64,000 nt of DNA from Streptomyces buecherae. GTDB taxonomy: Bacteria; Actinomycetota; Actinomycetes; Streptomycetales; Streptomycetaceae. The first letter of the stretch is position 1. Every line of letters starts with the position of its first letter. The DNA is taken from assembly GCF_014295035.1 (NCBI RefSeq), contig NZ_CP060404.1:1406001-1470000 (forward strand), written 5' to 3'. Both the position numbers and the translations under genes were made by a program. Below are positions 1 through 64,000 of the stretch, one piece after another. A model generated the notes under the pieces. It was given only the letters and a program-made list of their open reading frames with translations. It was not told where the DNA came from and did not search any database.

Positions 1-135
1 CGCGAGGCCGCGGACCGTCGGCAGCTTGTAGCCGACGGGCAGCGCGCCGCTCCTGGCCTGCTCGGCCACTTGGGCCCGCACCTGCTCGAAGGGCGCGGTG
101 CTGCTGGCGGGCTCGACGATGATGAACAAGGTCAC
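1..135 (-). CDS. GntR-family transcriptional regulator, N-terminal fragment
   Basis: The first 45 codons of a GntR-type regulator run off the left edge. The visible part reads as the start of the winged-helix domain: 'FEQVRAQVAEQARSG' followed by 'LPVGYKLPTVRGLA', the usual GntR lead-in to the recognition helix. This domain binds operator DNA; the effector domain lies outside the window. The GTG start at 135 is preceded by AGGAG at a normal distance (about 8 bases). The next thing upstream is a decayed asparagine-synthetase fragment, so the gene probably has its own promoter. The effector and targets cannot be deduced. Confidence 0.75.
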   Translation of the reverse strand, partial: MTLFIIVEPASSTAPFEQVRAQVAEQARSGALPVGYKLPTVRGLA

Positions 136-221
136 GAGGTGTGCTCCTGACGGGATGGGGGCCAACGCCCCATTGTCGCCAGGGCCCGTTGGCGGGCCGC
201 GCACGGGCCACCGTGCCGGGG

Positions 222-559
222 TCACAGTTTCAGCGCGACGTCATCACGCCGCAGCCACGCGTCGAGGCCGAGCGCGAGTTCGGTGCTGGCCCGTGGCCGG
301 CCCCCGGTGGGGTCGGCCACGGCGTCGGCTGTACGCGCGGACCTGGCGGGTCGCGCCGTCCGCGGCGACGGCCATGGGATGGGCGTCTCCGGGGGTCGAT
401 GACGGCGGGCCGCCGGTGGCCGAGCGCGGCGTGCGCGTCGAGCCAGGTGCCGCCGGCGTCGGGGTCGCGGCAGGCCCTGGTCCGCGTCATGGCGTCGAGG
501 GTGGACTGTTCACGGCTCAGGTCACGGTCGTGGGCGATCCATCCGGTGATTCCGCACGT
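222..559 (-). pseudogene. remnant of asparagine synthetase (glutamine-hydrolysing)
   Basis: Reading leftward from 559, the frame gives 'CGITGWIAHDRDLS', then 'MTRTRACRDPDAGGTW' and 'ALGHRRPAVID', the hallmark N-terminus of class B asparagine synthetase (AsnB/AsnO), where Cys after the initiator Met is the glutaminase nucleophile. The start codon is now ACG (557-559). After about 60 codons the similarity shifts frame ('PMAVAADGAT', then an 'AYS' segment). The last ~30 codons before the TGA at 222-224 ('ALGLDAWLRRDD') resemble the C-terminal end of the same family. The roughly 600-residue enzyme is thus reduced to two ends joined by a large deletion, with frameshift and lost start. The C-terminal match is weaker than the N-terminal one. 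Confidence 0.7.
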
Positions 560-781
560 GAGCGCGGTGCTCCTTCGATCGGCCACTCCCGGGACGGACC
601 CGAGCGCGACGCTGCCCCGTCGGTACGGTGCTCCGTCGGGCGCCTGATCGGCGGGCGGCGGAGGTCGCGGCGTCACCGTACGCCCACCCCGACCTGAGTG
701 TTCCGCCGCCCACCCGGAGCCACCGCGGTCCCGAAAAAATGCGGGGGCGACGGGCCGCGCGGACCCGTACCGTGCTGCCCC

Positions 782-1711
782 ATGACTGTGATCGTTCGAG
801 ACTTTCGGCCCGAAGACGCCGTGGCAGTGGCCGAAGTGCGCCGTGCCGCCATCCCCTTCATGGTGAACACGCCCGAAACGGTGGCGTGGCAGGTGGCGCA
901 CGCCCCCGCCGCGCAGCGGTACCGGCTGCTGGTCGGCGAGTGGGATGGCCGGATCGTCGCCACCGCGCACACCGGCCTGGCCCCCGACGCCGACGAGCCC
1001 GGCCGCTCGTTCAGCAACCCCTCGGTGCACCCGGAGGCGCGGGGGCGCGGCGTGGGCACGGCGATGCTGGCCGAGGCCGAGCGCTACCTGGCGGCCGAGG
1101 GCGCGACGTCGCTCTACGTATGGGCACTGGACGAGCCGCACTGCCTGGAGTTCGCCGAGCGCCGGGGCTACCAGCTCAGCCGCGGTTCCGTCTTCCAGCG
1201 GCTCGACCTCACGACGGCCGAACTGCCGCCCCTGCCGGACGCCGAGGCCCTGCCGGCCGGCGTGGAGCTGCGCACGGTCGCGGAGCTGGCGGACCGCGTC
1301 GCCGAGTTCCACGAGGCGGACGTGGAGGCCACCGCCGACGAGCCGGGCGACCTCGCCGGGGCCGCCCCGGACCTGGCCCGGTGGCGCGCCATGTACTGGG
1401 ACCACCCGGCGCTGGACCGCGATTTGTCCATGGCGGCCCTGGTCGACGGCGCGATAGCGGCGTACACGGTCGCCCACACCGACCGCCGCGACCGCTACCA
1501 GTCGGGCATGACCGGCACCCGCCGCGGCTACCGGGGCCGGGGCCTGGCCACGCTGGTCAAGACCGCCTCGCTGCACCGCGCCCGAGCCGCCGGCTTCACC
1601 GCCGCCTTCACCAGCAACGACGCGGACAACCAGCCCATGCTGGCCATCAACCGCCGCTTCGGCTACGAGCCGGCCCAGGGGGAACGCCGGGTCTTTCGGT
1701 CGCTGGTCTGA
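782..1711 (+). CDS. tandem-GNAT acetyltransferase
   Basis: A 309-residue protein of two GNAT N-acetyltransferase folds. The first has acetyl-CoA motif A around residues 82-100 ('VHPEARGRGVGTAML'). The second has its own motif near residue 245 ('RRGYRGRGLATLVK') and ends with the 'SNDADNQPMLAINRRFGY' block typical of GNATs. One half of tandem GNATs is often structural; which half is active here cannot be told. Substrate unknown. I start at ATG 782 rather than the longer open frame because TACCGT lies about 8 bases upstream, a -10 placed for a leaderless transcript, and there is no ribosome site. It converges on the XRE regulator gene at 1782. Confidence 0.85.
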   Translation: MTVIVRDFRPEDAVAVAEVRRAAIPFMVNTPETVAWQVAHAPAAQRYRLLVGEWDGRIVATAHTGLAPDADEPGRSFSNPSVHPEARGRGVGTAMLAEAERYLAAEGATSLYVWALDEPHCLEFAERRGYQLSRGSVFQRLDLTTAELPPLPDAEALPAGVELRTVAELADRVAEFHEADVEATADEPGDLAGAAPDLARWRAMYWDHPALDRDLSMAALVDGAIAAYTVAHTDRRDRYQSGMTGTRRGYRGRGLATLVKTASLHRARAAGFTAAFTSNDADNQPMLAINRRFGYEPAQGERRVFRSLV

Positions 1712-1739
1712 CCGGTTCCGGCCCCGCCCGGTCGCCCGT

Positions 1740-1765
1740 CCCCCGGCGGCGGGCGTGCCCGGGGG
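1740..1765. terminator. possible terminator between convergent genes
   Basis: A 7-bp perfect stem (CCCCCGG / CCGGGGG) with a 12-base loop lies between the convergent GNAT and XRE genes. It has no T-tract, so it is only a candidate. Confidence 0.3.
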
Positions 1766-1781
1766 TCGCGGGCCGCTCGCC

Positions 1782-2375
1782 CTAGGAGCTGGCGGGCCGG
1801 GCCCGTACGTGCATCCGCTCGCCCTGCGCGCCGTACAACGCCAGCCACTCCACCGAGTGGTCCCCCGCGTTGGCGACGCCGTGCGGGGTGCGCGTGTCGA
1901 ACTCCGCCGCTTCGCCGGCGCCCATGATCAGGTCGTGGTCGCCGAGCGCGAGCAGCAGCTTGCCGGAGAGGACGTACAGCCACTCGTACCCCTCGTGGCT
2001 GCCCTGCTCGGGCCGGCCGCGCTGGTCCGGCGGGCGCACCGGCAGGATCTGCTTGTACGCGTGCAGCCCGCCCAGGAAGCGGGTGAGCGGAATCCAGGTC
2101 TGCCCGTGGCGGGTGAAGGGGCGCGGGTGGATGCGCGGGTCCCCGGTGGCGGGCGCGCCGACCAGCTCGTCCAGCGGCACGCCGTGCGCCTTGGCCAGCG
2201 GGAGCAGCAGCTTGAGCGTGGGCTCGCGCTGCCCCGACTCCAGCCGGGAGAGCGTGCTGAGCGAGATTCCGGTCTCCTTGCCCAACTGGGCCAACGTCAG
2301 GCCACGACCGGTGCGCAGCGCGCGCAGCCTCGGCCCCACGGCGGTCAGAACGTGCTCCAGGCTCTCGTCACCCAT
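1782..2375 (-). CDS. XRE-family regulator with C-terminal cupin
   Basis: A 197-residue one-component regulator. Residues about 12-70 are a Cro/CI-type helix-turn-helix ('LRALRTGRGLTLAQLG', 'GISLSTLSRLESGQREP'). Residues about 110-190 form a cupin barrel ('GSHEGYEWLYVLSGKLLL', 'FDTRTPHGVANAG'). The family binds a small ligand in the cupin and represses a neighbouring gene. ATG 2375 gives the usual family length. It is divergent from a SAM methyltransferase at 2535, and a near-perfect inverted repeat sits between them, so autoregulation and control of the methyltransferase are likely. The ligand is unknown. Confidence 0.88.
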   Translation of the reverse strand: MGDESLEHVLTAVGPRLRALRTGRGLTLAQLGKETGISLSTLSRLESGQREPTLKLLLPLAKAHGVPLDELVGAPATGDPRIHPRPFTRHGQTWIPLTRFLGGLHAYKQILPVRPPDQRGRPEQGSHEGYEWLYVLSGKLLLALGDHDLIMGAGEAAEFDTRTPHGVANAGDHSVEWLALYGAQGERMHVRARPASS

Positions 2376-2391
2376 GGTTCCATTTGCTGCC

Positions 2392-2411
2392 TTGGCAAAG
2401 CTCTTTGTCAA
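2392..2411. promoter_or_regulatory. operator candidate for the XRE-cupin regulator
   Basis: TTGGCAAAG, 2 bases, then CTTTGTCAA: a 9+9 bp inverted repeat with one mismatch, 17 bp upstream of the regulator start and 123 bp upstream of the divergent methyltransferase. The right arm overlaps a TTGACA hexamer on the minus strand (2406-2411) suitable as the regulator's -35 box. Binding there would block its own transcription. Confidence 0.55.
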
Positions 2412-2534
2412 CCTGTCGCCGTCCGGCGCAGGGTGGCCCCACCACCGCGGCACCGGGCCCGCGCGGCGCGACGCCCGGCCGGCGCACGCCCGCGCCTGGC
2501 CCGTGCCCCACCCTGCGACGAAGGGCAGTACGCC

Positions 2535-3236
2535 ATGACCGAGGAGATCACCGGGAAGGCCGCCGGATCATCCGGTGGCACCGGGCCCACCCCGTCCGAC
2601 GAGGGCGCGGCCGAGGAGTTCTGGGAGGCCCGCTACCGGGCGGGCGAGCGGCTGTTCAGCGGCGAACCCAACGTCGCCCTGCGCACGGAGGCGGCCGATC
2701 TGCCGCCCGGCCGCGCCCTCGACCTCGGCTGCGGCGAGGGGGCCGACGCGATCTGGCTGGCCCAGCGCGGGTGGCGGGTCACCGCCGTCGACGTCTCCCC
2801 CACCGCGCTGCTGCGCGGCGCGCGGCACGCGAGGGCTGTCGGCGTCGACGACCGCGTCGCATGGCACCGGCACGACCTGGCCCGCTCCTTTCCCACCGGC
2901 ACCTTCGACCTGGTCTCCGCGCACTTCCTGCACTCACCGGTCGAGCTGCCCCGCGGCCAGATCCTGCGCACCGCCGCCGCGGCCGTGGCGCCGGGCGGCA
3001 CCCTGCTGGTCGTCGGCCACGCGGGCTGGCCGTCCTGGGAGACCGCCCCCGACCCGCACGTCGTCTTCCCCACCCCCGACGACGTCCTGGCCGACCTCGC
3101 GCTGCCGCCGCAGGAGTGGGAGGTGCGGGTGGCGACGACGTACGACCGCCAACTCACCGGCCCGGACGGGCAGCCGGCCAGTCGGCGGGACAACACGGTG
3201 CGGGTGTGGCGGCGTGACACGAGCGCCGGCGGCTGA
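2535..3236 (+). CDS. class I SAM-dependent methyltransferase
   Basis: A 233-residue methyltransferase with the Rossmann SAM-binding core: motif I 'ALDLGCGEGADAIWLAQRG' near residues 65-84, the acidic ribose-contacting 'VTAVDVS' after it, and the 'FDLVSAHFLHSP' and 'VAPGGTLLVVGH' motifs further on. The N-terminal 'FWEARYRAGERLFSGEPN' is characteristic of the TehB/thiopurine-methyltransferase-like group, which often methylates toxic thiol, selenium or tellurium compounds; the substrate here is not determinable. ATG 2535 has an AAGGG site upstream. Divergent from the XRE-cupin gene, which probably controls it. Confidence 0.87.
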   Translation: MTEEITGKAAGSSGGTGPTPSDEGAAEEFWEARYRAGERLFSGEPNVALRTEAADLPPGRALDLGCGEGADAIWLAQRGWRVTAVDVSPTALLRGARHARAVGVDDRVAWHRHDLARSFPTGTFDLVSAHFLHSPVELPRGQILRTAAAAVAPGGTLLVVGHAGWPSWETAPDPHVVFPTPDDVLADLALPPQEWEVRVATTYDRQLTGPDGQPASRRDNTVRVWRRDTSAGG

Positions 3237-3261
3237 GCCCGACGAGCCCACGCGGCCGGGC

Positions 3262-4260
3262 CTACGTCGGTTCCGGCCCCGATCCCGGGTTCGGGTCGGT
3301 GTCGGGCGCGGGCGTCGCGTGATGAAGTTCGGTGACCGTGACGGCGGTCTCGAAGCCGAGGACCGGGTCGGGGTCGGCGGAGAGCAGACTGGCGTAGAGC
3401 GGCCGGTAGTGGGCGATCTTCCGGGGCGTCTGACCGTCGTTGCCGTAGCTCGCGAGGAGCGTGTCGCCGCGCGCGGCGAAGCCGGTCATGGCGGTGTGGT
3501 CGATCCACAGCTCCACGTCGCCGTGGCCGAACGTCAGCGCCGTCTCCTTGCTGCTGGAGCCGGTGCGCCAGCTCGTACGCAGCCTGGCGCTGCCCGTCGC
3601 GCCGCGCGAGCGGAACGCGGCGGTGCACCAGGCACTCGCTCCGTCGTCCAGTTGCCGCGCGGAGGTCAGCGCCGTGAGGTGGACGAAGCGGGCGAGCATG
3701 CTGAGCTGGTTCACTCCCGAGTCCGTCCAACTGGACCCGTACGAGGCGAATGCCTGCTCGCCACGGAGGACGTAGGGGTCGTAGAACGCCGAGGTGATGC
3801 TCGTGATCGGCCCCCACTCCGGGTGCGCGGCGAGCAGGTCGGCGGCCCAGCGCACCTCGGGCGAGAAGGCGAAGTGGTGGGCGGTGAACACGCGGGCGGC
3901 GACGTCGTGGGTTTCGGCCAGGGCGCGTAGGCGGGCCAGCGAGGCCAGGTCGTGCACCAGTGGCTTCTCGACCAGCACCCGGGCCGTGGACCGGGTGAGC
4001 GCCTCGGTGACCAGGTCGGCGTGCGTGCTGGTGGGCGTGGCCAACACGATCAGGTCGGGCCGGTGTGCCGCGAGCGCCTCGGCGAGGTTCGCGTAGTGCG
4101 GGGGCTTGGTCCCCCGGAAGTCGATCGGCTCCCTGACGTGCGGGTCGACGGTGAATTCCAACGTGGCGCGGGGCTGGTCTTCGAGGACGTCGCGGTGCGT
4201 CCCCGCGATGATCCCGACTCCGACCAGGCCGACGCGTACGACGTCGCTCGTGTCGCTCAT
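3262..4260 (-). CDS. Gfo/Idh/MocA-family oxidoreductase
   Basis: A 332-residue NAD(P)-dependent dehydrogenase of the Gfo/Idh/MocA group. The N-terminus carries the Rossmann nucleotide loop ('VGLVGVGIIAGTH'). Residues about 70-105 give 'DLIVLATPTSTHADLV' and 'VLVEKPL', with the family's EKP lysine. The C-terminal half is the substrate domain. Such enzymes oxidise or reduce sugars, inositols and related polyols. It lies 80 bp downstream of the STAND ATPase on the same strand and might be co-transcribed. The tail 'PAPDTDPNPGSGPEPT' is disordered. Substrate unknown. Confidence 0.82.
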   Translation of the reverse strand: MSDTSDVVRVGLVGVGIIAGTHRDVLEDQPRATLEFTVDPHVREPIDFRGTKPPHYANLAEALAAHRPDLIVLATPTSTHADLVTEALTRSTARVLVEKPLVHDLASLARLRALAETHDVAARVFTAHHFAFSPEVRWAADLLAAHPEWGPITSITSAFYDPYVLRGEQAFASYGSSWTDSGVNQLSMLARFVHLTALTSARQLDDGASAWCTAAFRSRGATGSARLRTSWRTGSSSKETALTFGHGDVELWIDHTAMTGFAARGDTLLASYGNDGQTPRKIAHYRPLYASLLSADPDPVLGFETAVTVTELHHATPAPDTDPNPGSGPEPT

Positions 4261-4339
4261 GACGTGGAGGTGCTCCTGCCGTGGAGTGGTCCGCCGCGGT
4301 GCGGCTGATCGGCTGGGGGTTCTGCGTGCCGGAAGGTCG

Positions 4340-6967
4340 TCATGGGGAGCCGACCACTGCGGCCCACCGCCCGAGGGCCGCGGCGGGTCCGTCCACCCAC
4401 TCGATGTCAGCGTGGTGGTGGTCCGCGGCTTCGGCGCCGGCGAGCCAGGAGGAGACGACGGGGACCCAGTAGGTGTTGCCGCCCGAGGCACGGGTGCGCG
4501 CGTCGAGGTCGGAGCGGAGCCGGTGGGCGCCCTCCTGGTCGCCTGCGCGGACGCGCAGCAGGATCTCGGCCACGTCCGCGAGGTTGTGGCCGCCCCGGTA
4601 GCCGATCGAGTCCGCCAGGTGACGCGTGTCCTCGACCGCCTGCCGGGCCGCGTCCTGGTCCCCGGCCACGGCCGCGACCACCGCCTCGGCCGAGCGGATC
4701 TTGACGAGCTCGACGGGGTTGGGCACGAGGTCGAGGAGCGCCCGGGCGTGGGCCGCCGCCTCGGCGACGGTGGCCGTCTCCCCCGACCAGCAGGCCGTCT
4801 GGGCCAGGTTGGCCAGCGCCTTGGCCTCGGCAGCCGCCAGGCCGTGTCCGCGAGCCAGCTCGATCGCCTCCCGGTAGGCCGCCGTGGCCTCCGCGAAGCG
4901 GGCGTTCACCCGCCAGACGTGCCCGATCAGCCGCAGGCGCTCCCCCTCGTCCGCCGCGTCCCGGCTGCGCCGCTCCCGCAGCGTGGCCAGCGCGGTAGCG
5001 AACCGTCCGCCCAGGTAGTCGTAGTCACAGAGCCAGTAGCTGGCCGCGCCGTCGAACTCGCCGCCCAGCAGGTCCCGGTAGATCGCCGCCGCGCCGGTGT
5101 AGTCGCCGTGGTTGCGCAGGGCGTGCGCGAGGTGGAGGCGTACGAGCTGCGCGGTCACGCTGGTCGGGGGCAGCGCGGTGGCGGCGTCGGTCAGCGCGTC
5201 GACGGCCGCCTGGGCTCGCCCGGTGCGCCGCAGCTGGACGCCGCGAATGGCCGTGCGGATGGCCGTGAACTCGGGCACCCCCGTGGCGGCGTCGGACAGG
5301 CCGGCCCCCACCTCCATCCACTGGCCGGCCATCACCAGGCGTTGGGTGGCGAGCGCCATCCAGTCGTCGAAGATGCCGTGGTCGGCCGCCAGCCTCAGCC
5401 CGGACTCCAGCGCCTGTGCCGTCGCGGCCCGGCTGGCGGTCGGCCCCACGCGCTCGCCGAGCCGACGCAACAGGCGGGCGGCCACCTCCTGCCGGTCGCG
5501 GTGTGACCACCCGTCGGCGAGCCCGCGGTCCGCCTCCTTGATGGCGGAGCGCAGGGCCAGGTGCAGGGAGTAGGGCAGTTCGTGGGCGTCGTCGTGGGTC
5601 AGGAACGGACGGCGCAGGAAGCGCGCCACGGAGCCGTCGGGGAGCGCGGGTTGCCCGGCCCGCAACAGGTCGGCGTCCACGCGGTCGATGAGCGCGGCCG
5701 TGCGCACCAGGTGGCGCTCCTCAGGTGACAGGTCCCTGATCGAGCGGGCGGCGACGGCCGTGAACGAGCCGCCGAAGTCCCGGACCGACGGCTGCCCGCC
5801 GCGCGCCAGCAGCTCGACAAAGTGCGACACGGACAGGTCCAGGTAGAGCGGAAGTCCCCCGCCGCCGGAGATGATGCGTTCGCGCACCGCGGCCGGCATC
5901 GCGGGCTCGCCACCCCGGGTCAGCGCCTCCCGGAGGTAGCTGTCGGCGTCGGAGTCGGAGAGGTATCCCACCAGGTGTTGGCGCGGCTCGGCCGAGTCGT
6001 TGTCGAAGTGCAACTGCGGCCAGCGCTCGGGGCCGGTGAAGTCCAGTTCGCCGCTCGTGTGCCCGTCGGCCCAGTCGATCCGGTTCCGGCCGGTGAGCAC
6101 GTAGAGCACGTTGGGCATCAGGTAGACGCAGCGCTGCACGAACCGCTCCGCCGTGCGGTCGGGCCGGCCGCCCAGGACCTCGAACGTGTCGAGAAAGACG
6201 CACACCCGTGGTCGACGGCCCTGCCTCGGCTGTCGCTCCAGGTCCCAGGCCAGGAGGTAGGGGAAGAACGACAGGGTCTCGTAGTCGGCGTCCGCTTCGA
6301 CCAACTCCGCGAACAGCTCGCAGTCGGCCAGCAACCGCCCCTCCCGCACCCGGTCCCGGATGGCCCGGTACGTGCCGAGCGCCGCGCGGTGGGCGAGCCC
6401 CGCCAGGCCGCCGACCTCGGAGGGGACGACCTGACTGATGCTCGCCGCCATCTGTTCGCTGAGCCCGACGTTGCGCGAGGCGCGGCGCATTGCCGGTGAG
6501 GCGTCCAGGAACTCCTGTAACGCCTCACCGGGGTGGGCACGGGCCCAGTACGAGGCCAGCGCCAGGTCGAAGGCGGGCCAGCGGTCGCCCAGTTGACCGA
6601 GCCCCGCCCGCAGCCGCAGCAGCAGTGTCTCGATGTCGGTCGCGCCCTCCTCGGCGACGTCGACGCGTACGGACACAGCGTCGTCGTGTCCCTCGGCCTG
6701 GGCGTCGGCGAGGAAGCGTCGTTCCAGTTCGTGGGAGAGCGTCGTCTTGCCGATGCCCCCGACCCCGTAGAAGGTCAGCACGTTGCGACGCCCCTGGGCG
6801 CGGTCGACGACCGGTGAGATCGACGCCTCGTCCAGCCGCCGGTGGAGGGCTTCCAGCGACCGGCCGAAGGCGGTGACCTCGTTGGTTCTGTTGGTGAACA
6901 CCTGCTGTGCAGCAACGGTGGACTCCATGCCGCTCATGAACGCGGCACGCAGGTTCACTCGTGCCAT
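4340..6967 (-). CDS. STAND-type ATPase with TPR-like C-terminus
   Basis: An 875-residue cytosolic protein. Residues about 20-45 ('VFTNRTNEVTAFGRSL') are followed by a P-loop, 'GVGGIGKTT' at 68-76, and a hydrophobic Walker B ('RVCVFLDTFEVL') near 255, giving an AP/NACHT-like signalling NTPase. The C-terminal ~350 residues are Ala/Leu-rich helical repeats resembling TPRs, likely the sensor. There is no DNA-binding or effector domain at either end. ATG 6967 is preceded by GAGGAGG at 6 bases. Upstream on the same strand is a GPP34 protein (97 bp), downstream the Gfo/Idh gene. STAND proteins act as regulators or immune sensors; the role here is not established. Confidence 0.8.
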   Translation of the reverse strand: MARVNLRAAFMSGMESTVAAQQVFTNRTNEVTAFGRSLEALHRRLDEASISPVVDRAQGRRNVLTFYGVGGIGKTTLSHELERRFLADAQAEGHDDAVSVRVDVAEEGATDIETLLLRLRAGLGQLGDRWPAFDLALASYWARAHPGEALQEFLDASPAMRRASRNVGLSEQMAASISQVVPSEVGGLAGLAHRAALGTYRAIRDRVREGRLLADCELFAELVEADADYETLSFFPYLLAWDLERQPRQGRRPRVCVFLDTFEVLGGRPDRTAERFVQRCVYLMPNVLYVLTGRNRIDWADGHTSGELDFTGPERWPQLHFDNDSAEPRQHLVGYLSDSDADSYLREALTRGGEPAMPAAVRERIISGGGGLPLYLDLSVSHFVELLARGGQPSVRDFGGSFTAVAARSIRDLSPEERHLVRTAALIDRVDADLLRAGQPALPDGSVARFLRRPFLTHDDAHELPYSLHLALRSAIKEADRGLADGWSHRDRQEVAARLLRRLGERVGPTASRAATAQALESGLRLAADHGIFDDWMALATQRLVMAGQWMEVGAGLSDAATGVPEFTAIRTAIRGVQLRRTGRAQAAVDALTDAATALPPTSVTAQLVRLHLAHALRNHGDYTGAAAIYRDLLGGEFDGAASYWLCDYDYLGGRFATALATLRERRSRDAADEGERLRLIGHVWRVNARFAEATAAYREAIELARGHGLAAAEAKALANLAQTACWSGETATVAEAAAHARALLDLVPNPVELVKIRSAEAVVAAVAGDQDAARQAVEDTRHLADSIGYRGGHNLADVAEILLRVRAGDQEGAHRLRSDLDARTRASGGNTYWVPVVSSWLAGAEAADHHHADIEWVDGPAAALGRWAAVVGSP

Positions 6968-7063
6968 CCGCAGCCTCCTCAGGCAGCACCTCGGGGTCGC
7001 CTCGCAGGCGACCGTAGCGTGCGAGTGATGATCGCGTAACGTGGCGAGTGCGCCACGGTGGCG

Positions 7064-7750
7064 TCACTGCTCGCGGCTGGGCACGTACGTGCGCAGCGCG
7101 TTGAACGTGTCTCGCAGGTCCTCGGGGAGTCGCGGCGCCGGGACGCGGGAGCTGTCTATGTGTTGGTGTCTCCAGCGCGTGAGACCGAAGTCCCGCTTGA
7201 GTTGGGCGCTCTCCACCAACTGGCACAGGAACAGCAGGTGGGCGTCGAGGGGGCCTCTTCCGTCGTACGCGGCACGGACCACGTTGATCAGCGCGTCGCG
7301 TGCGCCGCGCTCGGGGTAGTACCGCTCCTTCCTGAACAACGCGCCGGGCCTGTGGTGCAGCAGGCCGCGTTCGGTGAGCGCGGCGCGGTGCAAGGAGAGC
7401 GCCGCGCTGCCGCGGCGCCGGAGCCAACGGCGCGCGGTGACGGGCTTGGGCGCGGTGGCGGTGGCGGTGGCCTGTACGAGCTCGGCCACAAGGGCGTCGG
7501 CCCAGCCGAGGCCGGTGGGCCCGGGGGCGAGCAGTTCCATCTCGCCCGGGCCTCCGTAGAACTCGATGCCGAGCTTCCGGGTTTTCCTGGGGCGGACCAG
7601 CAGTGCGCGGCGCAGCGCGAGTTCGCCGAGTTCGGCAGCCGCGCAGCCGTAGGACGTCTGCTTGGTCTCGTGCACGCGACCGGATTCCCGGTGCGAGAGG
7701 AGGACGAACTCTTCGGGCAGGGACAGAGGTTGCGGCGGTGAGCCAGCCAT
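7064..7750 (-). CDS. GPP34 (GOLPH3/Vps74-like) family protein
   Basis: A 228-residue all-helical protein matching the GPP34 family: 'LPEEFVLLSHRESGRVH' near the N-terminus, 'AAAELGELALRRALLV', 'ADALVAELV', then 'RYYPERGARDALINVVRAA' and 'DAHLLFLCQLVESAQL' near the end. The eukaryotic homologue GOLPH3 binds phosphatidylinositol-4-phosphate at Golgi membranes; actinobacterial members are abundant but poorly understood. An ATG also exists at 7759, but the AGGA at 7761-7764 abuts it and is correctly spaced (about 8 bases) for ATG 7750. It probably leads the 7750-3262 gene string. Confidence 0.82.
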   Translation of the reverse strand: MAGSPPQPLSLPEEFVLLSHRESGRVHETKQTSYGCAAAELGELALRRALLVRPRKTRKLGIEFYGGPGEMELLAPGPTGLGWADALVAELVQATATATAPKPVTARRWLRRRGSAALSLHRAALTERGLLHHRPGALFRKERYYPERGARDALINVVRAAYDGRGPLDAHLLFLCQLVESAQLKRDFGLTRWRHQHIDSSRVPAPRLPEDLRDTFNALRTYVPSREQ

Positions 7751-7836
7751 GGAACCCATCCTGACGCATCGCGCGCCGCCCCCCGCACGCGCCCCGTCCG
7801 CCCTTCCGGAGGCGGGGGCGGCGTCGGGCTAGCGGT

Positions 7837-8520
7837 TCAGCGGTGGAAGCGGGTGGTCTCGCTCAGCTCCGCGCGCGGCACCGGGATGTTGCTCCACGGG
7901 GACGAGGTGTCGGCGTAGCCGAAGGAGATGCCGTACATCAGCCGGCCCTCGTCGATGCCCAGCGAGGCGCGGATGGTGTCCGCGTAGAAGCCGAGCAGCC
8001 CCTGCGGGCAACTGGCCACACCGTACGCGGTCATGGCCAGCAGCAGCGTCTGGGCGTACATGCCGACGTCGTTGGCCATGCGTTCCTCGGCGCCCGGCGG
8101 CATGAAGAGCAGGGCGACGTGCGGGGCACCGTAGAACCGCAGGCTCTCCCGGTTCACCGCCGCCCGTCCGGCCAGATCGTCCCGGGCGACGCCCATGGCC
8201 TGGTACATCACGGCGCCGGCCTGGCTGCGCCGCTCCTGGTGGACACCGGTGTACATGGCGTCGTCGTACGCGAAGTCGAGGGACAGCCGGCCCGCGTCGG
8301 CGGCGGCCAGCAGGTCGCGGCTGAGCCGCTCCCGCGCGGCCCCGCTGACGACCTCGACCTGCCAGGGCTGGGTGTTGGAACTGGACGGCGCCGCGCCGGC
8401 CAGCGCGAAGACGCTCCGCAACGTCGCGTCGGGCACGGGGTCGGGCCGGTAGGCGCGCACGGCGCGGCGGGAGCGGATGAGGTGCTCGGCGTACTCCGGC
8501 CTGAGGTCGGTCATGGTCAT
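7837..8520 (-). CDS. nitroreductase-family FMN oxidoreductase
   Basis: A 227-residue flavoprotein of the nitroreductase superfamily. 'SRRAVRAYRPDPV' (residues ~17-29) is the FMN-phosphate-binding start, 'APSSSNTQPWQVEVV' the second FMN motif, and 'AYGVASCPQGLL' near residue 165 the conserved C-terminal FMN contact. Members reduce nitroaromatics, quinones or enones with NAD(P)H. ATG 8520 is preceded by AGGAG. It lies 272 bp downstream of a TetR repressor gene on the same strand, across a GTGA-rich repeat tract, and may belong to that regulon. Confidence 0.86.
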   Translation of the reverse strand: MTMTDLRPEYAEHLIRSRRAVRAYRPDPVPDATLRSVFALAGAAPSSSNTQPWQVEVVSGAARERLSRDLLAAADAGRLSLDFAYDDAMYTGVHQERRSQAGAVMYQAMGVARDDLAGRAAVNRESLRFYGAPHVALLFMPPGAEERMANDVGMYAQTLLLAMTAYGVASCPQGLLGFYADTIRASLGIDEGRLMYGISFGYADTSSPWSNIPVPRAELSETTRFHR

Positions 8521-8529
8521 GAGGCACTC

Positions 8530-8612
8530 CTGGTGGGTGGGTGAGTGAGTGAGTAACTGGCTCGGTGAGTGAGCGGCTGGGTGACTGGGTGACTGATGAC
8601 TGAGTGGCTGGG
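8530..8612. repeat. low-complexity GTGA/GACT tandem repeat tract
   Basis: About 80 bp of degenerate short units (GTGAGTGA, GGGTGACT, GAGTGGCT) sit directly upstream of the nitroreductase start. They look like 4- to 8-bp slippage repeats. Being between the nitroreductase and its likely promoter, copy-number change would alter leader length. Confidence 0.7.
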
Positions 8613-8792
8613 GTGATAAACGCGCATATAACGCCGTGAAGTGGGCGCGCTGGACAGCGGGTGCGCGGATACGTGGGGCGCGGACGAGTGGGTGCCGGGC
8701 GTGCGGCAGCGCGGGGCGACGCCCGGCGGCTCAAGGCGACGGGCGGGGCCGGTCAGGGTGAGGGGTTCGACCTCGCGGCAGCGGAGCCGCGG

Positions 8793-9377
8793 TTACTCCC
8801 GCAGGTGGGAGGCGATGACGCGGTCCGCGGCCTCGATCAGTGTTGCCCGGGAGCGCTCGACCGAGTGGAACTGGGCGGTGGCGCTGGCCCCCTCCATCAG
8901 GGTCTGGAGCGTGTACGCCAGGCCGTCCGGGTCGTCCACCGGCAGCCGCGCGACCAGCGCGGTCAGCCGGCGCAGGTACTCCGCCTTGAGTTCGTCGACG
9001 GCCTGCCGTACCGGGTGGTCCCGGTCGGGGAACTCGATCGCGGCGTTGGCGACGACGCAGCCGCGGTAGCCGGGCGTGCCCATCTCCCCCGCGACCCGCG
9101 CGATGACGTGCCGAAGCTGCGCCAGGTCGTCGTCGGGACAGGCCCGCTCCGCCGCTTCGAACGACGCGAGCCCGGCGACCGCCTGGGCCCGCAGGTAGGC
9201 GATGGCGAGGTCGTCCTTGGACCCGAAGTTGCGGTACAGGCTGGGTTTGCCGACGCCGGAGGTCGCCGCGATCTCGGCCACGCCGACCGAGCGGATGCCC
9301 TCGCGGGAGAACAGCTCGCAGGCGGCGCGCCAGACCCGCTCGCCCGCCGGAGAGCGGGTACCGCTGCCGTCGACCAT
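8793..9377 (-). CDS. TetR/AcrR-family transcriptional regulator
   Basis: A 194-residue repressor-type protein. The N-terminal helix-turn-helix spans residues ~10-55 ('AACELFSREGIRSVGVAEI', 'SGVGKPSLYRNFGSKDDL'). The C-terminal all-helical domain contains 'RGCVVANAAIEFPD', a motif common in TetR proteins that govern detoxifying oxidoreductases. Start ATG 9377. Two copies of a perfect palindrome lie 90-130 bp upstream and are the obvious self-operators. The nitroreductase gene downstream is the likely co-regulated target. The inducer is unknown. Confidence 0.88.
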   Translation of the reverse strand: MVDGSGTRSPAGERVWRAACELFSREGIRSVGVAEIAATSGVGKPSLYRNFGSKDDLAIAYLRAQAVAGLASFEAAERACPDDDLAQLRHVIARVAGEMGTPGYRGCVVANAAIEFPDRDHPVRQAVDELKAEYLRRLTALVARLPVDDPDGLAYTLQTLMEGASATAQFHSVERSRATLIEAADRVIASHLRE

Positions 9378-9466
9378 CCGTGCGCCCCTTCCTCGCTGCG
9401 CGGGCCCGCTGTCGCGCCCCGCGCGGACGCGTGGCGACGGCGCGCCCGTTGGGGCCGCCCGCCACG

Positions 9467-9482
9467 CGTACCGATCGGTACG
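9467..9482. promoter_or_regulatory. TetR operator copy 1
   Basis: CGTACCGATCGGTACG is a perfect 16-bp palindrome 90 bp upstream of the TetR start. It is repeated almost exactly at 9491-9506, centre-to-centre 24 bp. Confidence 0.65.
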
Positions 9483-9490
9483 CAGGCGAC

Positions 9491-9506
9491 TGTACCGATC
9501 GGTACG
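9491..9506. promoter_or_regulatory. TetR operator copy 2
   Basis: TGTACCGATCGGTACG differs from copy 1 only in its first base. Between the two copies the minus strand carries TACAGT, usable as a -10 box, so occupancy would cover the promoter. Confidence 0.62.
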
Positions 9507-10084
9507 CGGCGAGGTCAACTCGGTGCATCGGCGCCGCCAGGCCGGCGCGGGCGGCACCGGAACCGGGCGCCCACAGGCTCCGACGAACGGCGCTCAGGCC
9601 GGCCCCCCAGCCCCGCGCACCGGGCCCCGCGCACACCTGAGTCCGCACTCGAAGGCCCGAAGGCCCGAAGACGCGACGGCCGGAGCCGCGAGGACGCCAG
9701 CGCAGGAAAAATCCGCCCTGGCGCGCGGAGGGGGGGGTTCGAAACGCGCCAGGGCGGAACTGCCGTGCCCCGCGAGGGGGGAGCGGGGCTCGGCCGGGGG
9801 TTGTGGTCTGTGGTGCGGTCGCGGTGAGCGCCGCACGGCGGGGAGAACGGGGAGGGTGGAGCGGTTCCGGAAGAAGGGACGAGGCAGTCGGTGCCGGGGG
9901 GAACACCGACCGCCTCGCACGGTCGGGGAGGCCGTGACGTGGCCCACATGCTGCCCGTGGGTTACCTCATTGTCTCGCTTCCGGTATTAAAAGACGTTGT
10001 GGTCGTTGAGTTCACGTCGGCCACGGGGGAAGAGCACAGCCACCGCCCGCTCCAGGGCGGGTCGCACAAGCAAGGGGGGCGTCG
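9507..10084. other. non-coding region with one strong stem-loop
   Basis: No convincing gene in 578 bp. The open frames here lack ribosome sites and family resemblance. It contains GGCCCGAA short repeats near 9650-9670, the perfect 14-bp stem-loop at 9712-9758, and a less GC-rich patch at 9960-10010 just upstream of the response-regulator gene that probably holds its promoter, though I see no good -35/-10 pair. Confidence 0.5.
9712..9758. other. perfect 14-bp stem-loop of unknown role
   Basis: TCCGCCCTGGCGCG (9712-9725) and CGCGCCAGGGCGGA (9745-9758) are exact complements around a 19-base loop containing a G-run and TTCGAAA. There is no T-tract and no adjacent gene end, so it is not an obvious terminator. 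It could be part of an RNA or a protein-binding site. Confidence 0.55.
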
Positions 10085-10759
10085 ATGACCAGAGTCCTGG
10101 TCGTGGACGACGATTTCATGGTCGCCAGACTGCACAGCCGCTGCGTCGCGGCCACGGAGGGGTTCACCGTGGCCGGAGTGGCCCACAGCGGCGCGGAGGC
10201 GTTGCGCGCCGCGGAGTTACTGCGGCCCGACCTCGTCCTGCTCGACGTCTACCTGCCGGACATGGACGGGCTCAGCGTGCTGCGCGAGTTGCGGGCACGC
10301 GACCCGCGGCACCAGGTGGACGCGTTGTTCATCACGGCGGCGCGGGACGCGCACACCATCCGCACCGCCCTGCGCTCCGGGGCGCTCTACTACCTGATCA
10401 AGCCGTTCCACCAGAGCGCCCTGCAGGAGCAGTTGCGGCACATCGGCGCGCTGCGCAGCCGGTTGGCGGGCCTGGACGAGGCGAGCCAGGAGGACGTGGA
10501 CCAGATCTTCGGTACCCGGCCGCCGGGTTCGCGGGAGTTGCCGAAGGGGCTCGCGCAGCACACGGCGGAGTTGGTGGAGCGGGTCTTGCGCGAGCATCCG
10601 CAGGGGCTGTCCGCCTCGGAGTGCGCGGCGGCCGGGACGCTGTCCCGGGTGAGCGCGCGCCGGTACCTGGAGTACTTCGCGGAGACGGGGCGGGCCGACG
10701 TCACGTTGCGCTACGGGGGGACGGGGCGGCCCGAGCGGCGCTACCGGTGGGTGGCCTGA
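10085..10759 (+). CDS. CitB/DcuR-type response regulator (orphan)
   Basis: A 224-residue two-component response regulator. The receiver domain has the acidic pair at residues 8-10 ('VVDDD'), phospho-acceptor Asp54 ('LLDVYLPDMDG'), Thr84 and Lys106 ('LIKPF'). The C-terminal region ('LSASECAAAGTLSRVSARRYLEYF') is the helix-turn-helix of the CitB/DcuR group, which usually controls C4-dicarboxylate or citrate uptake. No histidine kinase or transporter is adjacent, so the partner is elsewhere. ATG 10085 has an AAGGGGGG site 5 bases upstream. A strong stem-loop follows at 10780. Confidence 0.9.
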   Translation: MTRVLVVDDDFMVARLHSRCVAATEGFTVAGVAHSGAEALRAAELLRPDLVLLDVYLPDMDGLSVLRELRARDPRHQVDALFITAARDAHTIRTALRSGALYYLIKPFHQSALQEQLRHIGALRSRLAGLDEASQEDVDQIFGTRPPGSRELPKGLAQHTAELVERVLREHPQGLSASECAAAGTLSRVSARRYLEYFAETGRADVTLRYGGTGRPERRYRWVA

Positions 10760-10779
10760 GCGTCCGCCCACCCGCGCGA

Positions 10780-10809
10780 GGGGAGCGGCGCGGGGCCGCG
10801 CCGCTCCCC
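10780..10809. terminator. bidirectional terminator-like hairpin
   Basis: A 14-bp perfect GC stem (GGGGAGCGGCGCGG and its complement) with a minimal 2-base centre lies 20 bp after the response-regulator stop and between convergent genes. There is no T-tract, as is common in streptomycetes. Confidence 0.6.
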
Positions 10810-10908
10810 CGCCGCCGTGACACGGGCCGTATGCCGGCCGCCACGGCCCGCTGGACGCCGCCACGGCCGGCCAGAGCCCCCGGGGTCCGGCCGGGACGTG
10901 GCGGGCCG

Positions 10909-11409
10909 CTAGACGGCCAGCAGCGCGTCGAAGCCGCCCGCGCGGGCCAGCTCCTCCAACGCGTCCAGGGCGGCCCGGGCCCGGACCGCCGCGTGCGGGT
11001 CGCGTTCGGTCAGGCCGCTCTCGGCGAACTCGTCCTCGTCCAGGCGGAGCACCGTGCCGCCGTCGGCCGAGCGCCACAGGTCCAGGTCGAGGTCGTCGAC
11101 CACGAGCGTGTCGCCCTCGACCAGGGTCGGCCGCGTGACGTCGCAGTACCAGCCCTTGAGTTCGCCACTCGCGGCGCGGACCTCCTTGACGGCGAACCAG
11201 CGGTCGCGCCAGTAGTGCTCGGTGAACACGTCGCCGGGCTCGAAGCGGACGAAGCCGAAGTCCCGGACGCCCGCGCCGGCCCACGGCGCGCGCACGACGA
11301 CGTGCTCACCGTCGTCGCCCAGCACCTCGGCCGGGTAACTGACCTTGGGCCGCTCCCCCTTGACGAGCCTGACCGTCACCGTGCCACCCGGAAGCAGGGT
11401 GTGTGCCAT
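10909..11409 (-). CDS. DUF402 domain protein
   Basis: A 166-residue protein of the DUF402 family. Landmarks are 'FGFVRFEPGDVFTEHYWRDR', 'GELKGWYCDVTRP' and 'VVDDLDLDLWR', acidic motifs that bind divalent metals in characterised relatives: nucleoside phosphatases, and FomD, a nucleotidyl-ester hydrolase of fosfomycin biosynthesis. ATG 11409 has GAGAGGA upstream. It follows the siderophore operon on the same strand after a 189-bp gap, so it may be a read-through passenger. Substrate unknown. Confidence 0.8.
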   Translation of the reverse strand: MAHTLLPGGTVTVRLVKGERPKVSYPAEVLGDDGEHVVVRAPWAGAGVRDFGFVRFEPGDVFTEHYWRDRWFAVKEVRAASGELKGWYCDVTRPTLVEGDTLVVDDLDLDLWRSADGGTVLRLDEDEFAESGLTERDPHAAVRARAALDALEELARAGGFDALLAV

Positions 11410-11598
11410 GTGCGTCCTCTCTCGCGTACGAACCGTGCGCCGGCGCTCGCGCCCGGGTACGCCGATGTCCGCCCCGCGCCCCGGCGGGGCAGGCTGGCGC
11501 CCGGCCGGGCCGTGCGGTGGCCGGCGCTCGACACTGCCCCATCGCCGGGCGCGCGGACCACCCGTTTTCCCCGGCCGGACCGCGAGCCGGGCCGCCGG

Positions 11599-13047
11599 TC
11601 AGTACGGGGCGCTGCCCAGGTAGTGGAAGACGGGCCGGGGGTGCATCAGGAAGTCGTGGTGGGAGATGTTCCACGCGTACGCGCCGGCGAGCGCGAACAC
11701 GACGCGGTCGGCGGCGCGCAGTCGCTCCGTCGGGACCCGCGTGGCCAGCACGTCCTTGGGGGTGCACAACTGGCCGGTGAGGGTGACCGGCTCGCCCGTC
11801 GCGGCCGGCCGAGGCCAGGGGCGGGGCCACTCGTCCACGGGCAGCACGGCGAACGGCTGGTCGTGGCCCTTGGTCGCGGGGGTGCGCAGGTGGTGCGTGC
11901 CGCCGCGGAGCACCGCGAACGCCTCCCCCTGGCTGTGCTTGACGTCGAGCACCTCGGTCACGTACCAGCCGCAGTACGCGGCCAGCGCCCGGCCCGGCTC
12001 GATACGCAGGGTGAACTCCGGGTATCGGGCCGCGAGTTCGCCGATCCCGGTGCCGTAAGCGGCCCAGTCGAAGCGTTCGCCCGGGCGCCCGTAGTCGACG
12101 GCCATGCCGCCGCCCACGTTGACCTCGGTGAGCTGCGCGGCGAACCAGGGGCCGGCCTCGGTGGCCAGGGTGCGGGCGAAGCGCACGATCCGGTCGGCCA
12201 CGGCGAGCTGGGCCCGCGCGCCGAGCCCGCTGGCCAGGTGGGCGTGGATGCCGCGCAGTCGCAGGCCCGCCCGGGTGGCCGCGCCCTCCTCGGCGAAGGC
12301 CGGCAGTAGGCGCCTGAGCTGGTCCGGGTCGAGGCCGAAGGGGCTGGGCAGGCCGCCCATGGCCAGCGCCGGCCGGGGGCTGGCGCCCGGGCCTGACTCG
12401 GGGGCCACCCGCTGGGTCGGGACGTGTTCGCTGTCGGCCTCGCGCGGGCCGCCGTGGCCCGCCACGGCGGGACCGGCGCCCGGCTCGGCCGGCAGGTTGA
12501 CCCGCAGCAGGACGCCGACCGGGCGCGCGTCCGCTTCGGGGCGGGCCGCCACCAGGCCGATCAGCAGCCGCAGTTCGTGCTCGCTCTCCACGTGGAAGCG
12601 CTGCACCCCGAGGTCGAGGGCGCGGCGCAGCTCCGCCTCGGTCTTGCCCGGGCCGCCGAAGGCGAGCGGCGCGCCGGGCACGGCGGACCCGACGTGGGCC
12701 AGCTCCCCGCCGGAGGCCACCTCGTAGCCGGTGACGTGGGTGGCGATGGCGCGCAGGATCTCGGCGGCGGGGTTGGCCTTGGCCGCGTAGTACAGCTCCA
12801 CGGCGGGCGGCAGCGCGCTGCGGACGGCCGCGACGTGTGCCTCGAGTCCGTCCAGGTCGTACACGTAGGCGGGCAGGTCGTCCGGCGGCAGGCCGCGTAC
12901 GTGGGTCAGCGCGCGCGGGCTGACCAGTTCGTGGGCGGCGTCGGCCGGGTCGAGGAGCGGTGCGGTGGGGGCGTCGGGGCGGCAACCGGGGTCGGGGCTG
13001 GGGTCGGGGTCGGGGCTGGTCGAGCGGGGTCGGTACGGGTAGGTCAT
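11599..13047 (-). CDS. PLP-dependent decarboxylase of siderophore pathway (PvsE/SbnH-like)
   Basis: A 482-residue fold-type III PLP decarboxylase (DapDC/ODC family). Lys90 in 'YYAAKANP' should form the Schiff base with PLP. 'VNVGGGMAVDY' and 'IEPGRALAAYCG' bind the cofactor phosphate, and 'GQLCTPKDVLA' carries the active-site Cys and Asp. Residues ~190-235 are a low-complexity insert absent from most relatives. It overlaps the upstream IucA/IucC gene by 4 bp (ATGA). In vibrioferrin synthesis PvsE decarboxylates a seryl intermediate to yield the ethanolamine unit; in staphyloferrin B, SbnH plays the equivalent role. The exact substrate here is inferred from context. Confidence 0.85.
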   Translation of the reverse strand: MTYPYRPRSTSPDPDPSPDPGCRPDAPTAPLLDPADAAHELVSPRALTHVRGLPPDDLPAYVYDLDGLEAHVAAVRSALPPAVELYYAAKANPAAEILRAIATHVTGYEVASGGELAHVGSAVPGAPLAFGGPGKTEAELRRALDLGVQRFHVESEHELRLLIGLVAARPEADARPVGVLLRVNLPAEPGAGPAVAGHGGPREADSEHVPTQRVAPESGPGASPRPALAMGGLPSPFGLDPDQLRRLLPAFAEEGAATRAGLRLRGIHAHLASGLGARAQLAVADRIVRFARTLATEAGPWFAAQLTEVNVGGGMAVDYGRPGERFDWAAYGTGIGELAARYPEFTLRIEPGRALAAYCGWYVTEVLDVKHSQGEAFAVLRGGTHHLRTPATKGHDQPFAVLPVDEWPRPWPRPAATGEPVTLTGQLCTPKDVLATRVPTERLRAADRVVFALAGAYAWNISHHDFLMHPRPVFHYLGSAPY

Positions 13048-14948
13048 GCGGGACTCCAGGGGAGGGTGGCGGCGGCCTCGCGGGCGGCCTCGGACAACAG
13101 CGCGGAGCCGAGCGGTGAACCGATGCGAACGTACCCGGCCTCTCGGTCGGCCTTGCGGCCCCACCGCGTGAGGAGGTTGGCCTTGGCGGGCAGCGGGGCC
13201 CCGGCGGCCAGGGCGCGCAGGGGCGCCGGCTCACCGTGCGCGGCGGAGCGCTCCAGGAGGACCTGGCGCACGGCCCGCCACAGCGCGGGTTCGAGTGTGG
13301 GGTGGAGGTCGGCGAGTGCGGCGAGCAACTCCGCGACATGGTTGACCAGCAGGCAGTAGACCACCCGGTCCCAGCCGCGGGGGGCGTCGTAGGTCATGGG
13401 CCCGGCGACGTCGGCCGGCAGCGCCGCGAGGGTGCCCGCGTGCCGCGCGGCCAGCAGCTTGGTGCCCTCCAGGTCGCGGAAGAGCACCTGGCGCGGCCAG
13501 TTGTCACCGTCCACGCCGACGACCACGTTCTGTAGGTGCGGTTCGAGTACCACGCCGTGGTCGAAGTACGCCGCGAGTACGGGCGGAACGAGGAGCCGCA
13601 GGTACGCCTCCCACCAGGCGAGCGCCGTCTCCGGCCCGGCACCCGCGGGGTGCGCGGCGAGCAGGTGGCCGATCTGGGCGCCTCCGGTGGGGTACTCGTC
13701 GGCGATGGCGGCGGCCAGCAACCCGGTCACGTCGGGCGCCAGCCGGTCGGTCAGGCCCTCGCGGACGATGACGCCGAACCCCTCGGCCAGTTCGCGGTCG
13801 GCGCCGGGGTCGCCGGTGCGCAGCGCGAGCGTGCGGTAGGCGGGCTCGCGCAGCAGCTCGCAGCCGGGGAAGCGGGCGCCGAGGTCGCGGGCGACCGGCT
13901 CCAGCAGCTCGGTGAGGGCCACCGCGCCCGCCAGTTCGTACTCGGCGTTCTTCCGCAGGCAGTTGGTGATCCGCACGTTGAGGCTGAACTTCAGGAACAC
14001 GCGTCCGTCGTAGAGGGTGCGCACCGACGCGGTCGGCGTGAACCACGGACCGCCGGGGCCCAGGTCCCGGACGTCGCCGCGGGCGATGGCGGCCCGCAGC
14101 GCGGGGTGGTCGCGCAGCATGGCGTACTGCCAGGGGTGCGCCGGCAGGGGCAGGTAGCCGTCGGGGACCGGGCGCTGGCGGTCGAGGGCGGCCAACGCGT
14201 CCTCGGACACCGCCTCCTGCCGCACCCGGTCGGCGCGCACGGCGAGGTGGTGCAGCGGGAAGCGGGCGCCGGTCTCGGGCGCGTACCGGCGCCAGCCGTC
14301 GGCGCTGCCGGAGCGGGCCTTGGGCGTGGGGTGGAACCGGTGGCCGAACAGCAGCGACTGCTCGGACGCGAGGTAGGTCAGGTTCCGGTCGCGGCGCGCG
14401 CCCCGCCCGTACGGGGGCGGCCCGGCGGGCCGCCCGGCCGAGGCGGGCGGGTCCTGGGTGGGGACGCGGGCCGGCGTGCCGGTGACCGGGGCGGGTGGAG
14501 TGCCCGGGTGGTCGGCGCCGGTGGGTGGAGTGGGGAGCGCGGCGCGGTCCGGGTCGGCGGTCGTGTGTCGCAGCGCGGCGGTGATGCCGGCGTGACTGAG
14601 GCCGACCTGCTCGATGAACTCGTCGTTGGCCACCCCGGTGCGCAGCCGCAGCTCCCGGTCCACGCGGGCGGCGAGGCCGCGCCAGGACAGTTCGGCCCAG
14701 GCGTCGCCGCGGCGCTCGGCCACGGGGCCGGTGAAGCGGTGCGCGCCGATCAGCGAGGTGCGGCGCAGTCGGACGCGCAGCAGGACGCCGCTGCGCGGCA
14801 TGCGGAGCTGTAAGTGCCCCTCGCTGACCGCGGTGTGGCGCTCCGGGCCCGACATCTCGCGCAGCAGGCAGTTGAGCAGGGTGTGGGCCACCACCTCGTC
14901 GGCCGAGGCGAGGGCCGGGGCGGCGAGGCGGGGCAGGGTGGATGACAT
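13044..14948 (-). CDS. IucA/IucC-family NIS siderophore synthetase
   Basis: A 634-residue ATP-dependent carboxylate-amine/alcohol ligase of NRPS-independent siderophore assembly. Family motifs are intact: 'GHRFHPTPKARSG' (ATP and substrate binding), 'LPAHPWQ', 'KFSLNVRITNCLRKN' and 'VVLEPHLQN'. A Pro/Gly/Arg-rich linker (residues ~145-185) interrupts the N-terminal domain. It starts one base after the stop of the previous synthetase and overlaps the decarboxylase gene by 4 bp, so the operon is translationally coupled. By order it matches PvsD, the second ligase of vibrioferrin synthesis. The substrate pair is not proven by sequence. Confidence 0.9.
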   Translation of the reverse strand: MSSTLPRLAAPALASADEVVAHTLLNCLLREMSGPERHTAVSEGHLQLRMPRSGVLLRVRLRRTSLIGAHRFTGPVAERRGDAWAELSWRGLAARVDRELRLRTGVANDEFIEQVGLSHAGITAALRHTTADPDRAALPTPPTGADHPGTPPAPVTGTPARVPTQDPPASAGRPAGPPPYGRGARRDRNLTYLASEQSLLFGHRFHPTPKARSGSADGWRRYAPETGARFPLHHLAVRADRVRQEAVSEDALAALDRQRPVPDGYLPLPAHPWQYAMLRDHPALRAAIARGDVRDLGPGGPWFTPTASVRTLYDGRVFLKFSLNVRITNCLRKNAEYELAGAVALTELLEPVARDLGARFPGCELLREPAYRTLALRTGDPGADRELAEGFGVIVREGLTDRLAPDVTGLLAAAIADEYPTGGAQIGHLLAAHPAGAGPETALAWWEAYLRLLVPPVLAAYFDHGVVLEPHLQNVVVGVDGDNWPRQVLFRDLEGTKLLAARHAGTLAALPADVAGPMTYDAPRGWDRVVYCLLVNHVAELLAALADLHPTLEPALWRAVRQVLLERSAAHGEPAPLRALAAGAPLPAKANLLTRWGRKADREAGYVRIGSPLGSALLSEAAREAAATLPWSPA

Positions 14949-16925
14949 TCAGCGGCTCCAGCGTGAGGGACGCAGCAGGTAGTTGGGGCCGCTGACGTAG
15001 TGCTTGTTCACGTCGGCGGCCCCCGAACGCTCCTTGGCGAGCAGCGTGCCCGCGGTCACCATCGCCTTGACCGGCAGCCGGTCGGCGTTCAGCACCCGGG
15101 CGCGGAGCACGGCATCGGGCGCCGCGAGCGCGGTCGGGCCGGTGGTGGGCGCGGGGGCGGCGGCCGGGCCCAGTTGGTCGATCGCCTCCGTGAGGCGGTC
15201 GACCAACAGGTCGATGAGGGTGGCCAGCGGGGCGCGGCCGGCGCGGGCCAGCTCGAAGGCGAGGGCCCCGGCGCACAGGTGCACCGCGATGGTGGTGAAC
15301 ACGTCGGCGACGGGCCCGTCTCCGTCGACCAGGATGCGCGGGTCGTCGAAGCCGAGCGACTCCGGCGCGGTGGCGCCGTTCGGGGCGCCGGTGGCGGGGG
15401 CGTCGGTGGCGGGGGCGGTGGGGCCGTCGGCGGCGAGGCGGGCCGCGAGCCGGGCCCGGTGCACCCGGGGCCCGTCGTGGTCCTTGACGAGCAGCCGCAG
15501 CCGGGTGCGCCCCGCCGCCTCGTCCAGCACCAGCGAGGTGTTCTGCTGGTGGGCTTCGAGCCCCACGCCGTAGCCGAAGCAGGTGACGTGCCAGTCGAAG
15601 AGCAGCCGGAAGTACGCGTCGACGAAGGCCAGCAGGTCGCCCCCGTAGAAGCGGTCGGCGAGCGCGTCGGCGACGAGCGAGCCGTCCGGGCCACGGGCGG
15701 CCAGCGCCGCCAGCGGCACCACCTGCGCCCGGTCGAGCCCGGCCGGGTAGCGGCGCACCAGGGCGGCGAGCAGCTCGTGCCCGGCGTGCAGGTAGGTGTG
15801 TTCGTCGGCGAGCAGGACGCTGTCCGCGAACCGGGGCTCGCGGGCGAGCAGCGTCGCCGTCAGCCGCTGGCCCGCGGCCCCGTCGGTGAGCGTGCCGGGC
15901 TTGATGGTGCGCCGGTTGCGGCGCCCGAGGGTCGCCGTGGTCAGCGGCAGCTTGAGGTGGACGGCGGGGTCGTCGACGAGGGCGACGGTCCGCATGGACA
16001 GCGTCGGCCGCACCGTCAGCCACGCCCGGGGCGCGAGACGCGCCCGACCGGCGAGGCCGGCCGCGCGGAGCGCGGCGGTGAGCGGCGGGCCCACGGTGAG
16101 CGGGTGGACCGGCAGGGCGATGTGGTCGCCGTCGGTGCCGGTGTGGCCGAGCGCGCTGGGCGCGGGCCACCAGGCGGGCAGCGGACCGCTGCCCGCGCGC
16201 ACCGCCGCGCGCGGCACGACCACCCAGCGCAGCGCGAACGCGGGGTGGAACTCCGGCGCGTGCGCGCGCAGCCCGGCCACGTCCAGGCCTGGCCTGGCGC
16301 GCGCGGTGGGGTAGACCGGGTGGTCGCGGTGGGCGGCGAGCGTGTCGTACGCGAGGGAGCCGGCCAGGCCCCGCCAGTGCCGGGCCGGTCGCGGCCCGTA
16401 CCGCGCGGCCATCTGGCGCAGCACGTCGGGGCGGGCCTCGGCGTGCAGGCGGAGGGTGGCCGCCTCCTGCTCGCCCTCGGCGACGAAGGCGTCGAACCCG
16501 GGCCGGTCCACGGGGTCGACCGCGGCCCGCAGCCGGCCGAGTACGGGTCCGAGCCCGGCCAGCGTGCCGTGCTCGGTCTCCAGGACGGGGCGCCTGGCGC
16601 GCACCTCGCACTGGAAGCCGTCGGCCTCGACGGGCAACGACACCGGGCCGTCCGGCAGGGCGAGGCGCAACCAGTCGCCGTCGGCGCGGCGCTCCGGGCT
16701 GGCTCCGGTGCGCAGCCCGTAGGCGTCCTCCCGGAGCAGCGTGCTGAGCACCCGCGACAACAGGTCGCCCGCGAGCGCGTCGTACGGCCCGCCGGCCGCC
16801 TCCCCGGCCCCGTCCGGGCCGGCGGCCCGGCTCCGTGCCCCGTCCGGCTCCGCCGGGAACGCCCCGCTCGCCGGCCCGCTCGGTCCGCCGGGGCTGCCCG
16901 GTCCGCGCGGCGCGCCGCGGTTCAC
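14949..16925 (-). CDS. IucA/IucC-family NIS siderophore synthetase, first copy
   Basis: A 658-residue NIS synthetase. No ATG fits; the GTG at 16925 overlaps the TGA of the upstream ATP-grasp gene (GTGA, 4 bp), which fixes the start. The N-terminal ~40 residues are Gly/Pro/Ala-rich. The ATP/substrate motif is degenerate ('DHPVYPTARARPG' instead of GHPxHPxxKxR), while 'LPVHPL', 'LKLPLTTATLGRRNRRTIKPG' and 'GVGLEAHQQN' are present. Such divergence is common in one of the paired NIS enzymes. By position it is the counterpart of PvsB. Expected role: joining citrate to an amine, alcohol or amino-acid building block. Confidence 0.86.
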   Translation of the reverse strand: MNRGAPRGPGSPGGPSGPASGAFPAEPDGARSRAAGPDGAGEAAGGPYDALAGDLLSRVLSTLLREDAYGLRTGASPERRADGDWLRLALPDGPVSLPVEADGFQCEVRARRPVLETEHGTLAGLGPVLGRLRAAVDPVDRPGFDAFVAEGEQEAATLRLHAEARPDVLRQMAARYGPRPARHWRGLAGSLAYDTLAAHRDHPVYPTARARPGLDVAGLRAHAPEFHPAFALRWVVVPRAAVRAGSGPLPAWWPAPSALGHTGTDGDHIALPVHPLTVGPPLTAALRAAGLAGRARLAPRAWLTVRPTLSMRTVALVDDPAVHLKLPLTTATLGRRNRRTIKPGTLTDGAAGQRLTATLLAREPRFADSVLLADEHTYLHAGHELLAALVRRYPAGLDRAQVVPLAALAARGPDGSLVADALADRFYGGDLLAFVDAYFRLLFDWHVTCFGYGVGLEAHQQNTSLVLDEAAGRTRLRLLVKDHDGPRVHRARLAARLAADGPTAPATDAPATGAPNGATAPESLGFDDPRILVDGDGPVADVFTTIAVHLCAGALAFELARAGRAPLATLIDLLVDRLTEAIDQLGPAAAPAPTTGPTALAAPDAVLRARVLNADRLPVKAMVTAGTLLAKERSGAADVNKHYVSGPNYLLRPSRWSR

Positions 16926-18160
16926 GGCCGGATCTCCCAGGTGTGGGCGGCCAGGAAGCGCGCCACGGCCTCGTCGACGGCCCGCTGGTCGGTGCCGGTG
17001 GCGCACAGTACGCCGAGGAAGTCGCGGTTGGTGTGGTGCAGCGGTCGGTGGGTGCCGATCTCGCGCAGCGGGCGGTAGTCGAGGCGTACGCCGTCGTGGA
17101 CGGTCTCGCTCGGGCCCGGCGCGGCGGTCAGCGTGCCGGCGCGGTCGGCGATCACGTACTCCATCCGCATCCGGCCGGCGTGGTCGGTGACCAGCGACGG
17201 GGGCAGGGGCTGGCCGGCGTGGGTGCGCAGGACGTGTGCGAAGAGCGGGATGCCGAGGACGTCGGCCAGGGCCAGGTCGCAGCGGTCGCCGATGGCCCGG
17301 TAGTTGACCTCGATGATCCTGGCGCGCCCACCCTGCACCACGTACTCGGTGTGGCAGGCGCCGAACCCCACGCCCAGCGCGCGCAGTTGGGCCAGCACCT
17401 GGTCGGCGTGCGGGGCGGGGCCCGGCAGCAGGCGCAGTCGCTCCTCGACGAAGTGCGGCGGCGGGGACAGTTCGGTGGCGAAGGCGGCGACGGGGTGCAG
17501 AAAGGTGCCGTCGCCCAGGGTCTCCAGCGTGTGCAACGGCCCGGCCAGGAACTCCTCGACCACCAGGGCGGCGCCGGGCCGCCGGGCCGCTATCTCGCGG
17601 CAGCGGGCCAGGAGTTCGGCCTCGTCCGCCGCGAGGAAGACGTCCTCGCTCGCGACGCCCTCGCGCGGCTTGACCACGCAGGGGTAGGGCGGGTCGGCCC
17701 GTCGTACCGCGCGCGCCAGGCGTTCGGGGTCGGCCGGGGGCGGCTCCGGGTGGAGTTCGGCGGAGAAGACGACGTCCTGCCCGGCCTCGGCGAGCGCGCG
17801 CCGTAGTTGGGCCTTGTTCTTGGTCCGCAGCGCCGCGCGCCAGTCCTTGCCCGGCAGCCCGAAGAAGTCGGCGGCCAGCGCGGTCTGCGCCTGGAGGTGG
17901 TCGCTGTTGCTGAACACCGCGTCGGGCCGGCCGGTGGCCGCGATGGCGGCGATGACCGCGCGGAAGTCCGTGACGTCGCAGGCGAGGTACGTCAGCTCGG
18001 GCAGCGTGCCGCCCGTGGCGGCGTACCGGTCGTAGGCGCGCTCGTGGGCGGCCGGCTGGTCGGTGAGGACGGTGACGGCGCAGCCGAGCCGGGCGGCGGC
18101 GGGGAGGAAGCCCTCCGTGACGGAGTCGGTGGGGTTGACGGCAAGGAGGTGGAGCCGCAC
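16922..18160 (-). CDS. ATP-grasp ligase of siderophore operon (PvsA-like)
   Basis: A 412-residue ATP-grasp carboxylate-amine ligase. It shows the N-terminal 'LLAVNPTDSV' fold, an ATP-grasp core with 'PCVVKPREGVASEDVF' (ATP-binding Lys) around residues 165-180, 'ALVVEEFLAGP', and the metal-binding 'ARIIEVNYRAIGDRCDLA' near 280-300. The family makes amide bonds through acyl-phosphates. It begins with GTG at 18160 and is the first gene of the iron-regulated operon, 78 bp after the iron box. In vibrioferrin clusters the first gene, pvsA, is exactly such an ATP-grasp enzyme. No secretion signal. Confidence 0.86.
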   Translation of the reverse strand: MRLHLLAVNPTDSVTEGFLPAAARLGCAVTVLTDQPAAHERAYDRYAATGGTLPELTYLACDVTDFRAVIAAIAATGRPDAVFSNSDHLQAQTALAADFFGLPGKDWRAALRTKNKAQLRRALAEAGQDVVFSAELHPEPPPADPERLARAVRRADPPYPCVVKPREGVASEDVFLAADEAELLARCREIAARRPGAALVVEEFLAGPLHTLETLGDGTFLHPVAAFATELSPPPHFVEERLRLLPGPAPHADQVLAQLRALGVGFGACHTEYVVQGGRARIIEVNYRAIGDRCDLALADVLGIPLFAHVLRTHAGQPLPPSLVTDHAGRMRMEYVIADRAGTLTAAPGPSETVHDGVRLDYRPLREIGTHRPLHHTNRDFLGVLCATGTDQRAVDEAVARFLAAHTWEIRP

Positions 18161-18237
18161 GGGCGGGGGGAGCCTTTCAGCGCAGGGGCGAACCCTTCGG
18201 GCGGGACAGCGAGGAGATCATTTCGCTCGACCAGACA

Positions 18238-18256
18238 GTAGGTTAGGTTTACCTAA
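18238..18256. promoter_or_regulatory. iron box (DmdR/IdeR operator)
   Basis: GTAGGTTAGGTTTACCTAA matches the 19-bp actinobacterial iron box (TTAGGTTAGGCTCACCTAA-like) at 16 positions and keeps the TTAGG...ACCTAA core. It lies 78 bp upstream of the ATP-grasp start. DmdR1/IdeR with Fe2+ would repress the siderophore operon from here. Confidence 0.85.
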
Positions 18257-18755
18257 GTCTGTCAATTCGGCACCTTCCGCCGTCAGGTGCCCCATCAGCC
18301 ACCCTCCGCCGGCGGCGTGCGCACCGGTCGCCGCACGCCTCGCGCGACGCCCGCGCCACCGGTCGCCCCTCGCCCCACCCGGCCCCCTCATCGCCAGCTC
18401 CCCCTTCGCCGCGCCCCCACGCCCGGCGCCCCGCACCACGCACGGGCGCCGGCTTCCGCCGGGGCGCCGGCTCCGGCCGGGGCCCCCGGCCGGCACCGCT
18501 GACGGTAGTCGCCCCGATCGAGTGGCACCCCCGCCCGTGGGAGCGTTCCCCCTGACGGGTCACGCACGGCGACGACGTTCGGCCACGCGGCGCGGGAAAG
18601 GGCGCGGGCGCGGTGGGAGACGGCAAGCGGGCCAGGGGAGTTCGGGGACGCGGGCTTCGGAGGGGGCGACGGGGGCCACCGGGAGTGGGGTTGGCCCGGG
18701 CCCACGCTGGGGCTGCCCGGTGGCCGGGTCTCGGCGAGGGGGTGGGGCGGGTGCG
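18257..18755. other. non-coding spacer
   Basis: About 500 bp between the iron box and the end of the carboxyltransferase gene. It is extremely GC-rich with short Pro/Gly-type repeats in all frames. I see no gene, tRNA or clear terminator. Confidence 0.5.
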
Positions 18756-20465
18756 CTAGCCGCGGCCCGCCGCGCGGCGGGCGGCGAGGCGCGCCGCGGG
18801 GTCCTGGGCGCGGAGGGTGGCGAGTTCGTCGCCGAGGATCGCGCCGAGGCGGGCCAGGAACGCGTGCGGCGCGTCGGCCGCGTCCGCCTCCGGGCCGGGC
18901 CCCCGCGCCACCGCCGGGCCGGCGCCGTCCGACGGCCGCCGCTGGGCCCCTTCCCGCTCCCGCGCCCGCGCTTGCGGGGCCTCCTCCACGATCCGGTCCA
19001 CGATGCCCGCCGCGAGCAGGTCGGCCGAGCGCACGCCCTGGCGGGCGGCCACCTCGTCGGCCCGCTCCGTGGTCCGGTACAGGATGGCCGACGCGCCCTC
19101 CGGCGGCAGCGGCGACAGCCACGCGTGCCGGGCCGCCAGCACCCGGTCGGCGGGCAGCAGGGCCAACGCGCCGCCGCCGGCGCCCTGGCCGAGCAACAGG
19201 CACAGCGTCGGCGCGGGCAGCGTCACCAGGTCGGCCAGGCACCGGGCGATCTCCCCCGCCAGGCCACCCTCCTCGGCGGCCTGGCTCAACGCGGCCCCCG
19301 CCGTGTCCACGACGGTCAGCAGCGGCAGGCCCAACTCGGCGGCGACGCGCATGCCGCGCCGCGCCGTACGCAGCCCGGCCGGGCCGAGCGGCTGCCCAAC
19401 GCCGGCCTCGGGGCGGACGGCGGCGTCGGGCTCAGGGCCGGGATCGGGGTGGCCCCGGTCGTGGCCGAGGACGACGCACGGCGTGCCGCCCACCCGGGCC
19501 AGCGCGAGGAGCATGCCCGGATCGTGCTCCCCGGCGCCGGTGCCGCTCAGCGGCGTGACGTCATCGGCCGCGACCCGCAACAGCGCCCGCACGCCGGGGC
19601 GTTCCGGACGGCGCGAGCGCCGGATCGACTCGGCGGCCTCGGGCACCGCACCGTCGCCGGGCGCCCCGTCGTGCCCCGGCGCGTCGGCCGGGGCCTCGGC
19701 GGCGGGCCCGACGGCTGGCTCTTCCGCCGGGCCACCGCTCCAACAGTCGGCCGGGCCGACGGCCGGAGCGGTGGCCCGGCCGGCGCCGCGCAGGACGCGC
19801 AGGGCGCGCGCCGCGGCGTCGGGCAGTTCGGCCGTCGGCAGCACCGCGTCCACCAGGCCGTGGGCGTACAGGTGCTCGGCGACTTGTACGCCCTCGGGGA
19901 ACCGCTCGCCGTAGAGCGCCTCGTGCACCCGGGGCCCCAGGAAGCCGATGAGCGCGCCCGGTTCGGCGGTGGTGACGTGGCCGAGCGAGCCCCAGGACGC
20001 GAAGACGCCGCCGGTGGTGGGGTGGCGCAGGTGGACGAGGTAGGGCAGGCCGGCCGCCTTGTGGGCCGCGATGGCCGCGGTGACCTTCACCATCTGCACG
20101 AAGGCAACGGTGCCCTCCTGCATCCGGGTCCCGCCGGACGCGGGCGCGGCCAGCAGCGGCAGCCGCTCCGCGGTGGCCCGCCGCACGGCCCGTACCAGCC
20201 GCTCCCCCGCCGCGACCCCGATCGACCCGGCCAGGAAGCCGAACTCGCAGGCGACGACGGCCACCCGCGCCCCGTCGAGCAGGCCGCTGCCGGTGATGAC
20301 GGACTCGTCGAGCCCCGTGCGCTCGCGGGCGCGCGCCAGGTCGGCGCGGTACTCCGGGTCGGCGGTGGACACCGTGACCGGCTCGTCCCAGCAGCGCCAG
20401 CTCCCGGGGGCGACGACGGTCTCGATCAGTTCACGCGCGGTCGGACGGGAGTGCGTTCCGGTCAT
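18756..20465 (-). CDS. fused acyl-CoA carboxyltransferase (AccD-AccA type)
   Basis: A 569-residue protein joining both carboxyltransferase halves of acetyl/acyl-CoA carboxylase. The N-terminal half (~1-225) is AccD-like: 'GSGLLDGARVAVVACEFGFLAGSIG', 'PASGGTRMQEGTVAFVQM'. The C-terminal half (~310-500) is AccA-like: 'LPLLTVVDTAGAAL', 'LLGQGAGGGALALL', 'LSPLPPEGASAILYRT'. A low-complexity linker (~225-285) joins them, and the AccD zinc-ribbon cysteines are absent. It transfers carboxyl from biotin-carrier protein to acyl-CoA. ATG 20465 is preferred to GTG 20471. No biotin-carboxylase gene is adjacent. Malonyl-CoA production is the usual role; a methylmalonyl role cannot be excluded. Confidence 0.83.
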   Translation of the reverse strand: MTGTHSRPTARELIETVVAPGSWRCWDEPVTVSTADPEYRADLARARERTGLDESVITGSGLLDGARVAVVACEFGFLAGSIGVAAGERLVRAVRRATAERLPLLAAPASGGTRMQEGTVAFVQMVKVTAAIAAHKAAGLPYLVHLRHPTTGGVFASWGSLGHVTTAEPGALIGFLGPRVHEALYGERFPEGVQVAEHLYAHGLVDAVLPTAELPDAAARALRVLRGAGRATAPAVGPADCWSGGPAEEPAVGPAAEAPADAPGHDGAPGDGAVPEAAESIRRSRRPERPGVRALLRVAADDVTPLSGTGAGEHDPGMLLALARVGGTPCVVLGHDRGHPDPGPEPDAAVRPEAGVGQPLGPAGLRTARRGMRVAAELGLPLLTVVDTAGAALSQAAEEGGLAGEIARCLADLVTLPAPTLCLLLGQGAGGGALALLPADRVLAARHAWLSPLPPEGASAILYRTTERADEVAARQGVRSADLLAAGIVDRIVEEAPQARAREREGAQRRPSDGAGPAVARGPGPEADAADAPHAFLARLGAILGDELATLRAQDPAARLAARRAAGRG

Positions 20466-20699
20466 GGGCACACCATGCCACGTCCGGGTTCCGCCGCGCT
20501 GCCGCTTGCCCCGTCCCAGGTCAGTGCCCTAATCCGGGCCCCGTTCCGGTCCATCCGACGGGTGTGCGGGCCTGGGCTCGTTCGGAGAAAGTCCGGAAGG
20601 CGAACTTGACTTCAGGTTCGGTTGAAGTTGCATCGTTTTTCTGATGGTGCTGATCGCACCCGTGGAACGGCGCCGTCGGCCGAGCGGAGGGGGTTTCCG

Positions 20700-21332
20700 G
20701 TGAGGGTGGAAGTCTGGGTGGACGTGCTCTGCCCCTGGGGTTACATCGGCAAGCGGCGACTGGAGCGGGCACTGGCCCGGTTCGACGGACGGGCCGAGGT
20801 GGAGATCGTGTGGCGGAGCCTGGAGCTCGATCCCGGCAGCCCGCGGACCACGAGCGGGCCCATCGCGGACCTGCTCGTGGAGTACGGCGTGTACGAGAGC
20901 CGGCGGGCGGCGCTCCGGCAGTTCGAGATGATCACGTATCTGGGGCAGCAGGAGGGGCTGGAGCTGCGGCCCGCCACTACGGTGCCGGCGAACTCCTTCG
21001 ACGCGCACCGGCTGTTGCACCTGGCCGCCGAGCGCGGGCAGGCCGACGCCATGATCGAGCGGCTGCTGCGCGGCTGTCTGACCGAGAACGTGAACGTGGC
21101 CGACCACGCCGCGCTGGTGTCGCTGGGCCGCGAGGTGGGGCTCGACCACGCGGAGATGTGGGCGGTCCTGGACAGCGACGCGTACGCGGGGAGCGTGCTG
21201 GCCGACCGCGACCTGGCGCGGGAGCGCGGCCTGCGGGGCTCGCCGACGTTCGTGGTCGGCGGGCAGGCCGCGCCGCTGGGCGCGCCGTCGGTGGACACGC
21301 TCCTTGAGCTGCTGGGGCAGCCGGTGGGGTGA
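20700..21332 (+). CDS. DsbA/FrnE-family thioredoxin-fold protein, CPWG variant
   Basis: A 210-residue thioredoxin-fold protein of the FrnE/2-hydroxychromene-isomerase-like DsbA group. Landmarks: 'VDVLCPWGYIGKRRLE' at the N-terminus, 'NSFDAHRLLHLA', and the C-terminal 'RGLRGSPTFVVGG' cis-proline motif. The family usually has CPWC; here the second Cys is Gly (CPWG, Cys11), so it cannot form the standard disulfide and may act as a monothiol or glutathione/mycothiol-type enzyme. I use GTG 20700, 5-8 bases after a GGAGGGGG site; the longer frame to 20622 lacks one. Cytosolic, no signal peptide. Confidence 0.83.
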   Translation: MRVEVWVDVLCPWGYIGKRRLERALARFDGRAEVEIVWRSLELDPGSPRTTSGPIADLLVEYGVYESRRAALRQFEMITYLGQQEGLELRPATTVPANSFDAHRLLHLAAERGQADAMIERLLRGCLTENVNVADHAALVSLGREVGLDHAEMWAVLDSDAYAGSVLADRDLARERGLRGSPTFVVGGQAAPLGAPSVDTLLELLGQPVG

Positions 21333-21344
21333 CCCGCGGGGATG

Positions 21345-21386
21345 CCCCGGGTCGGGCCGCTGCGGAGGAGGCGGCCCGACCCGGGG
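21345..21386. terminator. bidirectional terminator
   Basis: A perfect 16-bp stem (21345-21360 with 21371-21386) with a 10-base loop lies between convergent genes, 13 bp after the FrnE-like stop and 17 bp after the SDR stop on the other strand. Confidence 0.75.
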
Positions 21387-21402
21387 TGACCGGCCCGGCT
21401 GG

Positions 21403-22143
21403 TCAGCGCGTGTCGCGCAGCCAGTCCCGGTAGTGCGTGGGGGCCAGGTGGGCGCCGGGCCCGGCGGTGAGCACGTCACCGGTGACGGCGGCGAACATGC
21501 CGGCGGTGTCGTCGGTACGCACGGGCCGGCCGTCGTGCCGGGCCGCCAGGGTGATCCTGCCGAGTTCGTCCAGCGGGAAGACCTCGGGGCCCGCGACGTC
21601 CCGCACGCCGTTGAGCGGCTCGCCGGTGGCGACGTCGACGACCGCGTCCACGACGTCCGCCGCGGCCATCGGCTGGACGCGGGTGGCGGGCAGGCGGACG
21701 GCGCTCTCGTCCGAGGTCCAGGACAGGACCGCGTCGACGAACTCGAAGAACTGGGTGGCGCGCACGATGGAGTAGGGCGTCGGGCCCTGCCGCAGCAGTT
21801 CCTCCTGGAGGGTCTTGGCTCGGTAGTAGTCGAGTTGGGGCACCTGGTCCACGCCGACGATGGACAGGATCACCTGGTGCCGGACGCCGGCCCGCTCGCC
21901 GGCCGCGAGCAGGTTGCCCGTGGCGATGCGGAAGAAGTCCAGCGACGCCGCGTCGAACGTGGGCGAGTTCGCCACGTTGACCACGGTCTCGGCGCCCGTC
22001 AGGGCCTGGTCGAGCCCCTCGCCGGTGAGCAGGTCGACCCCGGTGGACGGCGCGGCGGGCACGGCCTCGTGCCCCGCCGCGGCCAGCTCGCGGACCACCT
22101 GCGAGCCGATCAGTCCGGTACCGCCGATGACGGTGAGCTTCAT
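21403..22143 (-). CDS. NAD(P)-binding SDR / NmrA-like oxidoreductase
   Basis: A 246-residue atypical short-chain dehydrogenase. The N-terminal 'KLTVIGGTGLIGSQVV' contains the GGxGxxG dinucleotide loop (residues 7-13). 'ETVVNVANSPTF' and 'HQVILSIVGVDQVPQLDYYRAK' contain the family's YxxxK-like pair. 'PTPYSIVRATQFFEFVD' is typical of NmrA/SDR_a5 proteins, which include quinone reductases and redox sensors. It is divergent from an Rrf2 regulator with two operators in between and is the probable regulated gene. Substrate unknown. Confidence 0.87.
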   Translation of the reverse strand: MKLTVIGGTGLIGSQVVRELAAAGHEAVPAAPSTGVDLLTGEGLDQALTGAETVVNVANSPTFDAASLDFFRIATGNLLAAGERAGVRHQVILSIVGVDQVPQLDYYRAKTLQEELLRQGPTPYSIVRATQFFEFVDAVLSWTSDESAVRLPATRVQPMAAADVVDAVVDVATGEPLNGVRDVAGPEVFPLDELGRITLAARHDGRPVRTDDTAGMFAAVTGDVLTAGPGAHLAPTHYRDWLRDTR

Positions 22144-22207
22144 GACTCTCGCCTTTCACGCAAGTGCCCGGGGGCACGCCGGTGTCGGTCGGAGGCCGCG
22201 CCTCCAA

Positions 22208-22228
22208 CTCGGACACTTCTTGTCCGAG
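22208..22228. promoter_or_regulatory. Rrf2 operator copy 1
   Basis: CTCGGACA, 5 bases, TGTCCGAG: perfect 8-bp inverted repeat, 65 bp upstream of the SDR gene and 68 bp from the Rrf2 start. Confidence 0.65.
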
Positions 22229-22233
22229 ATAAT

Positions 22234-22256
22234 AGTCGGATATTCTTCGTCCGAGT
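22234..22256. promoter_or_regulatory. Rrf2 operator copy 2
   Basis: AGTCGGA, 9 bases, TCCGAGT: 7-bp arms with one mismatch, same TCGGA/TCCGA core as copy 1, 27 bp further right (about 2.5 turns) and close to the Rrf2 promoter. The region is AT-rich by local standards. Confidence 0.5.
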
Positions 22257-22295
22257 CAAGGGAACGGGGCATCCAGCACCGAGGAGGTGTGCGGC

Positions 22296-22802
22296 GTGAA
22301 GCTGTCGGGCGGGGTCGAGTGGGCGCTGCACTGCTGTGTGGTGCTCACGACCGCGACGGATCCGGTACCCGCGGTGCGGCTGGCGGAGCTGCACGACGTC
22401 TCGGGCAGCTACCTGGCCAAGCAGTTGCAGGCGCTCTCCCGCGCGGGCCTGGTCAACTCCGTCCAGGGCAAGGCGGGCGGGTACGAACTCACCCGGGCCC
22501 CCGAGCTGATCTCCGTCCTCGACGTGGTGGAGGCCGTGGACGGCTCGCGACCCGCGTTCGTGTGCACGGAGATCCGCCAGCGCGGCCCGCTGGCGACGCC
22601 CCCGGAGAGCTGCACCCGGCCGTGTGCCATCACCCGCGCCATGGCCACCGCCGACGCGGCCTGGCGGGCGGCCCTGCGCGACATATCGATCGCCGACCTC
22701 GCCCGGGGCGTGGACGAGGACTACGGCCCGACCGCGCTCGCCGGCATCCGCACCTGGCTGACGGGCCCGGACGACGGCGACGGCGCGCCGCACGACCGCT
22801 GA
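22296..22802 (+). CDS. Rrf2-family transcriptional regulator
   Basis: A 168-residue winged-helix protein: 'GVEWALHCCVVL', the recognition helix region 'VSGSYLAKQLQALSRAGLV', and the wing 'SVQGKAGGYELTRAP'. Cys90, Cys106 and Cys110 sit where IscR/NsrR ligate an Fe-S cluster, so redox, NO or iron sensing is plausible. An N-terminal Cys pair (13, 14) is also present. GTG 22296 is chosen over GTG 22287 because GAGGAGG (22281-22287) is spaced for the former. Divergent from the SDR gene. In the YwnA-like branch the neighbour is often exactly such an SDR. Confidence 0.88.
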   Translation: MKLSGGVEWALHCCVVLTTATDPVPAVRLAELHDVSGSYLAKQLQALSRAGLVNSVQGKAGGYELTRAPELISVLDVVEAVDGSRPAFVCTEIRQRGPLATPPESCTRPCAITRAMATADAAWRAALRDISIADLARGVDEDYGPTALAGIRTWLTGPDDGDGAPHDR

Positions 22803-22875
22803 CCGGGCCGGACCGCTGACCGATACGACCGCTGACTGGCACGGCCGCTGACCGGCACGGTCGCTGACCGGCCGG
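22794..22875. repeat. imperfect ~18-bp direct repeats
   Basis: Four to five imperfect copies of a unit built around CGCTGACCGGCACGG run from the Rrf2 stop codon into the gap before the polymerase gene. They probably arose by slippage. They lie between convergent genes where a terminator would be expected. Confidence 0.6.
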
Positions 22876-22919
22876 GACGCGCACGCCTGCGCCGGGCTCG
22901 GGCGCCCCGACAGCGGCGG

Positions 22920-24167
22920 TCAGCCGACCGCCGCCGTCCCCGCCGGCCGGGCCGCGCGGGCCCCGAACCTGGCGCGGGCCCGGTCCGTCACGGCCTCGAT
23001 CCGCCGGGCCTTGTCGTCGCCCGGGTCGAACGTGAGCTGCCGGCTGGCGCGTTCGGCGGCGGTCAGGTCCTCGGCGCGCAGCGCCACCGCCCGCACCCGG
23101 GCCCGCTCCAGGGCCAGCGACTCGTGCAGCGCGTACGCGAGCGAGGTCAGCGCCGGGGTGTGCGCGGTCGGCTCGGGCAGGGTCCTGCCACGGGTGGTGA
23201 CGGAGCGGTCGGCGTAGCGGACGGTGAGCGTGAGCGCGCGGGCCACCTGCCCGTCCGCGCGCAGCCGCGAGCCGAGTTCGTCGGCGAGGGCGAGCAGCGC
23301 GCGGCGGCGCCGCACGGGGTCCAACTCGTCGCTGGAGAAGCGGTGTTCGGCCCCGATGGAGCGGGCCAGGGAGTTGGGCGTGACCGGGGCCCGGTCGATG
23401 CCGTGGGCCCGCTCGTAGACCGCCCGCCCCGCCGTGGCGCCCAGGATGCGTTGCAGGGTGCCCGGTGGGGCCGCCGCGATCTGGCCGACCTCGCCGAGAC
23501 CGTACGCGTCCAGGGTGCGGGCCGTCACCGGGCCGACCCCGTCCAGGGCGGTGGCGGGCTTGCGGGCGAGGAAGGCGGCCACGGCCCGGGGGTCGTCCGG
23601 CACCGTGTGCACCGCGCCCCGGCGCCCGCAGCACGCACCGCCCGGGACCCCCGCCTGCCGTCCGCCGCGCGCGCCGCTCCGCCGGCCACCGCCCGCCCCG
23701 CCCCGCGCGGCGCACCCGAGGCCGGCCGGCCCCGCGCCGGCACACCCGGGGTCCGGGCGCCCGTCGGCGCGCCGGCCGGCCGGCGGCTGCGCCGCGGCCA
23801 TCCGGGCGAGCAGCGGGTTCGCGGCCACGCCGACGGTGCAGTCCACGCCGTGCCGGGCCAGCGCCCGCACCCGTACGATGCCCGCCAACTCGGCGGCGTC
23901 CCGGCCGAAGTACCGCAGCGCGCCCCGTACGTCCGCCAGCGCACCGTCGGGCGGCAGCGCCTGTACGACGGGCGTCAGCTCGGCGAGCAGCGCGAGCAGC
24001 CCCGCGTAGACGTCCTCTCCGACGGGGCCGCCGTCGGGCGCGTGGAACCGTACGCACAGCACCGGCCCGGGCGCCGGGCGCTCCACGGGTCGCGGGTGCT
24101 CCCGCGCGCCGGGCGCCGCCGCGGCGTCGACTCCCGCTCCGGCTGTTTCTCGTCCCTCGTGCGTCAT
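22920..24167 (-). CDS. Y-family polymerase homologue, ImuB-like
   Basis: A 415-residue DinB-superfamily protein. The palm region starts 'VLCVRFHAPDG' and continues 'ALADVRGALRYFGRDA'. The catalytic D and DE carboxylates of true Pol IV are missing, as in ImuB, which acts as a clamp-binding adaptor. 'GVGPVTARTLDAYGLGEVGQIA' is the helix-hairpin-helix thumb, and 'SIGAEHRFSSDELDP' opens the little-finger domain. A Gly/Arg/Ala-rich insert occupies roughly residues 135-190. ATG 24167 overlaps the dnaE2 stop by 4 bp (ATGA). With DnaE2 it should form a mutagenic translesion complex; no imuA is adjacent. Confidence 0.82.
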   Translation of the reverse strand: MTHEGRETAGAGVDAAAAPGAREHPRPVERPAPGPVLCVRFHAPDGGPVGEDVYAGLLALLAELTPVVQALPPDGALADVRGALRYFGRDAAELAGIVRVRALARHGVDCTVGVAANPLLARMAAAQPPAGRRADGRPDPGCAGAGPAGLGCAARGGAGGGRRSGARGGRQAGVPGGACCGRRGAVHTVPDDPRAVAAFLARKPATALDGVGPVTARTLDAYGLGEVGQIAAAPPGTLQRILGATAGRAVYERAHGIDRAPVTPNSLARSIGAEHRFSSDELDPVRRRRALLALADELGSRLRADGQVARALTLTVRYADRSVTTRGRTLPEPTAHTPALTSLAYALHESLALERARVRAVALRAEDLTAAERASRQLTFDPGDDKARRIEAVTDRARARFGARAARPAGTAAVG

Positions 24168-27100
24168 CCCGCGCTCCCCGGGCTGGAGTGCCACAACTTG
24201 CGCCCCGTGGCGGCGCGTTCGCCGGCGGGCTGGAGGTCGGCCCAGGGGTGCATGGTGTAGCCGTTGGGCAACTGGATGCGGCGCCCGGCGTCCCCGGACG
24301 GCGCGTCGGGCGAGCCGTCCGCCTCCGGACCGGGCTCCGGGCCGGACGCGTCGGCGCCCCGCGCCCCGTCCCCCTCGGCGCCCCGGGCCGCCCCGCCCCC
24401 TTCGGCGAGGCGGCCGGCGACCGCTTCGAGCCCGCCGGTGCGGCGCAGCTCGGCCAGTTCGGCCAGGTCCCAGGCGGCGGCGCCGACGACGCTGAGGCTG
24501 CGCGGGCCGCGCCGCTGCACCACTCCCCTGATCAGCAGCAGCCAGGAGTGGAAGACGGTGTACGCGCACGCCGCGTGGCCCGAGGCGGCCCCGTGGTCGC
24601 CGCGTCCGGGCCGCTCGCCCCGGCCGCTCCAGGTGTCCTGGGTGCCCCGTTCCCGGGTGGCGCCGGTGCGGCGCTCCTCCGGCGGGTCGTCGAAGAAGGC
24701 GCAGTCGACCAGCCCCGTGCCGTCGTCGAGGGTGGTGAAGATGACGCGGCGCCCGGAGCGGATCGGTGGCGTCTGGGTCGCGGCCTTGGCCCCGGCGACC
24801 AGTACGGTCTCGCCGTGCCGTGCCGAGCCCAGTCGCCGCGCGAGCGTCACGCCCAACTCCTCCAGGAAGTCGCGGTGGTCGTCCATGAGGTTCCGGGAGA
24901 CGTCCATGTTGAGGACGCCCAGCTCGGCGCCGAGCCGCTCCGCCGGGTCGAGGTCGGGCAGCCCGGCGGGCTCGAACGACGCCACGGCGCCGGCGCCCGC
25001 GCCACTCTCGCCCCCGGCTTCCGTGGTCGCGGCGGCGGCCGCGGCTGCGTCCAGGGAGAGCTGTTGCCGCCCCGTGCGGGGGCCGCTACGGGGGCCACGT
25101 TGCTGCCGGTGCAGTTCGGCGATGTGCAGCAGCAGGTCACGGCGGTTGACGCCGAACGCGTCCAACGCCCCGACCTCGGCGAGCCGTTCCGCGACCGGCC
25201 GCCCCGGCCGGGCGCGCCACCACAGGTCCCGCACCGAGGTGTAGGGCTGGCCCGCCACGATGCGCGCCGCCTCGGCCTCGCTCATGCCGTGCACCTCACC
25301 GAGCGCGAGCCGCACGCCCCACGTGCCACCCCGACCGTCTCGGCCGCCCCGACCGTCCCGGACGCTCCGGCCGTCCCAACCACCCTCGCCATCGGACACC
25401 AGTTCGATGCGATAGGCGGCCGCCGACCGGTTCACGTCCAACGGCAGGATCGGCACCCCGCGCCGCCGCGCGTCCGCGAGCAGCAGCCGCTTGGGGTACA
25501 TCCCGGGGTCGTGGGTGAGCAGCCCGGCGTAGAAGGCCGCCGGGTGGTGCGCCTTGAGCCAGGCCGACTGGTACGTGGGCACGGCGAAGGCCACGGCGTG
25601 CGCCTTGCAGAAGCCGTACGAGCCGAACGCCTCGACGATCTCCCAGGTGCGCGCCACCACCTGCGCCGCGTAACCGCGCGCCGCGGCCTCCTGCGCGAAC
25701 CACGCGCGCACCCGGCCGCGCCGCTCGGTGTCCGAGAGAGCGCGGCGCGCCTCGTCGGCCAGCCCGCGGTCGCAACCGGTCATGATCCGAAGGATCTCGA
25801 TCACCTGCTCGTGGAAGACGACCACGCCGTACGTATCGCGCAGCGCCTCCGCCAGGTCCGGATGGGGATAGCGGGGCGGGGTGCGGCCGTGCCGCGCCTC
25901 GATGAAGGGGCGCACCATGTCGGCGGCGACGGGGCCGGGCCGAAAGAGCGATATGTCGACTACGAGGTCGTGGAACGTGGCGGGCTGGAGCCGTCCGATC
26001 AGGTCGCGCTGGCCGGGCGACTCGATCTGGAAGCAGCCCAGCGTCTCGGTCGACCTGATCAGCTCGTAGGTGGCCGGGTCGGCCGGTGGCACCTGCGCCG
26101 GGTCGTCCAGGTCCAGCGGCCGTCCGGTGATCTTGACGACCTCCCGCGCCGCGTGCGCCATCGCCGACTGCAACCGCACCCCGAGCACGTCGAGCTTGAG
26201 CAGCCCCAGCTCCTCCACGTCGTCCTTGTCGAACTGCGACATGGCGAAGCCCGCGCCCCCGGGACCGCCCGGCCCTCCGGGGCCGCCGGCATCGCCGGCA
26301 TCGCCGTCGGCGAGGGACGCGCCCATCGCCCCCCGCATCCCGCCGCTGCCCACGCCGGTGCCCGCGCTGGTCACCACGGGGGTGCGGGCGCGCAGCGTGG
26401 CGTCCGAGAGCAGCACCCCGCACGGGTGCATGGCGATCCCGCGCGGCAGCCCGTCCAACGCCTCGACCAGGTCCCACAGCCGGTCCCGGTCGCCCATCCG
26501 GGCGGCCACGCCGCGCAACTCCGGCAGTTCGGCCAGGGCAGCGCGGGCGTCCTTGGCCCGGATGTGCGGGAAGGACTTGGCGAGCTGGTCCACCTCCCCC
26601 GGGTCCATGCCGAGCGCCGCGCCCACGTCCCGTACGGCGTGGCGCACCCGGTAGGTCTCGGGCATGGCGACCGTCGCGACCCGGTCGGCGCCGAAGCGGT
26701 CGAAGATCGAGCGGTAGACGTCGAGCCGGCGGGCCGACTCCACGTCGATGTCGATGTCGGGCAGCGCGCCCCGCCGCACGGACAGGAAGCGCTCCATCAG
26801 GAGCCCGTGCGCGACCGGGTCGGCCTGCGCGATGCCCAGCAGGTGGACCACGAACGAGCCGGCGCCCGAACCCCGCGCCGCGACCCGCACGCCCAGCCCC
26901 CGCGCGTCGTCCACCACCTGCGCGACGGTCAGGAAGTACGAGGCGAAGCCGAGCCGTTCGATGGTGTCCAACTCGGCCTCAAGCCGCTCCCAGCGCGTCC
27001 GGTCGCGGTCGTGGCCGCGCAGCACCATGGCGGCGGCGCAGCGCGAGCGCAGCGTCCGCTCCGCGGTGCGCCCGACGGCGCCGACCAGCCGCGGCTCGGG

Positions 27101-28204
27101 GAAGTGGACGCTGCCGAGCCCCAGGTCGTCCTCCGGGTCCACCTGGCAGGCGGCGGCCGTGGCCTGGGTCTGGTCGAGCAGCCGGTACGCGGCGTCCCGC
27201 CGGAACCCGGCGGCCGTCACGATCCGCTCCGCGACCCGCGCCATGTCGTGCGCGCCCTTGAGCCAGCGCTCACCGCTGTCTCGCTCCCCGGGCGCGCGCG
27301 GGACGGGCACCAGCCTGCGGGCGGCGTCCAACACGTCCGCCACCGGCCCCTGCCCCGGGTCGGCGTACCGCACGGCGTTGCTCAGCACGGGCCGTACGCC
27401 CTGCTCGGCGGCGAAGCCGACGGTACGGGCGGCGAGCCGCAGCGTGCCCGGCCCGGAACCGGACGGCGAGCCGGCGACGGAGAGCGCGGCCGGCCCGGCG
27501 GCGCCGACGGAGGGCTTGGAGCCGGCGCGGCCCCACTGCGCGGCGGCCACGACCGAGGCGGTGGACGCGGCGCGCTCGGCGGCCGAACCGGGCGCGGGCA
27601 CCGGCCCCGTGCCGGGCCCGCCGTGCCAGACGGCCTCAAGGCGCAGCGCGTCGCCGAACAGTTCGCGCCAGGGGACCAGGAGTCGCGCGGCCCGGTCGGG
27701 GCGGCCGGCGGACAGCGCGCGGCCGACGTCGGACTCGGGGCCGAGCAGCACGGTCAGCGGCGCGAGCGCGGCGGGCATGCCGGCGGCCACGGCCGCCAGG
27801 TCCTCCCAGTGCAGCAGCGGGCGCGCGTCGCCCCCGGCGTGCGCGGCGGAGACCAGGCCGCACAGCGCGGCCCACCCGGCCGCGCCGTCCCTGGCCAGGA
27901 AGACCACCCGGGGCGCCGACTCGTCGACGAACGCGCCGCCCCGTACCGGGGCCCGCCGCCTGACGGTGCGCCCCGGCCGCGGGGCCGCGGGCCGCACGGC
28001 CAGGTCGACGCCGAAGAGGGGGCGCACCCCGGCGGCCGACGCCGCCTTGGCGAACCGGACCGCCCCGGCGAGGCTGTCCCGATCGGTCAGCGCCACCGCG
28101 TCCATGCCGCGCTCGGCGGCCCGCTCGGCCAACCGCTCCGGGTGCGAGGCGCCGTACCGCATCGAGAACCCGGATGCGACGTGCAGATGCGTGAACCCCG
28201 GCAT
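24164..28204 (-). CDS. dnaE2: error-prone DNA polymerase III alpha subunit DnaE2
   Basis: A 1346-residue C-family polymerase. N-terminal PHP domain ('FTHLHVASGFSMRYGASHPE', 'VALTDRDSL'), palm with 'LPDIDIDVES' near residue 483 (metal-binding aspartates), fingers/beta-binding region ('GSYGFCKAHAVAFA', 'HPAAFYAGLL'), HhH, and an OB fold ending 'KLWHSSPGSAG', the C-terminal signature of DnaE2. A Gly/Pro-rich insert lies near residue 640. ATG 28204, with GAGGAGGTG 8 bases upstream, is preferred to the extended frame. It performs damage-induced mutagenic synthesis with the downstream ImuB-like protein, with which it is translationally coupled. Confidence 0.92.
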   Translation of the reverse strand: MPGFTHLHVASGFSMRYGASHPERLAERAAERGMDAVALTDRDSLAGAVRFAKAASAAGVRPLFGVDLAVRPAAPRPGRTVRRRAPVRGGAFVDESAPRVVFLARDGAAGWAALCGLVSAAHAGGDARPLLHWEDLAAVAAGMPAALAPLTVLLGPESDVGRALSAGRPDRAARLLVPWRELFGDALRLEAVWHGGPGTGPVPAPGSAAERAASTASVVAAAQWGRAGSKPSVGAAGPAALSVAGSPSGSGPGTLRLAARTVGFAAEQGVRPVLSNAVRYADPGQGPVADVLDAARRLVPVPRAPGERDSGERWLKGAHDMARVAERIVTAAGFRRDAAYRLLDQTQATAAACQVDPEDDLGLGSVHFPEPRLVGAVGRTAERTLRSRCAAAMVLRGHDRDRTRWERLEAELDTIERLGFASYFLTVAQVVDDARGLGVRVAARGSGAGSFVVHLLGIAQADPVAHGLLMERFLSVRRGALPDIDIDVESARRLDVYRSIFDRFGADRVATVAMPETYRVRHAVRDVGAALGMDPGEVDQLAKSFPHIRAKDARAALAELPELRGVAARMGDRDRLWDLVEALDGLPRGIAMHPCGVLLSDATLRARTPVVTSAGTGVGSGGMRGAMGASLADGDAGDAGGPGGPGGPGGAGFAMSQFDKDDVEELGLLKLDVLGVRLQSAMAHAAREVVKITGRPLDLDDPAQVPPADPATYELIRSTETLGCFQIESPGQRDLIGRLQPATFHDLVVDISLFRPGPVAADMVRPFIEARHGRTPPRYPHPDLAEALRDTYGVVVFHEQVIEILRIMTGCDRGLADEARRALSDTERRGRVRAWFAQEAAARGYAAQVVARTWEIVEAFGSYGFCKAHAVAFAVPTYQSAWLKAHHPAAFYAGLLTHDPGMYPKRLLLADARRRGVPILPLDVNRSAAAYRIELVSDGEGGWDGRSVRDGRGGRDGRGGTWGVRLALGEVHGMSEAEAARIVAGQPYTSVRDLWWRARPGRPVAERLAEVGALDAFGVNRRDLLLHIAELHRQQRGPRSGPRTGRQQLSLDAAAAAAATTEAGGESGAGAGAVASFEPAGLPDLDPAERLGAELGVLNMDVSRNLMDDHRDFLEELGVTLARRLGSARHGETVLVAGAKAATQTPPIRSGRRVIFTTLDDGTGLVDCAFFDDPPEERRTGATRERGTQDTWSGRGERPGRGDHGAASGHAACAYTVFHSWLLLIRGVVQRRGPRSLSVVGAAAWDLAELAELRRTGGLEAVAGRLAEGGGAARGAEGDGARGADASGPEPGPEADGSPDAPSGDAGRRIQLPNGYTMHPWADLQPAGERAATGRKLWHSSPGSAG

Positions 28205-28474
28205 CCGCACGCACCTCCTCACTCGCCAACCTGACCACGACCCACCGCCGCGCCCCACTCACCACCACCGCGCCGCCACCGGCCCGGCCGACATCACCCC
28301 GGCCCCGACGGCCGGCCCCACGCCCCGACCCGCGCGCCAGCCTCTGCCCGACCCCTCCGCCCGGGCTCCCCCGCTCGCACTCGCGCCTCACACCCGCGCC
28401 GCCGCCGGACGGCCGGCCGCCCCACTCCGAGAGACCACCACCTCACCGACTATTTCTCGCCACCTTTCCCTTCC

Positions 28475-28504
28475 ACCATACCCCCCTCATCGAACACTCG
28501 TACG
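28475..28504 (-). promoter_or_regulatory. candidate LexA-controlled promoter of dnaE2
   Basis: On the plus strand, CGAACACTCGTACG (28491-28504) fits the actinobacterial SOS box CGAAC-N4-GTTCG with one mismatch. On the minus strand TATGGT (28480-28475) could be the -10 box; the SOS site would then lie between -10 and -35. The implied leader to dnaE2 is about 260 bases, which is long, so this remains tentative. Confidence 0.42.
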
Positions 28505-28654
28505 AACATCGTTTCCCACCCCGCCCACGCGCCCCGCCCCCTCGCCCCCACCCCGGCCCCTCACCTGATCGGCGCGTCACAGGCTGCGCGCCGGCGCCGC
28601 CCTCGCCACTATGGGGAAGACGAATGACCAGGTGAAGCGGGTGAGGAGCGGTCC

Positions 28655-29728
28655 ATGACGGCGACGCGCGAGAACCGCGAGAACACTGACCGCACCTTCG
28701 TCGAGGAACTCAAGGCCGCGGTGACCACGCGCGCCGCCGTACTCGTCGTGGGCGTACTGCTGCTCCAACTGGCCTTCATCCTCTCGTACGTCGGCTCCTT
28801 CCACCGGCCGAAACCTGACCATGTGTCGATTGCCGTCGTGGCACCGAAACAGGCCAGCGAGCAGGTGGTGGGCAAGCTCGGCAAGCTGCCGGGCGACCCG
28901 CTCGACCCGCGCGCGGTGAGCAGCGAGGCGGAGGCGGTGCGCAAGATCAAGCACCGGGACGTCGACGCCGCGCTGATCGTCGACCCGCGCGGCAGCACCG
29001 ACCGCCTGCTGGTGGCCGGCGGCGCCGGCTCCTCCCTCGCCCAGGCCGTCGAGCAGGTGGTCACCCAGGCCGAGAAGGCCGACCAGCGCTCGGTGCGTAC
29101 CGAGGACATCGTGCCCGCCGCCGCCGACGACAGCCGTGGCCTGTCCTCGTTCTACCTGGTCGTCGGCTGGTGCGTGGGCGGCTACCTGTGCGCGGCGGTG
29201 CTCGCCATCAGCGCGGGCGCCCGCCCCGCGAACGGCAGCCGGGCCGCCATCAGGCTCGGCGCCCTCGCCCTCTACTCGATCGCGGCCGGCCTGGGCGGCA
29301 CCATCATCGTGGGCCCGGCGCTCGGCGCGCTGCCCGGCAGCGTGTTCGGTCTGTGGGGGCTCGGCGCCCTGGTGGTCTTCGCCGTCGGCGCGACCACCCT
29401 CGCCTGCCAGGGCCTGGCGGGCATCGTCGGCATCGGCCTCGCCATCCTGATCATCGTCGTCCTGGGCAACCCCAGCGCGGGCGGCGCCTACCCCTACCCC
29501 CTGCTCCCCGACTTCTGGCAGGCCATCGGCCCCGCCCTCCCCCCGGGCGCGGGCACCTGGACGGCCCGCTCGATCGCCTACTTCCAGGGCAACGCGATCA
29601 CGGGCCCCCTGCTGGTGCTGGCCGCCTGGGCGGTGGCGGGCACGGTGATCACCCTGGTCCTGGCCATGCGGCGCAAGGACGCGGTCGCGCGACACGCGCA
29701 GCCCACGGAGCCCGCGCCGATGCGCTGA
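28655..29728 (+). CDS. ABC-2/DUF3533-like membrane protein
   Basis: A 357-residue integral membrane protein. One transmembrane segment at ~28-48 ('AVLVVGVLLLQLAFILSYV') is followed by an external domain of ~110 residues with a YhgE/DUF3533-like 'VSIAVVAPKQASEQVVGKL' and 'HRDVDAALIVDP'. Then come five membrane helices (about 165-345). The topology is that of ABC-2-type permeases and the Pip/YhgE family, but no ATPase gene is beside it. ATG 28655 has GAGGAG upstream. It may export an amphipathic compound or be a phage-receptor-like protein. Function unassigned. Confidence 0.75.
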   Translation: MTATRENRENTDRTFVEELKAAVTTRAAVLVVGVLLLQLAFILSYVGSFHRPKPDHVSIAVVAPKQASEQVVGKLGKLPGDPLDPRAVSSEAEAVRKIKHRDVDAALIVDPRGSTDRLLVAGGAGSSLAQAVEQVVTQAEKADQRSVRTEDIVPAAADDSRGLSSFYLVVGWCVGGYLCAAVLAISAGARPANGSRAAIRLGALALYSIAAGLGGTIIVGPALGALPGSVFGLWGLGALVVFAVGATTLACQGLAGIVGIGLAILIIVVLGNPSAGGAYPYPLLPDFWQAIGPALPPGAGTWTARSIAYFQGNAITGPLLVLAAWAVAGTVITLVLAMRRKDAVARHAQPTEPAPMR

Positions 29729-29815
29729 GCCCGCGCACCACGCCCCGCCAGAGCGCCCCGTACCGGACGGAAACCAGGTCGATCACCCCCACCTGGGCCA
29801 ACTACGCTCCTCACC

Positions 29816-30379
29816 ATGGATGTTCTGGTGCGCGAGATGACCGAGGACGACATCGACGCCGTGGCCGCCGTGCGGGTGCGCGGGTGGCAGACCGCCTACG
29901 CGGGGCTCATGCCGCAGTCGTATCTGGACGCCATGAGCGTGCGCGAAGACGCCGAGCGGCGGCGGGAGTTCTTCGCGCGGGGGCTCGGGGACGTGATCAA
30001 CCTGGTCGCGGAGGAACCCGCGCCGGGCGGCGGTGCGGACGGCGGGACCGAGGTCGTGGGGTGGGCCTGCTGCGGTCCGTACCGGGACGAGGACCTGCCG
30101 AGCGGGGACGCCGAGTTGTACGCGATCTACGTCAAGCCGGAGCGGCTGGGCGCGGGCATCGGGCACGCGCTGCTGACCGAGGCGCTGCGACGGCTGACGG
30201 AGCGCGAGTTCCCCCGGGTGCGGCTGTGGGTCGTACGGGGCAACCAGCGGGCGGAGCGCTTCTACGCCCGGGCCGGGTTCGCCCCCGACGGCGGCGAGGA
30301 GTCCTACGAGGTGGCCGGGGCCCAGGTGCCCGAGGTGCGCTACGCCCGCGACCTGCCCGCCGCCCACTCCGTCGCGTAG
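29816..30379 (+). CDS. GNAT-family N-acetyltransferase
   Basis: A 187-residue single GNAT domain: 'VREMTEDDIDAVAAVRVRGWQTAYAGLMP' at the N-terminus, the acetyl-CoA loop 'VKPERLGAGIGHALLTEALR' near residue 105-125, and 'NQRAERFYARAGFAPDG' near the end. The combination resembles phosphinothricin/RimI-like enzymes; substrate unknown. No ribosome site is visible. TACGCT lies 7 bases before ATG 29816, so the message is probably leaderless. The downstream convergent gene is the HEAT protein. Confidence 0.85.
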   Translation: MDVLVREMTEDDIDAVAAVRVRGWQTAYAGLMPQSYLDAMSVREDAERRREFFARGLGDVINLVAEEPAPGGGADGGTEVVGWACCGPYRDEDLPSGDAELYAIYVKPERLGAGIGHALLTEALRRLTEREFPRVRLWVVRGNQRAERFYARAGFAPDGGEESYEVAGAQVPEVRYARDLPAAHSVA

Positions 30380-30541
30380 CCACGCACCCACAGCGCACCC
30401 CGGGCCCCGGCCCCGTCCGGCGGCGCCATCCCGCCGCCGTTCCCTCCACCGCTCACACGCCCCAGGCACCCATCCACTCCCACGCCCGCCCCGCGGCGAA
30501 CGGCCCACCCGTCGCACCCGCGCCCACACCCCGCACCCGCG

Positions 30542-30580
30542 CCCACACCCACACCCACACCCACACCCACACCCACACCC
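30542..30580. repeat. ACACCC hexanucleotide microsatellite
   Basis: About 6.5 perfect copies of CCCACA, preceded by degenerate copies from 30515. It sits between the convergent GNAT and HEAT genes and may vary between isolates. Confidence 0.85.
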
Positions 30581-30607
30581 GTGAACGAACGGCCCGCCCG
30601 CCGAGGC

Positions 30608-31375
30608 TCAGGGCTTCGGCCTCGGGCGTTGACCTGGCGGGCGGGCGGCGGGGCGGGGGTCCCGGCGCCCCGGTATGCCGCCGCGGGGGCCGTCGCCTCT
30701 GAGGCCGTCGCCGCGGGCGCCGCGCGCACCGTCGCGCCGCCCGTCGCCGCGTCCCGGCCCGCCGGCCGCTCCCGGCGCCTTGCCGGCCAGTTGGGCCAGG
30801 GCCGCCTCCGCCTCCGGCCGTAACCGCTCGTGCTCGCGCGCCGCCGCCAGGATGGGGGCCGCGCGCCGGTCCCCCAGCGTGCCGAGCCCGACCACGCAGG
30901 CGCGGGCGATCGGCCAGTAGTGGTCGCGCTCGGCCAGCAGCCGCCGCAACGTGGTGACCAGCGCGGGCACCGACTCGGGGGCGCGCAGTTCCACCAGGAG
31001 CCGGATGGGGTGCAGCGCGTAGGCCGTCCGCAGCGGATTGGTGGCCAACACCGCCGCCGCGCGGGCGGTGCGTGGGTCGCCGAGTCGGGCCAGCGCGCGG
31101 GCCGCGGTCGCGCAGTGCGCCGGGTCGCGGTAGTTGAGGAGCATCACCAGCGGCTCGAAGGCCCGCCGGTCGCCCGCGCAGCCCAGTGCGAAGGCCGCGG
31201 TCTCCCGAGCGCACAGCGGCTGGCCGTTGGCCACCAGCACCCGGGCCAGTTCCTCGCGCGCGGCGGGCGTGTTCTGGCGTACGAGAGCGAGGAGATGCTC
31301 GTACGCCGCGTGATCGGCCGCTGTCGTCAGTGCCGCCCGCGCTCGGGCCGCCAGTTCGCGGAGTTCTTCTTCCAT
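30608..31375 (-). CDS. HEAT-repeat protein
   Basis: A 255-residue alpha-solenoid. Paired helices recur with the PBS-lyase/HEAT pattern: 'ARETAAFALGCAGDRRAFEPLVMLL', 'CATAARALARLGDPRTARAA', 'ARACVVGLGTLGDRRAAPILAA'. Such repeats usually serve as protein-binding scaffolds or phycobilin-lyase-like modules; no catalytic motif is visible. The last ~55 residues are Gly/Arg/Pro-rich and disordered. ATG 31375 follows a GGGGAGGCGGGAG ribosome site; upstream in-frame codons are not needed. No operon partner. Confidence 0.78.
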   Translation of the reverse strand: MEEELRELAARARAALTTAADHAAYEHLLALVRQNTPAAREELARVLVANGQPLCARETAAFALGCAGDRRAFEPLVMLLNYRDPAHCATAARALARLGDPRTARAAAVLATNPLRTAYALHPIRLLVELRAPESVPALVTTLRRLLAERDHYWPIARACVVGLGTLGDRRAAPILAAAREHERLRPEAEAALAQLAGKAPGAAGGPGRGDGRRDGARGARGDGLRGDGPRGGIPGRRDPRPAARPPGQRPRPKP

Positions 31376-32054
31376 CTCCCGCCTCCCCTTGCCCTTGCTC
31401 TTGACCTTGTCCGTGCCCACCGCGGCCACCTCGCCCCGGCCGGCGTCGTCTTCCGTGTCCGCATCCGTGTCCGCATCCGCGTTCCGCGTCTCGCCCGCAC
31501 GTACCCGTCACCCGCTCTATGCCCGCTCGCGCACCCGCCGGACGCGTGTACCGCCCGGGACGCCCCGCGCCCCCACACCGCCCACGCCATCTCCGCCTCC
31601 GTCATCTCCCGACCACGCCGGCGCCAAGCCGCCGCGCCCGCCGGCGCGCCGGCGCCGGCCACGAACCACGACCACCGCGCCACCGCCTCGGGGCGCCGCG
31701 CGTCTCCGCCACCCCGACCCACCCCCCGCGTCACGCGTCCGTGACCGTCTCCTAGCCCACTGTGACGTGCGCCACCCGGATCTGGCGAGAATGGGTCCTG
31801 GTGTTCTTGGTTACTGGCGAGTTAAGCTCCCCGGCACGAGCAGTACCCCTGCTCTGGCGGCCTGGTGACGCAGCCGCCGAAGAGTGAAGTCGGTTCGGCG
31901 CTTTGGGTGTTCGGCGCGGCCCCGGGACAGGGCCTTCGCCGCGCACCCCCCGGGTGAGTCCCTACGGGCAGAGTTGCCCACCAGGGGCCGCCCAACTCCT
32001 CAGTCGTCACTTCTCCCCGCGGGACAAGGCGGGGAACACCCCCTGGAGTCTGTG
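31376..32054. other. non-coding region and structured leader of the hydroxyacyl-CoA dehydrogenase gene
   Basis: No gene in 679 bp. The right end (31980-32054) can fold: CAGGGG near 31983 pairs with CCCCTG just before the ribosome site of the next gene, and a local 6-bp stem CCCCGC/GCGGGG lies at about 32016-32036. I looked for a cobalamin riboswitch, since the pathway downstream uses B12, and did not find the B12 box. Confidence 0.4.
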
Positions 32055-33866
32055 ATGGACCATTTGTCCACTCCTGATCCCATGCCGTTGCGCACCGTCG
32101 CCGTCGTCGGCCTGGGCACCATGGGCACCGGCATCGCCGAGGTGTTGGCCCGCGCGGGCCACGAGGTCATCGGCATCGACGTCGCGGACGCCGCGGCGCG
32201 GCAGGCCGTGGCCGCGCTCGCGGCGTCCACCGAGCGGGCCGTGCGGCGCGGGCGGATCACCGAACAAGAGCGGCGGGAGGTGCTCGCCCGGTTCCGGGTC
32301 TTCGCCGACCTGTCCGCCGCGGCCGACGCGGACCTGGTGATCGAGGTCGTGCCCGAGGACTACGCCACCAAGCACGAGGTGTTCACCGCGTTGGACGCCG
32401 TCGTGCGCCCCGACACGATCCTGGCGACCGGCACCAACGCGCTGTCGGTGACCCGGCTCGCGGCCGACTCGGCCCACCCCGAACGCGTCCTCGGCCTGCA
32501 CTTCTTCAACCCCGCGCCGGCCATGAAGCTGGTCGAGGTGGTCTCCTCGGTGCTCACGTCGCCGGCGGCCGTCGCCTCGGTCGTCGCACTGGCCCGCGAA
32601 CTCGGCAAGGAGCCCGTCTCGGTCGGTGACCGGCCCGGTTTCGTCGCCGACGGGCTGCTGTTCGGCTACCTCAACCAGGCCGCGGCGATGTACGAGTCGA
32701 AGTACGCGACCCGCGAGGACATCGACGCGGCGATGCGGCTGGGCTGCGGGCTGCCGATGGGCCCGCTGGCGCTGCTCGACCTGATCGGCGTGGACACCGC
32801 GCGCACCGTGCTTGAGGCGATGTACGCGGCCTCGCGCGATCGTCTGCACGCGCCCGCGCCCATCCTGGGCCAGCTCAGCGAGGCCGGGCTGACCGGGCGC
32901 AAGGCGGGCCGCGGCTTCTACACGTACCAGGAGCCGGGCAGCGACGTGGTGGTGCCGGACGCCCAGACGCCCCGACCCCCGGACGCCGCCGCCGAGCCGG
33001 GCGCCGGGTGTCCGGTCAACGCGGTGGGCGTGGCCGGTTCGGGCACCATGGCCAGCGGCATCGCCGAGGTGTTCGCCACCTCCGGGTACCGGGTGGTGCT
33101 CGCCGCCCGGAGCCTGGCCAAGGCCGAGCGGGCGGTGGCGCGGATATCCGGGTCGCTGGCCCGGTCGGTGTCCAAGGGGCGGCTGAGCGAGGAGGCGCGG
33201 GAGGCGGCGTTGGCCCGGATCACCGCGGCCGACTCGCTGGACGCGTTCGCCGACGTGGACCTGGCCGTGGAGGCGGTGGCCGAGGACCTGGCGGTCAAGC
33301 GGCGGCTCTTCCAGGCGCTGGACGAGGTCTGCAAGCCGGGCGCGGTGCTGGCCACCACGACCTCGTCGCTGCCGGTCATCTCCTGCGCCCGCGCGACCTC
33401 CCGGCCGGGCGACGTGATCGGAATGCACTTCTTCAACCCGGCGCCGGCCATGAAGTTGGTGGAGGTGGTGCGCACCGTGCTGACCTCCGACGCGACGCAC
33501 GCCAGCGTGCGCGCGGTGTGCGCCGCGATCCGCAAGCACCCGGTGGACTGCGGGGACCGGGCCGGCTTCATCGTGAACGCGCTGCTGTTCCCGTACCTGA
33601 ACAACGCCGTGAAGATGGTGCAGGAGCACTACGCGACGCCGGACGACATCGACGCCGCGATGAAGTGGGGCGGCGGCTACCCGATGGGTCCCTTCGAACT
33701 CCTCGACGTCGTCGGGCTCGACGTGTCGCTGGCCATCGAGAAGGTGCTGCACCGCGAGTTCCGCGACCCCGGCCTCGCGCCCGCCCCACTGCTCGAACAC
33801 CTGGTGGCGGCGGGCTGCCTCGGCCGGAAGACGGGCCGTGGCTTCCGCGAGCATGCGAGGGCCTGA
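32055..33866 (+). CDS. tandem-duplicated 3-hydroxyacyl-CoA dehydrogenase
   Basis: A 603-residue protein of two full 3-hydroxybutyryl-CoA dehydrogenase copies. Copy 1 (~1-297) begins 'VVGLGTMGTGIAEVLARAG', copy 2 (~322-603) 'VAGSGTMASGIAEVFATSG', both NAD-binding. Each has the 'HFFNPAPAMKLVEVV' active-site His segment and a C-terminal dimerisation domain ('GRKAGRGFYTY', 'GRKTGRGFRE'). It should oxidise or form (S)-3-hydroxybutyryl-CoA, supplying crotonyl-CoA for ccr downstream. ATG 32055 follows CTGGAG. The fusion mimics the natural dimer in one chain. It heads the ethylmalonyl-CoA block. Confidence 0.9.
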   Translation: MDHLSTPDPMPLRTVAVVGLGTMGTGIAEVLARAGHEVIGIDVADAAARQAVAALAASTERAVRRGRITEQERREVLARFRVFADLSAAADADLVIEVVPEDYATKHEVFTALDAVVRPDTILATGTNALSVTRLAADSAHPERVLGLHFFNPAPAMKLVEVVSSVLTSPAAVASVVALARELGKEPVSVGDRPGFVADGLLFGYLNQAAAMYESKYATREDIDAAMRLGCGLPMGPLALLDLIGVDTARTVLEAMYAASRDRLHAPAPILGQLSEAGLTGRKAGRGFYTYQEPGSDVVVPDAQTPRPPDAAAEPGAGCPVNAVGVAGSGTMASGIAEVFATSGYRVVLAARSLAKAERAVARISGSLARSVSKGRLSEEAREAALARITAADSLDAFADVDLAVEAVAEDLAVKRRLFQALDEVCKPGAVLATTTSSLPVISCARATSRPGDVIGMHFFNPAPAMKLVEVVRTVLTSDATHASVRAVCAAIRKHPVDCGDRAGFIVNALLFPYLNNAVKMVQEHYATPDDIDAAMKWGGGYPMGPFELLDVVGLDVSLAIEKVLHREFRDPGLAPAPLLEHLVAAGCLGRKTGRGFREHARA

Positions 33867-34095
33867 ACCAGGGGGCGCCGAGGGCACCGAGAACACCGGG
33901 AACACGGGGGACGCCGCCCCGCCCGCCGGGCCGGGGCGGCACCCGCCGCCGCGGCCGGAGCGGGAGCGGCGGCCCCCGCCGGGGCTGGCACGGGGGTGGG
34001 GCGGGCTGCTGGAACCGACCGGCGACCCGCCCCGCGGCGGTCCCAGAGCCCGGGGCGCAGTCCTGCCCCCGGAAAAAATGCAGTACGTTCCCCCC

Positions 34096-34914
34096 ATGGC
34101 CCAGCCCGTAAAGTCCGCCCGTCACCAGCAGTCCACCGCAGGCAAGACGTCCGAGGGCGCCGAGAGCGCCAGCAGCCGGCGCGCCGCCGCCCAGCGACTC
34201 ACCATGCGTCGCAAGCTCGCGGCTGCCGCCATGGACCTCTTCGCGGCCAAGGGCTACGAGGCGACGACGGTCGACGAGATCGCCGCCCGGGCGGGCGTCG
34301 CCCGCAGGACCTTCTTCCGGCACTTCCGCTCCAAGGAAGAGGCCATCTTCCCGGACCACGACGACACCCTGGTGCGCGCCGAGGCCGTGTTGGAGGCCGC
34401 CCCCGCGCACGAGCACCCGCTCGACACGGTCTGCCGGGGCATCAAGGAGGTCATGCGGATGTACGCGGCCGACCCCGAGGTGTCCGTGGCCCGATACCGG
34501 CTGACCCGCGAGGTGCCGACGCTGCGGGAGGCGGAGATCGCCTCGGTCGCCCGCTACGAGCGGCTGTTCACCCGTTACCTGCTCGGCCACTTCGACGAGA
34601 CGGCGCACCGCGACGGCAACGACGATCCGCTGCTGGCCGAGGTGGCCGCGTCCGCGGTGGTCACCGCCCACAACCACGTGCTCAGGCGCTGGCTGCGCGC
34701 CGAGGGCAAGGGCGACGTGGAGGCGCAGCTCGACCACGCGTTCGCGATCGTGCGCAAGACGTTCGGCACCGGCTTCGGCGCCTACCGGCCCAGCACCGAG
34801 CGGGCCACCGCGCTGGCCTCGACGGACGGTCAGGTGCTGGTGGCCGTGACGCGTACGGACGCGCCGCTGGCCGATGTGCTGCACGCCATCGAGAAGGCCA
34901 TCCAGCAGGACTGA
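34096..34914 (+). CDS. TetR-family regulator of the ethylmalonyl-CoA block
   Basis: A 272-residue TetR protein. The helix-turn-helix lies at ~33-80 ('AAMDLFAAKGYEATTVDEIAA', 'GVARRTFFRHFRSKEEAIF'), and the ligand domain reaches ~205. The last ~65 residues form an unusual extra tail. ATG 34096 is chosen because TACGTT stands 6 bases before it, the geometry of a leaderless promoter; an in-frame ATG at 34078 is the alternative. It is flanked by the hydroxyacyl-CoA dehydrogenase and ccr genes, and palindromes in the ccr promoter are its likely targets. An acyl-CoA effector would be expected. Confidence 0.87.
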   Translation: MAQPVKSARHQQSTAGKTSEGAESASSRRAAAQRLTMRRKLAAAAMDLFAAKGYEATTVDEIAARAGVARRTFFRHFRSKEEAIFPDHDDTLVRAEAVLEAAPAHEHPLDTVCRGIKEVMRMYAADPEVSVARYRLTREVPTLREAEIASVARYERLFTRYLLGHFDETAHRDGNDDPLLAEVAASAVVTAHNHVLRRWLRAEGKGDVEAQLDHAFAIVRKTFGTGFGAYRPSTERATALASTDGQVLVAVTRTDAPLADVLHAIEKAIQQD

Positions 34915-34990
34915 ACACACCCGCACAGCGCGGACCCCCTCACGGACTCCGCCACGGACACGCAGCGAGCACGCCCACTGGCACAGCGCG

Positions 34991-35016
34991 ACGGCCGCCC
35001 CACCCGGGGCGGCCGT
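34991..35016. terminator. intrinsic terminator after TetR gene
   Basis: ACGGCCGCCCC, loop ACCC, GGGGCGGCCGT: perfect 11-bp stem followed by TGTTGCT. It separates the TetR gene from the ccr promoter. Confidence 0.75.
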
Positions 35017-35060
35017 TGTTGCTCATGCGTGCACCGTGGATGACAAGTGAGAGAAATTGT

Positions 35061-35103
35061 TGGCACCCAGTGTCTTGTCGAGTGGCACGCGGTGCCATAC
35101 GTT
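35061..35103 (+). promoter_or_regulatory. ccr promoter with tandem palindromic operators
   Basis: -35 TTGTCG (35075-35080), 17-base spacer, -10 TACGTT (35098-35103). The spacer holds a perfect palindrome TGGCACGCGGTGCCA (35083-35097). A second, weaker copy TGGCACCCAGTGTC begins at 35061, exactly 22 bp earlier, so both sit on the same helix face. The neighbouring TetR protein is the best candidate binder. The leader to ccr is about 250 bases. Confidence 0.62.
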
Positions 35104-35356
35104 GTGAGTGTCCGGGCGGCCGGCGCGTAGACATTCGTCGCGCGTCGGCTGTCCCCGCACCTTCGTTGCGCGCCCGGACGCCTGCGTCACAGGCACTCTC
35201 GCGCCGCATCGCCGCGCGGCCCCCGCCACAAGCGGGGCCGGAGCGAAGCGGCGCCCCGTACCGCCACGCGTCAGCACCGCCGAACCGACGGCACGCATCC
35301 CCACTGAACCCCAGCGTTCCCTCAAGCGTCCCCAAACGCTTCGCCGGAGGCCCACG

Positions 35357-36694
35357 ATGAACGAAATCCTGGACGCGATCCTCGCTCCGGACAGCACGTC
35401 CGCGGACTTCGCGGCCCTGCCGCTGCCCCCCTCGTACCGCGCGGTGACCGTGCACAAGGACGAGGCCGAGATGTTCGACGGCCTCGCCACCCGGGAGAAG
35501 GACCCGCGCAAGTCCCTGCACGTGGACGAGGTGCCGGTGCCCGAACTCGGCCCGGGTGAGGCGCTGGTCGCGGTGATGGCCAGCTCGGTGAACTACAACT
35601 CCGTCTGGACCTCGATCTTCGAGCCCGTCTCGACCTTCAGCTTCCTGGAGCGCTACGGCAAGCTCTCGCCGCTGGCCAAGCGACACGACCTGCCGTACCA
35701 CGTGATCGGCTCCGACCTGGCGGGCGTCGTGCTGCGCACCGGCCCCGGCGTCAACGCGTGGCAGCCGGGCGACGAGGTGGTCGCGCACTGCCTGTCGGTC
35801 GAGCTGGAGTCGGCCGACGGCCACGACGACACGATGCTCGACCCCGAGCAGCGGATCTGGGGCTTCGAGACCAACTTCGGCGGCCTGGCCGAGATCGCCC
35901 TGGTCAAGTCCAACCAGCTCATGCCGAAGCCGGGCCACCTCAGTTGGGAGGAGGCCGCGTCGCCGGGCCTGGTGAACTCCACCGCCTACCGGCAGTTGGT
36001 CTCCCGCAACGGGGCCGGCATGAAGCAGGGCGACAACGTGCTGATCTGGGGCGCCAGCGGCGGCCTCGGCTCGTACGCCACGCAGTTCGCGCTCGCCGGT
36101 GGCGCCAACCCGATCTGCGTGGTCTCCAGCGACCAGAAGGCCGACATCTGCCGTGCGATGGGCGCCGAGGCGATCATCGACCGGAACGCGGAGGGCTACC
36201 GGTTCTGGAAGGACGAGCACGCCCAGGACCCGCGCGAGTGGAAGCGGTTCGGCAAGCGCATCCGCGAGCTGACCGACGGCGAGGACGTGGACATCGTCTT
36301 CGAGCACCCGGGGCGCGAGACGTTCGGCGCCTCCGTCTACGTCACCCGCAAGGGCGGCACCATCGTCACCTGCGCCTCGACGTCCGGCTACACGCACGAG
36401 TACGACAACCGGTACCTGTGGATGTCACTGAAGAAGATCGTCGGCTCGCACTTCGCCAACTACCGCGAGGCGTGGGAGGCGAACCGGCTGATCGCCAAGG
36501 GCAAGATCCACCCCACGCTGTCCAAGACCTACCGCCTGGACGAGACCGGCCAGGCCGCCTACGACGTGCACCGCAACCTCCACCAGGGCAAGGTCGGCGT
36601 CCTCGCCCTCGCCCCCGAGGAGGGCCTCGGCGTCCGCAACGAGGAACTGCGCGCCCAGCACATCGACGCGATCAACCGGTTCCGTGACGCGTAA
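35357..36694 (+). CDS. ccr: crotonyl-CoA carboxylase/reductase
   Basis: A 445-residue medium-chain dehydrogenase-fold enzyme that reductively carboxylates crotonyl-CoA to ethylmalonyl-CoA with NADPH. All CO2-pocket residues known from Kitasatospora Ccr are at the same numbers: Asn81 ('NYNS'), Phe170-Glu171 ('GFETNFGG') and His365 ('GSHFANYRE'). NADPH loop 'WGASGGLGSYATQF' lies near 231-244. ATG 35357 follows GGAGG by 6 bases. Ccr feeds the ethylmalonyl-CoA pathway and supplies ethylmalonyl-CoA extender units for polyketides. It is the first gene after the operator-bearing promoter and is followed by meaA after 39 bp. Confidence 0.97.
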   Translation: MNEILDAILAPDSTSADFAALPLPPSYRAVTVHKDEAEMFDGLATREKDPRKSLHVDEVPVPELGPGEALVAVMASSVNYNSVWTSIFEPVSTFSFLERYGKLSPLAKRHDLPYHVIGSDLAGVVLRTGPGVNAWQPGDEVVAHCLSVELESADGHDDTMLDPEQRIWGFETNFGGLAEIALVKSNQLMPKPGHLSWEEAASPGLVNSTAYRQLVSRNGAGMKQGDNVLIWGASGGLGSYATQFALAGGANPICVVSSDQKADICRAMGAEAIIDRNAEGYRFWKDEHAQDPREWKRFGKRIRELTDGEDVDIVFEHPGRETFGASVYVTRKGGTIVTCASTSGYTHEYDNRYLWMSLKKIVGSHFANYREAWEANRLIAKGKIHPTLSKTYRLDETGQAAYDVHRNLHQGKVGVLALAPEEGLGVRNEELRAQHIDAINRFRDA

Positions 36695-36733
36695 GCGAAC
36701 GGACGGACGGACGGACACTGAGGTACCACTCAC

Positions 36734-38788
36734 ATGACTGAGCGTCACAAGGACCGTCCGTGGCTGATGCGGACGTACGCCGGACACTCCACCGCCGAGG
36801 CGTCCAACGCCCTGTACCGGCGCAATCTCGCCAAGGGCCAGACCGGCCTGTCGGTCGCGTTCGACCTGCCGACGCAGACCGGTTACGACCCCGACCACGT
36901 CCTGGCCCGCGGCGAGGTCGGCCGGGTCGGGGTGCCCGTCTCCCATCTGGGGGACATGCGGCGGCTGTTCCAGGACATCCCGCTGGAGCAGATGAACACC
37001 TCCATGACCATCAACGCCACCGCGATGTGGCTGCTGGCCATGTACCAGGTGGTGGCCGAGGAGCAGGGGCTCGGCCCGGAGGCCATCGACAGGCTCTCCG
37101 GCACCACGCAGAACGACATCGTCAAGGAGTACCTCTCCCGTGGCACGCACGTCTTCCCGCCGGGCCCGAGCCTGCGCCTGACCACCGACCTGATCACCTA
37201 CTCGGTGAACCACATCCCCAAGTGGAACCCGATCAACATCTGCAGCTACCACCTCCAGGAGGCCGGGGCCACGCCCGTACAGGAGATCGCGTACGCCATG
37301 AGTACGGCCATCGCCGTGCTCGACGCCGTACGCGACTCCGGGCAGGTGCCGGCGGAGCGGTTCGGCGACGTGGTGGCGCGCATCTCGTTCTTCGTGAATG
37401 CGGGCGTGCGCTTCGTCGAGGAGATGTGCAAGATGCGCGCCTTCGGCCGCATCTGGGACCAGATCACGCGCGAGCGGTACGGCGTGGACAACCCCAAGCA
37501 GCGCCGCTTCCGGTACGGCGTGCAGGTCAACTCGCTGGGCCTGACCGAGGCGCAGCCGGAGAACAATGTCCAGCGGATCGTCCTGGAGATGCTGGCCGTC
37601 ACCCTCTCCAAGGACGCCCGCGCCCGCGCGGTGCAGCTCCCGGCCTGGAACGAGGCGCTCGGCCTGCCCAGGCCCTGGGACCAGCAGTGGTCGCTGCGCA
37701 TCCAGCAGGTGCTCGCGCACGAGAGCGACCTGCTGGAGTACCCGGACATCTTCGACGGGTCGCACGTCATCGAGGCCAAGGTGGCGGAGCTGACCGCCGC
37801 CTCGCTGGCCGAGATCGACCGCATCCAGGAGATGGGCGGCGCGATGGCCGCCGTCGAGTCCGGCTACCTCAAGTCGCAGCTCGTGGCCTCGCACGCGGAG
37901 CGGCGGGCCCGGATCGAGGCGGGTGAGGAGCGGATCGTCGGCGTCAACTGCTACGAGAGCACCGAGCCGAACCCGCTCACCGCCGACCTGGACACCGCGA
38001 TCATGACGGTGGACCCGGCCAACGAGGCCAGGGTGGTCGCCGCGCTGCACCGCTGGCGCGACGAGCGCGACGAGCCGCGCGCCCAGGAGGCGCTGTCCGC
38101 GCTCAAGGCGGCGGCGGCCGGCACCGCCAACCTGATGCCGGCGACGCTGGAGTGCGTCCGGGCGGGGGTGACCACCGGCGAGTGGGCGTGGGCGCTGCGG
38201 GACGTGTTCGGCGAGTACCGCGCACCGACCGGGGTCAGCGGCGCCCCGTTGGCGGTGGCGGCCGAGCCGGGCAGCGCGCTCGGCGCCGTACGCGACAAGG
38301 TCGCCAAGACGGCGGCCGACCTCGGGGTGGGCAAGCTGCGGCTGCTGGTCGGCAAGCCTGGGCTCGACGGGCACAGCAACGGCGCGGAGCAGATCGCGGT
38401 GCGGGCCAGGGACGCCGGGTTCGAGGTGGTCTACCAGGGCATCCGGCTCACGCCCGAGCAGATCGTGGCGGCGGCCGTCGCCGAGGACGTGCACTGCGTC
38501 GGCCTGTCGATCCTCTCCGGCTCGCACGCCGAACTGGTCCCGGACGTGCTCGCCCGGCTGCGCGAGGCCGGCGTGGCGAGCGCCGCCGGGGCCGACGGTC
38601 CGGCCGAGGCCCCCATTCCGGTGATCGTCGGCGGGATCATCCCGTCCGCGGACGCCACCGCGCTGCGCGCCGCCGGCGTCGCGGCCGTCTTCACCCCGAA
38701 GGACTTCGGCATCACCGAGATCATCGGCCGTATCGTCGATGAGATCCGTACAGCGAACCAGCTCGACCCCCTGGAGGCCACCGCATGA
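36734..38788 (+). CDS. meaA: (2R)-ethylmalonyl-CoA mutase, B12-dependent
   Basis: A 684-residue adenosylcobalamin mutase converting ethylmalonyl-CoA to methylsuccinyl-CoA. The catalytic TIM barrel starts 'MRTYAGHSTAEASNALYRRN' and includes 'SVAFDLPTQTGYDPDH' and 'TSMTINATAMWLLAMYQ'. The C-terminal B12 domain has the DxHxxG lower-ligand motif, 'GLDGHSNGAEQIA', near residues 543-548. Both domains are in one chain, as in MeaA/Ecm. ATG 36734 has GAGGT upstream; a short GGAC tandem repeat precedes it. Its stop overlaps the next gene's start (ATGA), giving translational coupling. Confidence 0.96.
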   Translation: MTERHKDRPWLMRTYAGHSTAEASNALYRRNLAKGQTGLSVAFDLPTQTGYDPDHVLARGEVGRVGVPVSHLGDMRRLFQDIPLEQMNTSMTINATAMWLLAMYQVVAEEQGLGPEAIDRLSGTTQNDIVKEYLSRGTHVFPPGPSLRLTTDLITYSVNHIPKWNPINICSYHLQEAGATPVQEIAYAMSTAIAVLDAVRDSGQVPAERFGDVVARISFFVNAGVRFVEEMCKMRAFGRIWDQITRERYGVDNPKQRRFRYGVQVNSLGLTEAQPENNVQRIVLEMLAVTLSKDARARAVQLPAWNEALGLPRPWDQQWSLRIQQVLAHESDLLEYPDIFDGSHVIEAKVAELTAASLAEIDRIQEMGGAMAAVESGYLKSQLVASHAERRARIEAGEERIVGVNCYESTEPNPLTADLDTAIMTVDPANEARVVAALHRWRDERDEPRAQEALSALKAAAAGTANLMPATLECVRAGVTTGEWAWALRDVFGEYRAPTGVSGAPLAVAAEPGSALGAVRDKVAKTAADLGVGKLRLLVGKPGLDGHSNGAEQIAVRARDAGFEVVYQGIRLTPEQIVAAAVAEDVHCVGLSILSGSHAELVPDVLARLREAGVASAAGADGPAEAPIPVIVGGIIPSADATALRAAGVAAVFTPKDFGITEIIGRIVDEIRTANQLDPLEATA

Positions 38789-39771
38789 GTGCCCACCCGT
38801 CCGCCGCCGCGCCGTCCGTGGACCGGCTGCGCCCGCGCCGCTCCTGCCTCGCCGTGCCCGGCAGCAACCCGCGGTTCCTGGAGAAGGCCCAGGGGCTCGC
38901 CGCCGACCAGGTGTTCCTGGACCTGGAGGACGCGTGCGCGCCGCTGGCCAAGGAGGGCGCGCGGCACACCATCGTGGACGCGCTGAACAACGGCGACTGG
39001 ACCGGCAAGACGAGGGTGGTGCGGGTCAACGACTGGACCACGCACTGGACCTACCGGGACGTCATCACCGTCGTCGAGGGCGCGGGTCCCAACCTGGACT
39101 GCGTCATGCTGCCCAAGGTGCAGGACGCCCAGCAGGTGATCGCCCTGGACCTGCTGCTCACCCAGATCGAGAAGACGATGGGCTTCGAGGTGGGCCGGAT
39201 CGGCATCGAGGCGCAGATCGAGAACGCCAGGGGCCTGGTCAACGTGGACGAGATCGCCGCCGCCTCGCCGCGCCTTGAGACCATCATCTTCGGCCCGGCC
39301 GACTTCATGGCCTCCATCAACATGAAGTCCCTGGTGGTCGGCGAGCAGCCGCCGGGCTACCCGGCCGACGCGTACCACTACATCCTGATGCGCATCCTGA
39401 TGGCCGCCCGCGCGAACGACCTCCAGGCCATCGACGGCCCGTACCTCCAGATCAGGAACGTGGACGGGTACCGCGAGGTGGCCGGGCGCGCCGCCGCGCT
39501 CGGGTTCGACGGCAAGTGGGTGCTGCACCCGGGTCAGGTCGAGGCCGCCAACGAGGTGTTCTCGCCCTCGCAGGAGGACTACGACCACGCCGAGCTGATC
39601 CTCGACGCGTACGAGTGGTGCACCTCGGAGGCGGGCGGCAGGAAGGGGTCGGCGATGCTCGGCGACGAGATGATCGACGAGGCCAGCCGCAAGATGGCGC
39701 TGGTGATCTCGGGCAAGGGCCGGGCCGCGGGGATGACCCGCACCAGCAAGTTCGAGCCGCCCGCCGCCTGA
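38785..39771 (+). CDS. HpcH/HpaI-family malyl/beta-methylmalyl-CoA lyase
   Basis: A 328-residue citrate-lyase beta-type aldolase: 'RSCLAVPGSNPRFLEKAQGL' (CoA side), 'VFLDLEDACAP' (metal ligand), 'VMLPKVQDAQQV', 'IGIEAQIENARGLVN' (catalytic Glu), 'IIFGPADFMAS', and 'KWVLHPGQVEAAN'. This fits L-malyl-CoA/beta-methylmalyl-CoA lyase (mclA), which cleaves beta-methylmalyl-CoA to glyoxylate and propionyl-CoA in the ethylmalonyl-CoA pathway. ATG 38785 overlaps meaA by 4 bp with GGAGG just upstream. A malyl-CoA thioesterase-like role is possible; the context favours the lyase. Confidence 0.9.
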   Translation: MSAHPSAAAPSVDRLRPRRSCLAVPGSNPRFLEKAQGLAADQVFLDLEDACAPLAKEGARHTIVDALNNGDWTGKTRVVRVNDWTTHWTYRDVITVVEGAGPNLDCVMLPKVQDAQQVIALDLLLTQIEKTMGFEVGRIGIEAQIENARGLVNVDEIAAASPRLETIIFGPADFMASINMKSLVVGEQPPGYPADAYHYILMRILMAARANDLQAIDGPYLQIRNVDGYREVAGRAAALGFDGKWVLHPGQVEAANEVFSPSQEDYDHAELILDAYEWCTSEAGGRKGSAMLGDEMIDEASRKMALVISGKGRAAGMTRTSKFEPPAA

Positions 39772-39791
39772 CGCCCGGCCCCGCCTGACGC

Positions 39792-39811
39792 CCGGCCCCG
39801 CGCGGGGCCGG
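39792..39811. terminator. 20-bp perfect palindrome in operon gap
   Basis: CCGGCCCCGCGCGGGGCCGG lies 20 bp after the lyase stop and inside a partial direct repeat (TGACGCCCGGCCCCGC twice). It may attenuate read-through into the MaoC gene, as no T-tract follows. Confidence 0.4.
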
Positions 39812-39887
39812 CCCGCGCCGCGGCACACCACGCCCCGCCCCCGGGCCCGCACCGACCCGGGGGCGCCACCCCGGAGGGATGAGCACC

Positions 39888-40439
39888 ATGCAGTTCGGCC
39901 GCACCTACGAGGAGTTCACGGTCGGCGACGTGTACAAGCACTGGCCCGGCAAGACGGTCACCGAGTACGACGACCACCTCTTCTGTCTGCTCACCATGAA
40001 CCACCACCCGCTGCACCTGGACGCGAACTACGCGGAGCACACGACCGACTTCGGCAGGAACGTCGTCGTCGGCAACTACGTCTACTCGCTGCTGCTCGGC
40101 ATGTCCGTCCCCGACGTCTCGGGCAAGGCGATCGCCAACCTGGAGATCGAGTCGCTGCGGCACGTGGCGCCGACCTTCCACGGCGACACGATCTACGGCG
40201 AGACGACGGTGCTGGACAAGACGCCGTCCCGGTCCAAGACCGACCGCGGCATCGTGCACGTGGAGACCAGGGGCTACAAGCAGGACGGCACGCTCGTCTG
40301 CGTCTTCCGGCGCAAGGTGATGGTGCCGAACGCGACGTACGTGAAGGAGCGCGGCGGTGAACAGCCCGGCCGCCCCGAACTCCGCGAGCCCGCCCGGCCC
40401 GCCGCGCCCGCGCCGACCCCCGCCGACCAGGAGCAGTGA
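39888..40439 (+). CDS. MaoC-family hydratase
   Basis: A 183-residue single hot-dog hydratase: 'GRTYEEFTVGDVYKHWPGKTVTEYD', then 'NHHPLHLDANYAE' with the catalytic Asp/His of the (R)-hydratase motif, 'VVGNYVYSLLLGM', and a disordered Pro-rich tail. ATG 39888 is chosen because the GGAGGG at 39873-39878 directly abuts the ATG at 39879 but is 9 bases from 39888. In this position it probably hydrates mesaconyl-CoA, linking methylsuccinyl-CoA oxidation to the lyase. Proteobacterial mesaconyl-CoA hydratase is about twice as long (two hot dogs), so this would act as a dimer. Confidence 0.87.
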   Translation: MQFGRTYEEFTVGDVYKHWPGKTVTEYDDHLFCLLTMNHHPLHLDANYAEHTTDFGRNVVVGNYVYSLLLGMSVPDVSGKAIANLEIESLRHVAPTFHGDTIYGETTVLDKTPSRSKTDRGIVHVETRGYKQDGTLVCVFRRKVMVPNATYVKERGGEQPGRPELREPARPAAPAPTPADQEQ

Positions 40440-40440
40440 C

Positions 40441-41655
40441 ATGAGCCGTCTCGCCCAGACCGAGGGCCTCAACGAGATCCAGCGCGACATACTCACCACC
40501 GTGCGGGACTTCGTCGACAAGGAGATCCTGCCGGTCGCCACCGAGTTGGAGCACCGCGACGAGTATCCGAGCCAGATCGTCGAGGGGTTGAAGGAACTCG
40601 GCGTCTTCGGGCTGATGATTCCCGAGGAGTACGGGGGGCTCGGCGAGTCGCTGCTGACCTACGCGCTGTGCGTGGAGGAGATCGCCCGAGGCTGGATGAG
40701 CGTCTCGGGGATCATCAACACGCACTTCATCGTGGCGTACATGCTCAAGCAGCACGGCACCCAGGAGCAGAAGGACTACTTTCTGCCGAAGATGGCCGCG
40801 GGCGAGATCCGTGGCGCGTTCTCGATGTCGGAGCCGGCGCTCGGTTCGGATGTGTCATCCATCACATCCAAGGGCGTGCGCGACGGCGACGACTTCCTGC
40901 TCACCGGACAGAAGATGTGGCTCACCAACGGCGGCACCTCCTCGTTGGTCGCGGTGCTGTGCCGGACCGACGAGGGGCTCTCCCCGGAGGAGGCCGCCGC
41001 CAAGCCGCACCGCTCGATGACCACGTTCCTGGTCGAGAAGGAGCCGGGCTTCGGCGAGGTGCGCCCGGGCCTGACCATCCCCGGCAAGATCGACAAGATG
41101 GGCTACAAGGGCGTCGACACCACTGAGCTGATCATGGACGGGCTGCGCGTCCCGGCCGATCGCGTGCTCGGCGGGGCCACGGGGCGCGGCTTCTACCAGA
41201 TGATGGACGGCGTCGAGGTCGGCCGCGTGAACGTCGCGGCGCGCGGCTGCGGGGTCGCGCAGCGCGCCTTTGAGCTGGGCGTTTCCTATGCCCAGCAGCG
41301 GCACGCGTTCGGCAAGCCGATCGCCCGGCACCAGGCCATCCAGTTCAAACTGGCGGAAATGGGGACCAAGGTCGAGGCCGCCCATGCGATGATGGTCAAT
41401 GCGGCCCGGAAAAAGGACTCCGGACAGCGGAACGACCTCGAAGCGGGCATGGCCAAGTACCTGGCCTCCGAGTACTGCAAAGAGGTCGTGGAGGACGCCT
41501 TCCGCATCCACGGCGGCTACGGCTTCTCCAAGGAATACGAGATCGAGCGCCTCTACCGGGAGGCGCCCATGCTCCTCATCGGCGAGGGCACCGCCGAGAT
41601 CCAGAAAATGATCATCGGGCGACGCCTCTTGGAGGAGTACCACTTCCAGGGGTAA
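40441..41655 (+). CDS. acyl-CoA dehydrogenase, probable methylsuccinyl-CoA dehydrogenase
   Basis: A 404-residue FAD enzyme with the full acyl-CoA dehydrogenase layout: N-terminal helices ('VFGLMIPEEYGGLGES'), 'AFSMSEPALGSDVSSITSKG' FAD loop, 'MWLTNGGTSSLVAVLC', C-terminal helices 'RHAFGKPIARHQAIQFKLAE', and the last motif 'IHGGYGFSKEYEIERLYREA', followed by 'IGEGTAEIQ'. The start lies one base past the MaoC stop. Its place in the ethylmalonyl-CoA operon suggests oxidation of methylsuccinyl-CoA to mesaconyl-CoA, though the proteobacterial enzyme is longer. It may instead act on another branched short-chain acyl-CoA. Confidence 0.88.
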   Translation: MSRLAQTEGLNEIQRDILTTVRDFVDKEILPVATELEHRDEYPSQIVEGLKELGVFGLMIPEEYGGLGESLLTYALCVEEIARGWMSVSGIINTHFIVAYMLKQHGTQEQKDYFLPKMAAGEIRGAFSMSEPALGSDVSSITSKGVRDGDDFLLTGQKMWLTNGGTSSLVAVLCRTDEGLSPEEAAAKPHRSMTTFLVEKEPGFGEVRPGLTIPGKIDKMGYKGVDTTELIMDGLRVPADRVLGGATGRGFYQMMDGVEVGRVNVAARGCGVAQRAFELGVSYAQQRHAFGKPIARHQAIQFKLAEMGTKVEAAHAMMVNAARKKDSGQRNDLEAGMAKYLASEYCKEVVEDAFRIHGGYGFSKEYEIERLYREAPMLLIGEGTAEIQKMIIGRRLLEEYHFQG

Positions 41656-41679
41656 TTGTCCGGTTCGGGGTGGTTTTTT
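41640..41679 (+). terminator. terminator at the end of the ethylmalonyl-CoA operon
   Basis: CCACTTCC (41640-41647, inside the last codons) can pair, with G-T wobbles, with GGGGTGG (41667-41673), followed by TTTTTT (41674-41679). A six-T run is rare in this DNA. Confidence 0.5.
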
Positions 41680-41825
41680 CGAGAACTACATCACAGCCCG
41701 TCACTGGTCTTCAGCCACCGACTAGCCCTGGCGCTTGCCCAGTTGCCGCTCGCAACCGATACCATCCCCGAAAAGCCGCCGTCCCCTTTTTCGCTAAGCG
41801 GCACCCTCCGCTACGAAGGTCATCC

Positions 41826-42473
41826 ATGCCCCACAGCTCTTCCACCGCACCTCGCGCACGCGTACGCCTCGCGCGCGGAGCGTCGCCGTGGCTCCTTCCG
41901 ACCGTCGCCACGGCGGCGGTGAGCCTGGCTCGCTCCCGTCGCTCGGGACGCTGGGCTGCCGCCGCCGTGCCCGCCACCGCGCTCGCGGCGGGCATGCTGT
42001 GGTTCTTCCGTGACCCAGAGCGCGAGATCGCGCAGGGCCGGGTCATCTCTCCCGCCGACGGCGTGGTGCAGAGCATCATGCCGTGGAAGGACGGACGGAC
42101 CCGAGTCGCGATCTTCATGAGCCCGCTGAACGTCCACGTGAACCGCGCCCCGCTGGCGGGCACGGTGACCTCGGTCGAGCACATCCCCGGCGGGTTCGTC
42201 CCGGCGTTCAACAAGGAGAGCGAGAACAACGAGCGCGTTGTCTGGCACTTCGACACCGAACTCGGGGACATCGAGATGGTCCAGATCGCCGGCGCCGTCG
42301 CCCGCCGCATCGTGCCGTACGTGCCGCAGGGCACCAAGGTCGAGCAGGGCGAGCGGATCGGCCTGATCCGCTTCGGCTCGCGGGTCGACATCTACCTTCC
42401 GGAAGGTGTCGAGACCGCGGTCGAGGTTGGCGAGACCACCACTGCGGGGGTGACTCGTCTTGACCGTAGTTGA
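41826..42473 (+). CDS. psd: phosphatidylserine decarboxylase proenzyme
   Basis: A 215-residue type II phosphatidylserine decarboxylase. One membrane-anchoring segment near 45-60 is followed by 'WFFRDPEREI', 'ISPADGVVQSI' and 'IFMSPLNVHVNRAP'. The self-cleavage site is 'RFGSRVD': Gly184-Ser185, where Ser becomes the pyruvoyl cofactor. It converts phosphatidylserine to phosphatidylethanolamine in the membrane. ATG 41826 has GAAGG 7 bases upstream; the longer frame to 41670 is non-coding in character. Its end overlaps pssA by 14 bp. Confidence 0.95.
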   Translation: MPHSSSTAPRARVRLARGASPWLLPTVATAAVSLARSRRSGRWAAAAVPATALAAGMLWFFRDPEREIAQGRVISPADGVVQSIMPWKDGRTRVAIFMSPLNVHVNRAPLAGTVTSVEHIPGGFVPAFNKESENNERVVWHFDTELGDIEMVQIAGAVARRIVPYVPQGTKVEQGERIGLIRFGSRVDIYLPEGVETAVEVGETTTAGVTRLDRS

Positions 42474-43317
42474 TCCGGAGACCCAGTCCGCCTGGGTTCC
42501 CGAAGCCGACGAGTGCGGTGACGACACGGACGACATGCCGCTGTCAACGCGGCTGTCGATAGCGGACACCCTCACGCTCGGCAACGCCACCTGCGGCTTC
42601 ATGGCCGTGTACTTCACCACCACCGGCGTCCTCATCCCGCACCTGACGGGCAACGAGGACGGCGGGATGGCCCGGCACAGCGCCGCCACCGCGGTGATGC
42701 TGATGCTGCTCGCCTCGGTCTTCGACCTCTTCGACGGGCTCGTGGCGCGCAAGCTGCGCAGCTCGGCGATGGGCGCGGAGCTGGACAACCTCTCCGACCT
42801 GATCAGCTTCGGCCTCGCCCCGGCGTACTTCGTCGTGGTGTGGGGCATGGTCGCCGACGACGCCTATCAGCGGGTATCGGCGGTGGCCGCCATCGTGGTC
42901 CTGCTCGCCGTCGTGCTCAGGCTCGCCAGGTTCTCCTGTGTGACCCTGCGCGACGGCGTCTTCCAGGGCATGCCAAGCCCCTTCGGGGCGCTGACCGTGA
43001 TCTCCGTGGTCCTGCTCGAGCTGCCGTTCTTCCCGACCTTGCTGGCCATCGTGGGCGTCGCCTGGCTGATGGTGAGCCGCGTGGAGTACCCCAAGCCGCG
43101 CGGGCTGCTCGCGCTGGCGATGCTGGGGTGGATCGTGCTGAGCATGGGCCTGCTGGCTGCCTGGGCCTTCGAGGCCCCCGGTGGCGAGCTGCTGCTCCAG
43201 ACCGGCTGCGCGCTCCAGGTGGTGCTGGGCGCGGTGATCCCGCTGTTCGCGACGGCCCGCCGGGTCAACACGTTCCGGGACAACCGGCGCGAGGCGCGGG
43301 CGACCCAGTTGCCGTAG
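42460..43317 (+). CDS. pssA: CDP-diacylglycerol-serine O-phosphatidyltransferase
   Basis: A 285-residue CDP-alcohol phosphatidyltransferase with about eight membrane segments. The active-site signature DGxxARxxxxxxxxGxxxDxxxD is intact: 'DLFDGLVARKLRSSAMGAEL' followed by 'DNLSD'. It makes phosphatidylserine for psd just upstream, the two steps to phosphatidylethanolamine. It begins with a TTG at 42460, 14 bp inside psd, preceded by GGGGGTGA; the overlap implies coupled translation. A strong hairpin follows the stop. Confidence 0.94.
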   Translation: MTVVDPETQSAWVPEADECGDDTDDMPLSTRLSIADTLTLGNATCGFMAVYFTTTGVLIPHLTGNEDGGMARHSAATAVMLMLLASVFDLFDGLVARKLRSSAMGAELDNLSDLISFGLAPAYFVVVWGMVADDAYQRVSAVAAIVVLLAVVLRLARFSCVTLRDGVFQGMPSPFGALTVISVVLLELPFFPTLLAIVGVAWLMVSRVEYPKPRGLLALAMLGWIVLSMGLLAAWAFEAPGGELLLQTGCALQVVLGAVIPLFATARRVNTFRDNRREARATQLP

Positions 43318-43345
43318 CGGGCACGCCCCCCTCACGTCCTACGTG

Positions 43346-43380
43346 ACGAAGGGCCCGAGCATCTCGCTCGGGCCCTTCGT
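43346..43380. terminator. strong bidirectional terminator
   Basis: A perfect 15-bp stem (43346-43360 with 43366-43380) around ATCTC, starting ACGAAGGG and so giving CCCTTCGT, lies between the convergent pssA and glycerate kinase genes. Confidence 0.88.
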
Positions 43381-43425
43381 CGTGCCCGGGCCTCGGGGGT
43401 TGCCGGGACGGGCGGGCGCCGGCGG

Positions 43426-44925
43426 TCAGGTCAGGAAGTCGGCCGCGACGCGGGCGGCGAGGCGCTCCAGGAGCGGGCCGGCCTCGGCCATGCAGCGCGC
43501 CGGGTCGGGTTCGAGCGCGGTCAGTGCGTACGCCCGGCTCAGGCCCGCCTCCCGCAGGGCGTCGGCGTCCAGCGCGAGCCGCCCGCACACCGCGACCACC
43601 GGCACGCCGCGCTCCCGGGCCGCCGCGGCCACCCCGGCCGGGGCCTTGCCGCGCAGGGTCTGCGCATCGAGCGAGCCCTCGCCGGTGATCACCAGGTCGG
43701 CGCGGGCCAGCTCCGCGGCGAAGCCGAGCACGTCGAGCAGCACCTCGATGCCGGGCCGGAAGTCCGCGCCGAGTCCGACCAGCGCCCCGTAACCGACGCC
43801 GCCCGCCGCGCCGGCTCCCGGCGCGTGGACGTGCGCGGCGGCGCGCGGGCCCACCGCGTCCTCCAGTACCTGTGCGTAGCGCGTCAGGGCCGCCTCCAGG
43901 GCCGCCACGTCCGCGGCGCTGGCGCCCTTCTGTGGCCCGTAGACCGCGGCGGCGCCCTGCGGGCCGGTGAGCGGGTTGTCGACGTCGCTGGCGAGGGTGA
44001 CGGCCGTTGCCGCCAGGCGGGCGTCGAGCCCCGACAGGTCGGCCGTGGCGAGGTCGCGCAGCGCCCCGCCGCCGGGGCCGACCGGGCGGCCCCGCGCGTC
44101 GCGCAGGCGCGCCCCGAGCGCCGTGAGCATGCCGGCGCCGCCGTCGGTGGTGGCGCTGCCGCCGACGCCGAGGACGATGTCGCGGGCGCCCGCGTCCAGC
44201 GCGGCGCGCAGCAGTTCCCCCGTGCCGTACGTGGTGGCGGTCAGCGGCGCGAAGGTCCCCGCGGGCAGGTGCCGCAGCCCGGACGCCTCGGCCATCTCGA
44301 CAACGGCGCTCGTGCCGCGCAGCGCGTACGAGGCGTCCACCGGGGTGCCCAGCGGCCCGGTGACCCGGGCCGCGCGGCGCTCGAAACCGGCCGCGACGGC
44401 GGCCTCCACCGTGCCGTCGCCGCCGTCGGCGACCGGCACCGCCGCGACGCGCACGCCCGGCGCCGCCGCGCGCAGCCCGGCCGTGAGGTGCTCGGCGACC
44501 CGCACGGCCGTCAGCGAGCCCTTGAACTTGTCCGCGGCGATCAGCACCCGCGCCGCGCCGTCCCCGTCGCCGCTGTCCCCGCCCCCGTCGCCACCTCGGT
44601 CGTCGCCTCCGCTCACGCGTCGCGCGCGGGGCGCGGCCTCGCGCTCGGCGGCGGGCCGGGTGTCGTCGGCGGGCAGGGCCGGCTCGCCGGCCGTGCCCGA
44701 CTGGCCCGTGTCCGGCCGGCCCGCATCCGGCCGGCCGGTGGCGCGGGGGTCCCGGGCCGGTGCGGCGGGGCCGGGCGGCGCCGGTCGCGCCTCATCGCGT
44801 AGCGGGCCGGACGCCGTGGGCGGGGGGTGTGGTGGAGTGGGCACCGCTGGGACCGTCGGTGGTGGCACGGGAGGTCGGAGGCCGTGCGGTGTCGGTCGGG
44901 TGTCGGTCGTCGCGGCGTACGTCAC
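43426..44925 (-). CDS. glycerate 2-kinase with N-terminal disordered extension
   Basis: A 499-residue protein; the last ~385 residues are a complete GlxK/GarK-type glycerate kinase. It shows 'VLIAADKFKGSLTAVRVAEH', 'VPVADGGDGTVEA', 'VLGVGGSATTDGGAGML', 'LASDVDNPLTG' and 'VITGEGSLDAQTLRGKAP'. It phosphorylates D-glycerate to 2-phosphoglycerate. The ~115 N-terminal residues are Pro/Ala/Gly-rich without structure. GTG 44925 has a good AGGGAGA site 8 bases upstream, which argues that the extension is translated. The normal-length start would be a GTG just before 'LIAADKFKG'. Divergent from the BCCT gene. Confidence 0.85.
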   Translation of the reverse strand: MTYAATTDTRPTPHGLRPPVPPPTVPAVPTPPHPPPTASGPLRDEARPAPPGPAAPARDPRATGRPDAGRPDTGQSGTAGEPALPADDTRPAAEREAAPRARRVSGGDDRGGDGGGDSGDGDGAARVLIAADKFKGSLTAVRVAEHLTAGLRAAAPGVRVAAVPVADGGDGTVEAAVAAGFERRAARVTGPLGTPVDASYALRGTSAVVEMAEASGLRHLPAGTFAPLTATTYGTGELLRAALDAGARDIVLGVGGSATTDGGAGMLTALGARLRDARGRPVGPGGGALRDLATADLSGLDARLAATAVTLASDVDNPLTGPQGAAAVYGPQKGASAADVAALEAALTRYAQVLEDAVGPRAAAHVHAPGAGAAGGVGYGALVGLGADFRPGIEVLLDVLGFAAELARADLVITGEGSLDAQTLRGKAPAGVAAAARERGVPVVAVCGRLALDADALREAGLSRAYALTALEPDPARCMAEAGPLLERLAARVAADFLT

Positions 44926-45069
44926 CGTGTGTCTCCCTGGTTCCGGCTGGTTCCGGCCGTGCTCGCGCACGGGCGGTGGCGCCGCGGTGACCCTACCCGC
45001 GAGGTCGACGCTGCCCACGGTCGTAGTCGTGCCCAAACGGCGCGCCACGGGAGCATCTCCTGCTTTATC

Positions 45070-45084
45070 GCACCATAGTGGTGC
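45070..45084. promoter_or_regulatory. palindrome over the BCCT promoter
   Basis: GCACCATAGTGGTGC: perfect 6-bp inverted repeat with TAG centre, ending 3 bases before the BCCT ATG (45088). CATAGT within it could be a leaderless -10 box, so a repressor here would close the promoter. No regulator gene is adjacent. Confidence 0.5.
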
Positions 45085-45087
45085 GCC

Positions 45088-46866
45088 ATGAGTACCCCGC
45101 CTACCCAGTCCACCGATCTGCCGCCCGACCCGGACGAGGCCCCGGCCGACGTGCATGACCCGCCGCCCGACCGGGCGGTCGTCACCATCGGGGTGGTGGC
45201 CGTGCTGGCCGCCGTCGGCTGGGCCGCGCTCGCCAAGGACAACTTCGCCGACATCTCGGACTCCGCTCTGAACTGGGTGCTCACCAACTTCGGCTGGCTC
45301 TTCGTGGTGGCCGCCGACGTGTTCCTGGCGCTGTGCCTGTACATCGCGGTGAGTCGGTACGGCCGGATCAAGCTGGGCCGGGACGAGGACGAGCCGGAGT
45401 TCGGCAACCTGGCCTGGATCGCCATGATGTTCAGCGCCGGGATGGGCATCGGCCTGATGTTCTACGGCGTCGGCGAGCCCCTGCTGCACTACACCGACCC
45501 GCCGCCGTCCAGCGGCGTGAAGCCGGGCACGGGCGAGGCGGCCCGCACGGCGATGGAGTACTCGTTCTTCCACTGGACCTTCATGCCCTGGGCGATCTAC
45601 GGCATGGCCGGGCTCGCCCTCGCCTACGTCGTCTTCCGCAAGGGCCGCGGCAACCGGCTCAGCTCCGTGTTCGTCCCGCTCATCGGCGAGCGGCGGGCCA
45701 ACGGCTGGCCGGGCCGGATGATCGACCTGCTCGCCGTCTTCGCGACCGTCTTCGGCACCGCGACCAGCCTGGGCCTCGGCGCCCTCCAGGTCGCCGAGGG
45801 GCTCGACCTCACCGCAGGCGTGGACAACACCAAGACGGTGCAGCTCGTGATCATCTGTGCCCTGTCGGCGGCCTTCGTGCTCTCCGCCTTCTCCGGCCTG
45901 CACAAGGGCGTCAAGTGGCTGAGCACGCTCAACATCGTGCTCGCGGCGCTGCTGATGGTGTTCGTCTTCCTCGTCGGCCCGACGGTGTACGTACTGGACA
46001 GCGTGCCGGCGAGCATCGGTGGCTACCTCAACGACCTGCTGCCGATGGCCTCGCACACCGGCGCCTTCACCGACCGGAGCTGGCTCGGCACCTGGACGAT
46101 CTTCTACTGGGCCTGGTGGCTGTCCTGGGCGCCGTTCGTGGGCACCTTCATCGCCCGCATCTCGCAGGGCCGCACCATCCGGGAGTTCCTGGTCGGGGTG
46201 CTGCTGGTGCCCAGTGGCGCGACGATGATCTGGTTCTGCGTGATGGGCGGGAGCGCCATCCGGCTGGACTCCAGCGGCACCGCCGACCTCACCGAGAAGG
46301 TCAAGGACGGGGCGGAGGCCTCGCTGTTCGGCATGTTGGACGCGCTGCCGCTGGGTACCGCGACCGCCTGGCTGGCCATGGCCCTGGTCATGACGTACTT
46401 CATCACCAGCGCCGACTCCGCCTCGCTGGTCATGGGCTCGCTGACCAGCCGTGGGTCGCTGCACCCGCGCACCTGGCTGGTCGTCGCCTGGGGCATCCTG
46501 ATGGCGGCGGTGGCCGCGGTGCTGCTGGTCGCCGGCGGCCTGGACGCGTTGAAGACGGCCACGATCCTGGTGGCGCTGCCCTTCGTGCTGGTGATGCTGG
46601 CGCTGTGCTGGTCGCTGCTGCGCGAGCTGCGGACGGACCCGGGGGCCGGGCCGAAGCGGCACCACGCGATGCACGGGCTGCGGGACGCGATGCGCGCGAT
46701 GATCGGCGAGGCGCTGACCGAGCAGACCCCCACCCGGCACCACCGGTTGCGCCGGGCCGCCGAGCGCGCCGCTGACCGCGAGGACTCGGACTCCTCCAGC
46801 GGCTCCGGCGGCGCAGGTGGCTCGGGCGGTTCCGGCGGCTCGGGGGGCTCTGGCGGCTCCGGCTGA
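45088..46866 (+). CDS. BCCT-family betaine/carnitine/choline transporter
   Basis: A 592-residue secondary transporter with about 12 membrane helices. Signatures: 'FSAGMGIGLMFYGVGEPL' (Na+/substrate site in TM3) and 'WTIFYWAWWLSWAPFVGTF' (aromatic box), then 'FIARISQGRTIREF'. Members import glycine betaine, choline, ectoine or carnitine with Na+ or H+, often as osmoprotectants. The cytoplasmic C-terminus is charged and ends with a run of GGS units, possibly an osmosensing tail extension. No ribosome site precedes ATG 45088; initiation is probably leaderless from the palindrome-covered promoter. A 52-bp palindrome follows the stop. Confidence 0.93.
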   Translation: MSTPPTQSTDLPPDPDEAPADVHDPPPDRAVVTIGVVAVLAAVGWAALAKDNFADISDSALNWVLTNFGWLFVVAADVFLALCLYIAVSRYGRIKLGRDEDEPEFGNLAWIAMMFSAGMGIGLMFYGVGEPLLHYTDPPPSSGVKPGTGEAARTAMEYSFFHWTFMPWAIYGMAGLALAYVVFRKGRGNRLSSVFVPLIGERRANGWPGRMIDLLAVFATVFGTATSLGLGALQVAEGLDLTAGVDNTKTVQLVIICALSAAFVLSAFSGLHKGVKWLSTLNIVLAALLMVFVFLVGPTVYVLDSVPASIGGYLNDLLPMASHTGAFTDRSWLGTWTIFYWAWWLSWAPFVGTFIARISQGRTIREFLVGVLLVPSGATMIWFCVMGGSAIRLDSSGTADLTEKVKDGAEASLFGMLDALPLGTATAWLAMALVMTYFITSADSASLVMGSLTSRGSLHPRTWLVVAWGILMAAVAAVLLVAGGLDALKTATILVALPFVLVMLALCWSLLRELRTDPGAGPKRHHAMHGLRDAMRAMIGEALTEQTPTRHHRLRRAAERAADREDSDSSSGSGGAGGSGGSGGSGGSGGSG

Positions 46867-46876
46867 GGCGTAGCCA

Positions 46877-46928
46877 CCCGCCCGCGTCCGGCCGGCGCCG
46901 GCGCCGGCGCCGGCCGGACGCGGGCGGG
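46877..46928. terminator. 52-bp perfect palindrome, terminator of the BCCT gene
   Basis: Positions 46877-46902 are exactly complementary to 46903-46928 (26+26 bp, all G/C except a few A/T). Allowing a small loop of GGCGCC, the stem is 23 bp. It starts 11 bp after the stop codon. Confidence 0.8.
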
Positions 46929-47081
46929 AGCCCCGGGCCGCGACCCAGGGCGCCCGCGCCCGTAATTCGCGGGCCCCGGCCCGGGCGGGGGACGTACAGT
47001 GCGCCGGATACGTCAAACGATCTTCGAGTGCTCCGGCGGACGCGCGTGCTCCCTCGGAGCGGAAAGCGCAGGGCGCCCGCC

Positions 47082-47678
47082 ATGACCTCCCCCGCGACCG
47101 CCGTACGCCTCGCCACCCGCGCCGACGTGCCGCGCGCGACCGCGACGCTGACCCGGGCCTTCGCCGACTACCCCTTCACCCGGCACACGGTGGCCGCAGA
47201 CGACCACCTGCGCCGCATCGCGGAGTTCCAGGAGTTGTTCGTCGACCGGATCGGCCTCGCGCACGGCCGGGTCTGGGTCGGCGACGAGGGGGCGGCGGTG
47301 GCCGTGTGGACCACGCCGGAGACGGAGGGCGCCGATGCCGTGTTCGCCGAGTTGGCGCCGCGCTTCGCGGAGCTGGCGGGCGACCGGGCACAGGCGTTCG
47401 AGCAGGCCGAGGCGGCGTTGGAGCCACACCGCCCGCAGGGGCCGGCGTGGTTCCTGGGTTCGGTGGGCGTCGATCCCGCACACCAGGGCCGCGGGCTCGG
47501 CCGCGCCGTACTCGCGCCCGGCATCGAGGCGGCCGAGCGCGCGGGGCTGCCGGCCTACCTGGAGACCTCCGAGGCCCGGAACGTGGCCTTCTACCAGCGG
47601 CTGGGCTTCGCCGTCAGCGCGGAGGTCGAGCTGCCCGGCGGCGGGCCGCTGACCTGGGCGATGACGCGGCACGGGTAG
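47082..47678 (+). CDS. GNAT-family N-acetyltransferase
   Basis: A 198-residue GNAT protein. 'AVRLATRADVPRATATLTRAFADYPFTRH' opens it. The acetyl-CoA motif is 'LGSVGVDPAHQGRGLGRAVL' around residues 130-149, and 'LETSEARNVAFYQRLGF' closes it. This pattern matches the family of acetyltransferases found singly all over actinobacterial genomes; no substrate can be named. ATG 47082 has AGGG 8 bases upstream and lies after a long hairpin that separates it from the BCCT gene. The next gene is convergent. Confidence 0.87.
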   Translation: MTSPATAVRLATRADVPRATATLTRAFADYPFTRHTVAADDHLRRIAEFQELFVDRIGLAHGRVWVGDEGAAVAVWTTPETEGADAVFAELAPRFAELAGDRAQAFEQAEAALEPHRPQGPAWFLGSVGVDPAHQGRGLGRAVLAPGIEAAERAGLPAYLETSEARNVAFYQRLGFAVSAEVELPGGGPLTWAMTRHG

Positions 47679-47850
47679 CGTTGACGAGGCGAGGACGGGC
47701 CGGCTTGGAGTGGCTCCTGCCTCCCCCGGTGCATCGCCCCGGCAGGTCACTCCCCGCGCAGCCGCCCGGACGGGTCACCCTGGCGGAGCCGCCCTGCGGT
47801 GGCACACGGCGGAGGCATACGGCCATGGCGCGGGGAACTCGTCGGGGAGG

Positions 47851-48027
47851 TCAGCCGCCCCAGGTCAGGTCCTCGTCGGAGCCGATCCGCCACAGTGCTG
47901 CCGGGCCCGCCGTGGCGCTGCCACTCGCTGCGCCGGGGGCGGACATCGCCACACCGGGGGCGGGGCGTCTGACCCCGCGGACGGAACTGGCGCACGAGAC
48001 GGCAACGGTGGCCCTGGAAAACGACAT
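47851..48027 (-). CDS. 58-residue peptide of unknown function
   Basis: A small ORF starting 'MSFSRATVAVSCASS', with a Gly/Ala/Ser-rich middle and ending 'IGSDEDLTWGG', an acidic then aromatic Gly-Gly C-terminus. ATG 48027 follows GGGGGA by 7 bases; an in-frame ATG at 48042 (63 residues) lacks a ribosome site. It is the second gene of a minus-strand pair, 134 bp behind a 132-residue unknown and divergent from a LuxR-type regulator. No signal peptide or membrane segment is clear, and no modification enzyme lies nearby. It could be a signalling peptide or a ribosomal natural product precursor; this is only a suggestion. Confidence 0.5.
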   Translation of the reverse strand: MSFSRATVAVSCASSVRGVRRPAPGVAMSAPGAASGSATAGPAALWRIGSDEDLTWGG

Positions 48028-48089
48028 GACGATATCCCCCATCGAGTAGAGAGTTCGCATTCGCTGCGCGCGGATTTTCCGCCTGGAAA

Positions 48090-48113
48090 GGCCCGACCTC
48101 ACCTGGTCGGACC
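48090..48113 (-). other. intergenic stem-loop between the two small genes
   Basis: GGCCCGACC, 6 bases, GGTCGGACC: 9-bp stem with one mismatch, followed on the minus strand by CTTTCC. It could reduce read-through into the peptide gene or stabilise its message. Confidence 0.4.
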
Positions 48114-48160
48114 CGGAAGCGAGGGAAGCGAATTCCCTGCTGATAAACGACTGTCGCGAA

Positions 48161-48559
48161 TCAGCAGAATGGATGGAAGGGATCGTCGGTGGACGGATCG
48201 TGCCGTGGCATAAGCTGGCCAGTTGCCGCGAGGTCCGCCGCCTGCTCGTAGTAGGCGGCCACGAACGGCACCTGGCACCCGTCGAAGGTGAGGCCGCCAA
48301 GCCGCTCGTACGTGGCGAGCGCGCGCCGGCACACCGCCTCCGCCACGCCTTCGGCGGTCCGTAGCGACGGTGCGAGCAGGAACACCCCCACGACCGCGTT
48401 GCCGTCGGCCACCCGATGGACCACCACGTGCTCGACGGCCTCGCCGTCGCCCATGCACCCCGCGATCAGGGCCGCGGCGTCATCGGGCACGGCCGCACCG
48501 GGAGCCGCCGTCAGGTGCGCGTGAACCAGATACATGGCCTCATCGTCCATCTCGGGCAT
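48161..48559 (-). CDS. 132-residue protein of unknown function
   Basis: I do not recognise the family. The protein is soluble and acidic, with an apparent alpha/beta pattern: 'MYLVHAHLTAAPG', 'EAVEHVVVHRVADG', 'AVVGVFLLAPSLRTAE', 'CRRALATYERLGGL', 'VPFVAAYYEQ'. It has no signal peptide. Coding character is supported by strong third-position GC and by its place between a divergent regulator (start 121 bp away) and the downstream peptide gene. ATG 48559 and 48550 are both possible. It might be an immunity or partner protein of the peptide; nothing in the sequence proves that. Confidence 0.6.
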   Translation of the reverse strand: MPEMDDEAMYLVHAHLTAAPGAAVPDDAAALIAGCMGDGEAVEHVVVHRVADGNAVVGVFLLAPSLRTAEGVAEAVCRRALATYERLGGLTFDGCQVPFVAAYYEQAADLAATGQLMPRHDPSTDDPFHPFC

Positions 48560-48680
48560 TTACTTGCACACACCATCAAGCGGGACTCTTTATGCCATTG
48601 CAGGAAACGGCCTACAACTGCCCGCCCGCCGCCCAATAATCGGACGTGTATTCTTAAACTGCTGCTATTGGGGGGTCTCC

Positions 48681-49676
48681 GTGCTTGATTCCATCGGCTT
48701 GTCCCTGCCCGCTGAGCGCTTGTATCGGGCCATGCTCGCCTACTCCGACGAAGGCGTCACCCAACTCGCTCTGCGTCTGCGGTGCTCGGAGCAAGAGGTC
48801 CGCGACAGCTTGTCCGAACTGAGCGCGCTGGCCGTGGTGCAGCCCTCCCCGAACGAGCACAGCGGTTTCCACGCCGTGCCTCCCGAGGCCGCCATGGAGT
48901 TGTTGCTCGCCCGGCAGCACGCCGAACTCGCCGCGCAGCAGCACAGGGTCGAGGCATCCCGCGCCGCCGCGGCCCAGTTGATCGCCGAGTGCTCCGCGCT
49001 CCGCCCTCGTGGTGACAGCGGAGGGTCAGAAATCGTACACGGTGCCGACGCCATCCGGGCCCGTCTCGCGCAGCTCGGCGCCGAGGCGGAGAACGAGGTG
49101 ACGACCCTGGCTCCTGGGGGCGCCCACACCCCTGAGGACCTCGAAGCCAGCCGCGGGCCCAACGCCACCCTGTTGGACCGTGGCGTGCGCATGCGGACCA
49201 TCTACCTGTCCAGCGTCCGCAACCACCAACCGACGCTCGACCACGTCGGTTGGCTGCACAGCCGAGGAGGCAAGGTCCGCACCACGCCGACCCTGCCCCT
49301 TCGCATGATCATCCTGGACGGCCGGAAGGCGGTCCTGCCGCTGGACCCGGCCGACGCGCGCGCCGGGGCCGTCATCCTGGACGGGCAGTCCACCCTCACC
49401 GCCTTGTGCGCCCTGTTCGAGAGCCTCTGGGCCGCCGCGCTGCCCCTCGGGGACCCGGCCCCTCCGCGCGGCACCGCCTTGCCCACTCAGGAGTCGGAGA
49501 CCCTGCGCCTGCTGGCCGTGGGGCTCACGGACGAGGCCATCGCCAAGCGCCTCGGGGTCTCCCCCCGTACCGCCCGCCGCATCGCCGCCGACCTCATGGA
49601 ACGACTGGACGCCCGCAGCCGCTTCGAGGCGGGGGTCCACGCGGTCCAGGACGGCTGGCTCCCCGCCACCCGCTGA
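48681..49676 (+). CDS. LuxR-type regulator with N-terminal TrmB-like domain
   Basis: A 331-residue regulator. Residues ~1-75 form a TrmB-like winged helix ('LSLPAERLYRAMLAYSD', 'LRCSEQEVRDSLSELSAL'). A coiled region (~90-125) and a PLD-like central domain ('GVRMRTIYLSSVRNHQPTL', 'PLRMIILDGRKAVLPLDP') follow. A LuxR/GerE helix-turn-helix (~270-325: 'ESETLRLLAVGLTDEAIAKRLG', 'SPRTARRIAADLMERL') ends the protein. Streptomycetes use many such proteins as local regulators of small peptide or secondary-metabolite genes. GTG 48681 has GGGGGG 6 bases upstream. Divergent from the unknown 132-residue gene. Confidence 0.86.
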   Translation: MLDSIGLSLPAERLYRAMLAYSDEGVTQLALRLRCSEQEVRDSLSELSALAVVQPSPNEHSGFHAVPPEAAMELLLARQHAELAAQQHRVEASRAAAAQLIAECSALRPRGDSGGSEIVHGADAIRARLAQLGAEAENEVTTLAPGGAHTPEDLEASRGPNATLLDRGVRMRTIYLSSVRNHQPTLDHVGWLHSRGGKVRTTPTLPLRMIILDGRKAVLPLDPADARAGAVILDGQSTLTALCALFESLWAAALPLGDPAPPRGTALPTQESETLRLLAVGLTDEAIAKRLGVSPRTARRIAADLMERLDARSRFEAGVHAVQDGWLPATR

Positions 49677-49715
49677 CCAGCGCTCGCGCTGCCCCGACAG
49701 GGCCCCCGCCGGCGG

Positions 49716-49751
49716 CACGGGCCCGGCCCGCGTGAGCGCGCCGGGCCCGTG
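49716..49751. terminator. bidirectional terminator
   Basis: CACGGGCCCGGC and its exact complement (12 bp) around a 12-base loop lie between the convergent LuxR-type and Rpf-like genes. Confidence 0.7.
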
Positions 49752-49835
49752 TCGCCGTACGCAGCGCCGGCCCCCTCCCGCTGCGGGGCGCGGGGCGCCA
49801 ACGGGTCCCCTGTGGGCAACCGTCGCCGGGCCGGG

Positions 49836-50611
49836 GGTTACCAGCCGGTGCCGAGGGTGTGGCGGGTGGCGAAGGTGTTCTGTCCGGTGCCGGGGTAGAG
49901 GTACATGTTCCCGGTCGTTCCTTGCGGGGCTTGGACACCGGTGATATCGGTGTTCCCGTCCCCGTTCAGATCGGCGCTGAAGATGTCCCGCATGATGTTC
50001 CATCCCGATCCCGCGGAGACCGGCGAGTTGAACGTACTCGCTCCGTTCCCGGGATAGATGAACAACGTGCCATCGGACTTCGCGCGGGCAGCGATGTCGG
50101 ACTTCCCGTCGCTGTTGAAGTCCCCACCGGTGAGTTCCTCAAGGTGGTTCCATCCGGTACCGGCCATGATCGGGGAATCGAAGGTACCCGCGCCGTTCCC
50201 GGGATAGATGAACAACGTGCCATCGGACTTCGCACGGGCGGCGATATCGGCTTTGCCGTCACCGTTGAAGTCCCCACCGGTGAGTTCCTCGACGTGGTTC
50301 CATCCGGTACCGGCCATGATCGGCGAATTGAAGGTACCCGCGCCGTTCCCGGGATAGATGAACAACGTGCCATCGGACTTCGCGCGGGCGGCGATATCTG
50401 TGTTCCCGTCACCGTTGAAGTCACCACCGGTCAACTCATCCAGACTGTCCCAGCCCGTCCCCATCGACCGCCTGGCTTCCAAAGCCCCGGCCCCGTTCCC
50501 CGGGTAGACGAACAACGTCCCATTCACCTTCGCCCGCGCCACCACATCCGACCGACCATCACCAGTGAAGTCACCCCCCACAAAATCCGTCATCCCCGCA
50601 TCCCCAGGCGG
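49836..50611. repeat. left arm of a ~776-bp inverted repeat (FG-GAP module)
   Basis: This arm, read on the minus strand, encodes the FG-GAP half of the Rpf-like protein and is nearly identical to 52072-52847 on the plus strand. The boundaries coincide with the linker (CCGCCTGGGG) and 2 bp past both stop codons. The few differences include a Ser/Ala change in the third repeat and scattered silent bases. Confidence 0.93.
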
Positions 50612-50998
50612 GTCGGTCGGCGTGGGCGGGTAGGGGTTCGCGTGGTCGCGCCCGAGACCCGCCTTGGGGCCGCAGGTGGGCCACGCACGCTCTCCCTGCA
50701 CACCGAGCACCCGTTCCGCGATGAGGATCTGCTGCTGCTTCGTCGCCTGGTGAGCGTAGGGCGCGTACCCCTTTCCTCCGAAAGAGTCCCAGGTACTTCT
50801 GGAGAATTGCAGACCGCCGTAGTAGCCGTTGCCGGTGTTGATGGACCAGTTGCCGCCGCTCTCGCACTGGGCGACCTTGTCCCAGGTCGCCACGCTGGCG
50901 GCCGAGGCGGGTGAAACGGAAAGGGCGAGGGCCGCGGCGGTGCCGGCCGTCAGGATCGCGCGGACACCGCGCAGCCACGAACGCTTATGCACGGGCAT
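49838..50998 (-). CDS. secreted Rpf-like transglycosylase with FG-GAP repeats
   Basis: A 386-residue exported protein. A signal peptide (~1-34, cleavage after 'SPASA') is followed by a resuscitation-promoting-factor/transglycosylase domain (~35-110): 'TWDKVAQCESGGNWSINTGNGYYGGLQFSRSTW' begins it, split here over the catalytic Glu46 in 'CESGG' and the 'GYYGGLQFS' motif; a second Cys in 'WPTCGPKAG' can pair with Cys45. From ~125 to the end are five FG-GAP/VCBS repeats (DxNGDGxxD calcium loops). It should cleave peptidoglycan outside the cell. It diverges from the NlpC/P60 gene with the same repeat half; a GGGGGGAA site precedes ATG 50998. Confidence 0.9.
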   Translation of the reverse strand: MPVHKRSWLRGVRAILTAGTAAALALSVSPASAASVATWDKVAQCESGGNWSINTGNGYYGGLQFSRSTWDSFGGKGYAPYAHQATKQQQILIAERVLGVQGERAWPTCGPKAGLGRDHANPYPPTPTDPPGDAGMTDFVGGDFTGDGRSDVVARAKVNGTLFVYPGNGAGALEARRSMGTGWDSLDELTGGDFNGDGNTDIAARAKSDGTLFIYPGNGAGTFNSPIMAGTGWNHVEELTGGDFNGDGKADIAARAKSDGTLFIYPGNGAGTFDSPIMAGTGWNHLEELTGGDFNSDGKSDIAARAKSDGTLFIYPGNGASTFNSPVSAGSGWNIMRDIFSADLNGDGNTDITGVQAPQGTTGNMYLYPGTGQNTFATRHTLGTGW

Positions 50999-51435
50999 GG
51001 GTTGTTCCCCCCTGAGCACATGGATGGACCGTGCAGAATCGAGCACGGCGTGAGGTGTCTCGACTTTCCTCACCCGGGGCGGGGAACGGAAGAACTTTCC
51101 GCTGGACTGATTCTGCCGTGACACAAGACGGCCAGGCTCCACTGTCCCGTGGTCGCCGCGCGACTCCACCCAGGCGACCGCCATACGCCTGTGGACGGTC
51201 TGTGACACGACACATTCCGTCCACCCCGTAAGGCTTCCGGTCACCGCGTCGTCGAGCGGAAACTGAGGCAGCACCGAGGGAGTGCGCAGCGCCGGTGCGT
51301 TTCGCTGGCGCCGCCCCCGTCGGCGCTCGTATTCCGGTGTTTTTCGACAGCACACCCGGAGAACGGGAATGTGCGCTGCTCGACACCGGGAATTCCACGA
51401 CTTTCCTGCCGCATTTACCCGACTGGAGTCGCGTC
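50999..51435. promoter_or_regulatory. shared divergent control region of two cell-wall hydrolases
   Basis: 437 bp without a gene. Leaders can fold: on the right, ATTCCGGTGT near 51341 pairs (one bulge) with ACACCGGGAAT near 51393; on the left, GGTGAGG/CACCTCAC on the minus strand. Streptomycete hydrolases of this kind are often controlled by a c-di-AMP (ydaO) riboswitch. I looked for its conserved blocks and could not identify them, so only a structured leader is claimed. Confidence 0.4.
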
Positions 51436-52845
51436 ATGTCCCCATCTGTTCACCACCGTCGTTCCCTCGCTCTCACCCTGGCCGGCGTCCTGGCACTCGG
51501 CGTCACGGTGCTGGAGGGCACCGCGTCAGCGTCCCCCGCCCCCGCTGCGGCGGCTGCTTCGGCGGACGGCGTACAGGACAGGGGGAGCCACGGGCAGGGA
51601 GCGCCCTCGATCCAGGAGCAACAGCGCTCCGTGCGGCTCGCGGCGGAGAGGGTGACCCGGAGCGAGGCCCTCACCAGAGCGAGTTCCTGGGTCGGCCTCG
51701 GTCTCACGTACAACCAGAACGGCACCTACCAGGGGTACCGACGCGACTGCTCCGGTTTCGTCTCGATGGCGTGGAAGCTCGGTAAGCCGGGCCTCGCGAC
51801 CCCCAATTTCGTGCCCAGCGGCGCGGCCAGGAGCATCAGCAAGGCCGAGCTGCGGCCGGGTGACGCGCTGAACAACGACCGCGCCGGCAATGACGGCCAC
51901 ATCGTGCTCTTCGAGGGCTGGGCCGATGCCGGCAAGAACTCCTACTGGGGTTACGAGTTCAGTAGCTCCGGCGTTCACCACCGCAAGATCCCGTACCCCT
52001 ACTTCGCCGGTAGCGGCACATCCAATTACAAGCCCATACGCAATGTCAACATCGTCGATGACGACACGCCGCCGCCTGGGGATGCGGGGATGACGGATTT
52101 TGTGGGGGGTGACTTCACTGGTGATGGTCGGTCGGATGTGGTGGCGCGGGCGAAGGTGAATGGGACGTTGTTCGTCTACCCGGGGAACGGGGCCGGGGCT
52201 TTGGAAGCCAGGCGGTCGATGGGGACGGGCTGGGACAGTCTGGACGAGTTGACCGGCGGTGACTTCAACGGTGACGGGAACACGGATATCGCCGCCCGCG
52301 CGAAGTCCGATGGCACGTTGTTCATCTATCCCGGGAACGGCGCGGGTACCTTCAATTCGCCGATCATGGCCGGTACCGGATGGAACCACGTCGAGGAACT
52401 CACCGGTGGGGACTTCAACGGTGACGGCAAAGCCGATATCGCCGCCCGCGCGAAGGCCGATGGGACGTTGTTCATCTATCCCGGGAACGGCGCGGGTACC
52501 TTCGATTCCCCGATCATGGCCGGTACCGGATGGAACCACCTTGAGGAACTCACCGGTGGGGACTTCAACAGCGACGGGAAGTCCGACATCGCTGCCCGCG
52601 CGAAGTCCGATGGCACGTTGTTCATCTATCCCGGGAACGGAGCGAGTACGTTCAACTCGCCGGTCTCCGCGGGATCGGGATGGAACATCATGCGGGACAT
52701 CTTCAGCGCCGATCTGAACGGGGACGGGAACACCGATATCACCGGTGTCCAAGCCCCGCAAGGAACGACCGGGAACATGTACCTCTACCCCGGCACCGGA
52801 CAGAACACCTTCGCCACCCGCCACACCCTCGGCACCGGCTGGTAA
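51436..52845 (+). CDS. secreted NlpC/P60-like hydrolase with FG-GAP repeats
   Basis: A 469-residue exported protein. The signal peptide covers ~1-32 (cleavage near 'TASAS'). The NlpC/P60-type peptidase (~75-200) has catalytic Cys105 in 'RRDCSGFVSMAW' and His155 in 'NDGHIVLFEGW'. From ~213 the five FG-GAP repeats are almost identical in DNA and protein to those of the divergent Rpf-like protein. It should cut peptide stems of peptidoglycan, complementing the glycan-cutting neighbour, with the shared repeats as a common attachment module. ATG 51436 follows GGAGT. Confidence 0.9.
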   Translation: MSPSVHHRRSLALTLAGVLALGVTVLEGTASASPAPAAAAASADGVQDRGSHGQGAPSIQEQQRSVRLAAERVTRSEALTRASSWVGLGLTYNQNGTYQGYRRDCSGFVSMAWKLGKPGLATPNFVPSGAARSISKAELRPGDALNNDRAGNDGHIVLFEGWADAGKNSYWGYEFSSSGVHHRKIPYPYFAGSGTSNYKPIRNVNIVDDDTPPPGDAGMTDFVGGDFTGDGRSDVVARAKVNGTLFVYPGNGAGALEARRSMGTGWDSLDELTGGDFNGDGNTDIAARAKSDGTLFIYPGNGAGTFNSPIMAGTGWNHVEELTGGDFNGDGKADIAARAKADGTLFIYPGNGAGTFDSPIMAGTGWNHLEELTGGDFNSDGKSDIAARAKSDGTLFIYPGNGASTFNSPVSAGSGWNIMRDIFSADLNGDGNTDITGVQAPQGTTGNMYLYPGTGQNTFATRHTLGTGW

Positions 52846-52847
52846 CC
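52072..52847. repeat. right arm of the ~776-bp inverted repeat
   Basis: Counterpart of 49836-50611 in opposite orientation, 1460 bp away. Identity stops abruptly at the linker on one side and at TAACC after the stop on the other, which suggests gene conversion or recent module duplication. Recombination between the arms would invert the segment carrying both catalytic domains. Confidence 0.93.
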
Positions 52848-52859
52848 ACTCCCCCACAC

Positions 52860-52895
52860 GAGGCCGTCCCCGCACTCCTGGGCGGGGACGGCCTC
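52860..52895. terminator. bidirectional terminator
   Basis: GAGGCCGTCCCCGC and its exact complement (14 bp) with an 8-base loop, 14 bp after the hydrolase stop and before the convergent ogt gene. Confidence 0.8.
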
Positions 52896-52963
52896 CGCGC
52901 GGCCAGGCCGTGGCGCGCCGACCAGCGGCGCCGACTCAGGCCCCGGCCGCGATGCGCGACGGT

Positions 52964-53512
52964 TCAGAAGAGCTGCTCCTGGGCCGCCCGCTCCGTGGCC
53001 TCGGCCACGAACGCGCCGTCCAGGCACTGGACGCGGCCCCGCTCGAAGTCCAGCAGTTGGCGCTTGCGCTGGAGTCCGCCGCCGTAGCCGGTGAGGCTGC
53101 CGGTGGAGCCGATGACACGGTGGCAGGGGACGATGATGCTGATGGGGTTCTTGCCGTTGGCCAGGCCCACCGCGCGGGCGGCGCTCGGCTGTCCGATGGC
53201 GTCGGCGAGTTGCCCGTACGAGATGGTCACGCCGTGCGGGATGGAGCGCAGCTCCTCCCAGACCCGGCGCTGGAACGGCGTGCCGGACAGGTGGATCGGC
53301 AGTTCGGAGAAGTCGGTGCGGCGGCCGTCGAAGTACTCGGCGAGTTGGTCGATGACCGCGGCGAAGGGCACCTCGTCCCGTTCGCCGAAGGTCTCCAGCG
53401 GCGGCCGGTGCCGGTGGTCGGTCATGTACAGACCGGAGAGCACCCCGTCGGTGGCCACCAGGGTGAGCGGACCACAGGGGCTGTCGATGAGGGTGTGGAC
53501 GCGTACGGGCAC
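52964..53512 (-). CDS. ogt: methylated-DNA-[protein]-cysteine S-methyltransferase
   Basis: A 182-residue O6-alkylguanine repair protein. The C-terminal domain has the helix-turn-helix 'GTPFQRRVWEELRSIPHG', 'SYGQLADAIG', 'ARAVGLANGKNPISIIVPCH' with acceptor Cys130 in PCHRV, and 'GYGGGLQRKRQLLDFE'. It moves a methyl group from O6-methylguanine to Cys130, a suicide reaction. GTG 53512 is used, with AAGGAGAG about 10 bases upstream. The AdaA-AlkA gene is 103 bp upstream on the same strand, so the two probably form an alkylation-repair operon. Confidence 0.94.
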   Translation of the reverse strand: MPVRVHTLIDSPCGPLTLVATDGVLSGLYMTDHRHRPPLETFGERDEVPFAAVIDQLAEYFDGRRTDFSELPIHLSGTPFQRRVWEELRSIPHGVTISYGQLADAIGQPSAARAVGLANGKNPISIIVPCHRVIGSTGSLTGYGGGLQRKRQLLDFERGRVQCLDGAFVAEATERAAQEQLF

Positions 53513-53615
53513 GGCAGGTAGCTCTCCTTGGGCTCGGGCTGAGTGAGGGTATCGGGGGCGGCGCGACCGGCGCACGCCACGGGCGTCGGCCGCGCTCGGG
53601 GGCGGGCGGGGCGCG

Positions 53616-55085
53616 TCAGGCGGGCAGCAGGTTGATCGGGTGGTCCTCGGTGGCCCACAGGTACTGCACGGCGTACGCGCGCCAGGGCCGCCACCGGGCG
53701 CTGTGCCGGATCAGCGCCCCGGGGGTGCTCGGCAGGCCGAGGCCCTCGGCGGCGCGGCGGATGCCGAGGTCGGTGGGGAGGAAGGCGTCCGGGTCACCGA
53801 GGGCGCGCATCGCGATCACCTCCACGGTCCACGGGCCGATGCCGGGCAGGTCCGCCAACTGCGCGCGGGCCCGGTCCCAGTCGCTGCCGACGCCGAGCGT
53901 GATGTCCCCGGAGGCGAGCGCGTCGATCAGCGTGCCGAGGGTGGCCCGGCGGGTGCGCGGCATGGCCAGGGCCTGCGGGTCGTGGCCGGCCAGGGCCTCG
54001 GTGCTGGGGAACAGGTGGGTGAGGCCGCCGGCCGGGTCGTCCACCGGCTCGCCGTGCGCGGTGACCAGCCGGCCCGCATGGGTGCGGGCGGCTGCCGTGG
54101 AGACCTGCTGGCCGAGCACGGCCCGTACGGCGAACTCGTCGGCGTCCACCGTGCGCGGCACCCGGCGCCCGGGCGCCTTCTCCACCAGCGGTGCCAGCTC
54201 CGCGTCCGTGCGCAGCAGGTCGTCGGTGGCGACGGGGTCGGCGTCCAGGTCGAGCATGCGGCGGCAGCGGCTGATGGCGCCGGCCAGGTCGCGCTGGTCG
54301 GTCAGCGAGAGCTGGCAGCCGATGTGGTCGGGCGCCGGCCGGAGGCTGACGATGCCGTGCCCGTACGGCAGGCGCAGCGTGCGCCGGTACGCGCCGTCGC
54401 GCCACTCCTCCACGCCGGGCACGGCGGTGGCGGCGAGGTGGCCGAACAGGTTGTCCGGGCACAGCGGGGCGCGGAAGGGCAGCCGGAGGCTGAGCACGCC
54501 GGGCGCGGTGGGCCGGTCGCCGCGGCGGGTGCGCCCGCGCAGTTCCGTCGGGGAGAGGGCGAAGACCTCCCGTACCGTCTCGTTGAACGTGCGGATGCTG
54601 GCGAAGCCGGCGGCGAAGGCGACCTCGGCCATCGGCAGCTCGCTGGTCTCGATCAGCAGCCGGGCGGTCTGCGCGCGCTGCGCGCGGGCCAGCGCGAGCG
54701 GGCCGGCGCCGAGTTCGGCCAGGAGTTGGCGCTCGATCTGTCGGGTGCTGTAGCCGAGCCGGGCGGCGAGGCCCGGGACGCCCTCGCGGTCCACCACGCC
54801 GTCCGCGATCAGCCGCATGGCCCGGGCGACGAGGTCGGCGCGCTCGTTCCACTGCGGGGAGCCGGGGCTGGCGTCCGGGCGGCAGCGCTTGCAGGCGCGG
54901 AACCCGGCCTGCTGGGCGGCGGCGGCGCTCGGGTAGAACGTCATGTTCTCGACCTTGGGCGGCACCACCGGGCAGCTCGGGCGGCAGTAGATGCGGGTGG
55001 TGAGGACCGCGGTGAAGAACCAGCCGTCGAAGCGGGCGTCCTTGGACTGGACGGCTCTCACGCACCGGTCGAAGTCAGAGTGCAT
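53616..55085 (-). CDS. AdaA-AlkA fusion: methyl-sensing activator / 3-methyladenine glycosylase
   Basis: A 489-residue protein. Residues ~1-75 are the Ada methylphosphotriester domain with its zinc cysteines Cys34, Cys38, Cys65 and Cys68 (E. coli Ada C38/42/69/72); Cys34 is the methyl acceptor. An AraC-type helix-turn-helix covers ~85-185 ('GYSTRQIERQLLAELG', 'GFASIRTFNETVREVF'). The rest is the AlkA glycosylase: N-terminal 'LRLPFRAPLCPDNLFGHLA', then HhH-GPD 'LADLPGIGPWTVEVIAMRALG' with the catalytic Asp in 'AFLPTDLG'. It senses methyl damage, activates transcription and excises alkylated bases. ATG 55085; ogt follows. Confidence 0.93.
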   Translation of the reverse strand: MHSDFDRCVRAVQSKDARFDGWFFTAVLTTRIYCRPSCPVVPPKVENMTFYPSAAAAQQAGFRACKRCRPDASPGSPQWNERADLVARAMRLIADGVVDREGVPGLAARLGYSTRQIERQLLAELGAGPLALARAQRAQTARLLIETSELPMAEVAFAAGFASIRTFNETVREVFALSPTELRGRTRRGDRPTAPGVLSLRLPFRAPLCPDNLFGHLAATAVPGVEEWRDGAYRRTLRLPYGHGIVSLRPAPDHIGCQLSLTDQRDLAGAISRCRRMLDLDADPVATDDLLRTDAELAPLVEKAPGRRVPRTVDADEFAVRAVLGQQVSTAAARTHAGRLVTAHGEPVDDPAGGLTHLFPSTEALAGHDPQALAMPRTRRATLGTLIDALASGDITLGVGSDWDRARAQLADLPGIGPWTVEVIAMRALGDPDAFLPTDLGIRRAAEGLGLPSTPGALIRHSARWRPWRAYAVQYLWATEDHPINLLPA

Positions 55086-55301
55086 GCGCTCAGCATCGCG
55101 GGTGCGCACGGCTGGGGCTCGCGGAAATCCGACATGGCCCTGGAGCCGCGCCCATCTGGCTGATCTTGATCCATCGGCCCGCCGTCTCACCCTCGCCTCG
55201 CGCCGCCCCGCCCGGCCCCGTTCCGTCCCGCCCGCCCCGGGGCGGACCCGCCGGCGCCCGCCGGCGCCTACCGGTGGCGGGGCGAGGTCAGGGCGCGCCG
55301 G

Positions 55302-56036
55302 TCAGGCCGGGCGCACGTCGAGGCCGGCGACGCGGGTGGTGGGTGGGGTGCCGTCGGTCAGCAGCAGGGTGGTGATCCGGTCGGCCGGTCCGGCGGTGAA
55401 GTGCACGTGGCCGCCGGGCAGCGGTACGACGGTGCCGTCGGCGGTGGTCGGCAGGCACAGGAGGCGGCTCAACCAGTCGGCGGCCACGGCCGGTTCGGGC
55501 GTCTCGATCACGAAACCGACCAGGTCGTGCGCGCCGCGCCGGCCTCCCCCGCCCCGGTAGGTGTCGAGGATGGTCTGCCGGTCGGGCTCGTAGCTGATGA
55601 AGAACGGCGCCCAGCGCGGGGCGTCCGTGAGGAACGCCTCGCGGAAGGAGACGGGCGAGCCCTCCTTGGCGAAGGTCACCAACTCGACCTCGTGGCCCGC
55701 GCGGCGCAGCCGTTCGGTGGTCGCCGTGGCGTCGGTGACGTTGACCGCGAAGTTGAGCCCACCGCCGCCGGCCGCGATCTGGTCCGTCACGAAGGGCATC
55801 ATCGGCGCCATCGCCCTGCCGTACGGGGAGTCGGCGAACTCCGCGTGGTCCACGACGGTGAGGATCTCGACGTAGCGCACGTCCAGGCGCCACGCGCCGT
55901 TCTGGAAGCCCAGGTAGGGCGGGTTGACGTGGGCGGGAAGGCCGGCGTCCGTGTACGCGGCGACCGCTGACGGTACGTCGGGGACGCCGTGCAACAGGTG
56001 GTCGAACTCCGGTGACTCCGGCGACTGCGTGGTCAT
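55302..56036 (-). CDS. glyoxalase/VOC-like domain protein
   Basis: A 244-residue protein of the glyoxalase-like superfamily: 'FDHLLHGVPDVPSAVAAYTDAG', the usual VOC beginning, then 'NGAWRLDVRYVEILTVVD' and 'GLNFAVNVTDATATTERLRRAGHE', and a second half-module near 165-235. The fold binds a metal and acts in isomerisation, dioxygenation or antibiotic binding; which one applies is unknown. ATG 56036 has GGGAGAGGG upstream. A perfect DtxR-like palindrome lies 21 bp before the start, so iron or manganese control is possible. Confidence 0.75.
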   Translation of the reverse strand: MTTQSPESPEFDHLLHGVPDVPSAVAAYTDAGLPAHVNPPYLGFQNGAWRLDVRYVEILTVVDHAEFADSPYGRAMAPMMPFVTDQIAAGGGGLNFAVNVTDATATTERLRRAGHEVELVTFAKEGSPVSFREAFLTDAPRWAPFFISYEPDRQTILDTYRGGGGRRGAHDLVGFVIETPEPAVAADWLSRLLCLPTTADGTVVPLPGGHVHFTAGPADRITTLLLTDGTPPTTRVAGLDVRPA

Positions 56037-56056
56037 GTCCCGCCCTCTCCCTGGAA

Positions 56057-56072
56057 GTTAGGTCACCCTAAC
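56057..56072. promoter_or_regulatory. DtxR/iron-box-like palindrome
   Basis: GTTAGGTCACCCTAAC: perfect 6-bp arms with a 4-base centre. Read on the minus strand, TTAGGGTGACCTAA matches 12 of 14 bases of the right part of the iron box. It sits 21 bp upstream of the VOC gene start, at promoter position. The full 19-mer match is 14/19, weaker than the box at 18238. Confidence 0.5.
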
Positions 56073-56102
56073 AACAGCGGACGCGGCCCGCGCGCCGGCC
56101 CC

Positions 56103-57518
56103 CTACCAGCGGCGCAGCCCGCTCCACACCGCGCGCGCCGCGTGGTGTCCCGACATGCCGTGCACGCCGGGGCCGGGCGGGGTGGCCGACGAGCACAGGA
56201 AGATCGCGGGATGCGCGGTGGCGTAGGGGACGCGGGCCAGCTTGGGGCGCAGCACGGTCTGCAGGCCCGTGAAGGCGCCGCAGGCGATGTCGCCGCCGAC
56301 GTAGTTGGCGTTGCGGGCGGCCAGTTCGGGCGGGCCGGCGACGGCGCGCGCGAGCACCCGGTCCCGGAAGCCCGGCGCGAAGCGCTCCAACTGCCGCTCG
56401 ATGACCTCGGTGGCGTCCCCGCGCCAACCGCTCGGCACGTGCCCGTACGCCCAGAAGGTGTGCTTGCCGGCGGGCGCGCGGGTGGGGTCGATGAGGCTGG
56501 GCTGGGTGGTGATCAGGAAGGGCACGCTGGGGTCGCGGCCCGCGACGGCGGCGTGCAGCGCGCCGTCGATCTCGCCGAGGGTGGGACCGATGTGCACGGT
56601 GCCCGCGCGGCGCGCCTCGGCGGCCGTCCAGGGCACCGGACCGTCCAGGGCGTAGTCGATCTTGAAGGCGGCGGGCCCGTAGCGGAAGCCGCGGTAGGCG
56701 TCGCCGAGCCCCGCGATGCGGGCGAGCGCGGTGGGCGAGGTGTCGAAGACGTACGCGCGGGCGGGCGGCAGGTCGTCCAGGCGCTTGACCTCGTAGTGGG
56801 TGTGCACGGCGCCGCCGAGTTCGCGCAGGTACGAGACGAGGGCGTCCGTGATGGCCTGCGAGCCGCCACGGGCGACGGGCCAGCCGACCGCGTGCGCGGC
56901 GATCGCGAACATCAGGGCCAGGCCGCCGGTGCCGACGCCGCGCAGCGGGGCCACCGCGTGCCCGGCGAGCCCGGCGAGCAGGCCGCGGGCCTTGTCCTGG
57001 TGGAAGCGGCGGGCGAGCAGCGCGGCGGGCTGGAGGGCGAGCGAGCCGAAGCGCACCCAGGTGGCCGGGTCCCGTGGCCGCCCGAGCCACGGGGTGCGCA
57101 GGAAGTCGGCGGCCAGCGCCTCCCAGCGGCCGACGAAGGGCGCGACCAGCCGGCGGTAGGCGCCCGCGTCCCGGGCGCCCAGCGACATCGCGGTCTGGCC
57201 CACGGAGCGGGCCAGGATCGCGGCGGTGCCGTCCGGGAAGGGGTGGGCCATCGGCAGCTCGGGGTGCAGCCAGGTCAGGCCGTGCCGCTCCAGCGGCATG
57301 GCGTTGAAGGCGGGCGAGCCGGCGCCGAGGGGGTGCGCCGCCGAGCACGGGTCGTGCCGGAAGCCGGGCAGGGTCAGCTCCTCGGTGCGGGCCCCGCCGC
57401 CCGGCGCCTCGCGGGCCTCGAACACCTCCACCGCGAGGCCGCGACGGGCCAGCTCAACGGCGGCGGTCAGGCCGTTCGGCCCGGCCCCCACCACCACCGC
57501 GTCGAGCATCGACGGCAC
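56103..57518 (-). CDS. phytoene-dehydrogenase-like FAD oxidoreductase
   Basis: A 471-residue flavoprotein of the CrtI/phytoene desaturase-like amine-oxidase superfamily. The FAD loop is '[21 protein letters not shown]' near residue 6-25, followed by '[17 protein letters not shown]'. '[19 protein letters not shown]' is the typical second motif, and a C-terminal '[15 protein letters not shown]' closes the FAD site. No carotenoid genes are nearby, and this subgroup (with '[10 protein letters not shown]') has no assigned substrate. GTG 57518 is preceded by GAGGAGG at 5 bases; ATG 57509 would be too far from it. Confidence 0.85.
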
Positions 57519-57584
57519 ATCGGCCTCCTCGCCTGTGAGGTCGCCCGCGGTGGTGGCTACGGCGCGCGCGGCTCGTGCGCTGAC

Positions 57585-58424
57585 CTAGCCGACCGCGGTC
57601 AGCAGGCTCAGGATATGCGCCGCGGTCTCCGCGTCCCGCGCCGCGGTGAAGGGCAGCGCGTTGCCGCCCGCGAGGCGGAAGGGCTCGCCGGCCACGGTGC
57701 CGGAGGCGCCGCCCGCCTCGGCCACCAGGAGCAGCCCGGCGGCGTGGTCCCAGGGGTTCTCCCAGGAGAAGGCCACGGCGTCCAGCAGGCCACGGGCCAC
57801 GTCCAGGTACTCCAGGCCGGCCGAACCGCAGGGCCGCGGGGCGACGCCCTCGGTCATGAGCCCGGACAGGGCCGCCTTCTCCACGTCGGTGGTGAAGTCG
57901 TAGTGCGAGATGGCCACGTCGATGACCTTGCCGGCCGGGCGCGGGCCGCAGCGCAGCGGCCGGCCGCCCAGCTCGGCGCCGCCGCCCCTGCGGGCCACGG
58001 CCATCAGGTCGAGGGCGGGCGCGTACGTCCAGGAGGCGAGCAGTTCGCCGCGGTGCGCCAGCGCGACCAGGGTGGCGAAGCCGGGGTCGCCGTGGACGAA
58101 CTGGCGGGTGCCGTCCACCGGGTCCACGATCCACACCGGCACCTCGCCCTCAAGGGCGGCCAGGACGCCGGCGTCGGCGTGCACGGCCTCCTCGCCGACC
58201 ACCACGGAGTCGGGCAGCAGCGCGGTCAGCGCGGTGGTGAGCTGTTCCTCGGCGAGCCGGTCGGCGACCGTGACGAGGTCGTGTGGGCCGTTCTTCTGCA
58301 CGATCTCGTGCTGGGCCAGTTGCCGGAACCGCGGCATGATCTCCGTGGCCGCCGCCTTGCGGACGGCCTCGTCCACCGCCGCCTCAAGGCGTGCCCATTC
58401 CCCCGGGTCCATTGCTTCGATCAT
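57585..58424 (-). CDS. inositol monophosphatase-family phosphatase
   Basis: A 279-residue Mg2+-dependent phosphatase: 'DLVTVADRLAEEQLTTAL', 'SVVVGEEAVHAD' (metal Glu), 'VWIVDPVDGTRQFVHGDPGF' (DPxDGT metal motif) and 'NPWDHAAGLLLVAEAGG' (C-terminal metal Asp). Relatives hydrolyse inositol-1-phosphate, histidinol phosphate or 3'-phosphoadenosine phosphate. The split between these cannot be read from sequence alone, though sulfate metabolism (PAP) would fit the sulfite oxidase two genes upstream. ATG 58424; 66 bp separate it from the flavoprotein gene downstream. Confidence 0.88.
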   Translation of the reverse strand: MIEAMDPGEWARLEAAVDEAVRKAAATEIMPRFRQLAQHEIVQKNGPHDLVTVADRLAEEQLTTALTALLPDSVVVGEEAVHADAGVLAALEGEVPVWIVDPVDGTRQFVHGDPGFATLVALAHRGELLASWTYAPALDLMAVARRGGGAELGGRPLRCGPRPAGKVIDVAISHYDFTTDVEKAALSGLMTEGVAPRPCGSAGLEYLDVARGLLDAVAFSWENPWDHAAGLLLVAEAGGASGTVAGEPFRLAGGNALPFTAARDAETAAHILSLLTAVG

Positions 58425-58514
58425 GTGTCCATCGAACCACGCCCCACCAGCAGGATTGACATCGCGTGGCTGGCCGCAGGGTGAACTCCGGGAAAACCGA
58501 CACGGCGGCCGGGC

Positions 58515-60335
58515 TCAGCGGCCGACCGCGTACCCCTGGGCCCCGCGCGGATTGGCCGCCGCCGACAGCACGCCGGTCTCCGGGTCCCGGGCGACCGCGC
58601 TCAGCCTGCCCTCCGACCAGGGCCCGCCGACGCTCACGTCGTGGCCCCTGCGGCGCAGCTCCGCGATCAGCTCCGGGTCGAACCGCTCCTCGACGGTGAC
58701 GCCGCCGGGGCGCATGCCGCGCGGGTAGAACGACTCGGGGAAGCCCTCCTGGTGCCAGTTGGGTGCGTCGATGGCGCCCTGCAGGTCGAGCCCGCCGCGC
58801 ACGGGCGGGCGCAGCGCCACCGCGAGGAAGAAGTGCGTCTGCCACTGGTCCTGCTGGTCGCCGCCGGGGGTGCCGAAGGCGAGGACGGGCTCGCCGTCGC
58901 GCAGCGCGAGGGAGGGCGAGAGCGTGGTGCGCGGGCGGCGCCCCGGGGTGAGCGTGTTCGGCAGGTCCGGGTCGAGCCAGGCCATCTGGAGCCGGGTGCC
59001 GAGGGGGAAGCCGAGTTCGGGGACGACGGGGCTGGACTGGAGCCAGCCGCCGCTGGGCGTCGCCGAGACCATGTTGCCCCAGCGGTCCACGACGTCCAGG
59101 TGGCAGGTGTCGCCCCGGGTGCCGCCGTCGGCCGTCACGGTCGGCTCGCCGACCCCCGCCGCTGCGCTGGTCAGCACGCCGGTCGCGGCCCGCTCGCCAC
59201 GGGCCACGGCGTGGGTGTGCGCGGCCAGGCGCGGCACCCGGCCCTCGGGGTGCCCCGGGCGCAGCTCGTACGAGGCGCCTGGGCCGATCAGCGCGCGGCG
59301 GGCGGCGTTGTAGTCCGCGTCGAGGAGGGCGGCCAGCGGCACGGTGCCCGGCCCGCGCGCGTCGCCGTACCACGCCTCCCGGTCGGCGAAGGCGAGCTTG
59401 CCGCCCTCGACGAGGGTGTGCACGTACGCGGCCGTGCCGTGGTCGGCGGCGGTCAGGCCGTCCGGGAGCAGGGCGAGTTGTTGGAGCAGGACCGGGCCCT
59501 GCGACCAGGGGCCCGGCTTGCACACGGTCCAGCCCTGCCAGTCGTAGCGGGCCGGCTCCTCGTACGTGGCCTCGAAGGCGGCCAGGTCGTCGCCGCTGAG
59601 CGGGCCCGCGTGCCGCTCACCCGAGGTGTCGAGCGCCGGGCGGGCGGCGGAGGCGACCAGTGCCTCGGCTATGAAGCCGGTCCGCCACACCCGGCGCGCG
59701 GCGTCGATGCGCGCCTCGCGGTCGCCGCCGGCCGCGTCCGCCTCGGCCAGCAGGCGCCGCCAGGTGGCGGCCAGCGGCCGGTTGGTGAACAGGGTGCCGG
59801 GGGCGGGCGCCTTCCCGCCGGGCAGGTAGACCTCAGCCGAGGTGGTCCACTCGCTCTCGAACAGGGCCCGCACCCGCTCCACGGTCTCCGTCAGCCGCTC
59901 GACGGGCGGGTGGCCCGCCTCCGCGTAGCCGATGGCGTACCGGAGCACGGACGCGAGCGACTTGGTGCCGTGGTCGCGCAGGAGAAGCAGCCACGCGTCG
60001 AAGGCGCCGGGGACGGCGGCGGCCAGCGGCCCGGTGCCGGGGACCAGCTCCAGGCCGAGGTCGCGGTAGGCGGCGGCGCTGGCGCCGGCCGGCGCGGGGC
60101 CCTGCCCGCACAGCACGCGCACCGCGCCGCCGGCCGGGGCGATGATGATCGGGACCTCGCCGGCCGGGCCGTTCAGGTGCGGCTCGACCACGTGCAGCAC
60201 GAACGCGGCGGCCACGGCCGCGTCGTAGGCGTTCCCGCCGTCCTCCAGGACCGCCATCGCCGACTGGGAGGCGAGCCAGTGCGTCGACGAGGCCATGCCG
60301 AAGGTGCCGTGCAGGGTGGGCCGGGTGGTGAACAC
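58515..60335 (-). CDS. gamma-glutamyltransferase-family Ntn hydrolase
   Basis: A 606-residue gamma-glutamyltranspeptidase. 'ASSTHWLASQSAMAVLEDGGNAYDAAVAA' begins the heavy chain (short segment 'GGNAYDAAVAAAF' is diagnostic). The autocleavage/nucleophile Thr410 is in 'RGDTCHLDVVDRWGNMVS', and the small-subunit glycine loop is 'TPGGDQQDQWQ'. Unlike most bacterial GGTs I see no signal peptide, so it may be cytosolic, as in the cephalosporin-acylase-like branch. It hydrolyses or transfers gamma-glutamyl groups, or a related amide. GTG 60335 follows GAGGAG by about 10 bases. It lies 114 bp downstream of the sulfite oxidase gene. Confidence 0.88.
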   Translation of the reverse strand: MFTTRPTLHGTFGMASSTHWLASQSAMAVLEDGGNAYDAAVAAAFVLHVVEPHLNGPAGEVPIIIAPAGGAVRVLCGQGPAPAGASAAAYRDLGLELVPGTGPLAAAVPGAFDAWLLLLRDHGTKSLASVLRYAIGYAEAGHPPVERLTETVERVRALFESEWTTSAEVYLPGGKAPAPGTLFTNRPLAATWRRLLAEADAAGGDREARIDAARRVWRTGFIAEALVASAARPALDTSGERHAGPLSGDDLAAFEATYEEPARYDWQGWTVCKPGPWSQGPVLLQQLALLPDGLTAADHGTAAYVHTLVEGGKLAFADREAWYGDARGPGTVPLAALLDADYNAARRALIGPGASYELRPGHPEGRVPRLAAHTHAVARGERAATGVLTSAAAGVGEPTVTADGGTRGDTCHLDVVDRWGNMVSATPSGGWLQSSPVVPELGFPLGTRLQMAWLDPDLPNTLTPGRRPRTTLSPSLALRDGEPVLAFGTPGGDQQDQWQTHFFLAVALRPPVRGGLDLQGAIDAPNWHQEGFPESFYPRGMRPGGVTVEERFDPELIAELRRRGHDVSVGGPWSEGRLSAVARDPETGVLSAAANPRGAQGYAVGR

Positions 60336-60449
60336 GAGAGCGGGCTCCTCGGGCCGGGGGCGGGTGCGCTGGCGCGAGCGTACGCAGCGCGCGCACGGTC
60401 GCGGCAGTACGCCCGCCCCCGGCCTCGGGGCGAGGAGTGGGTGACCGGC

Positions 60450-61628
60450 TCAGACGACCGTGACCGGGAGGCGGACCACCGCGTCGAAGAAGTAGCCCTG
60501 GGTGTTGGGCGGGGTGTGGTCGGGCTGGGTGTTGCCCGCCGCGTCGGTGGCCCGGGCCAGCAGCGTGGTCGGGCCGGTGGCGTGTGGGTGCCAAGGCACG
60601 GACCAGCGGACCCAGCCGTACCGGCGCGGCGGGTCCTGGAGCTGGGCCCGGCGCCAGTGCGCCCCGCCGTCGGTGCTCACCCGCACCTCGACCACGGGCG
60701 CGTGCCCGGACCAGGAGCGGCCGGTCAGCCGGTGGGTGTGGCGGGCGTCGAGGGTGGCGCCGTGGTCCAGTTCGAAGGTGGATCTGACGGGCTGTCGGGT
60801 CAGCGGCGCGCTGCCCTGCGGCGGGTGGCCTGGCCCGAACAGCCGGTAGTAGTCGGTGTCCCAGGGCGAGTGCAGGGCCTCGGCGCTGACCTCGATGTCG
60901 CCGAGCCACTTGATGGAGGCGATGCCGACCCAGGACGGCACCACCACGCGGAGCGGGAAGCCGTGGTCGGGCGGCAGCGGCGCGCCGTTCATCTCGTACG
61001 CGAGGAGCACGTCGGCCAGCGCCTTGGCGACCGGCAGCGGGCGGCGCACCCGGCCCTGGTTCACGCCGGCCGTGACGTACTCCGCGTCGAGCCCGCGCGG
61101 CATGACGGCCACGGCGTGGTCGCCGATCCCCGCCCGGTGCAGCACGTCGGCCAGGCGCACCCCGCGCCAGCGGGCCACGCCGACGGCGCCGAGCGTCCAG
61201 GGCGTGCCGGTGACGGTGTCGTGCTGCTGGGAGGCGAAGTAGCCGCGCGCGTTGCCGGCGCACTCGATGGCCACATCGCGGCTGACGGCGGGCAGGGCGC
61301 GCAGGTCGGCCAGGGTGAACCGGACGGGCCCGCCGCGCAGCCCGCTGCCCCACACGGTCAGCCGCCAGGTGTCCGCGTCGAGGGCGGGGGTCGCGGTGTG
61401 GTTGCGGACGAAGAAGCGGTCGTTGGGCGTGTGGAAGCCGGTGCCACGCAGGGCCGACGGGCGGGTTTCGGCGTTGGTGCCGTGGCGGGTGAACACGTCG
61501 GCCGGCAGCGGTTTGACGATGCCGCCGGGCGCCTCGGCCGCCACGGCGGGCGTAGCGGCGCGGGCGGCCTGGGCGGCGACGGGGACGGTGGCGAGCAGCT
61601 TGAGGACGGTACGTCGGGCAGAAGTCAT
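60450..61628 (-). CDS. Tat-exported molybdopterin sulfite oxidase-family enzyme
   Basis: A 392-residue molybdoenzyme. Tat-type signal 'SARRTVLKLLATVPVAA' with twin Arg5-Arg6. Then the sulfite-oxidase fold: 'FHTPNDRFFVRNHTATP', Mo-ligand Cys123 in 'VAIECAGNARGYF', 'HGFPLRVVVPSWVGIASIKWL' (short 'GIASIKWLGDI' is the hallmark), and an immunoglobulin-like dimerisation domain from ~285. It lacks a heme domain, so an external cytochrome takes the electrons. Oxidises sulfite to sulfate, probably outside the membrane. ATG 61628 follows GAGGTG. A cysteine-rich leader peptide lies upstream and probably controls it. Confidence 0.92.
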   Translation of the reverse strand: MTSARRTVLKLLATVPVAAQAARAATPAVAAEAPGGIVKPLPADVFTRHGTNAETRPSALRGTGFHTPNDRFFVRNHTATPALDADTWRLTVWGSGLRGGPVRFTLADLRALPAVSRDVAIECAGNARGYFASQQHDTVTGTPWTLGAVGVARWRGVRLADVLHRAGIGDHAVAVMPRGLDAEYVTAGVNQGRVRRPLPVAKALADVLLAYEMNGAPLPPDHGFPLRVVVPSWVGIASIKWLGDIEVSAEALHSPWDTDYYRLFGPGHPPQGSAPLTRQPVRSTFELDHGATLDARHTHRLTGRSWSGHAPVVEVRVSTDGGAHWRRAQLQDPPRRYGWVRWSVPWHPHATGPTTLLARATDAAGNTQPDHTPPNTQGYFFDAVVRLPVTVV

Positions 61629-61730
61629 CGCGGAACACCTCGGGAGGAGAGCGCTGGCGGGCGCGGACGCCCGGGAGCGCGGGAGGGGCGAGGGAGCGGG
61701 CGCGCGGGGCGCGCGGGGGCGAGGCAGGCG

Positions 61731-61781
61731 TCAGCGACAACAACGACAGGGGCGCGGCACAGAGCGCGCGGTGACAGCCAT
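61731..61781 (-). CDS. 16-residue cysteine-rich leader peptide
   Basis: ORF of 17 codons: MAVTARSVPRPCRCCR then TGA. Three cysteines fall in the last five residues. It begins exactly where a leaderless message would: TAAGAT ends 6 bases before the ATG. The sulfite oxidase gene starts 102 bp after its stop. Actinobacteria use such Cys-rich leaderless ORFs as attenuators: scarce Cys-tRNA stalls ribosomes and alters expression of the sulfur gene behind. The very GC-rich gap can form hairpins. Too short for standard gene finders; the sequence features agree closely with the known class. Confidence 0.82.
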   Translation of the reverse strand: MAVTARSVPRPCRCCR

Positions 61782-61787
61782 GCGGGC

Positions 61788-61816
61788 ATCTTAGACACGC
61801 GCCCGGGCCGGGTCAG
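61788..61816 (-). promoter_or_regulatory. promoter of the leader peptide / sulfite oxidase gene
   Basis: Minus strand: -35 CTGACC (61816-61811), 17-base spacer, -10 TAAGAT (61793-61788), then 6 bases to the leader ATG at 61781. The geometry is that of a sigma-70-type promoter giving a leaderless transcript. Confidence 0.75.
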
Positions 61817-61833
61817 CGCCTCCCGCACGACGG

Positions 61834-61990
61834 CTGCGGCGCACCGCTCGAACGGCGGCCGGCCACCCGGCGGTACGGGGCGGGGCGTGCCCAACACGGC
61901 TCAACGCGGCCCAACACGGCCCGGGCGACGGGGCGGCGGGGCGACGGGGCGACGGGGCGACGGGGCGGCGGGGCGACGGGGCGGGGATGA
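61834..61990. repeat. GCGACGGG tandem repeats and CAACACGG short repeats
   Basis: From 61922 to 61985, about eight copies of an 8-bp unit GCGACGGG/GCGGCGGG. Just before (61895-61920) are three CAACACGGC/CAACGCGGC copies. Together with 61782-62069 this fills the gap between the sulfite oxidase leader and the flavin oxidoreductase; I see no gene. Confidence 0.8.
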
Positions 61991-62069
61991 CGGCGGGCGG
62001 TGGCGGGGGCCGGCCGGGTAGCGGCGGGGCGGGGCCGGCCGGTGGTGCGGCCGGTCCCGCGCTGCCGGG

Positions 62070-63086
62070 CTACAGGGCCTCGAAGCCCGGGATGACCTCC
62101 TGGCCGTAGCCGTCGATGACGTGCTCGCGCGCGTCGTGCATCGCGTACACGGCGAACTGGTCGACGCCCAGGTCGCGCAGGGCGGCCAGGCGGGCGATGT
62201 GGGCACGCGGCGGGCCGATGAGGCAGAAGCGGTCGACGATCTCGTCGGGGACGAACTCGGTGTCGGGGTTGTCGGCGCGGCCGTGGTGGGCGTAGTCGTA
62301 ACCCGTGCGCCGCTCGATGTAGCCGGTGAGTTCGGCGGGGACCAGGTCGGAGTCCTGGCCGTAGCGGCTGACGAGGTCGGCGACGTGGTTGCCGACCATG
62401 CCGCCGAACCACCGGCACTGCTGCCTGGCGTGCGCCAGCGCCTCGGGCGTGTCGTCGCACAGGTAGGCGGGCGCGGCGACACAGATCCTCACCTCGCGCG
62501 GGTCGCGGCCGGCGTCGGCCGCCGCGTCGCGCACCGCCGTGACCATCCACTCCGTCAGCAACGGGTCGGCCAGTTGCAGGATGAACCCGTCGGCCTTCTG
62601 CCCGGCCAGCGCCAGCGCCTTGGGCCCGTACGCCGCCATCCACACCGGCAGCCGGCCCCCGCGCACCCACGGCAGCCGCACCGTGGCGCCGTCCACCACC
62701 GCCTCGCGCCCCTCGGCGAGGTCGCGCAGGGCGTCGATGCAGGTGCCGAGGGTGGCCAGGCTGCACGGGCGGCGGCCGGCGACGCGTAGCGCCGAGTCGC
62801 CGCGGCCGATGCCGCACACGGTGCGGTTGCCGTACATCTCGTTGAGCGTGGCGAAGGTGGAGGCCGTCACCTCCCAGGTGCGGGTGCCCGGGTTGGTGAC
62901 CATGGGGCCGACGATGAGGCGCTCGGTGTGTTCGAGCACCCGGCTGTGGATGACGAACGGCTCCTGCCACAGCACGGCGGAGTCGAACGTCCAGCCGTAG
63001 CGGAAGCCGTTGCGTTCGGCGCGCCGCATCAGGCCGACGGTCTGCGCGGCGGGTGGGTCGAGCTGCAAGACGAGGCCGAAGTCCAC
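62070..63086 (-). CDS. LLM-class flavin-dependent oxidoreductase
   Basis: A 338-residue luciferase-like monooxygenase (bacterial TIM-barrel flavin/F420 family): 'MDFGLVLQLDPPAAQTVGLM', 'YGWTFDSAVLWQEPFVIHSR', 'GPMVTNPGTRTWEVTASTFATL' (in parts), 'GIGRGDSALRVAGRRP' and 'PVWMAAYGPKALALAGQKAD'. This subgroup usually lies beside dihydropyrimidinase genes and probably serves cyclic-amide or pyrimidine breakdown. GTG 63086 follows AGGAGGG. The dihydropyrimidinase gene ends 73 bp upstream on the same strand, pointing to an operon. Confidence 0.9.
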   Translation of the reverse strand: MDFGLVLQLDPPAAQTVGLMRRAERNGFRYGWTFDSAVLWQEPFVIHSRVLEHTERLIVGPMVTNPGTRTWEVTASTFATLNEMYGNRTVCGIGRGDSALRVAGRRPCSLATLGTCIDALRDLAEGREAVVDGATVRLPWVRGGRLPVWMAAYGPKALALAGQKADGFILQLADPLLTEWMVTAVRDAAADAGRDPREVRICVAAPAYLCDDTPEALAHARQQCRWFGGMVGNHVADLVSRYGQDSDLVPAELTGYIERRTGYDYAHHGRADNPDTEFVPDEIVDRFCLIGPPRAHIARLAALRDLGVDQFAVYAMHDAREHVIDGYGQEVIPGFEAL

Positions 63087-63158
63087 GGTGGCCCTCCTGA
63101 CGTGACGGGGTGGGGGTGGCCCGGCGGCCGGGGCCCGGAGGTGGCCGGGGCAGCCGGG

Positions 63159-64000
63159 CTAGTGCAGGTACGCGCAGGTGTCGCGCGGCACGTACCGGCC
63201 GTGGCCCGCGCGGCCGGTGAAGGTGCGCCGGTCGATGACGACCTCGCCGCGCGAGAGCACCGTCTCGCACCGGCCGGTGACCTCGCGGCCCTCGTACGCC
63301 GAGTAGTCCACGCTCATGTGGTGGGTGCGCGCGGAGATCACCTGGCTGGCCCGCGGGTCGTAGATGACCAGGTCGGCGTCGGAGCCGGGGGCGATGGTGC
63401 CCTTGCGCGGGTAGAGGCCGAACATCCGGGCCGGGGCCGCGCAGGCGATGTCGATCCAGCGGCGCCGCGAGATGTGGCCGTCGACCACCCCCTGGTGCAG
63501 CAGGTCCATCCGGTGCTCCACGCCGGGCAGCCCGTTGGGGATCTTCGAGAAGTCGCCGCGGCCCAGCTCCTTCTGGCCCGCGAAGCAGAACGGGCAGTGG
63601 TCGGTCGAGACCACCTGGAGGTCGTCGGTACGCAGGCCGCGCCAGAGCGCGGCCTGGTGCTCGCGGGGCCGCAGCGGCGTGCTGCACACGTACTTGGCGC
63701 CCTCGAAGTCCGGCTCGGCCAGGTTGTCGACGGACAGGAACAGGTACTGCGGGCAGGTCTCGCCGAAGACCGGCAGCCCCGCGTCCCTGGCCCGCGCCAG
63801 CTCCGCGAGCGCCTCGGCGGCGGAGACGTGCACCACGTACAGCGGGCAGTCGGCGACCCGGGCCAGCGCGATGGCCCGGTGCGTGGCCTCCGCCTCCAAC
63901 AGGGTCCTGCGGACCTCGCCGTGGTGGCGCGGGTCGGTGCGGCCCTCGGCGACGGCCTGCTCGACCAGGACGTCGATGGCCGGGCCGTTCTCGGCGTGCA
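63159..64000 (-). CDS. dihydropyrimidinase / D-hydantoinase, C-terminal part
   Basis: About 280 codons of a cyclic amidohydrolase; the N-terminus lies beyond the right edge. 'HAENGPAID' at the edge is the metal-site motif, followed by 'ADCPLYVVHVSAAEAL' (metal His), 'GETCPQYLFL', 'STDHCPF' (catalytic Asp), 'IPNGLPGVEHRMDLL' and the C-terminal beta sandwich 'KGTIAPGSDADLVIYDP'. It opens dihydrouracil or hydantoins to N-carbamoyl acids, the second step of reductive pyrimidine degradation. The first part of the protein, with HxH and the carboxylated Lys, is not visible. TAG stop at 63159-63161. Confidence 0.92.
   Translation of the reverse strand, partial: HAENGPAIDVLVEQAVAEGRTDPRHHGEVRRTLLEAEATHRAIALARVADCPLYVVHVSAAEALAELARARDAGLPVFGETCPQYLFLSVDNLAEPDFEGAKYVCSTPLRPREHQAALWRGLRTDDLQVVSTDHCPFCFAGQKELGRGDFSKIPNGLPGVEHRMDLLHQGVVDGHISRRRWIDIACAAPARMFGLYPRKGTIAPGSDADLVIYDPRASQVISARTHHMSVDYSAYEGREVTGRCETVLSRGEVVIDRRTFTGRAGHGRYVPRDTCAYLH

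Follow-up and report, generated by a model that had tools for sequence, protein, structure and literature searches.

Does a very short open reading frame (ORF) that ends in cysteine codons adjust the amount of the sulfite-oxidase-family enzyme encoded just downstream of it in Streptomyces buecherae? The question arises from a single site in the window, i.e., the whole 64-kb stretch of DNA that was analysed. We approached it by comparing the locus with its relatives and by predicting the RNA folds that connect the ORF with the oxidase gene.

The leader ORF and the gene that follows

The ORF, which we call the leader, lies on the minus strand, as do all the features described below. It consists of 16 codons (MAVTARSVPRPCRCCR followed by TGA, 61731–61781), with the ATG at 61781–61779 and the stop at 61733–61731. 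Its Cys codons are clustered near the 3′ end of the ORF, the C-terminal end of the peptide being CRCCR: codons 12, 14 and 15 (61737–61748) are all TGT and the last of them sits one codon ahead of the stop. A C-rich stretch of 102 nt (61629–61730) separates the leader stop from the oxidase ATG at 61628. Both the 16-residue ORF with CRCC near its end and the 102-bp distance to the enzyme gene, which an earlier note on this DNA had reported, are confirmed.

The -10 hexamer TAAGAT (61788–61793) is found 6 nt before the leader ATG, and the -35-like hexamer CTGACC (61811–61816) precedes it with a spacer of 17 nt, so that transcription is predicted to start on the ATG itself. The same note had described this promoter as near-consensus. 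The CTGACC-17-TAAGAT arrangement is indeed present; the term is generous, because by eye each hexamer agrees with the consensus at 4 of 6 positions, and a sigma-70 scan with a threshold of 9/12 returned no standard promoter in 61400–62100. The promoter reading is supported by the frequent recurrence of the -10-to-start spacing among relatives; CTGACC or CTGACG is also seen by eye 17–18 nt ahead of the -10 in the related loci L081, L082 and L083. No intrinsic terminator between leader and oxidase was detected in 61400–62100, nor was any Rfam element found at gathering score in 60000–63500. Scanning both strands for TANNNT followed after 5–8 nt by ATG or GTG and an ORF of 6–60 amino acids, with at least two Cys among its last six residues, identified the leader as the sole site of this kind in the window, and none of 5000 shuffles of the window's region upstream of the oxidase yielded a leaderless Cys-tailed site. 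Just upstream of the leader promoter there is a GC-rich tandem array with periods of 8, 16 and 24 (61923–62032), and a run resembling it is visible in L081.

Domain content and structure matches identify the downstream gene (60450–61628) as coding for a molybdoenzyme of the sulfite oxidase family (392 aa) with a Tat-like N-terminus. The protein contains the Oxidored_molyb and Mo-co_dimer domains, and the solved chains that match it best are sulfite oxidases, namely 2a99 (E = 9.8e-49) and 1sox (E = 3.2e-48). RNH and CAGN are both preserved in the alignments with these two chains; the Arg of the former and the Cys of the latter are taken to be active-site residues. Its scores are below the NCBIfam equivalog cut-offs of SorA (203 against 600 bits), SoxC (190 against 420) and SorT (180 against 570). 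Therefore, the name sulfite oxidase given to it earlier stands at the level of the family and does not extend to any of these three equivalogs. The word "exported" has a single basis, the stretch RRTVLK near the N-terminus, judged Tat-like by eye, and the role of the enzyme in sulfite detoxification is putative. The next gene on the same strand (58515–60335) encodes, according to a domain search, a gamma-glutamyltransferase whose co-transcription with the oxidase is putative, and is followed by an inositol-monophosphatase-family gene.

Recurrence and codon usage of the leader

Oxidase loci were gathered from 50 contig loci, 150 family genomes, 392 genus genomes and extra regions. Some oxidase match at E ≤ 0.001 is present in 145 of the 150 family genomes, and 127 of the 392 genus genomes match at E ≤ 1e-100. 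The upstream regions were searched for TANNNT followed after 5–8 nt by ATG or GTG and a short ORF with at least two Cys in its last five residues. In the first set, 15 of 46 distinct loci (≥57% identity) carry such a leader, whereas 200 dinucleotide shuffles average 0.01 and the reverse strand of the same loci gives 0 of 46. In the enlarged set of 163 distinct regions upstream of orthologs, 33 have a leaderless Cys-tailed ORF and 130 do not. These 163 regions include L013, L014, L015 and L044, which are outside the Streptomycetaceae, and L200 with 46% identity; L023, L129 and L131 (short upstream), L070 and L103 (duplicates) and loci below 57% identity are excluded, and partial matches in G151, G197, G452, G307, G201 and G049 were left out of the relatives. 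More distant loci (<57% identity) have the leader in 0 of 29 cases within the 500-nt upstream regions searched, a count that leaves out L017 and L023 (short upstream). The Cys at the ORF end, being part of the search criterion, is not independent evidence; the evidence lies in how often the spacing and the Cys tail, both belonging to that criterion, recur.

The 33 leaders correspond to 30 distinct peptides. The peptide of L081 is identical to the window peptide, and L082 (MAVMSRLSSRRCCCR) and L083 (MAVMSRPLSRRCCCR) likewise begin with MAV and end in a Cys tail. The common type outside the window's clade reads MIxSxxRxxAPRxR.....GCC. Overall, the peptide bodies differ widely. Column identity averages 34% among the 27 leaders with 20 or more residues; the initiator Met never varies, nor does one Cys of the tail, and a second Cys is almost invariant. 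We looked for coding-type conservation of the body in 11 aligned leaders and found none, since substitutions at codon positions 1, 2 and 3 (408, 463 and 298) display no third-position excess. All 33 leaders stop with TGA, which says little because the genome is GC-rich. In a tree of 102 oxidases, as read from the drawing, the 22 leader-bearing rows are scattered over several branches that are separated by rows lacking the leader.

Some loci depart from the general picture. L058 has the ORF and the Cys tail and lacks TANNNT. In L001 (S. philanthi), a locus with 91% identity to that of the window, the -10 and the ATG are intact, and one extra base relative to the window brings a stop just before the Cys codons; this frameshifted leader constitutes a natural test of the leader. 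At 17 of the 163 loci, the gene preceding the oxidase carries a C-terminal GHDGFL motif and is presumably homoserine-acetyltransferase-like (MetX-like), as named from the motif; the leader is found at 0 of these 17, and neither the leader nor this gene is present at 113 of the 163. With the MetX-like gene upstream (L052, L084, L088 and others), the oxidase stands in a different sulfur setting.

The spelling of the terminal Cys codons is distinctive. Within the last five codons of the 30 distinct leaders, Cys is encoded by TGT in 61 of 70 cases and by TGC in 9, whereas 38 long ORFs of the window use TGT in 11 and TGC in 129 of 140 cases (Fisher p = 1.8e-31, shared ancestry ignored). The remaining leader codons end in C or T in 341 and 29 cases, respectively. 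At the level of sequence, this rare TGT spelling of the terminal Cys codons points to a testable rule.

Other Cys leaders are present in the same genome. With 150 of 277 first-look candidates scored, at least seven sites exceed the cut-off of the NCBIfam leader model NF042934, an eighth is below it, and six weaker matches look like chance. The genes after the seven, most of which belong to sulfur metabolism, are Sulfatase, ThiS, CDO_I, sulfite reductase, BPD_transp_1, Rhodanese and FMN_red, the sulfite reductase having been named by eye from its sequence and its place before a cysH-type gene, not from Pfam; the weak eighth leader precedes an SDF symporter gene, and that of the rhodanese also passes NF042933. 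One of these leaders, L222 (G000:C1:2030027-2030083), stands before the gene for cysteine dioxygenase, so that an enzyme which degrades cysteine would apparently be controlled by a Cys leader. Of the 8 annotated-type leaders, 7 have TGT as their final Cys codon, the exception being L222, in which a later Cys is TGC; at the end of the matched motif, Cys is written TGT in 8 of 8 (L220–L227), and TANNNT is found 6–7 nt ahead of a possible start in 4 of 8. Membership of the oxidase leaders in these NCBIfam families is ruled out, since 0 of the 27 with at least 20 residues match NF042933 or NF042934 at E up to 10. One of the 27 gives a chance-level match to YrbN (E = 0.1). The scan with leader models has a limit of 20 residues, above the 16 of the window peptide (19 with the open frame upstream), and the genome search with NF042934 yielded no match at the window leader among the 150 of 277 candidates scored.

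Taken at sequence level, these results uphold the reading of the ORF as a Cys-codon leader, because Cys-tailed ORFs reappear at this gene much more often than expected by chance, with peptide bodies that vary, and TGT is used in the tail; the other Cys leaders of the genome agree with it.

Predicted pairing between the leader end and the oxidase start

In the predicted fold of the window leader, the Cys codons, the stop and the next bases are paired to the region where oxidase translation begins, comprising the ribosome-binding site and the start codon. One strand, arm 2 (61719–61748), consists of the Cys codons, the stop and the following 12 nt, and the other, arm 3 (61617–61643), contains the ribosome-binding site GAGGTG (61641–61636) and the start codon. 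The whole fold has a predicted energy of -66.2 kcal/mol with z = -1.86, which is modestly unusual. The duplex formed by the two arms alone, tested with arms slightly shorter than 61748–61719 and 61643–61617, reaches -21.2, -18.0 and -17.2 kcal/mol in L051, L082 and L083, respectively. Equally strong duplexes are given by 1, 3 and 0 of 2000 shuffles of arm 3, by 2, 27 and 7 of 2000 shuffles of arm 2, by 2 of 96 arms 3 from leader-less relatives at each of the three loci, and by 0, 6 and 6 of 29 arms 3 of other leader clades. When the tail Cys codons are recoded to TGC, the duplexes weaken to -14.4, -11.7 and -12.5 kcal/mol. Both arms are kept while the distance from stop to start ranges from 60 to 130 nt. 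Stronger duplex partners of arm 2 are found inside the oxidase coding region.

This complementarity belongs to the window's clade. The arm test gives p ≤ 0.05 in 3 of 30 distinct leaders, all of that clade, and the pairing is absent from the other leader clades among the 30 leaders tested. In L051, masking the Cys codons raises the predicted openness of the start site only modestly, from 0.16 to 0.28–0.35, and masking the stop has as large an effect (0.36). In full folds, 15, 19, 52 and 26 of 200 shuffles equal L051, L081, L082 and L083, respectively, in the pairing of the ribosome site with the leader end. The main partner of the ribosome site lies at most 5 nt after the leader stop in 4 of 33 loci (L051, L081, L083 and partly L062). 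A universal hiding of the oxidase ribosome site by the leader end is rejected on these 4 of 33 loci and on the restriction of the arm test to the window's clade.

A second pairing, between the leader 5′ end and the Cys codons, is significant (p ≤ 0.05) for 13 of the 30 distinct leaders, with -14.1 for own pairs, -13.0 for mismatched pairs and an average of -14.8 for all-TGC versions. No mechanism was built on it, because own pairs barely beat mismatched ones and TGC pairs slightly better. RNAalifold, applied to three groups, reported 0, 8 and 1 pairs that change on both sides, an outcome that is not interpreted because the alignments are poor.

A probable cysteine-sensing leader, its alternatives and its known counterparts

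Our analysis makes it probable that the ORF is a cis-acting cysteine-sensing leader which sets the amount of the oxidase, in the window's clade probably via translation. Transcription would start on the leader ATG, and a ribosome would translate the 16 codons from the bare 5′ end, meeting three TGT Cys codons just ahead of the leader stop. With ample Cys-tRNA, the ribosome would leave fast and the segment from the Cys codons to the stop would fold onto the oxidase ribosome-binding site and start, keeping translation of the oxidase low. With scarce Cys-tRNA, the ribosome would wait on the Cys codons, cover this segment and free the oxidase start, and the oxidase would join the cysteine-starvation response. 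Under these circumstances the enzyme might plausibly turn external sulfite into importable sulfate as sulfur assimilation rises.

A more ambitious version of this reading, which we put forward only tentatively, is that the Cys codons serve both as sensor and as lock, TGT TGT CGC TGA both measuring Cys-tRNA and hiding the oxidase start, and that, taken with the seven annotated-type leaders, cysteine attenuation would form a genome-wide sulfur regulon in Streptomyces which also covers oxidative enzymes (sulfite oxidase, cysteine dioxygenase). Such a double function would explain TGT in the window's clade, given that a tail written with TGC leaves a duplex of -14.4 instead of -21.2 kcal/mol. Elsewhere the pairing would gain from TGC, so in those clades TGT must serve something else, e.g., slow decoding.

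The same cysteine-sensing leader could instead act on transcription, with Rho loading on the C-rich untranslated stretch after the stop and the waiting ribosome covering the loading site. In E. coli tnaC, a ribosome waiting at the leader end covers the Rho loading site. The Cys codons of the window leader end one codon before the stop, the region has no detected intrinsic terminator, and outside the window's clade no consistent pairing with the oxidase start is seen. Furthermore, the stretch after the stop has C 0.48 and G 0.28 in the 30 distinct leaders compared to C 0.40 and G 0.33 in 127 leader-less relatives, although a high C content is a weak indicator of Rho sites where the genome is GC-rich. 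In the window's clade, the ability of the leader end to pair with the start codon favours translational control, and we regard the Rho-type mechanism as rather unlikely overall. Weighing this pairing against its limitation to the window's clade and the weak full-fold statistics, we hold translational control there as likely, and Rho-type control as a real rival, chiefly in the other clades.

Two further explanations dispense with cysteine sensing. The main use of a translated leader could be to bring ribosomes onto a leaderless message, its Cys codons fixing a low expression that does not respond to cysteine. The poor conservation of the peptide bodies would suit this role, and leaderless starts are common in mycobacteria, according to PMC4633059; however, it leaves unexplained the recurrence of the Cys tail, the preference for TGT and the Cys leaders before sulfur genes of the same genome, and we consider it improbable. 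Still less credible is a chance ORF beside a promoter. Short ORFs are frequent and most relatives do without this leader, but the absence of such a site from 5000 shuffled versions of the window's upstream region and the 15 of 46 loci against 0.01 expected speak against chance, which is refuted as a general account by the latter figure and by the recurrence in 33 of 163 regions.

A cysteine-starvation switch on a sulfite-oxidising enzyme would be counter-intuitive, as sulfite would be drawn away from cysteine synthesis, and it would make the sulfur economy of Streptomyces directly testable. For the window's clade a second testable rule emerges, namely that the sensing codons would double as the strand that hides the next start codon. 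The oxidase leader is also of a type that annotation models miss. In a search of titles and abstract beginnings, covering few subscription papers, we found no report of a Cys leader preceding the sulfite oxidase gene of a Streptomyces.

The trp and ilv leaders are the classical amino-acid attenuators, with regulatory codons in a short translated leader. The window leader resembles them in placing such codons in a short ORF whose translation is predicted, and differs from them in that no intrinsic terminator was found between it and the oxidase. With the NF042933/NF042934 leaders it has in common the Cys leader and the genome, where these precede, e.g., the rhodanese and sulfite reductase genes; unlike them, the oxidase leaders end in CC, CCC or CRCCR rather than DLCRVA..LC.

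The closest counterparts are mycobacterial. The earlier note had pointed to Cys leader ORFs before actinobacterial sulfur genes, and these are known in mycobacteria, where conserved leaderless Cys-rich uORFs precede cysA2 and other genes (PMC4633059). PMC13236596 and PMC9094748 describe cysteine-responsive attenuation in mycobacteria, citing Canestrari et al. (2020), and the former gives M. tuberculosis ilvB1 as an example of an amino-acid attenuator. The window leader is like the mycobacterial polycysteine uORF attenuators in its leaderless start, short ORF, terminal Cys cluster, sulfur gene and proposed translational control; judged from sequence, the features it shares with such cysteine-responsive attenuators are a -10 element close to the start codon (6 nt here, about 7 nt being typical of them), the Cys cluster, the sulfur gene and conservation across species, here in 33 of 163 regions. 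It differs from them in genus and peptide, in having a sulfite-oxidase-family enzyme as target, and in that its cysteine response is a prediction. The present locus would thus extend Cys-codon leaders from the sulfur operons of mycobacteria to a sulfite-oxidase-family gene of Streptomyces.
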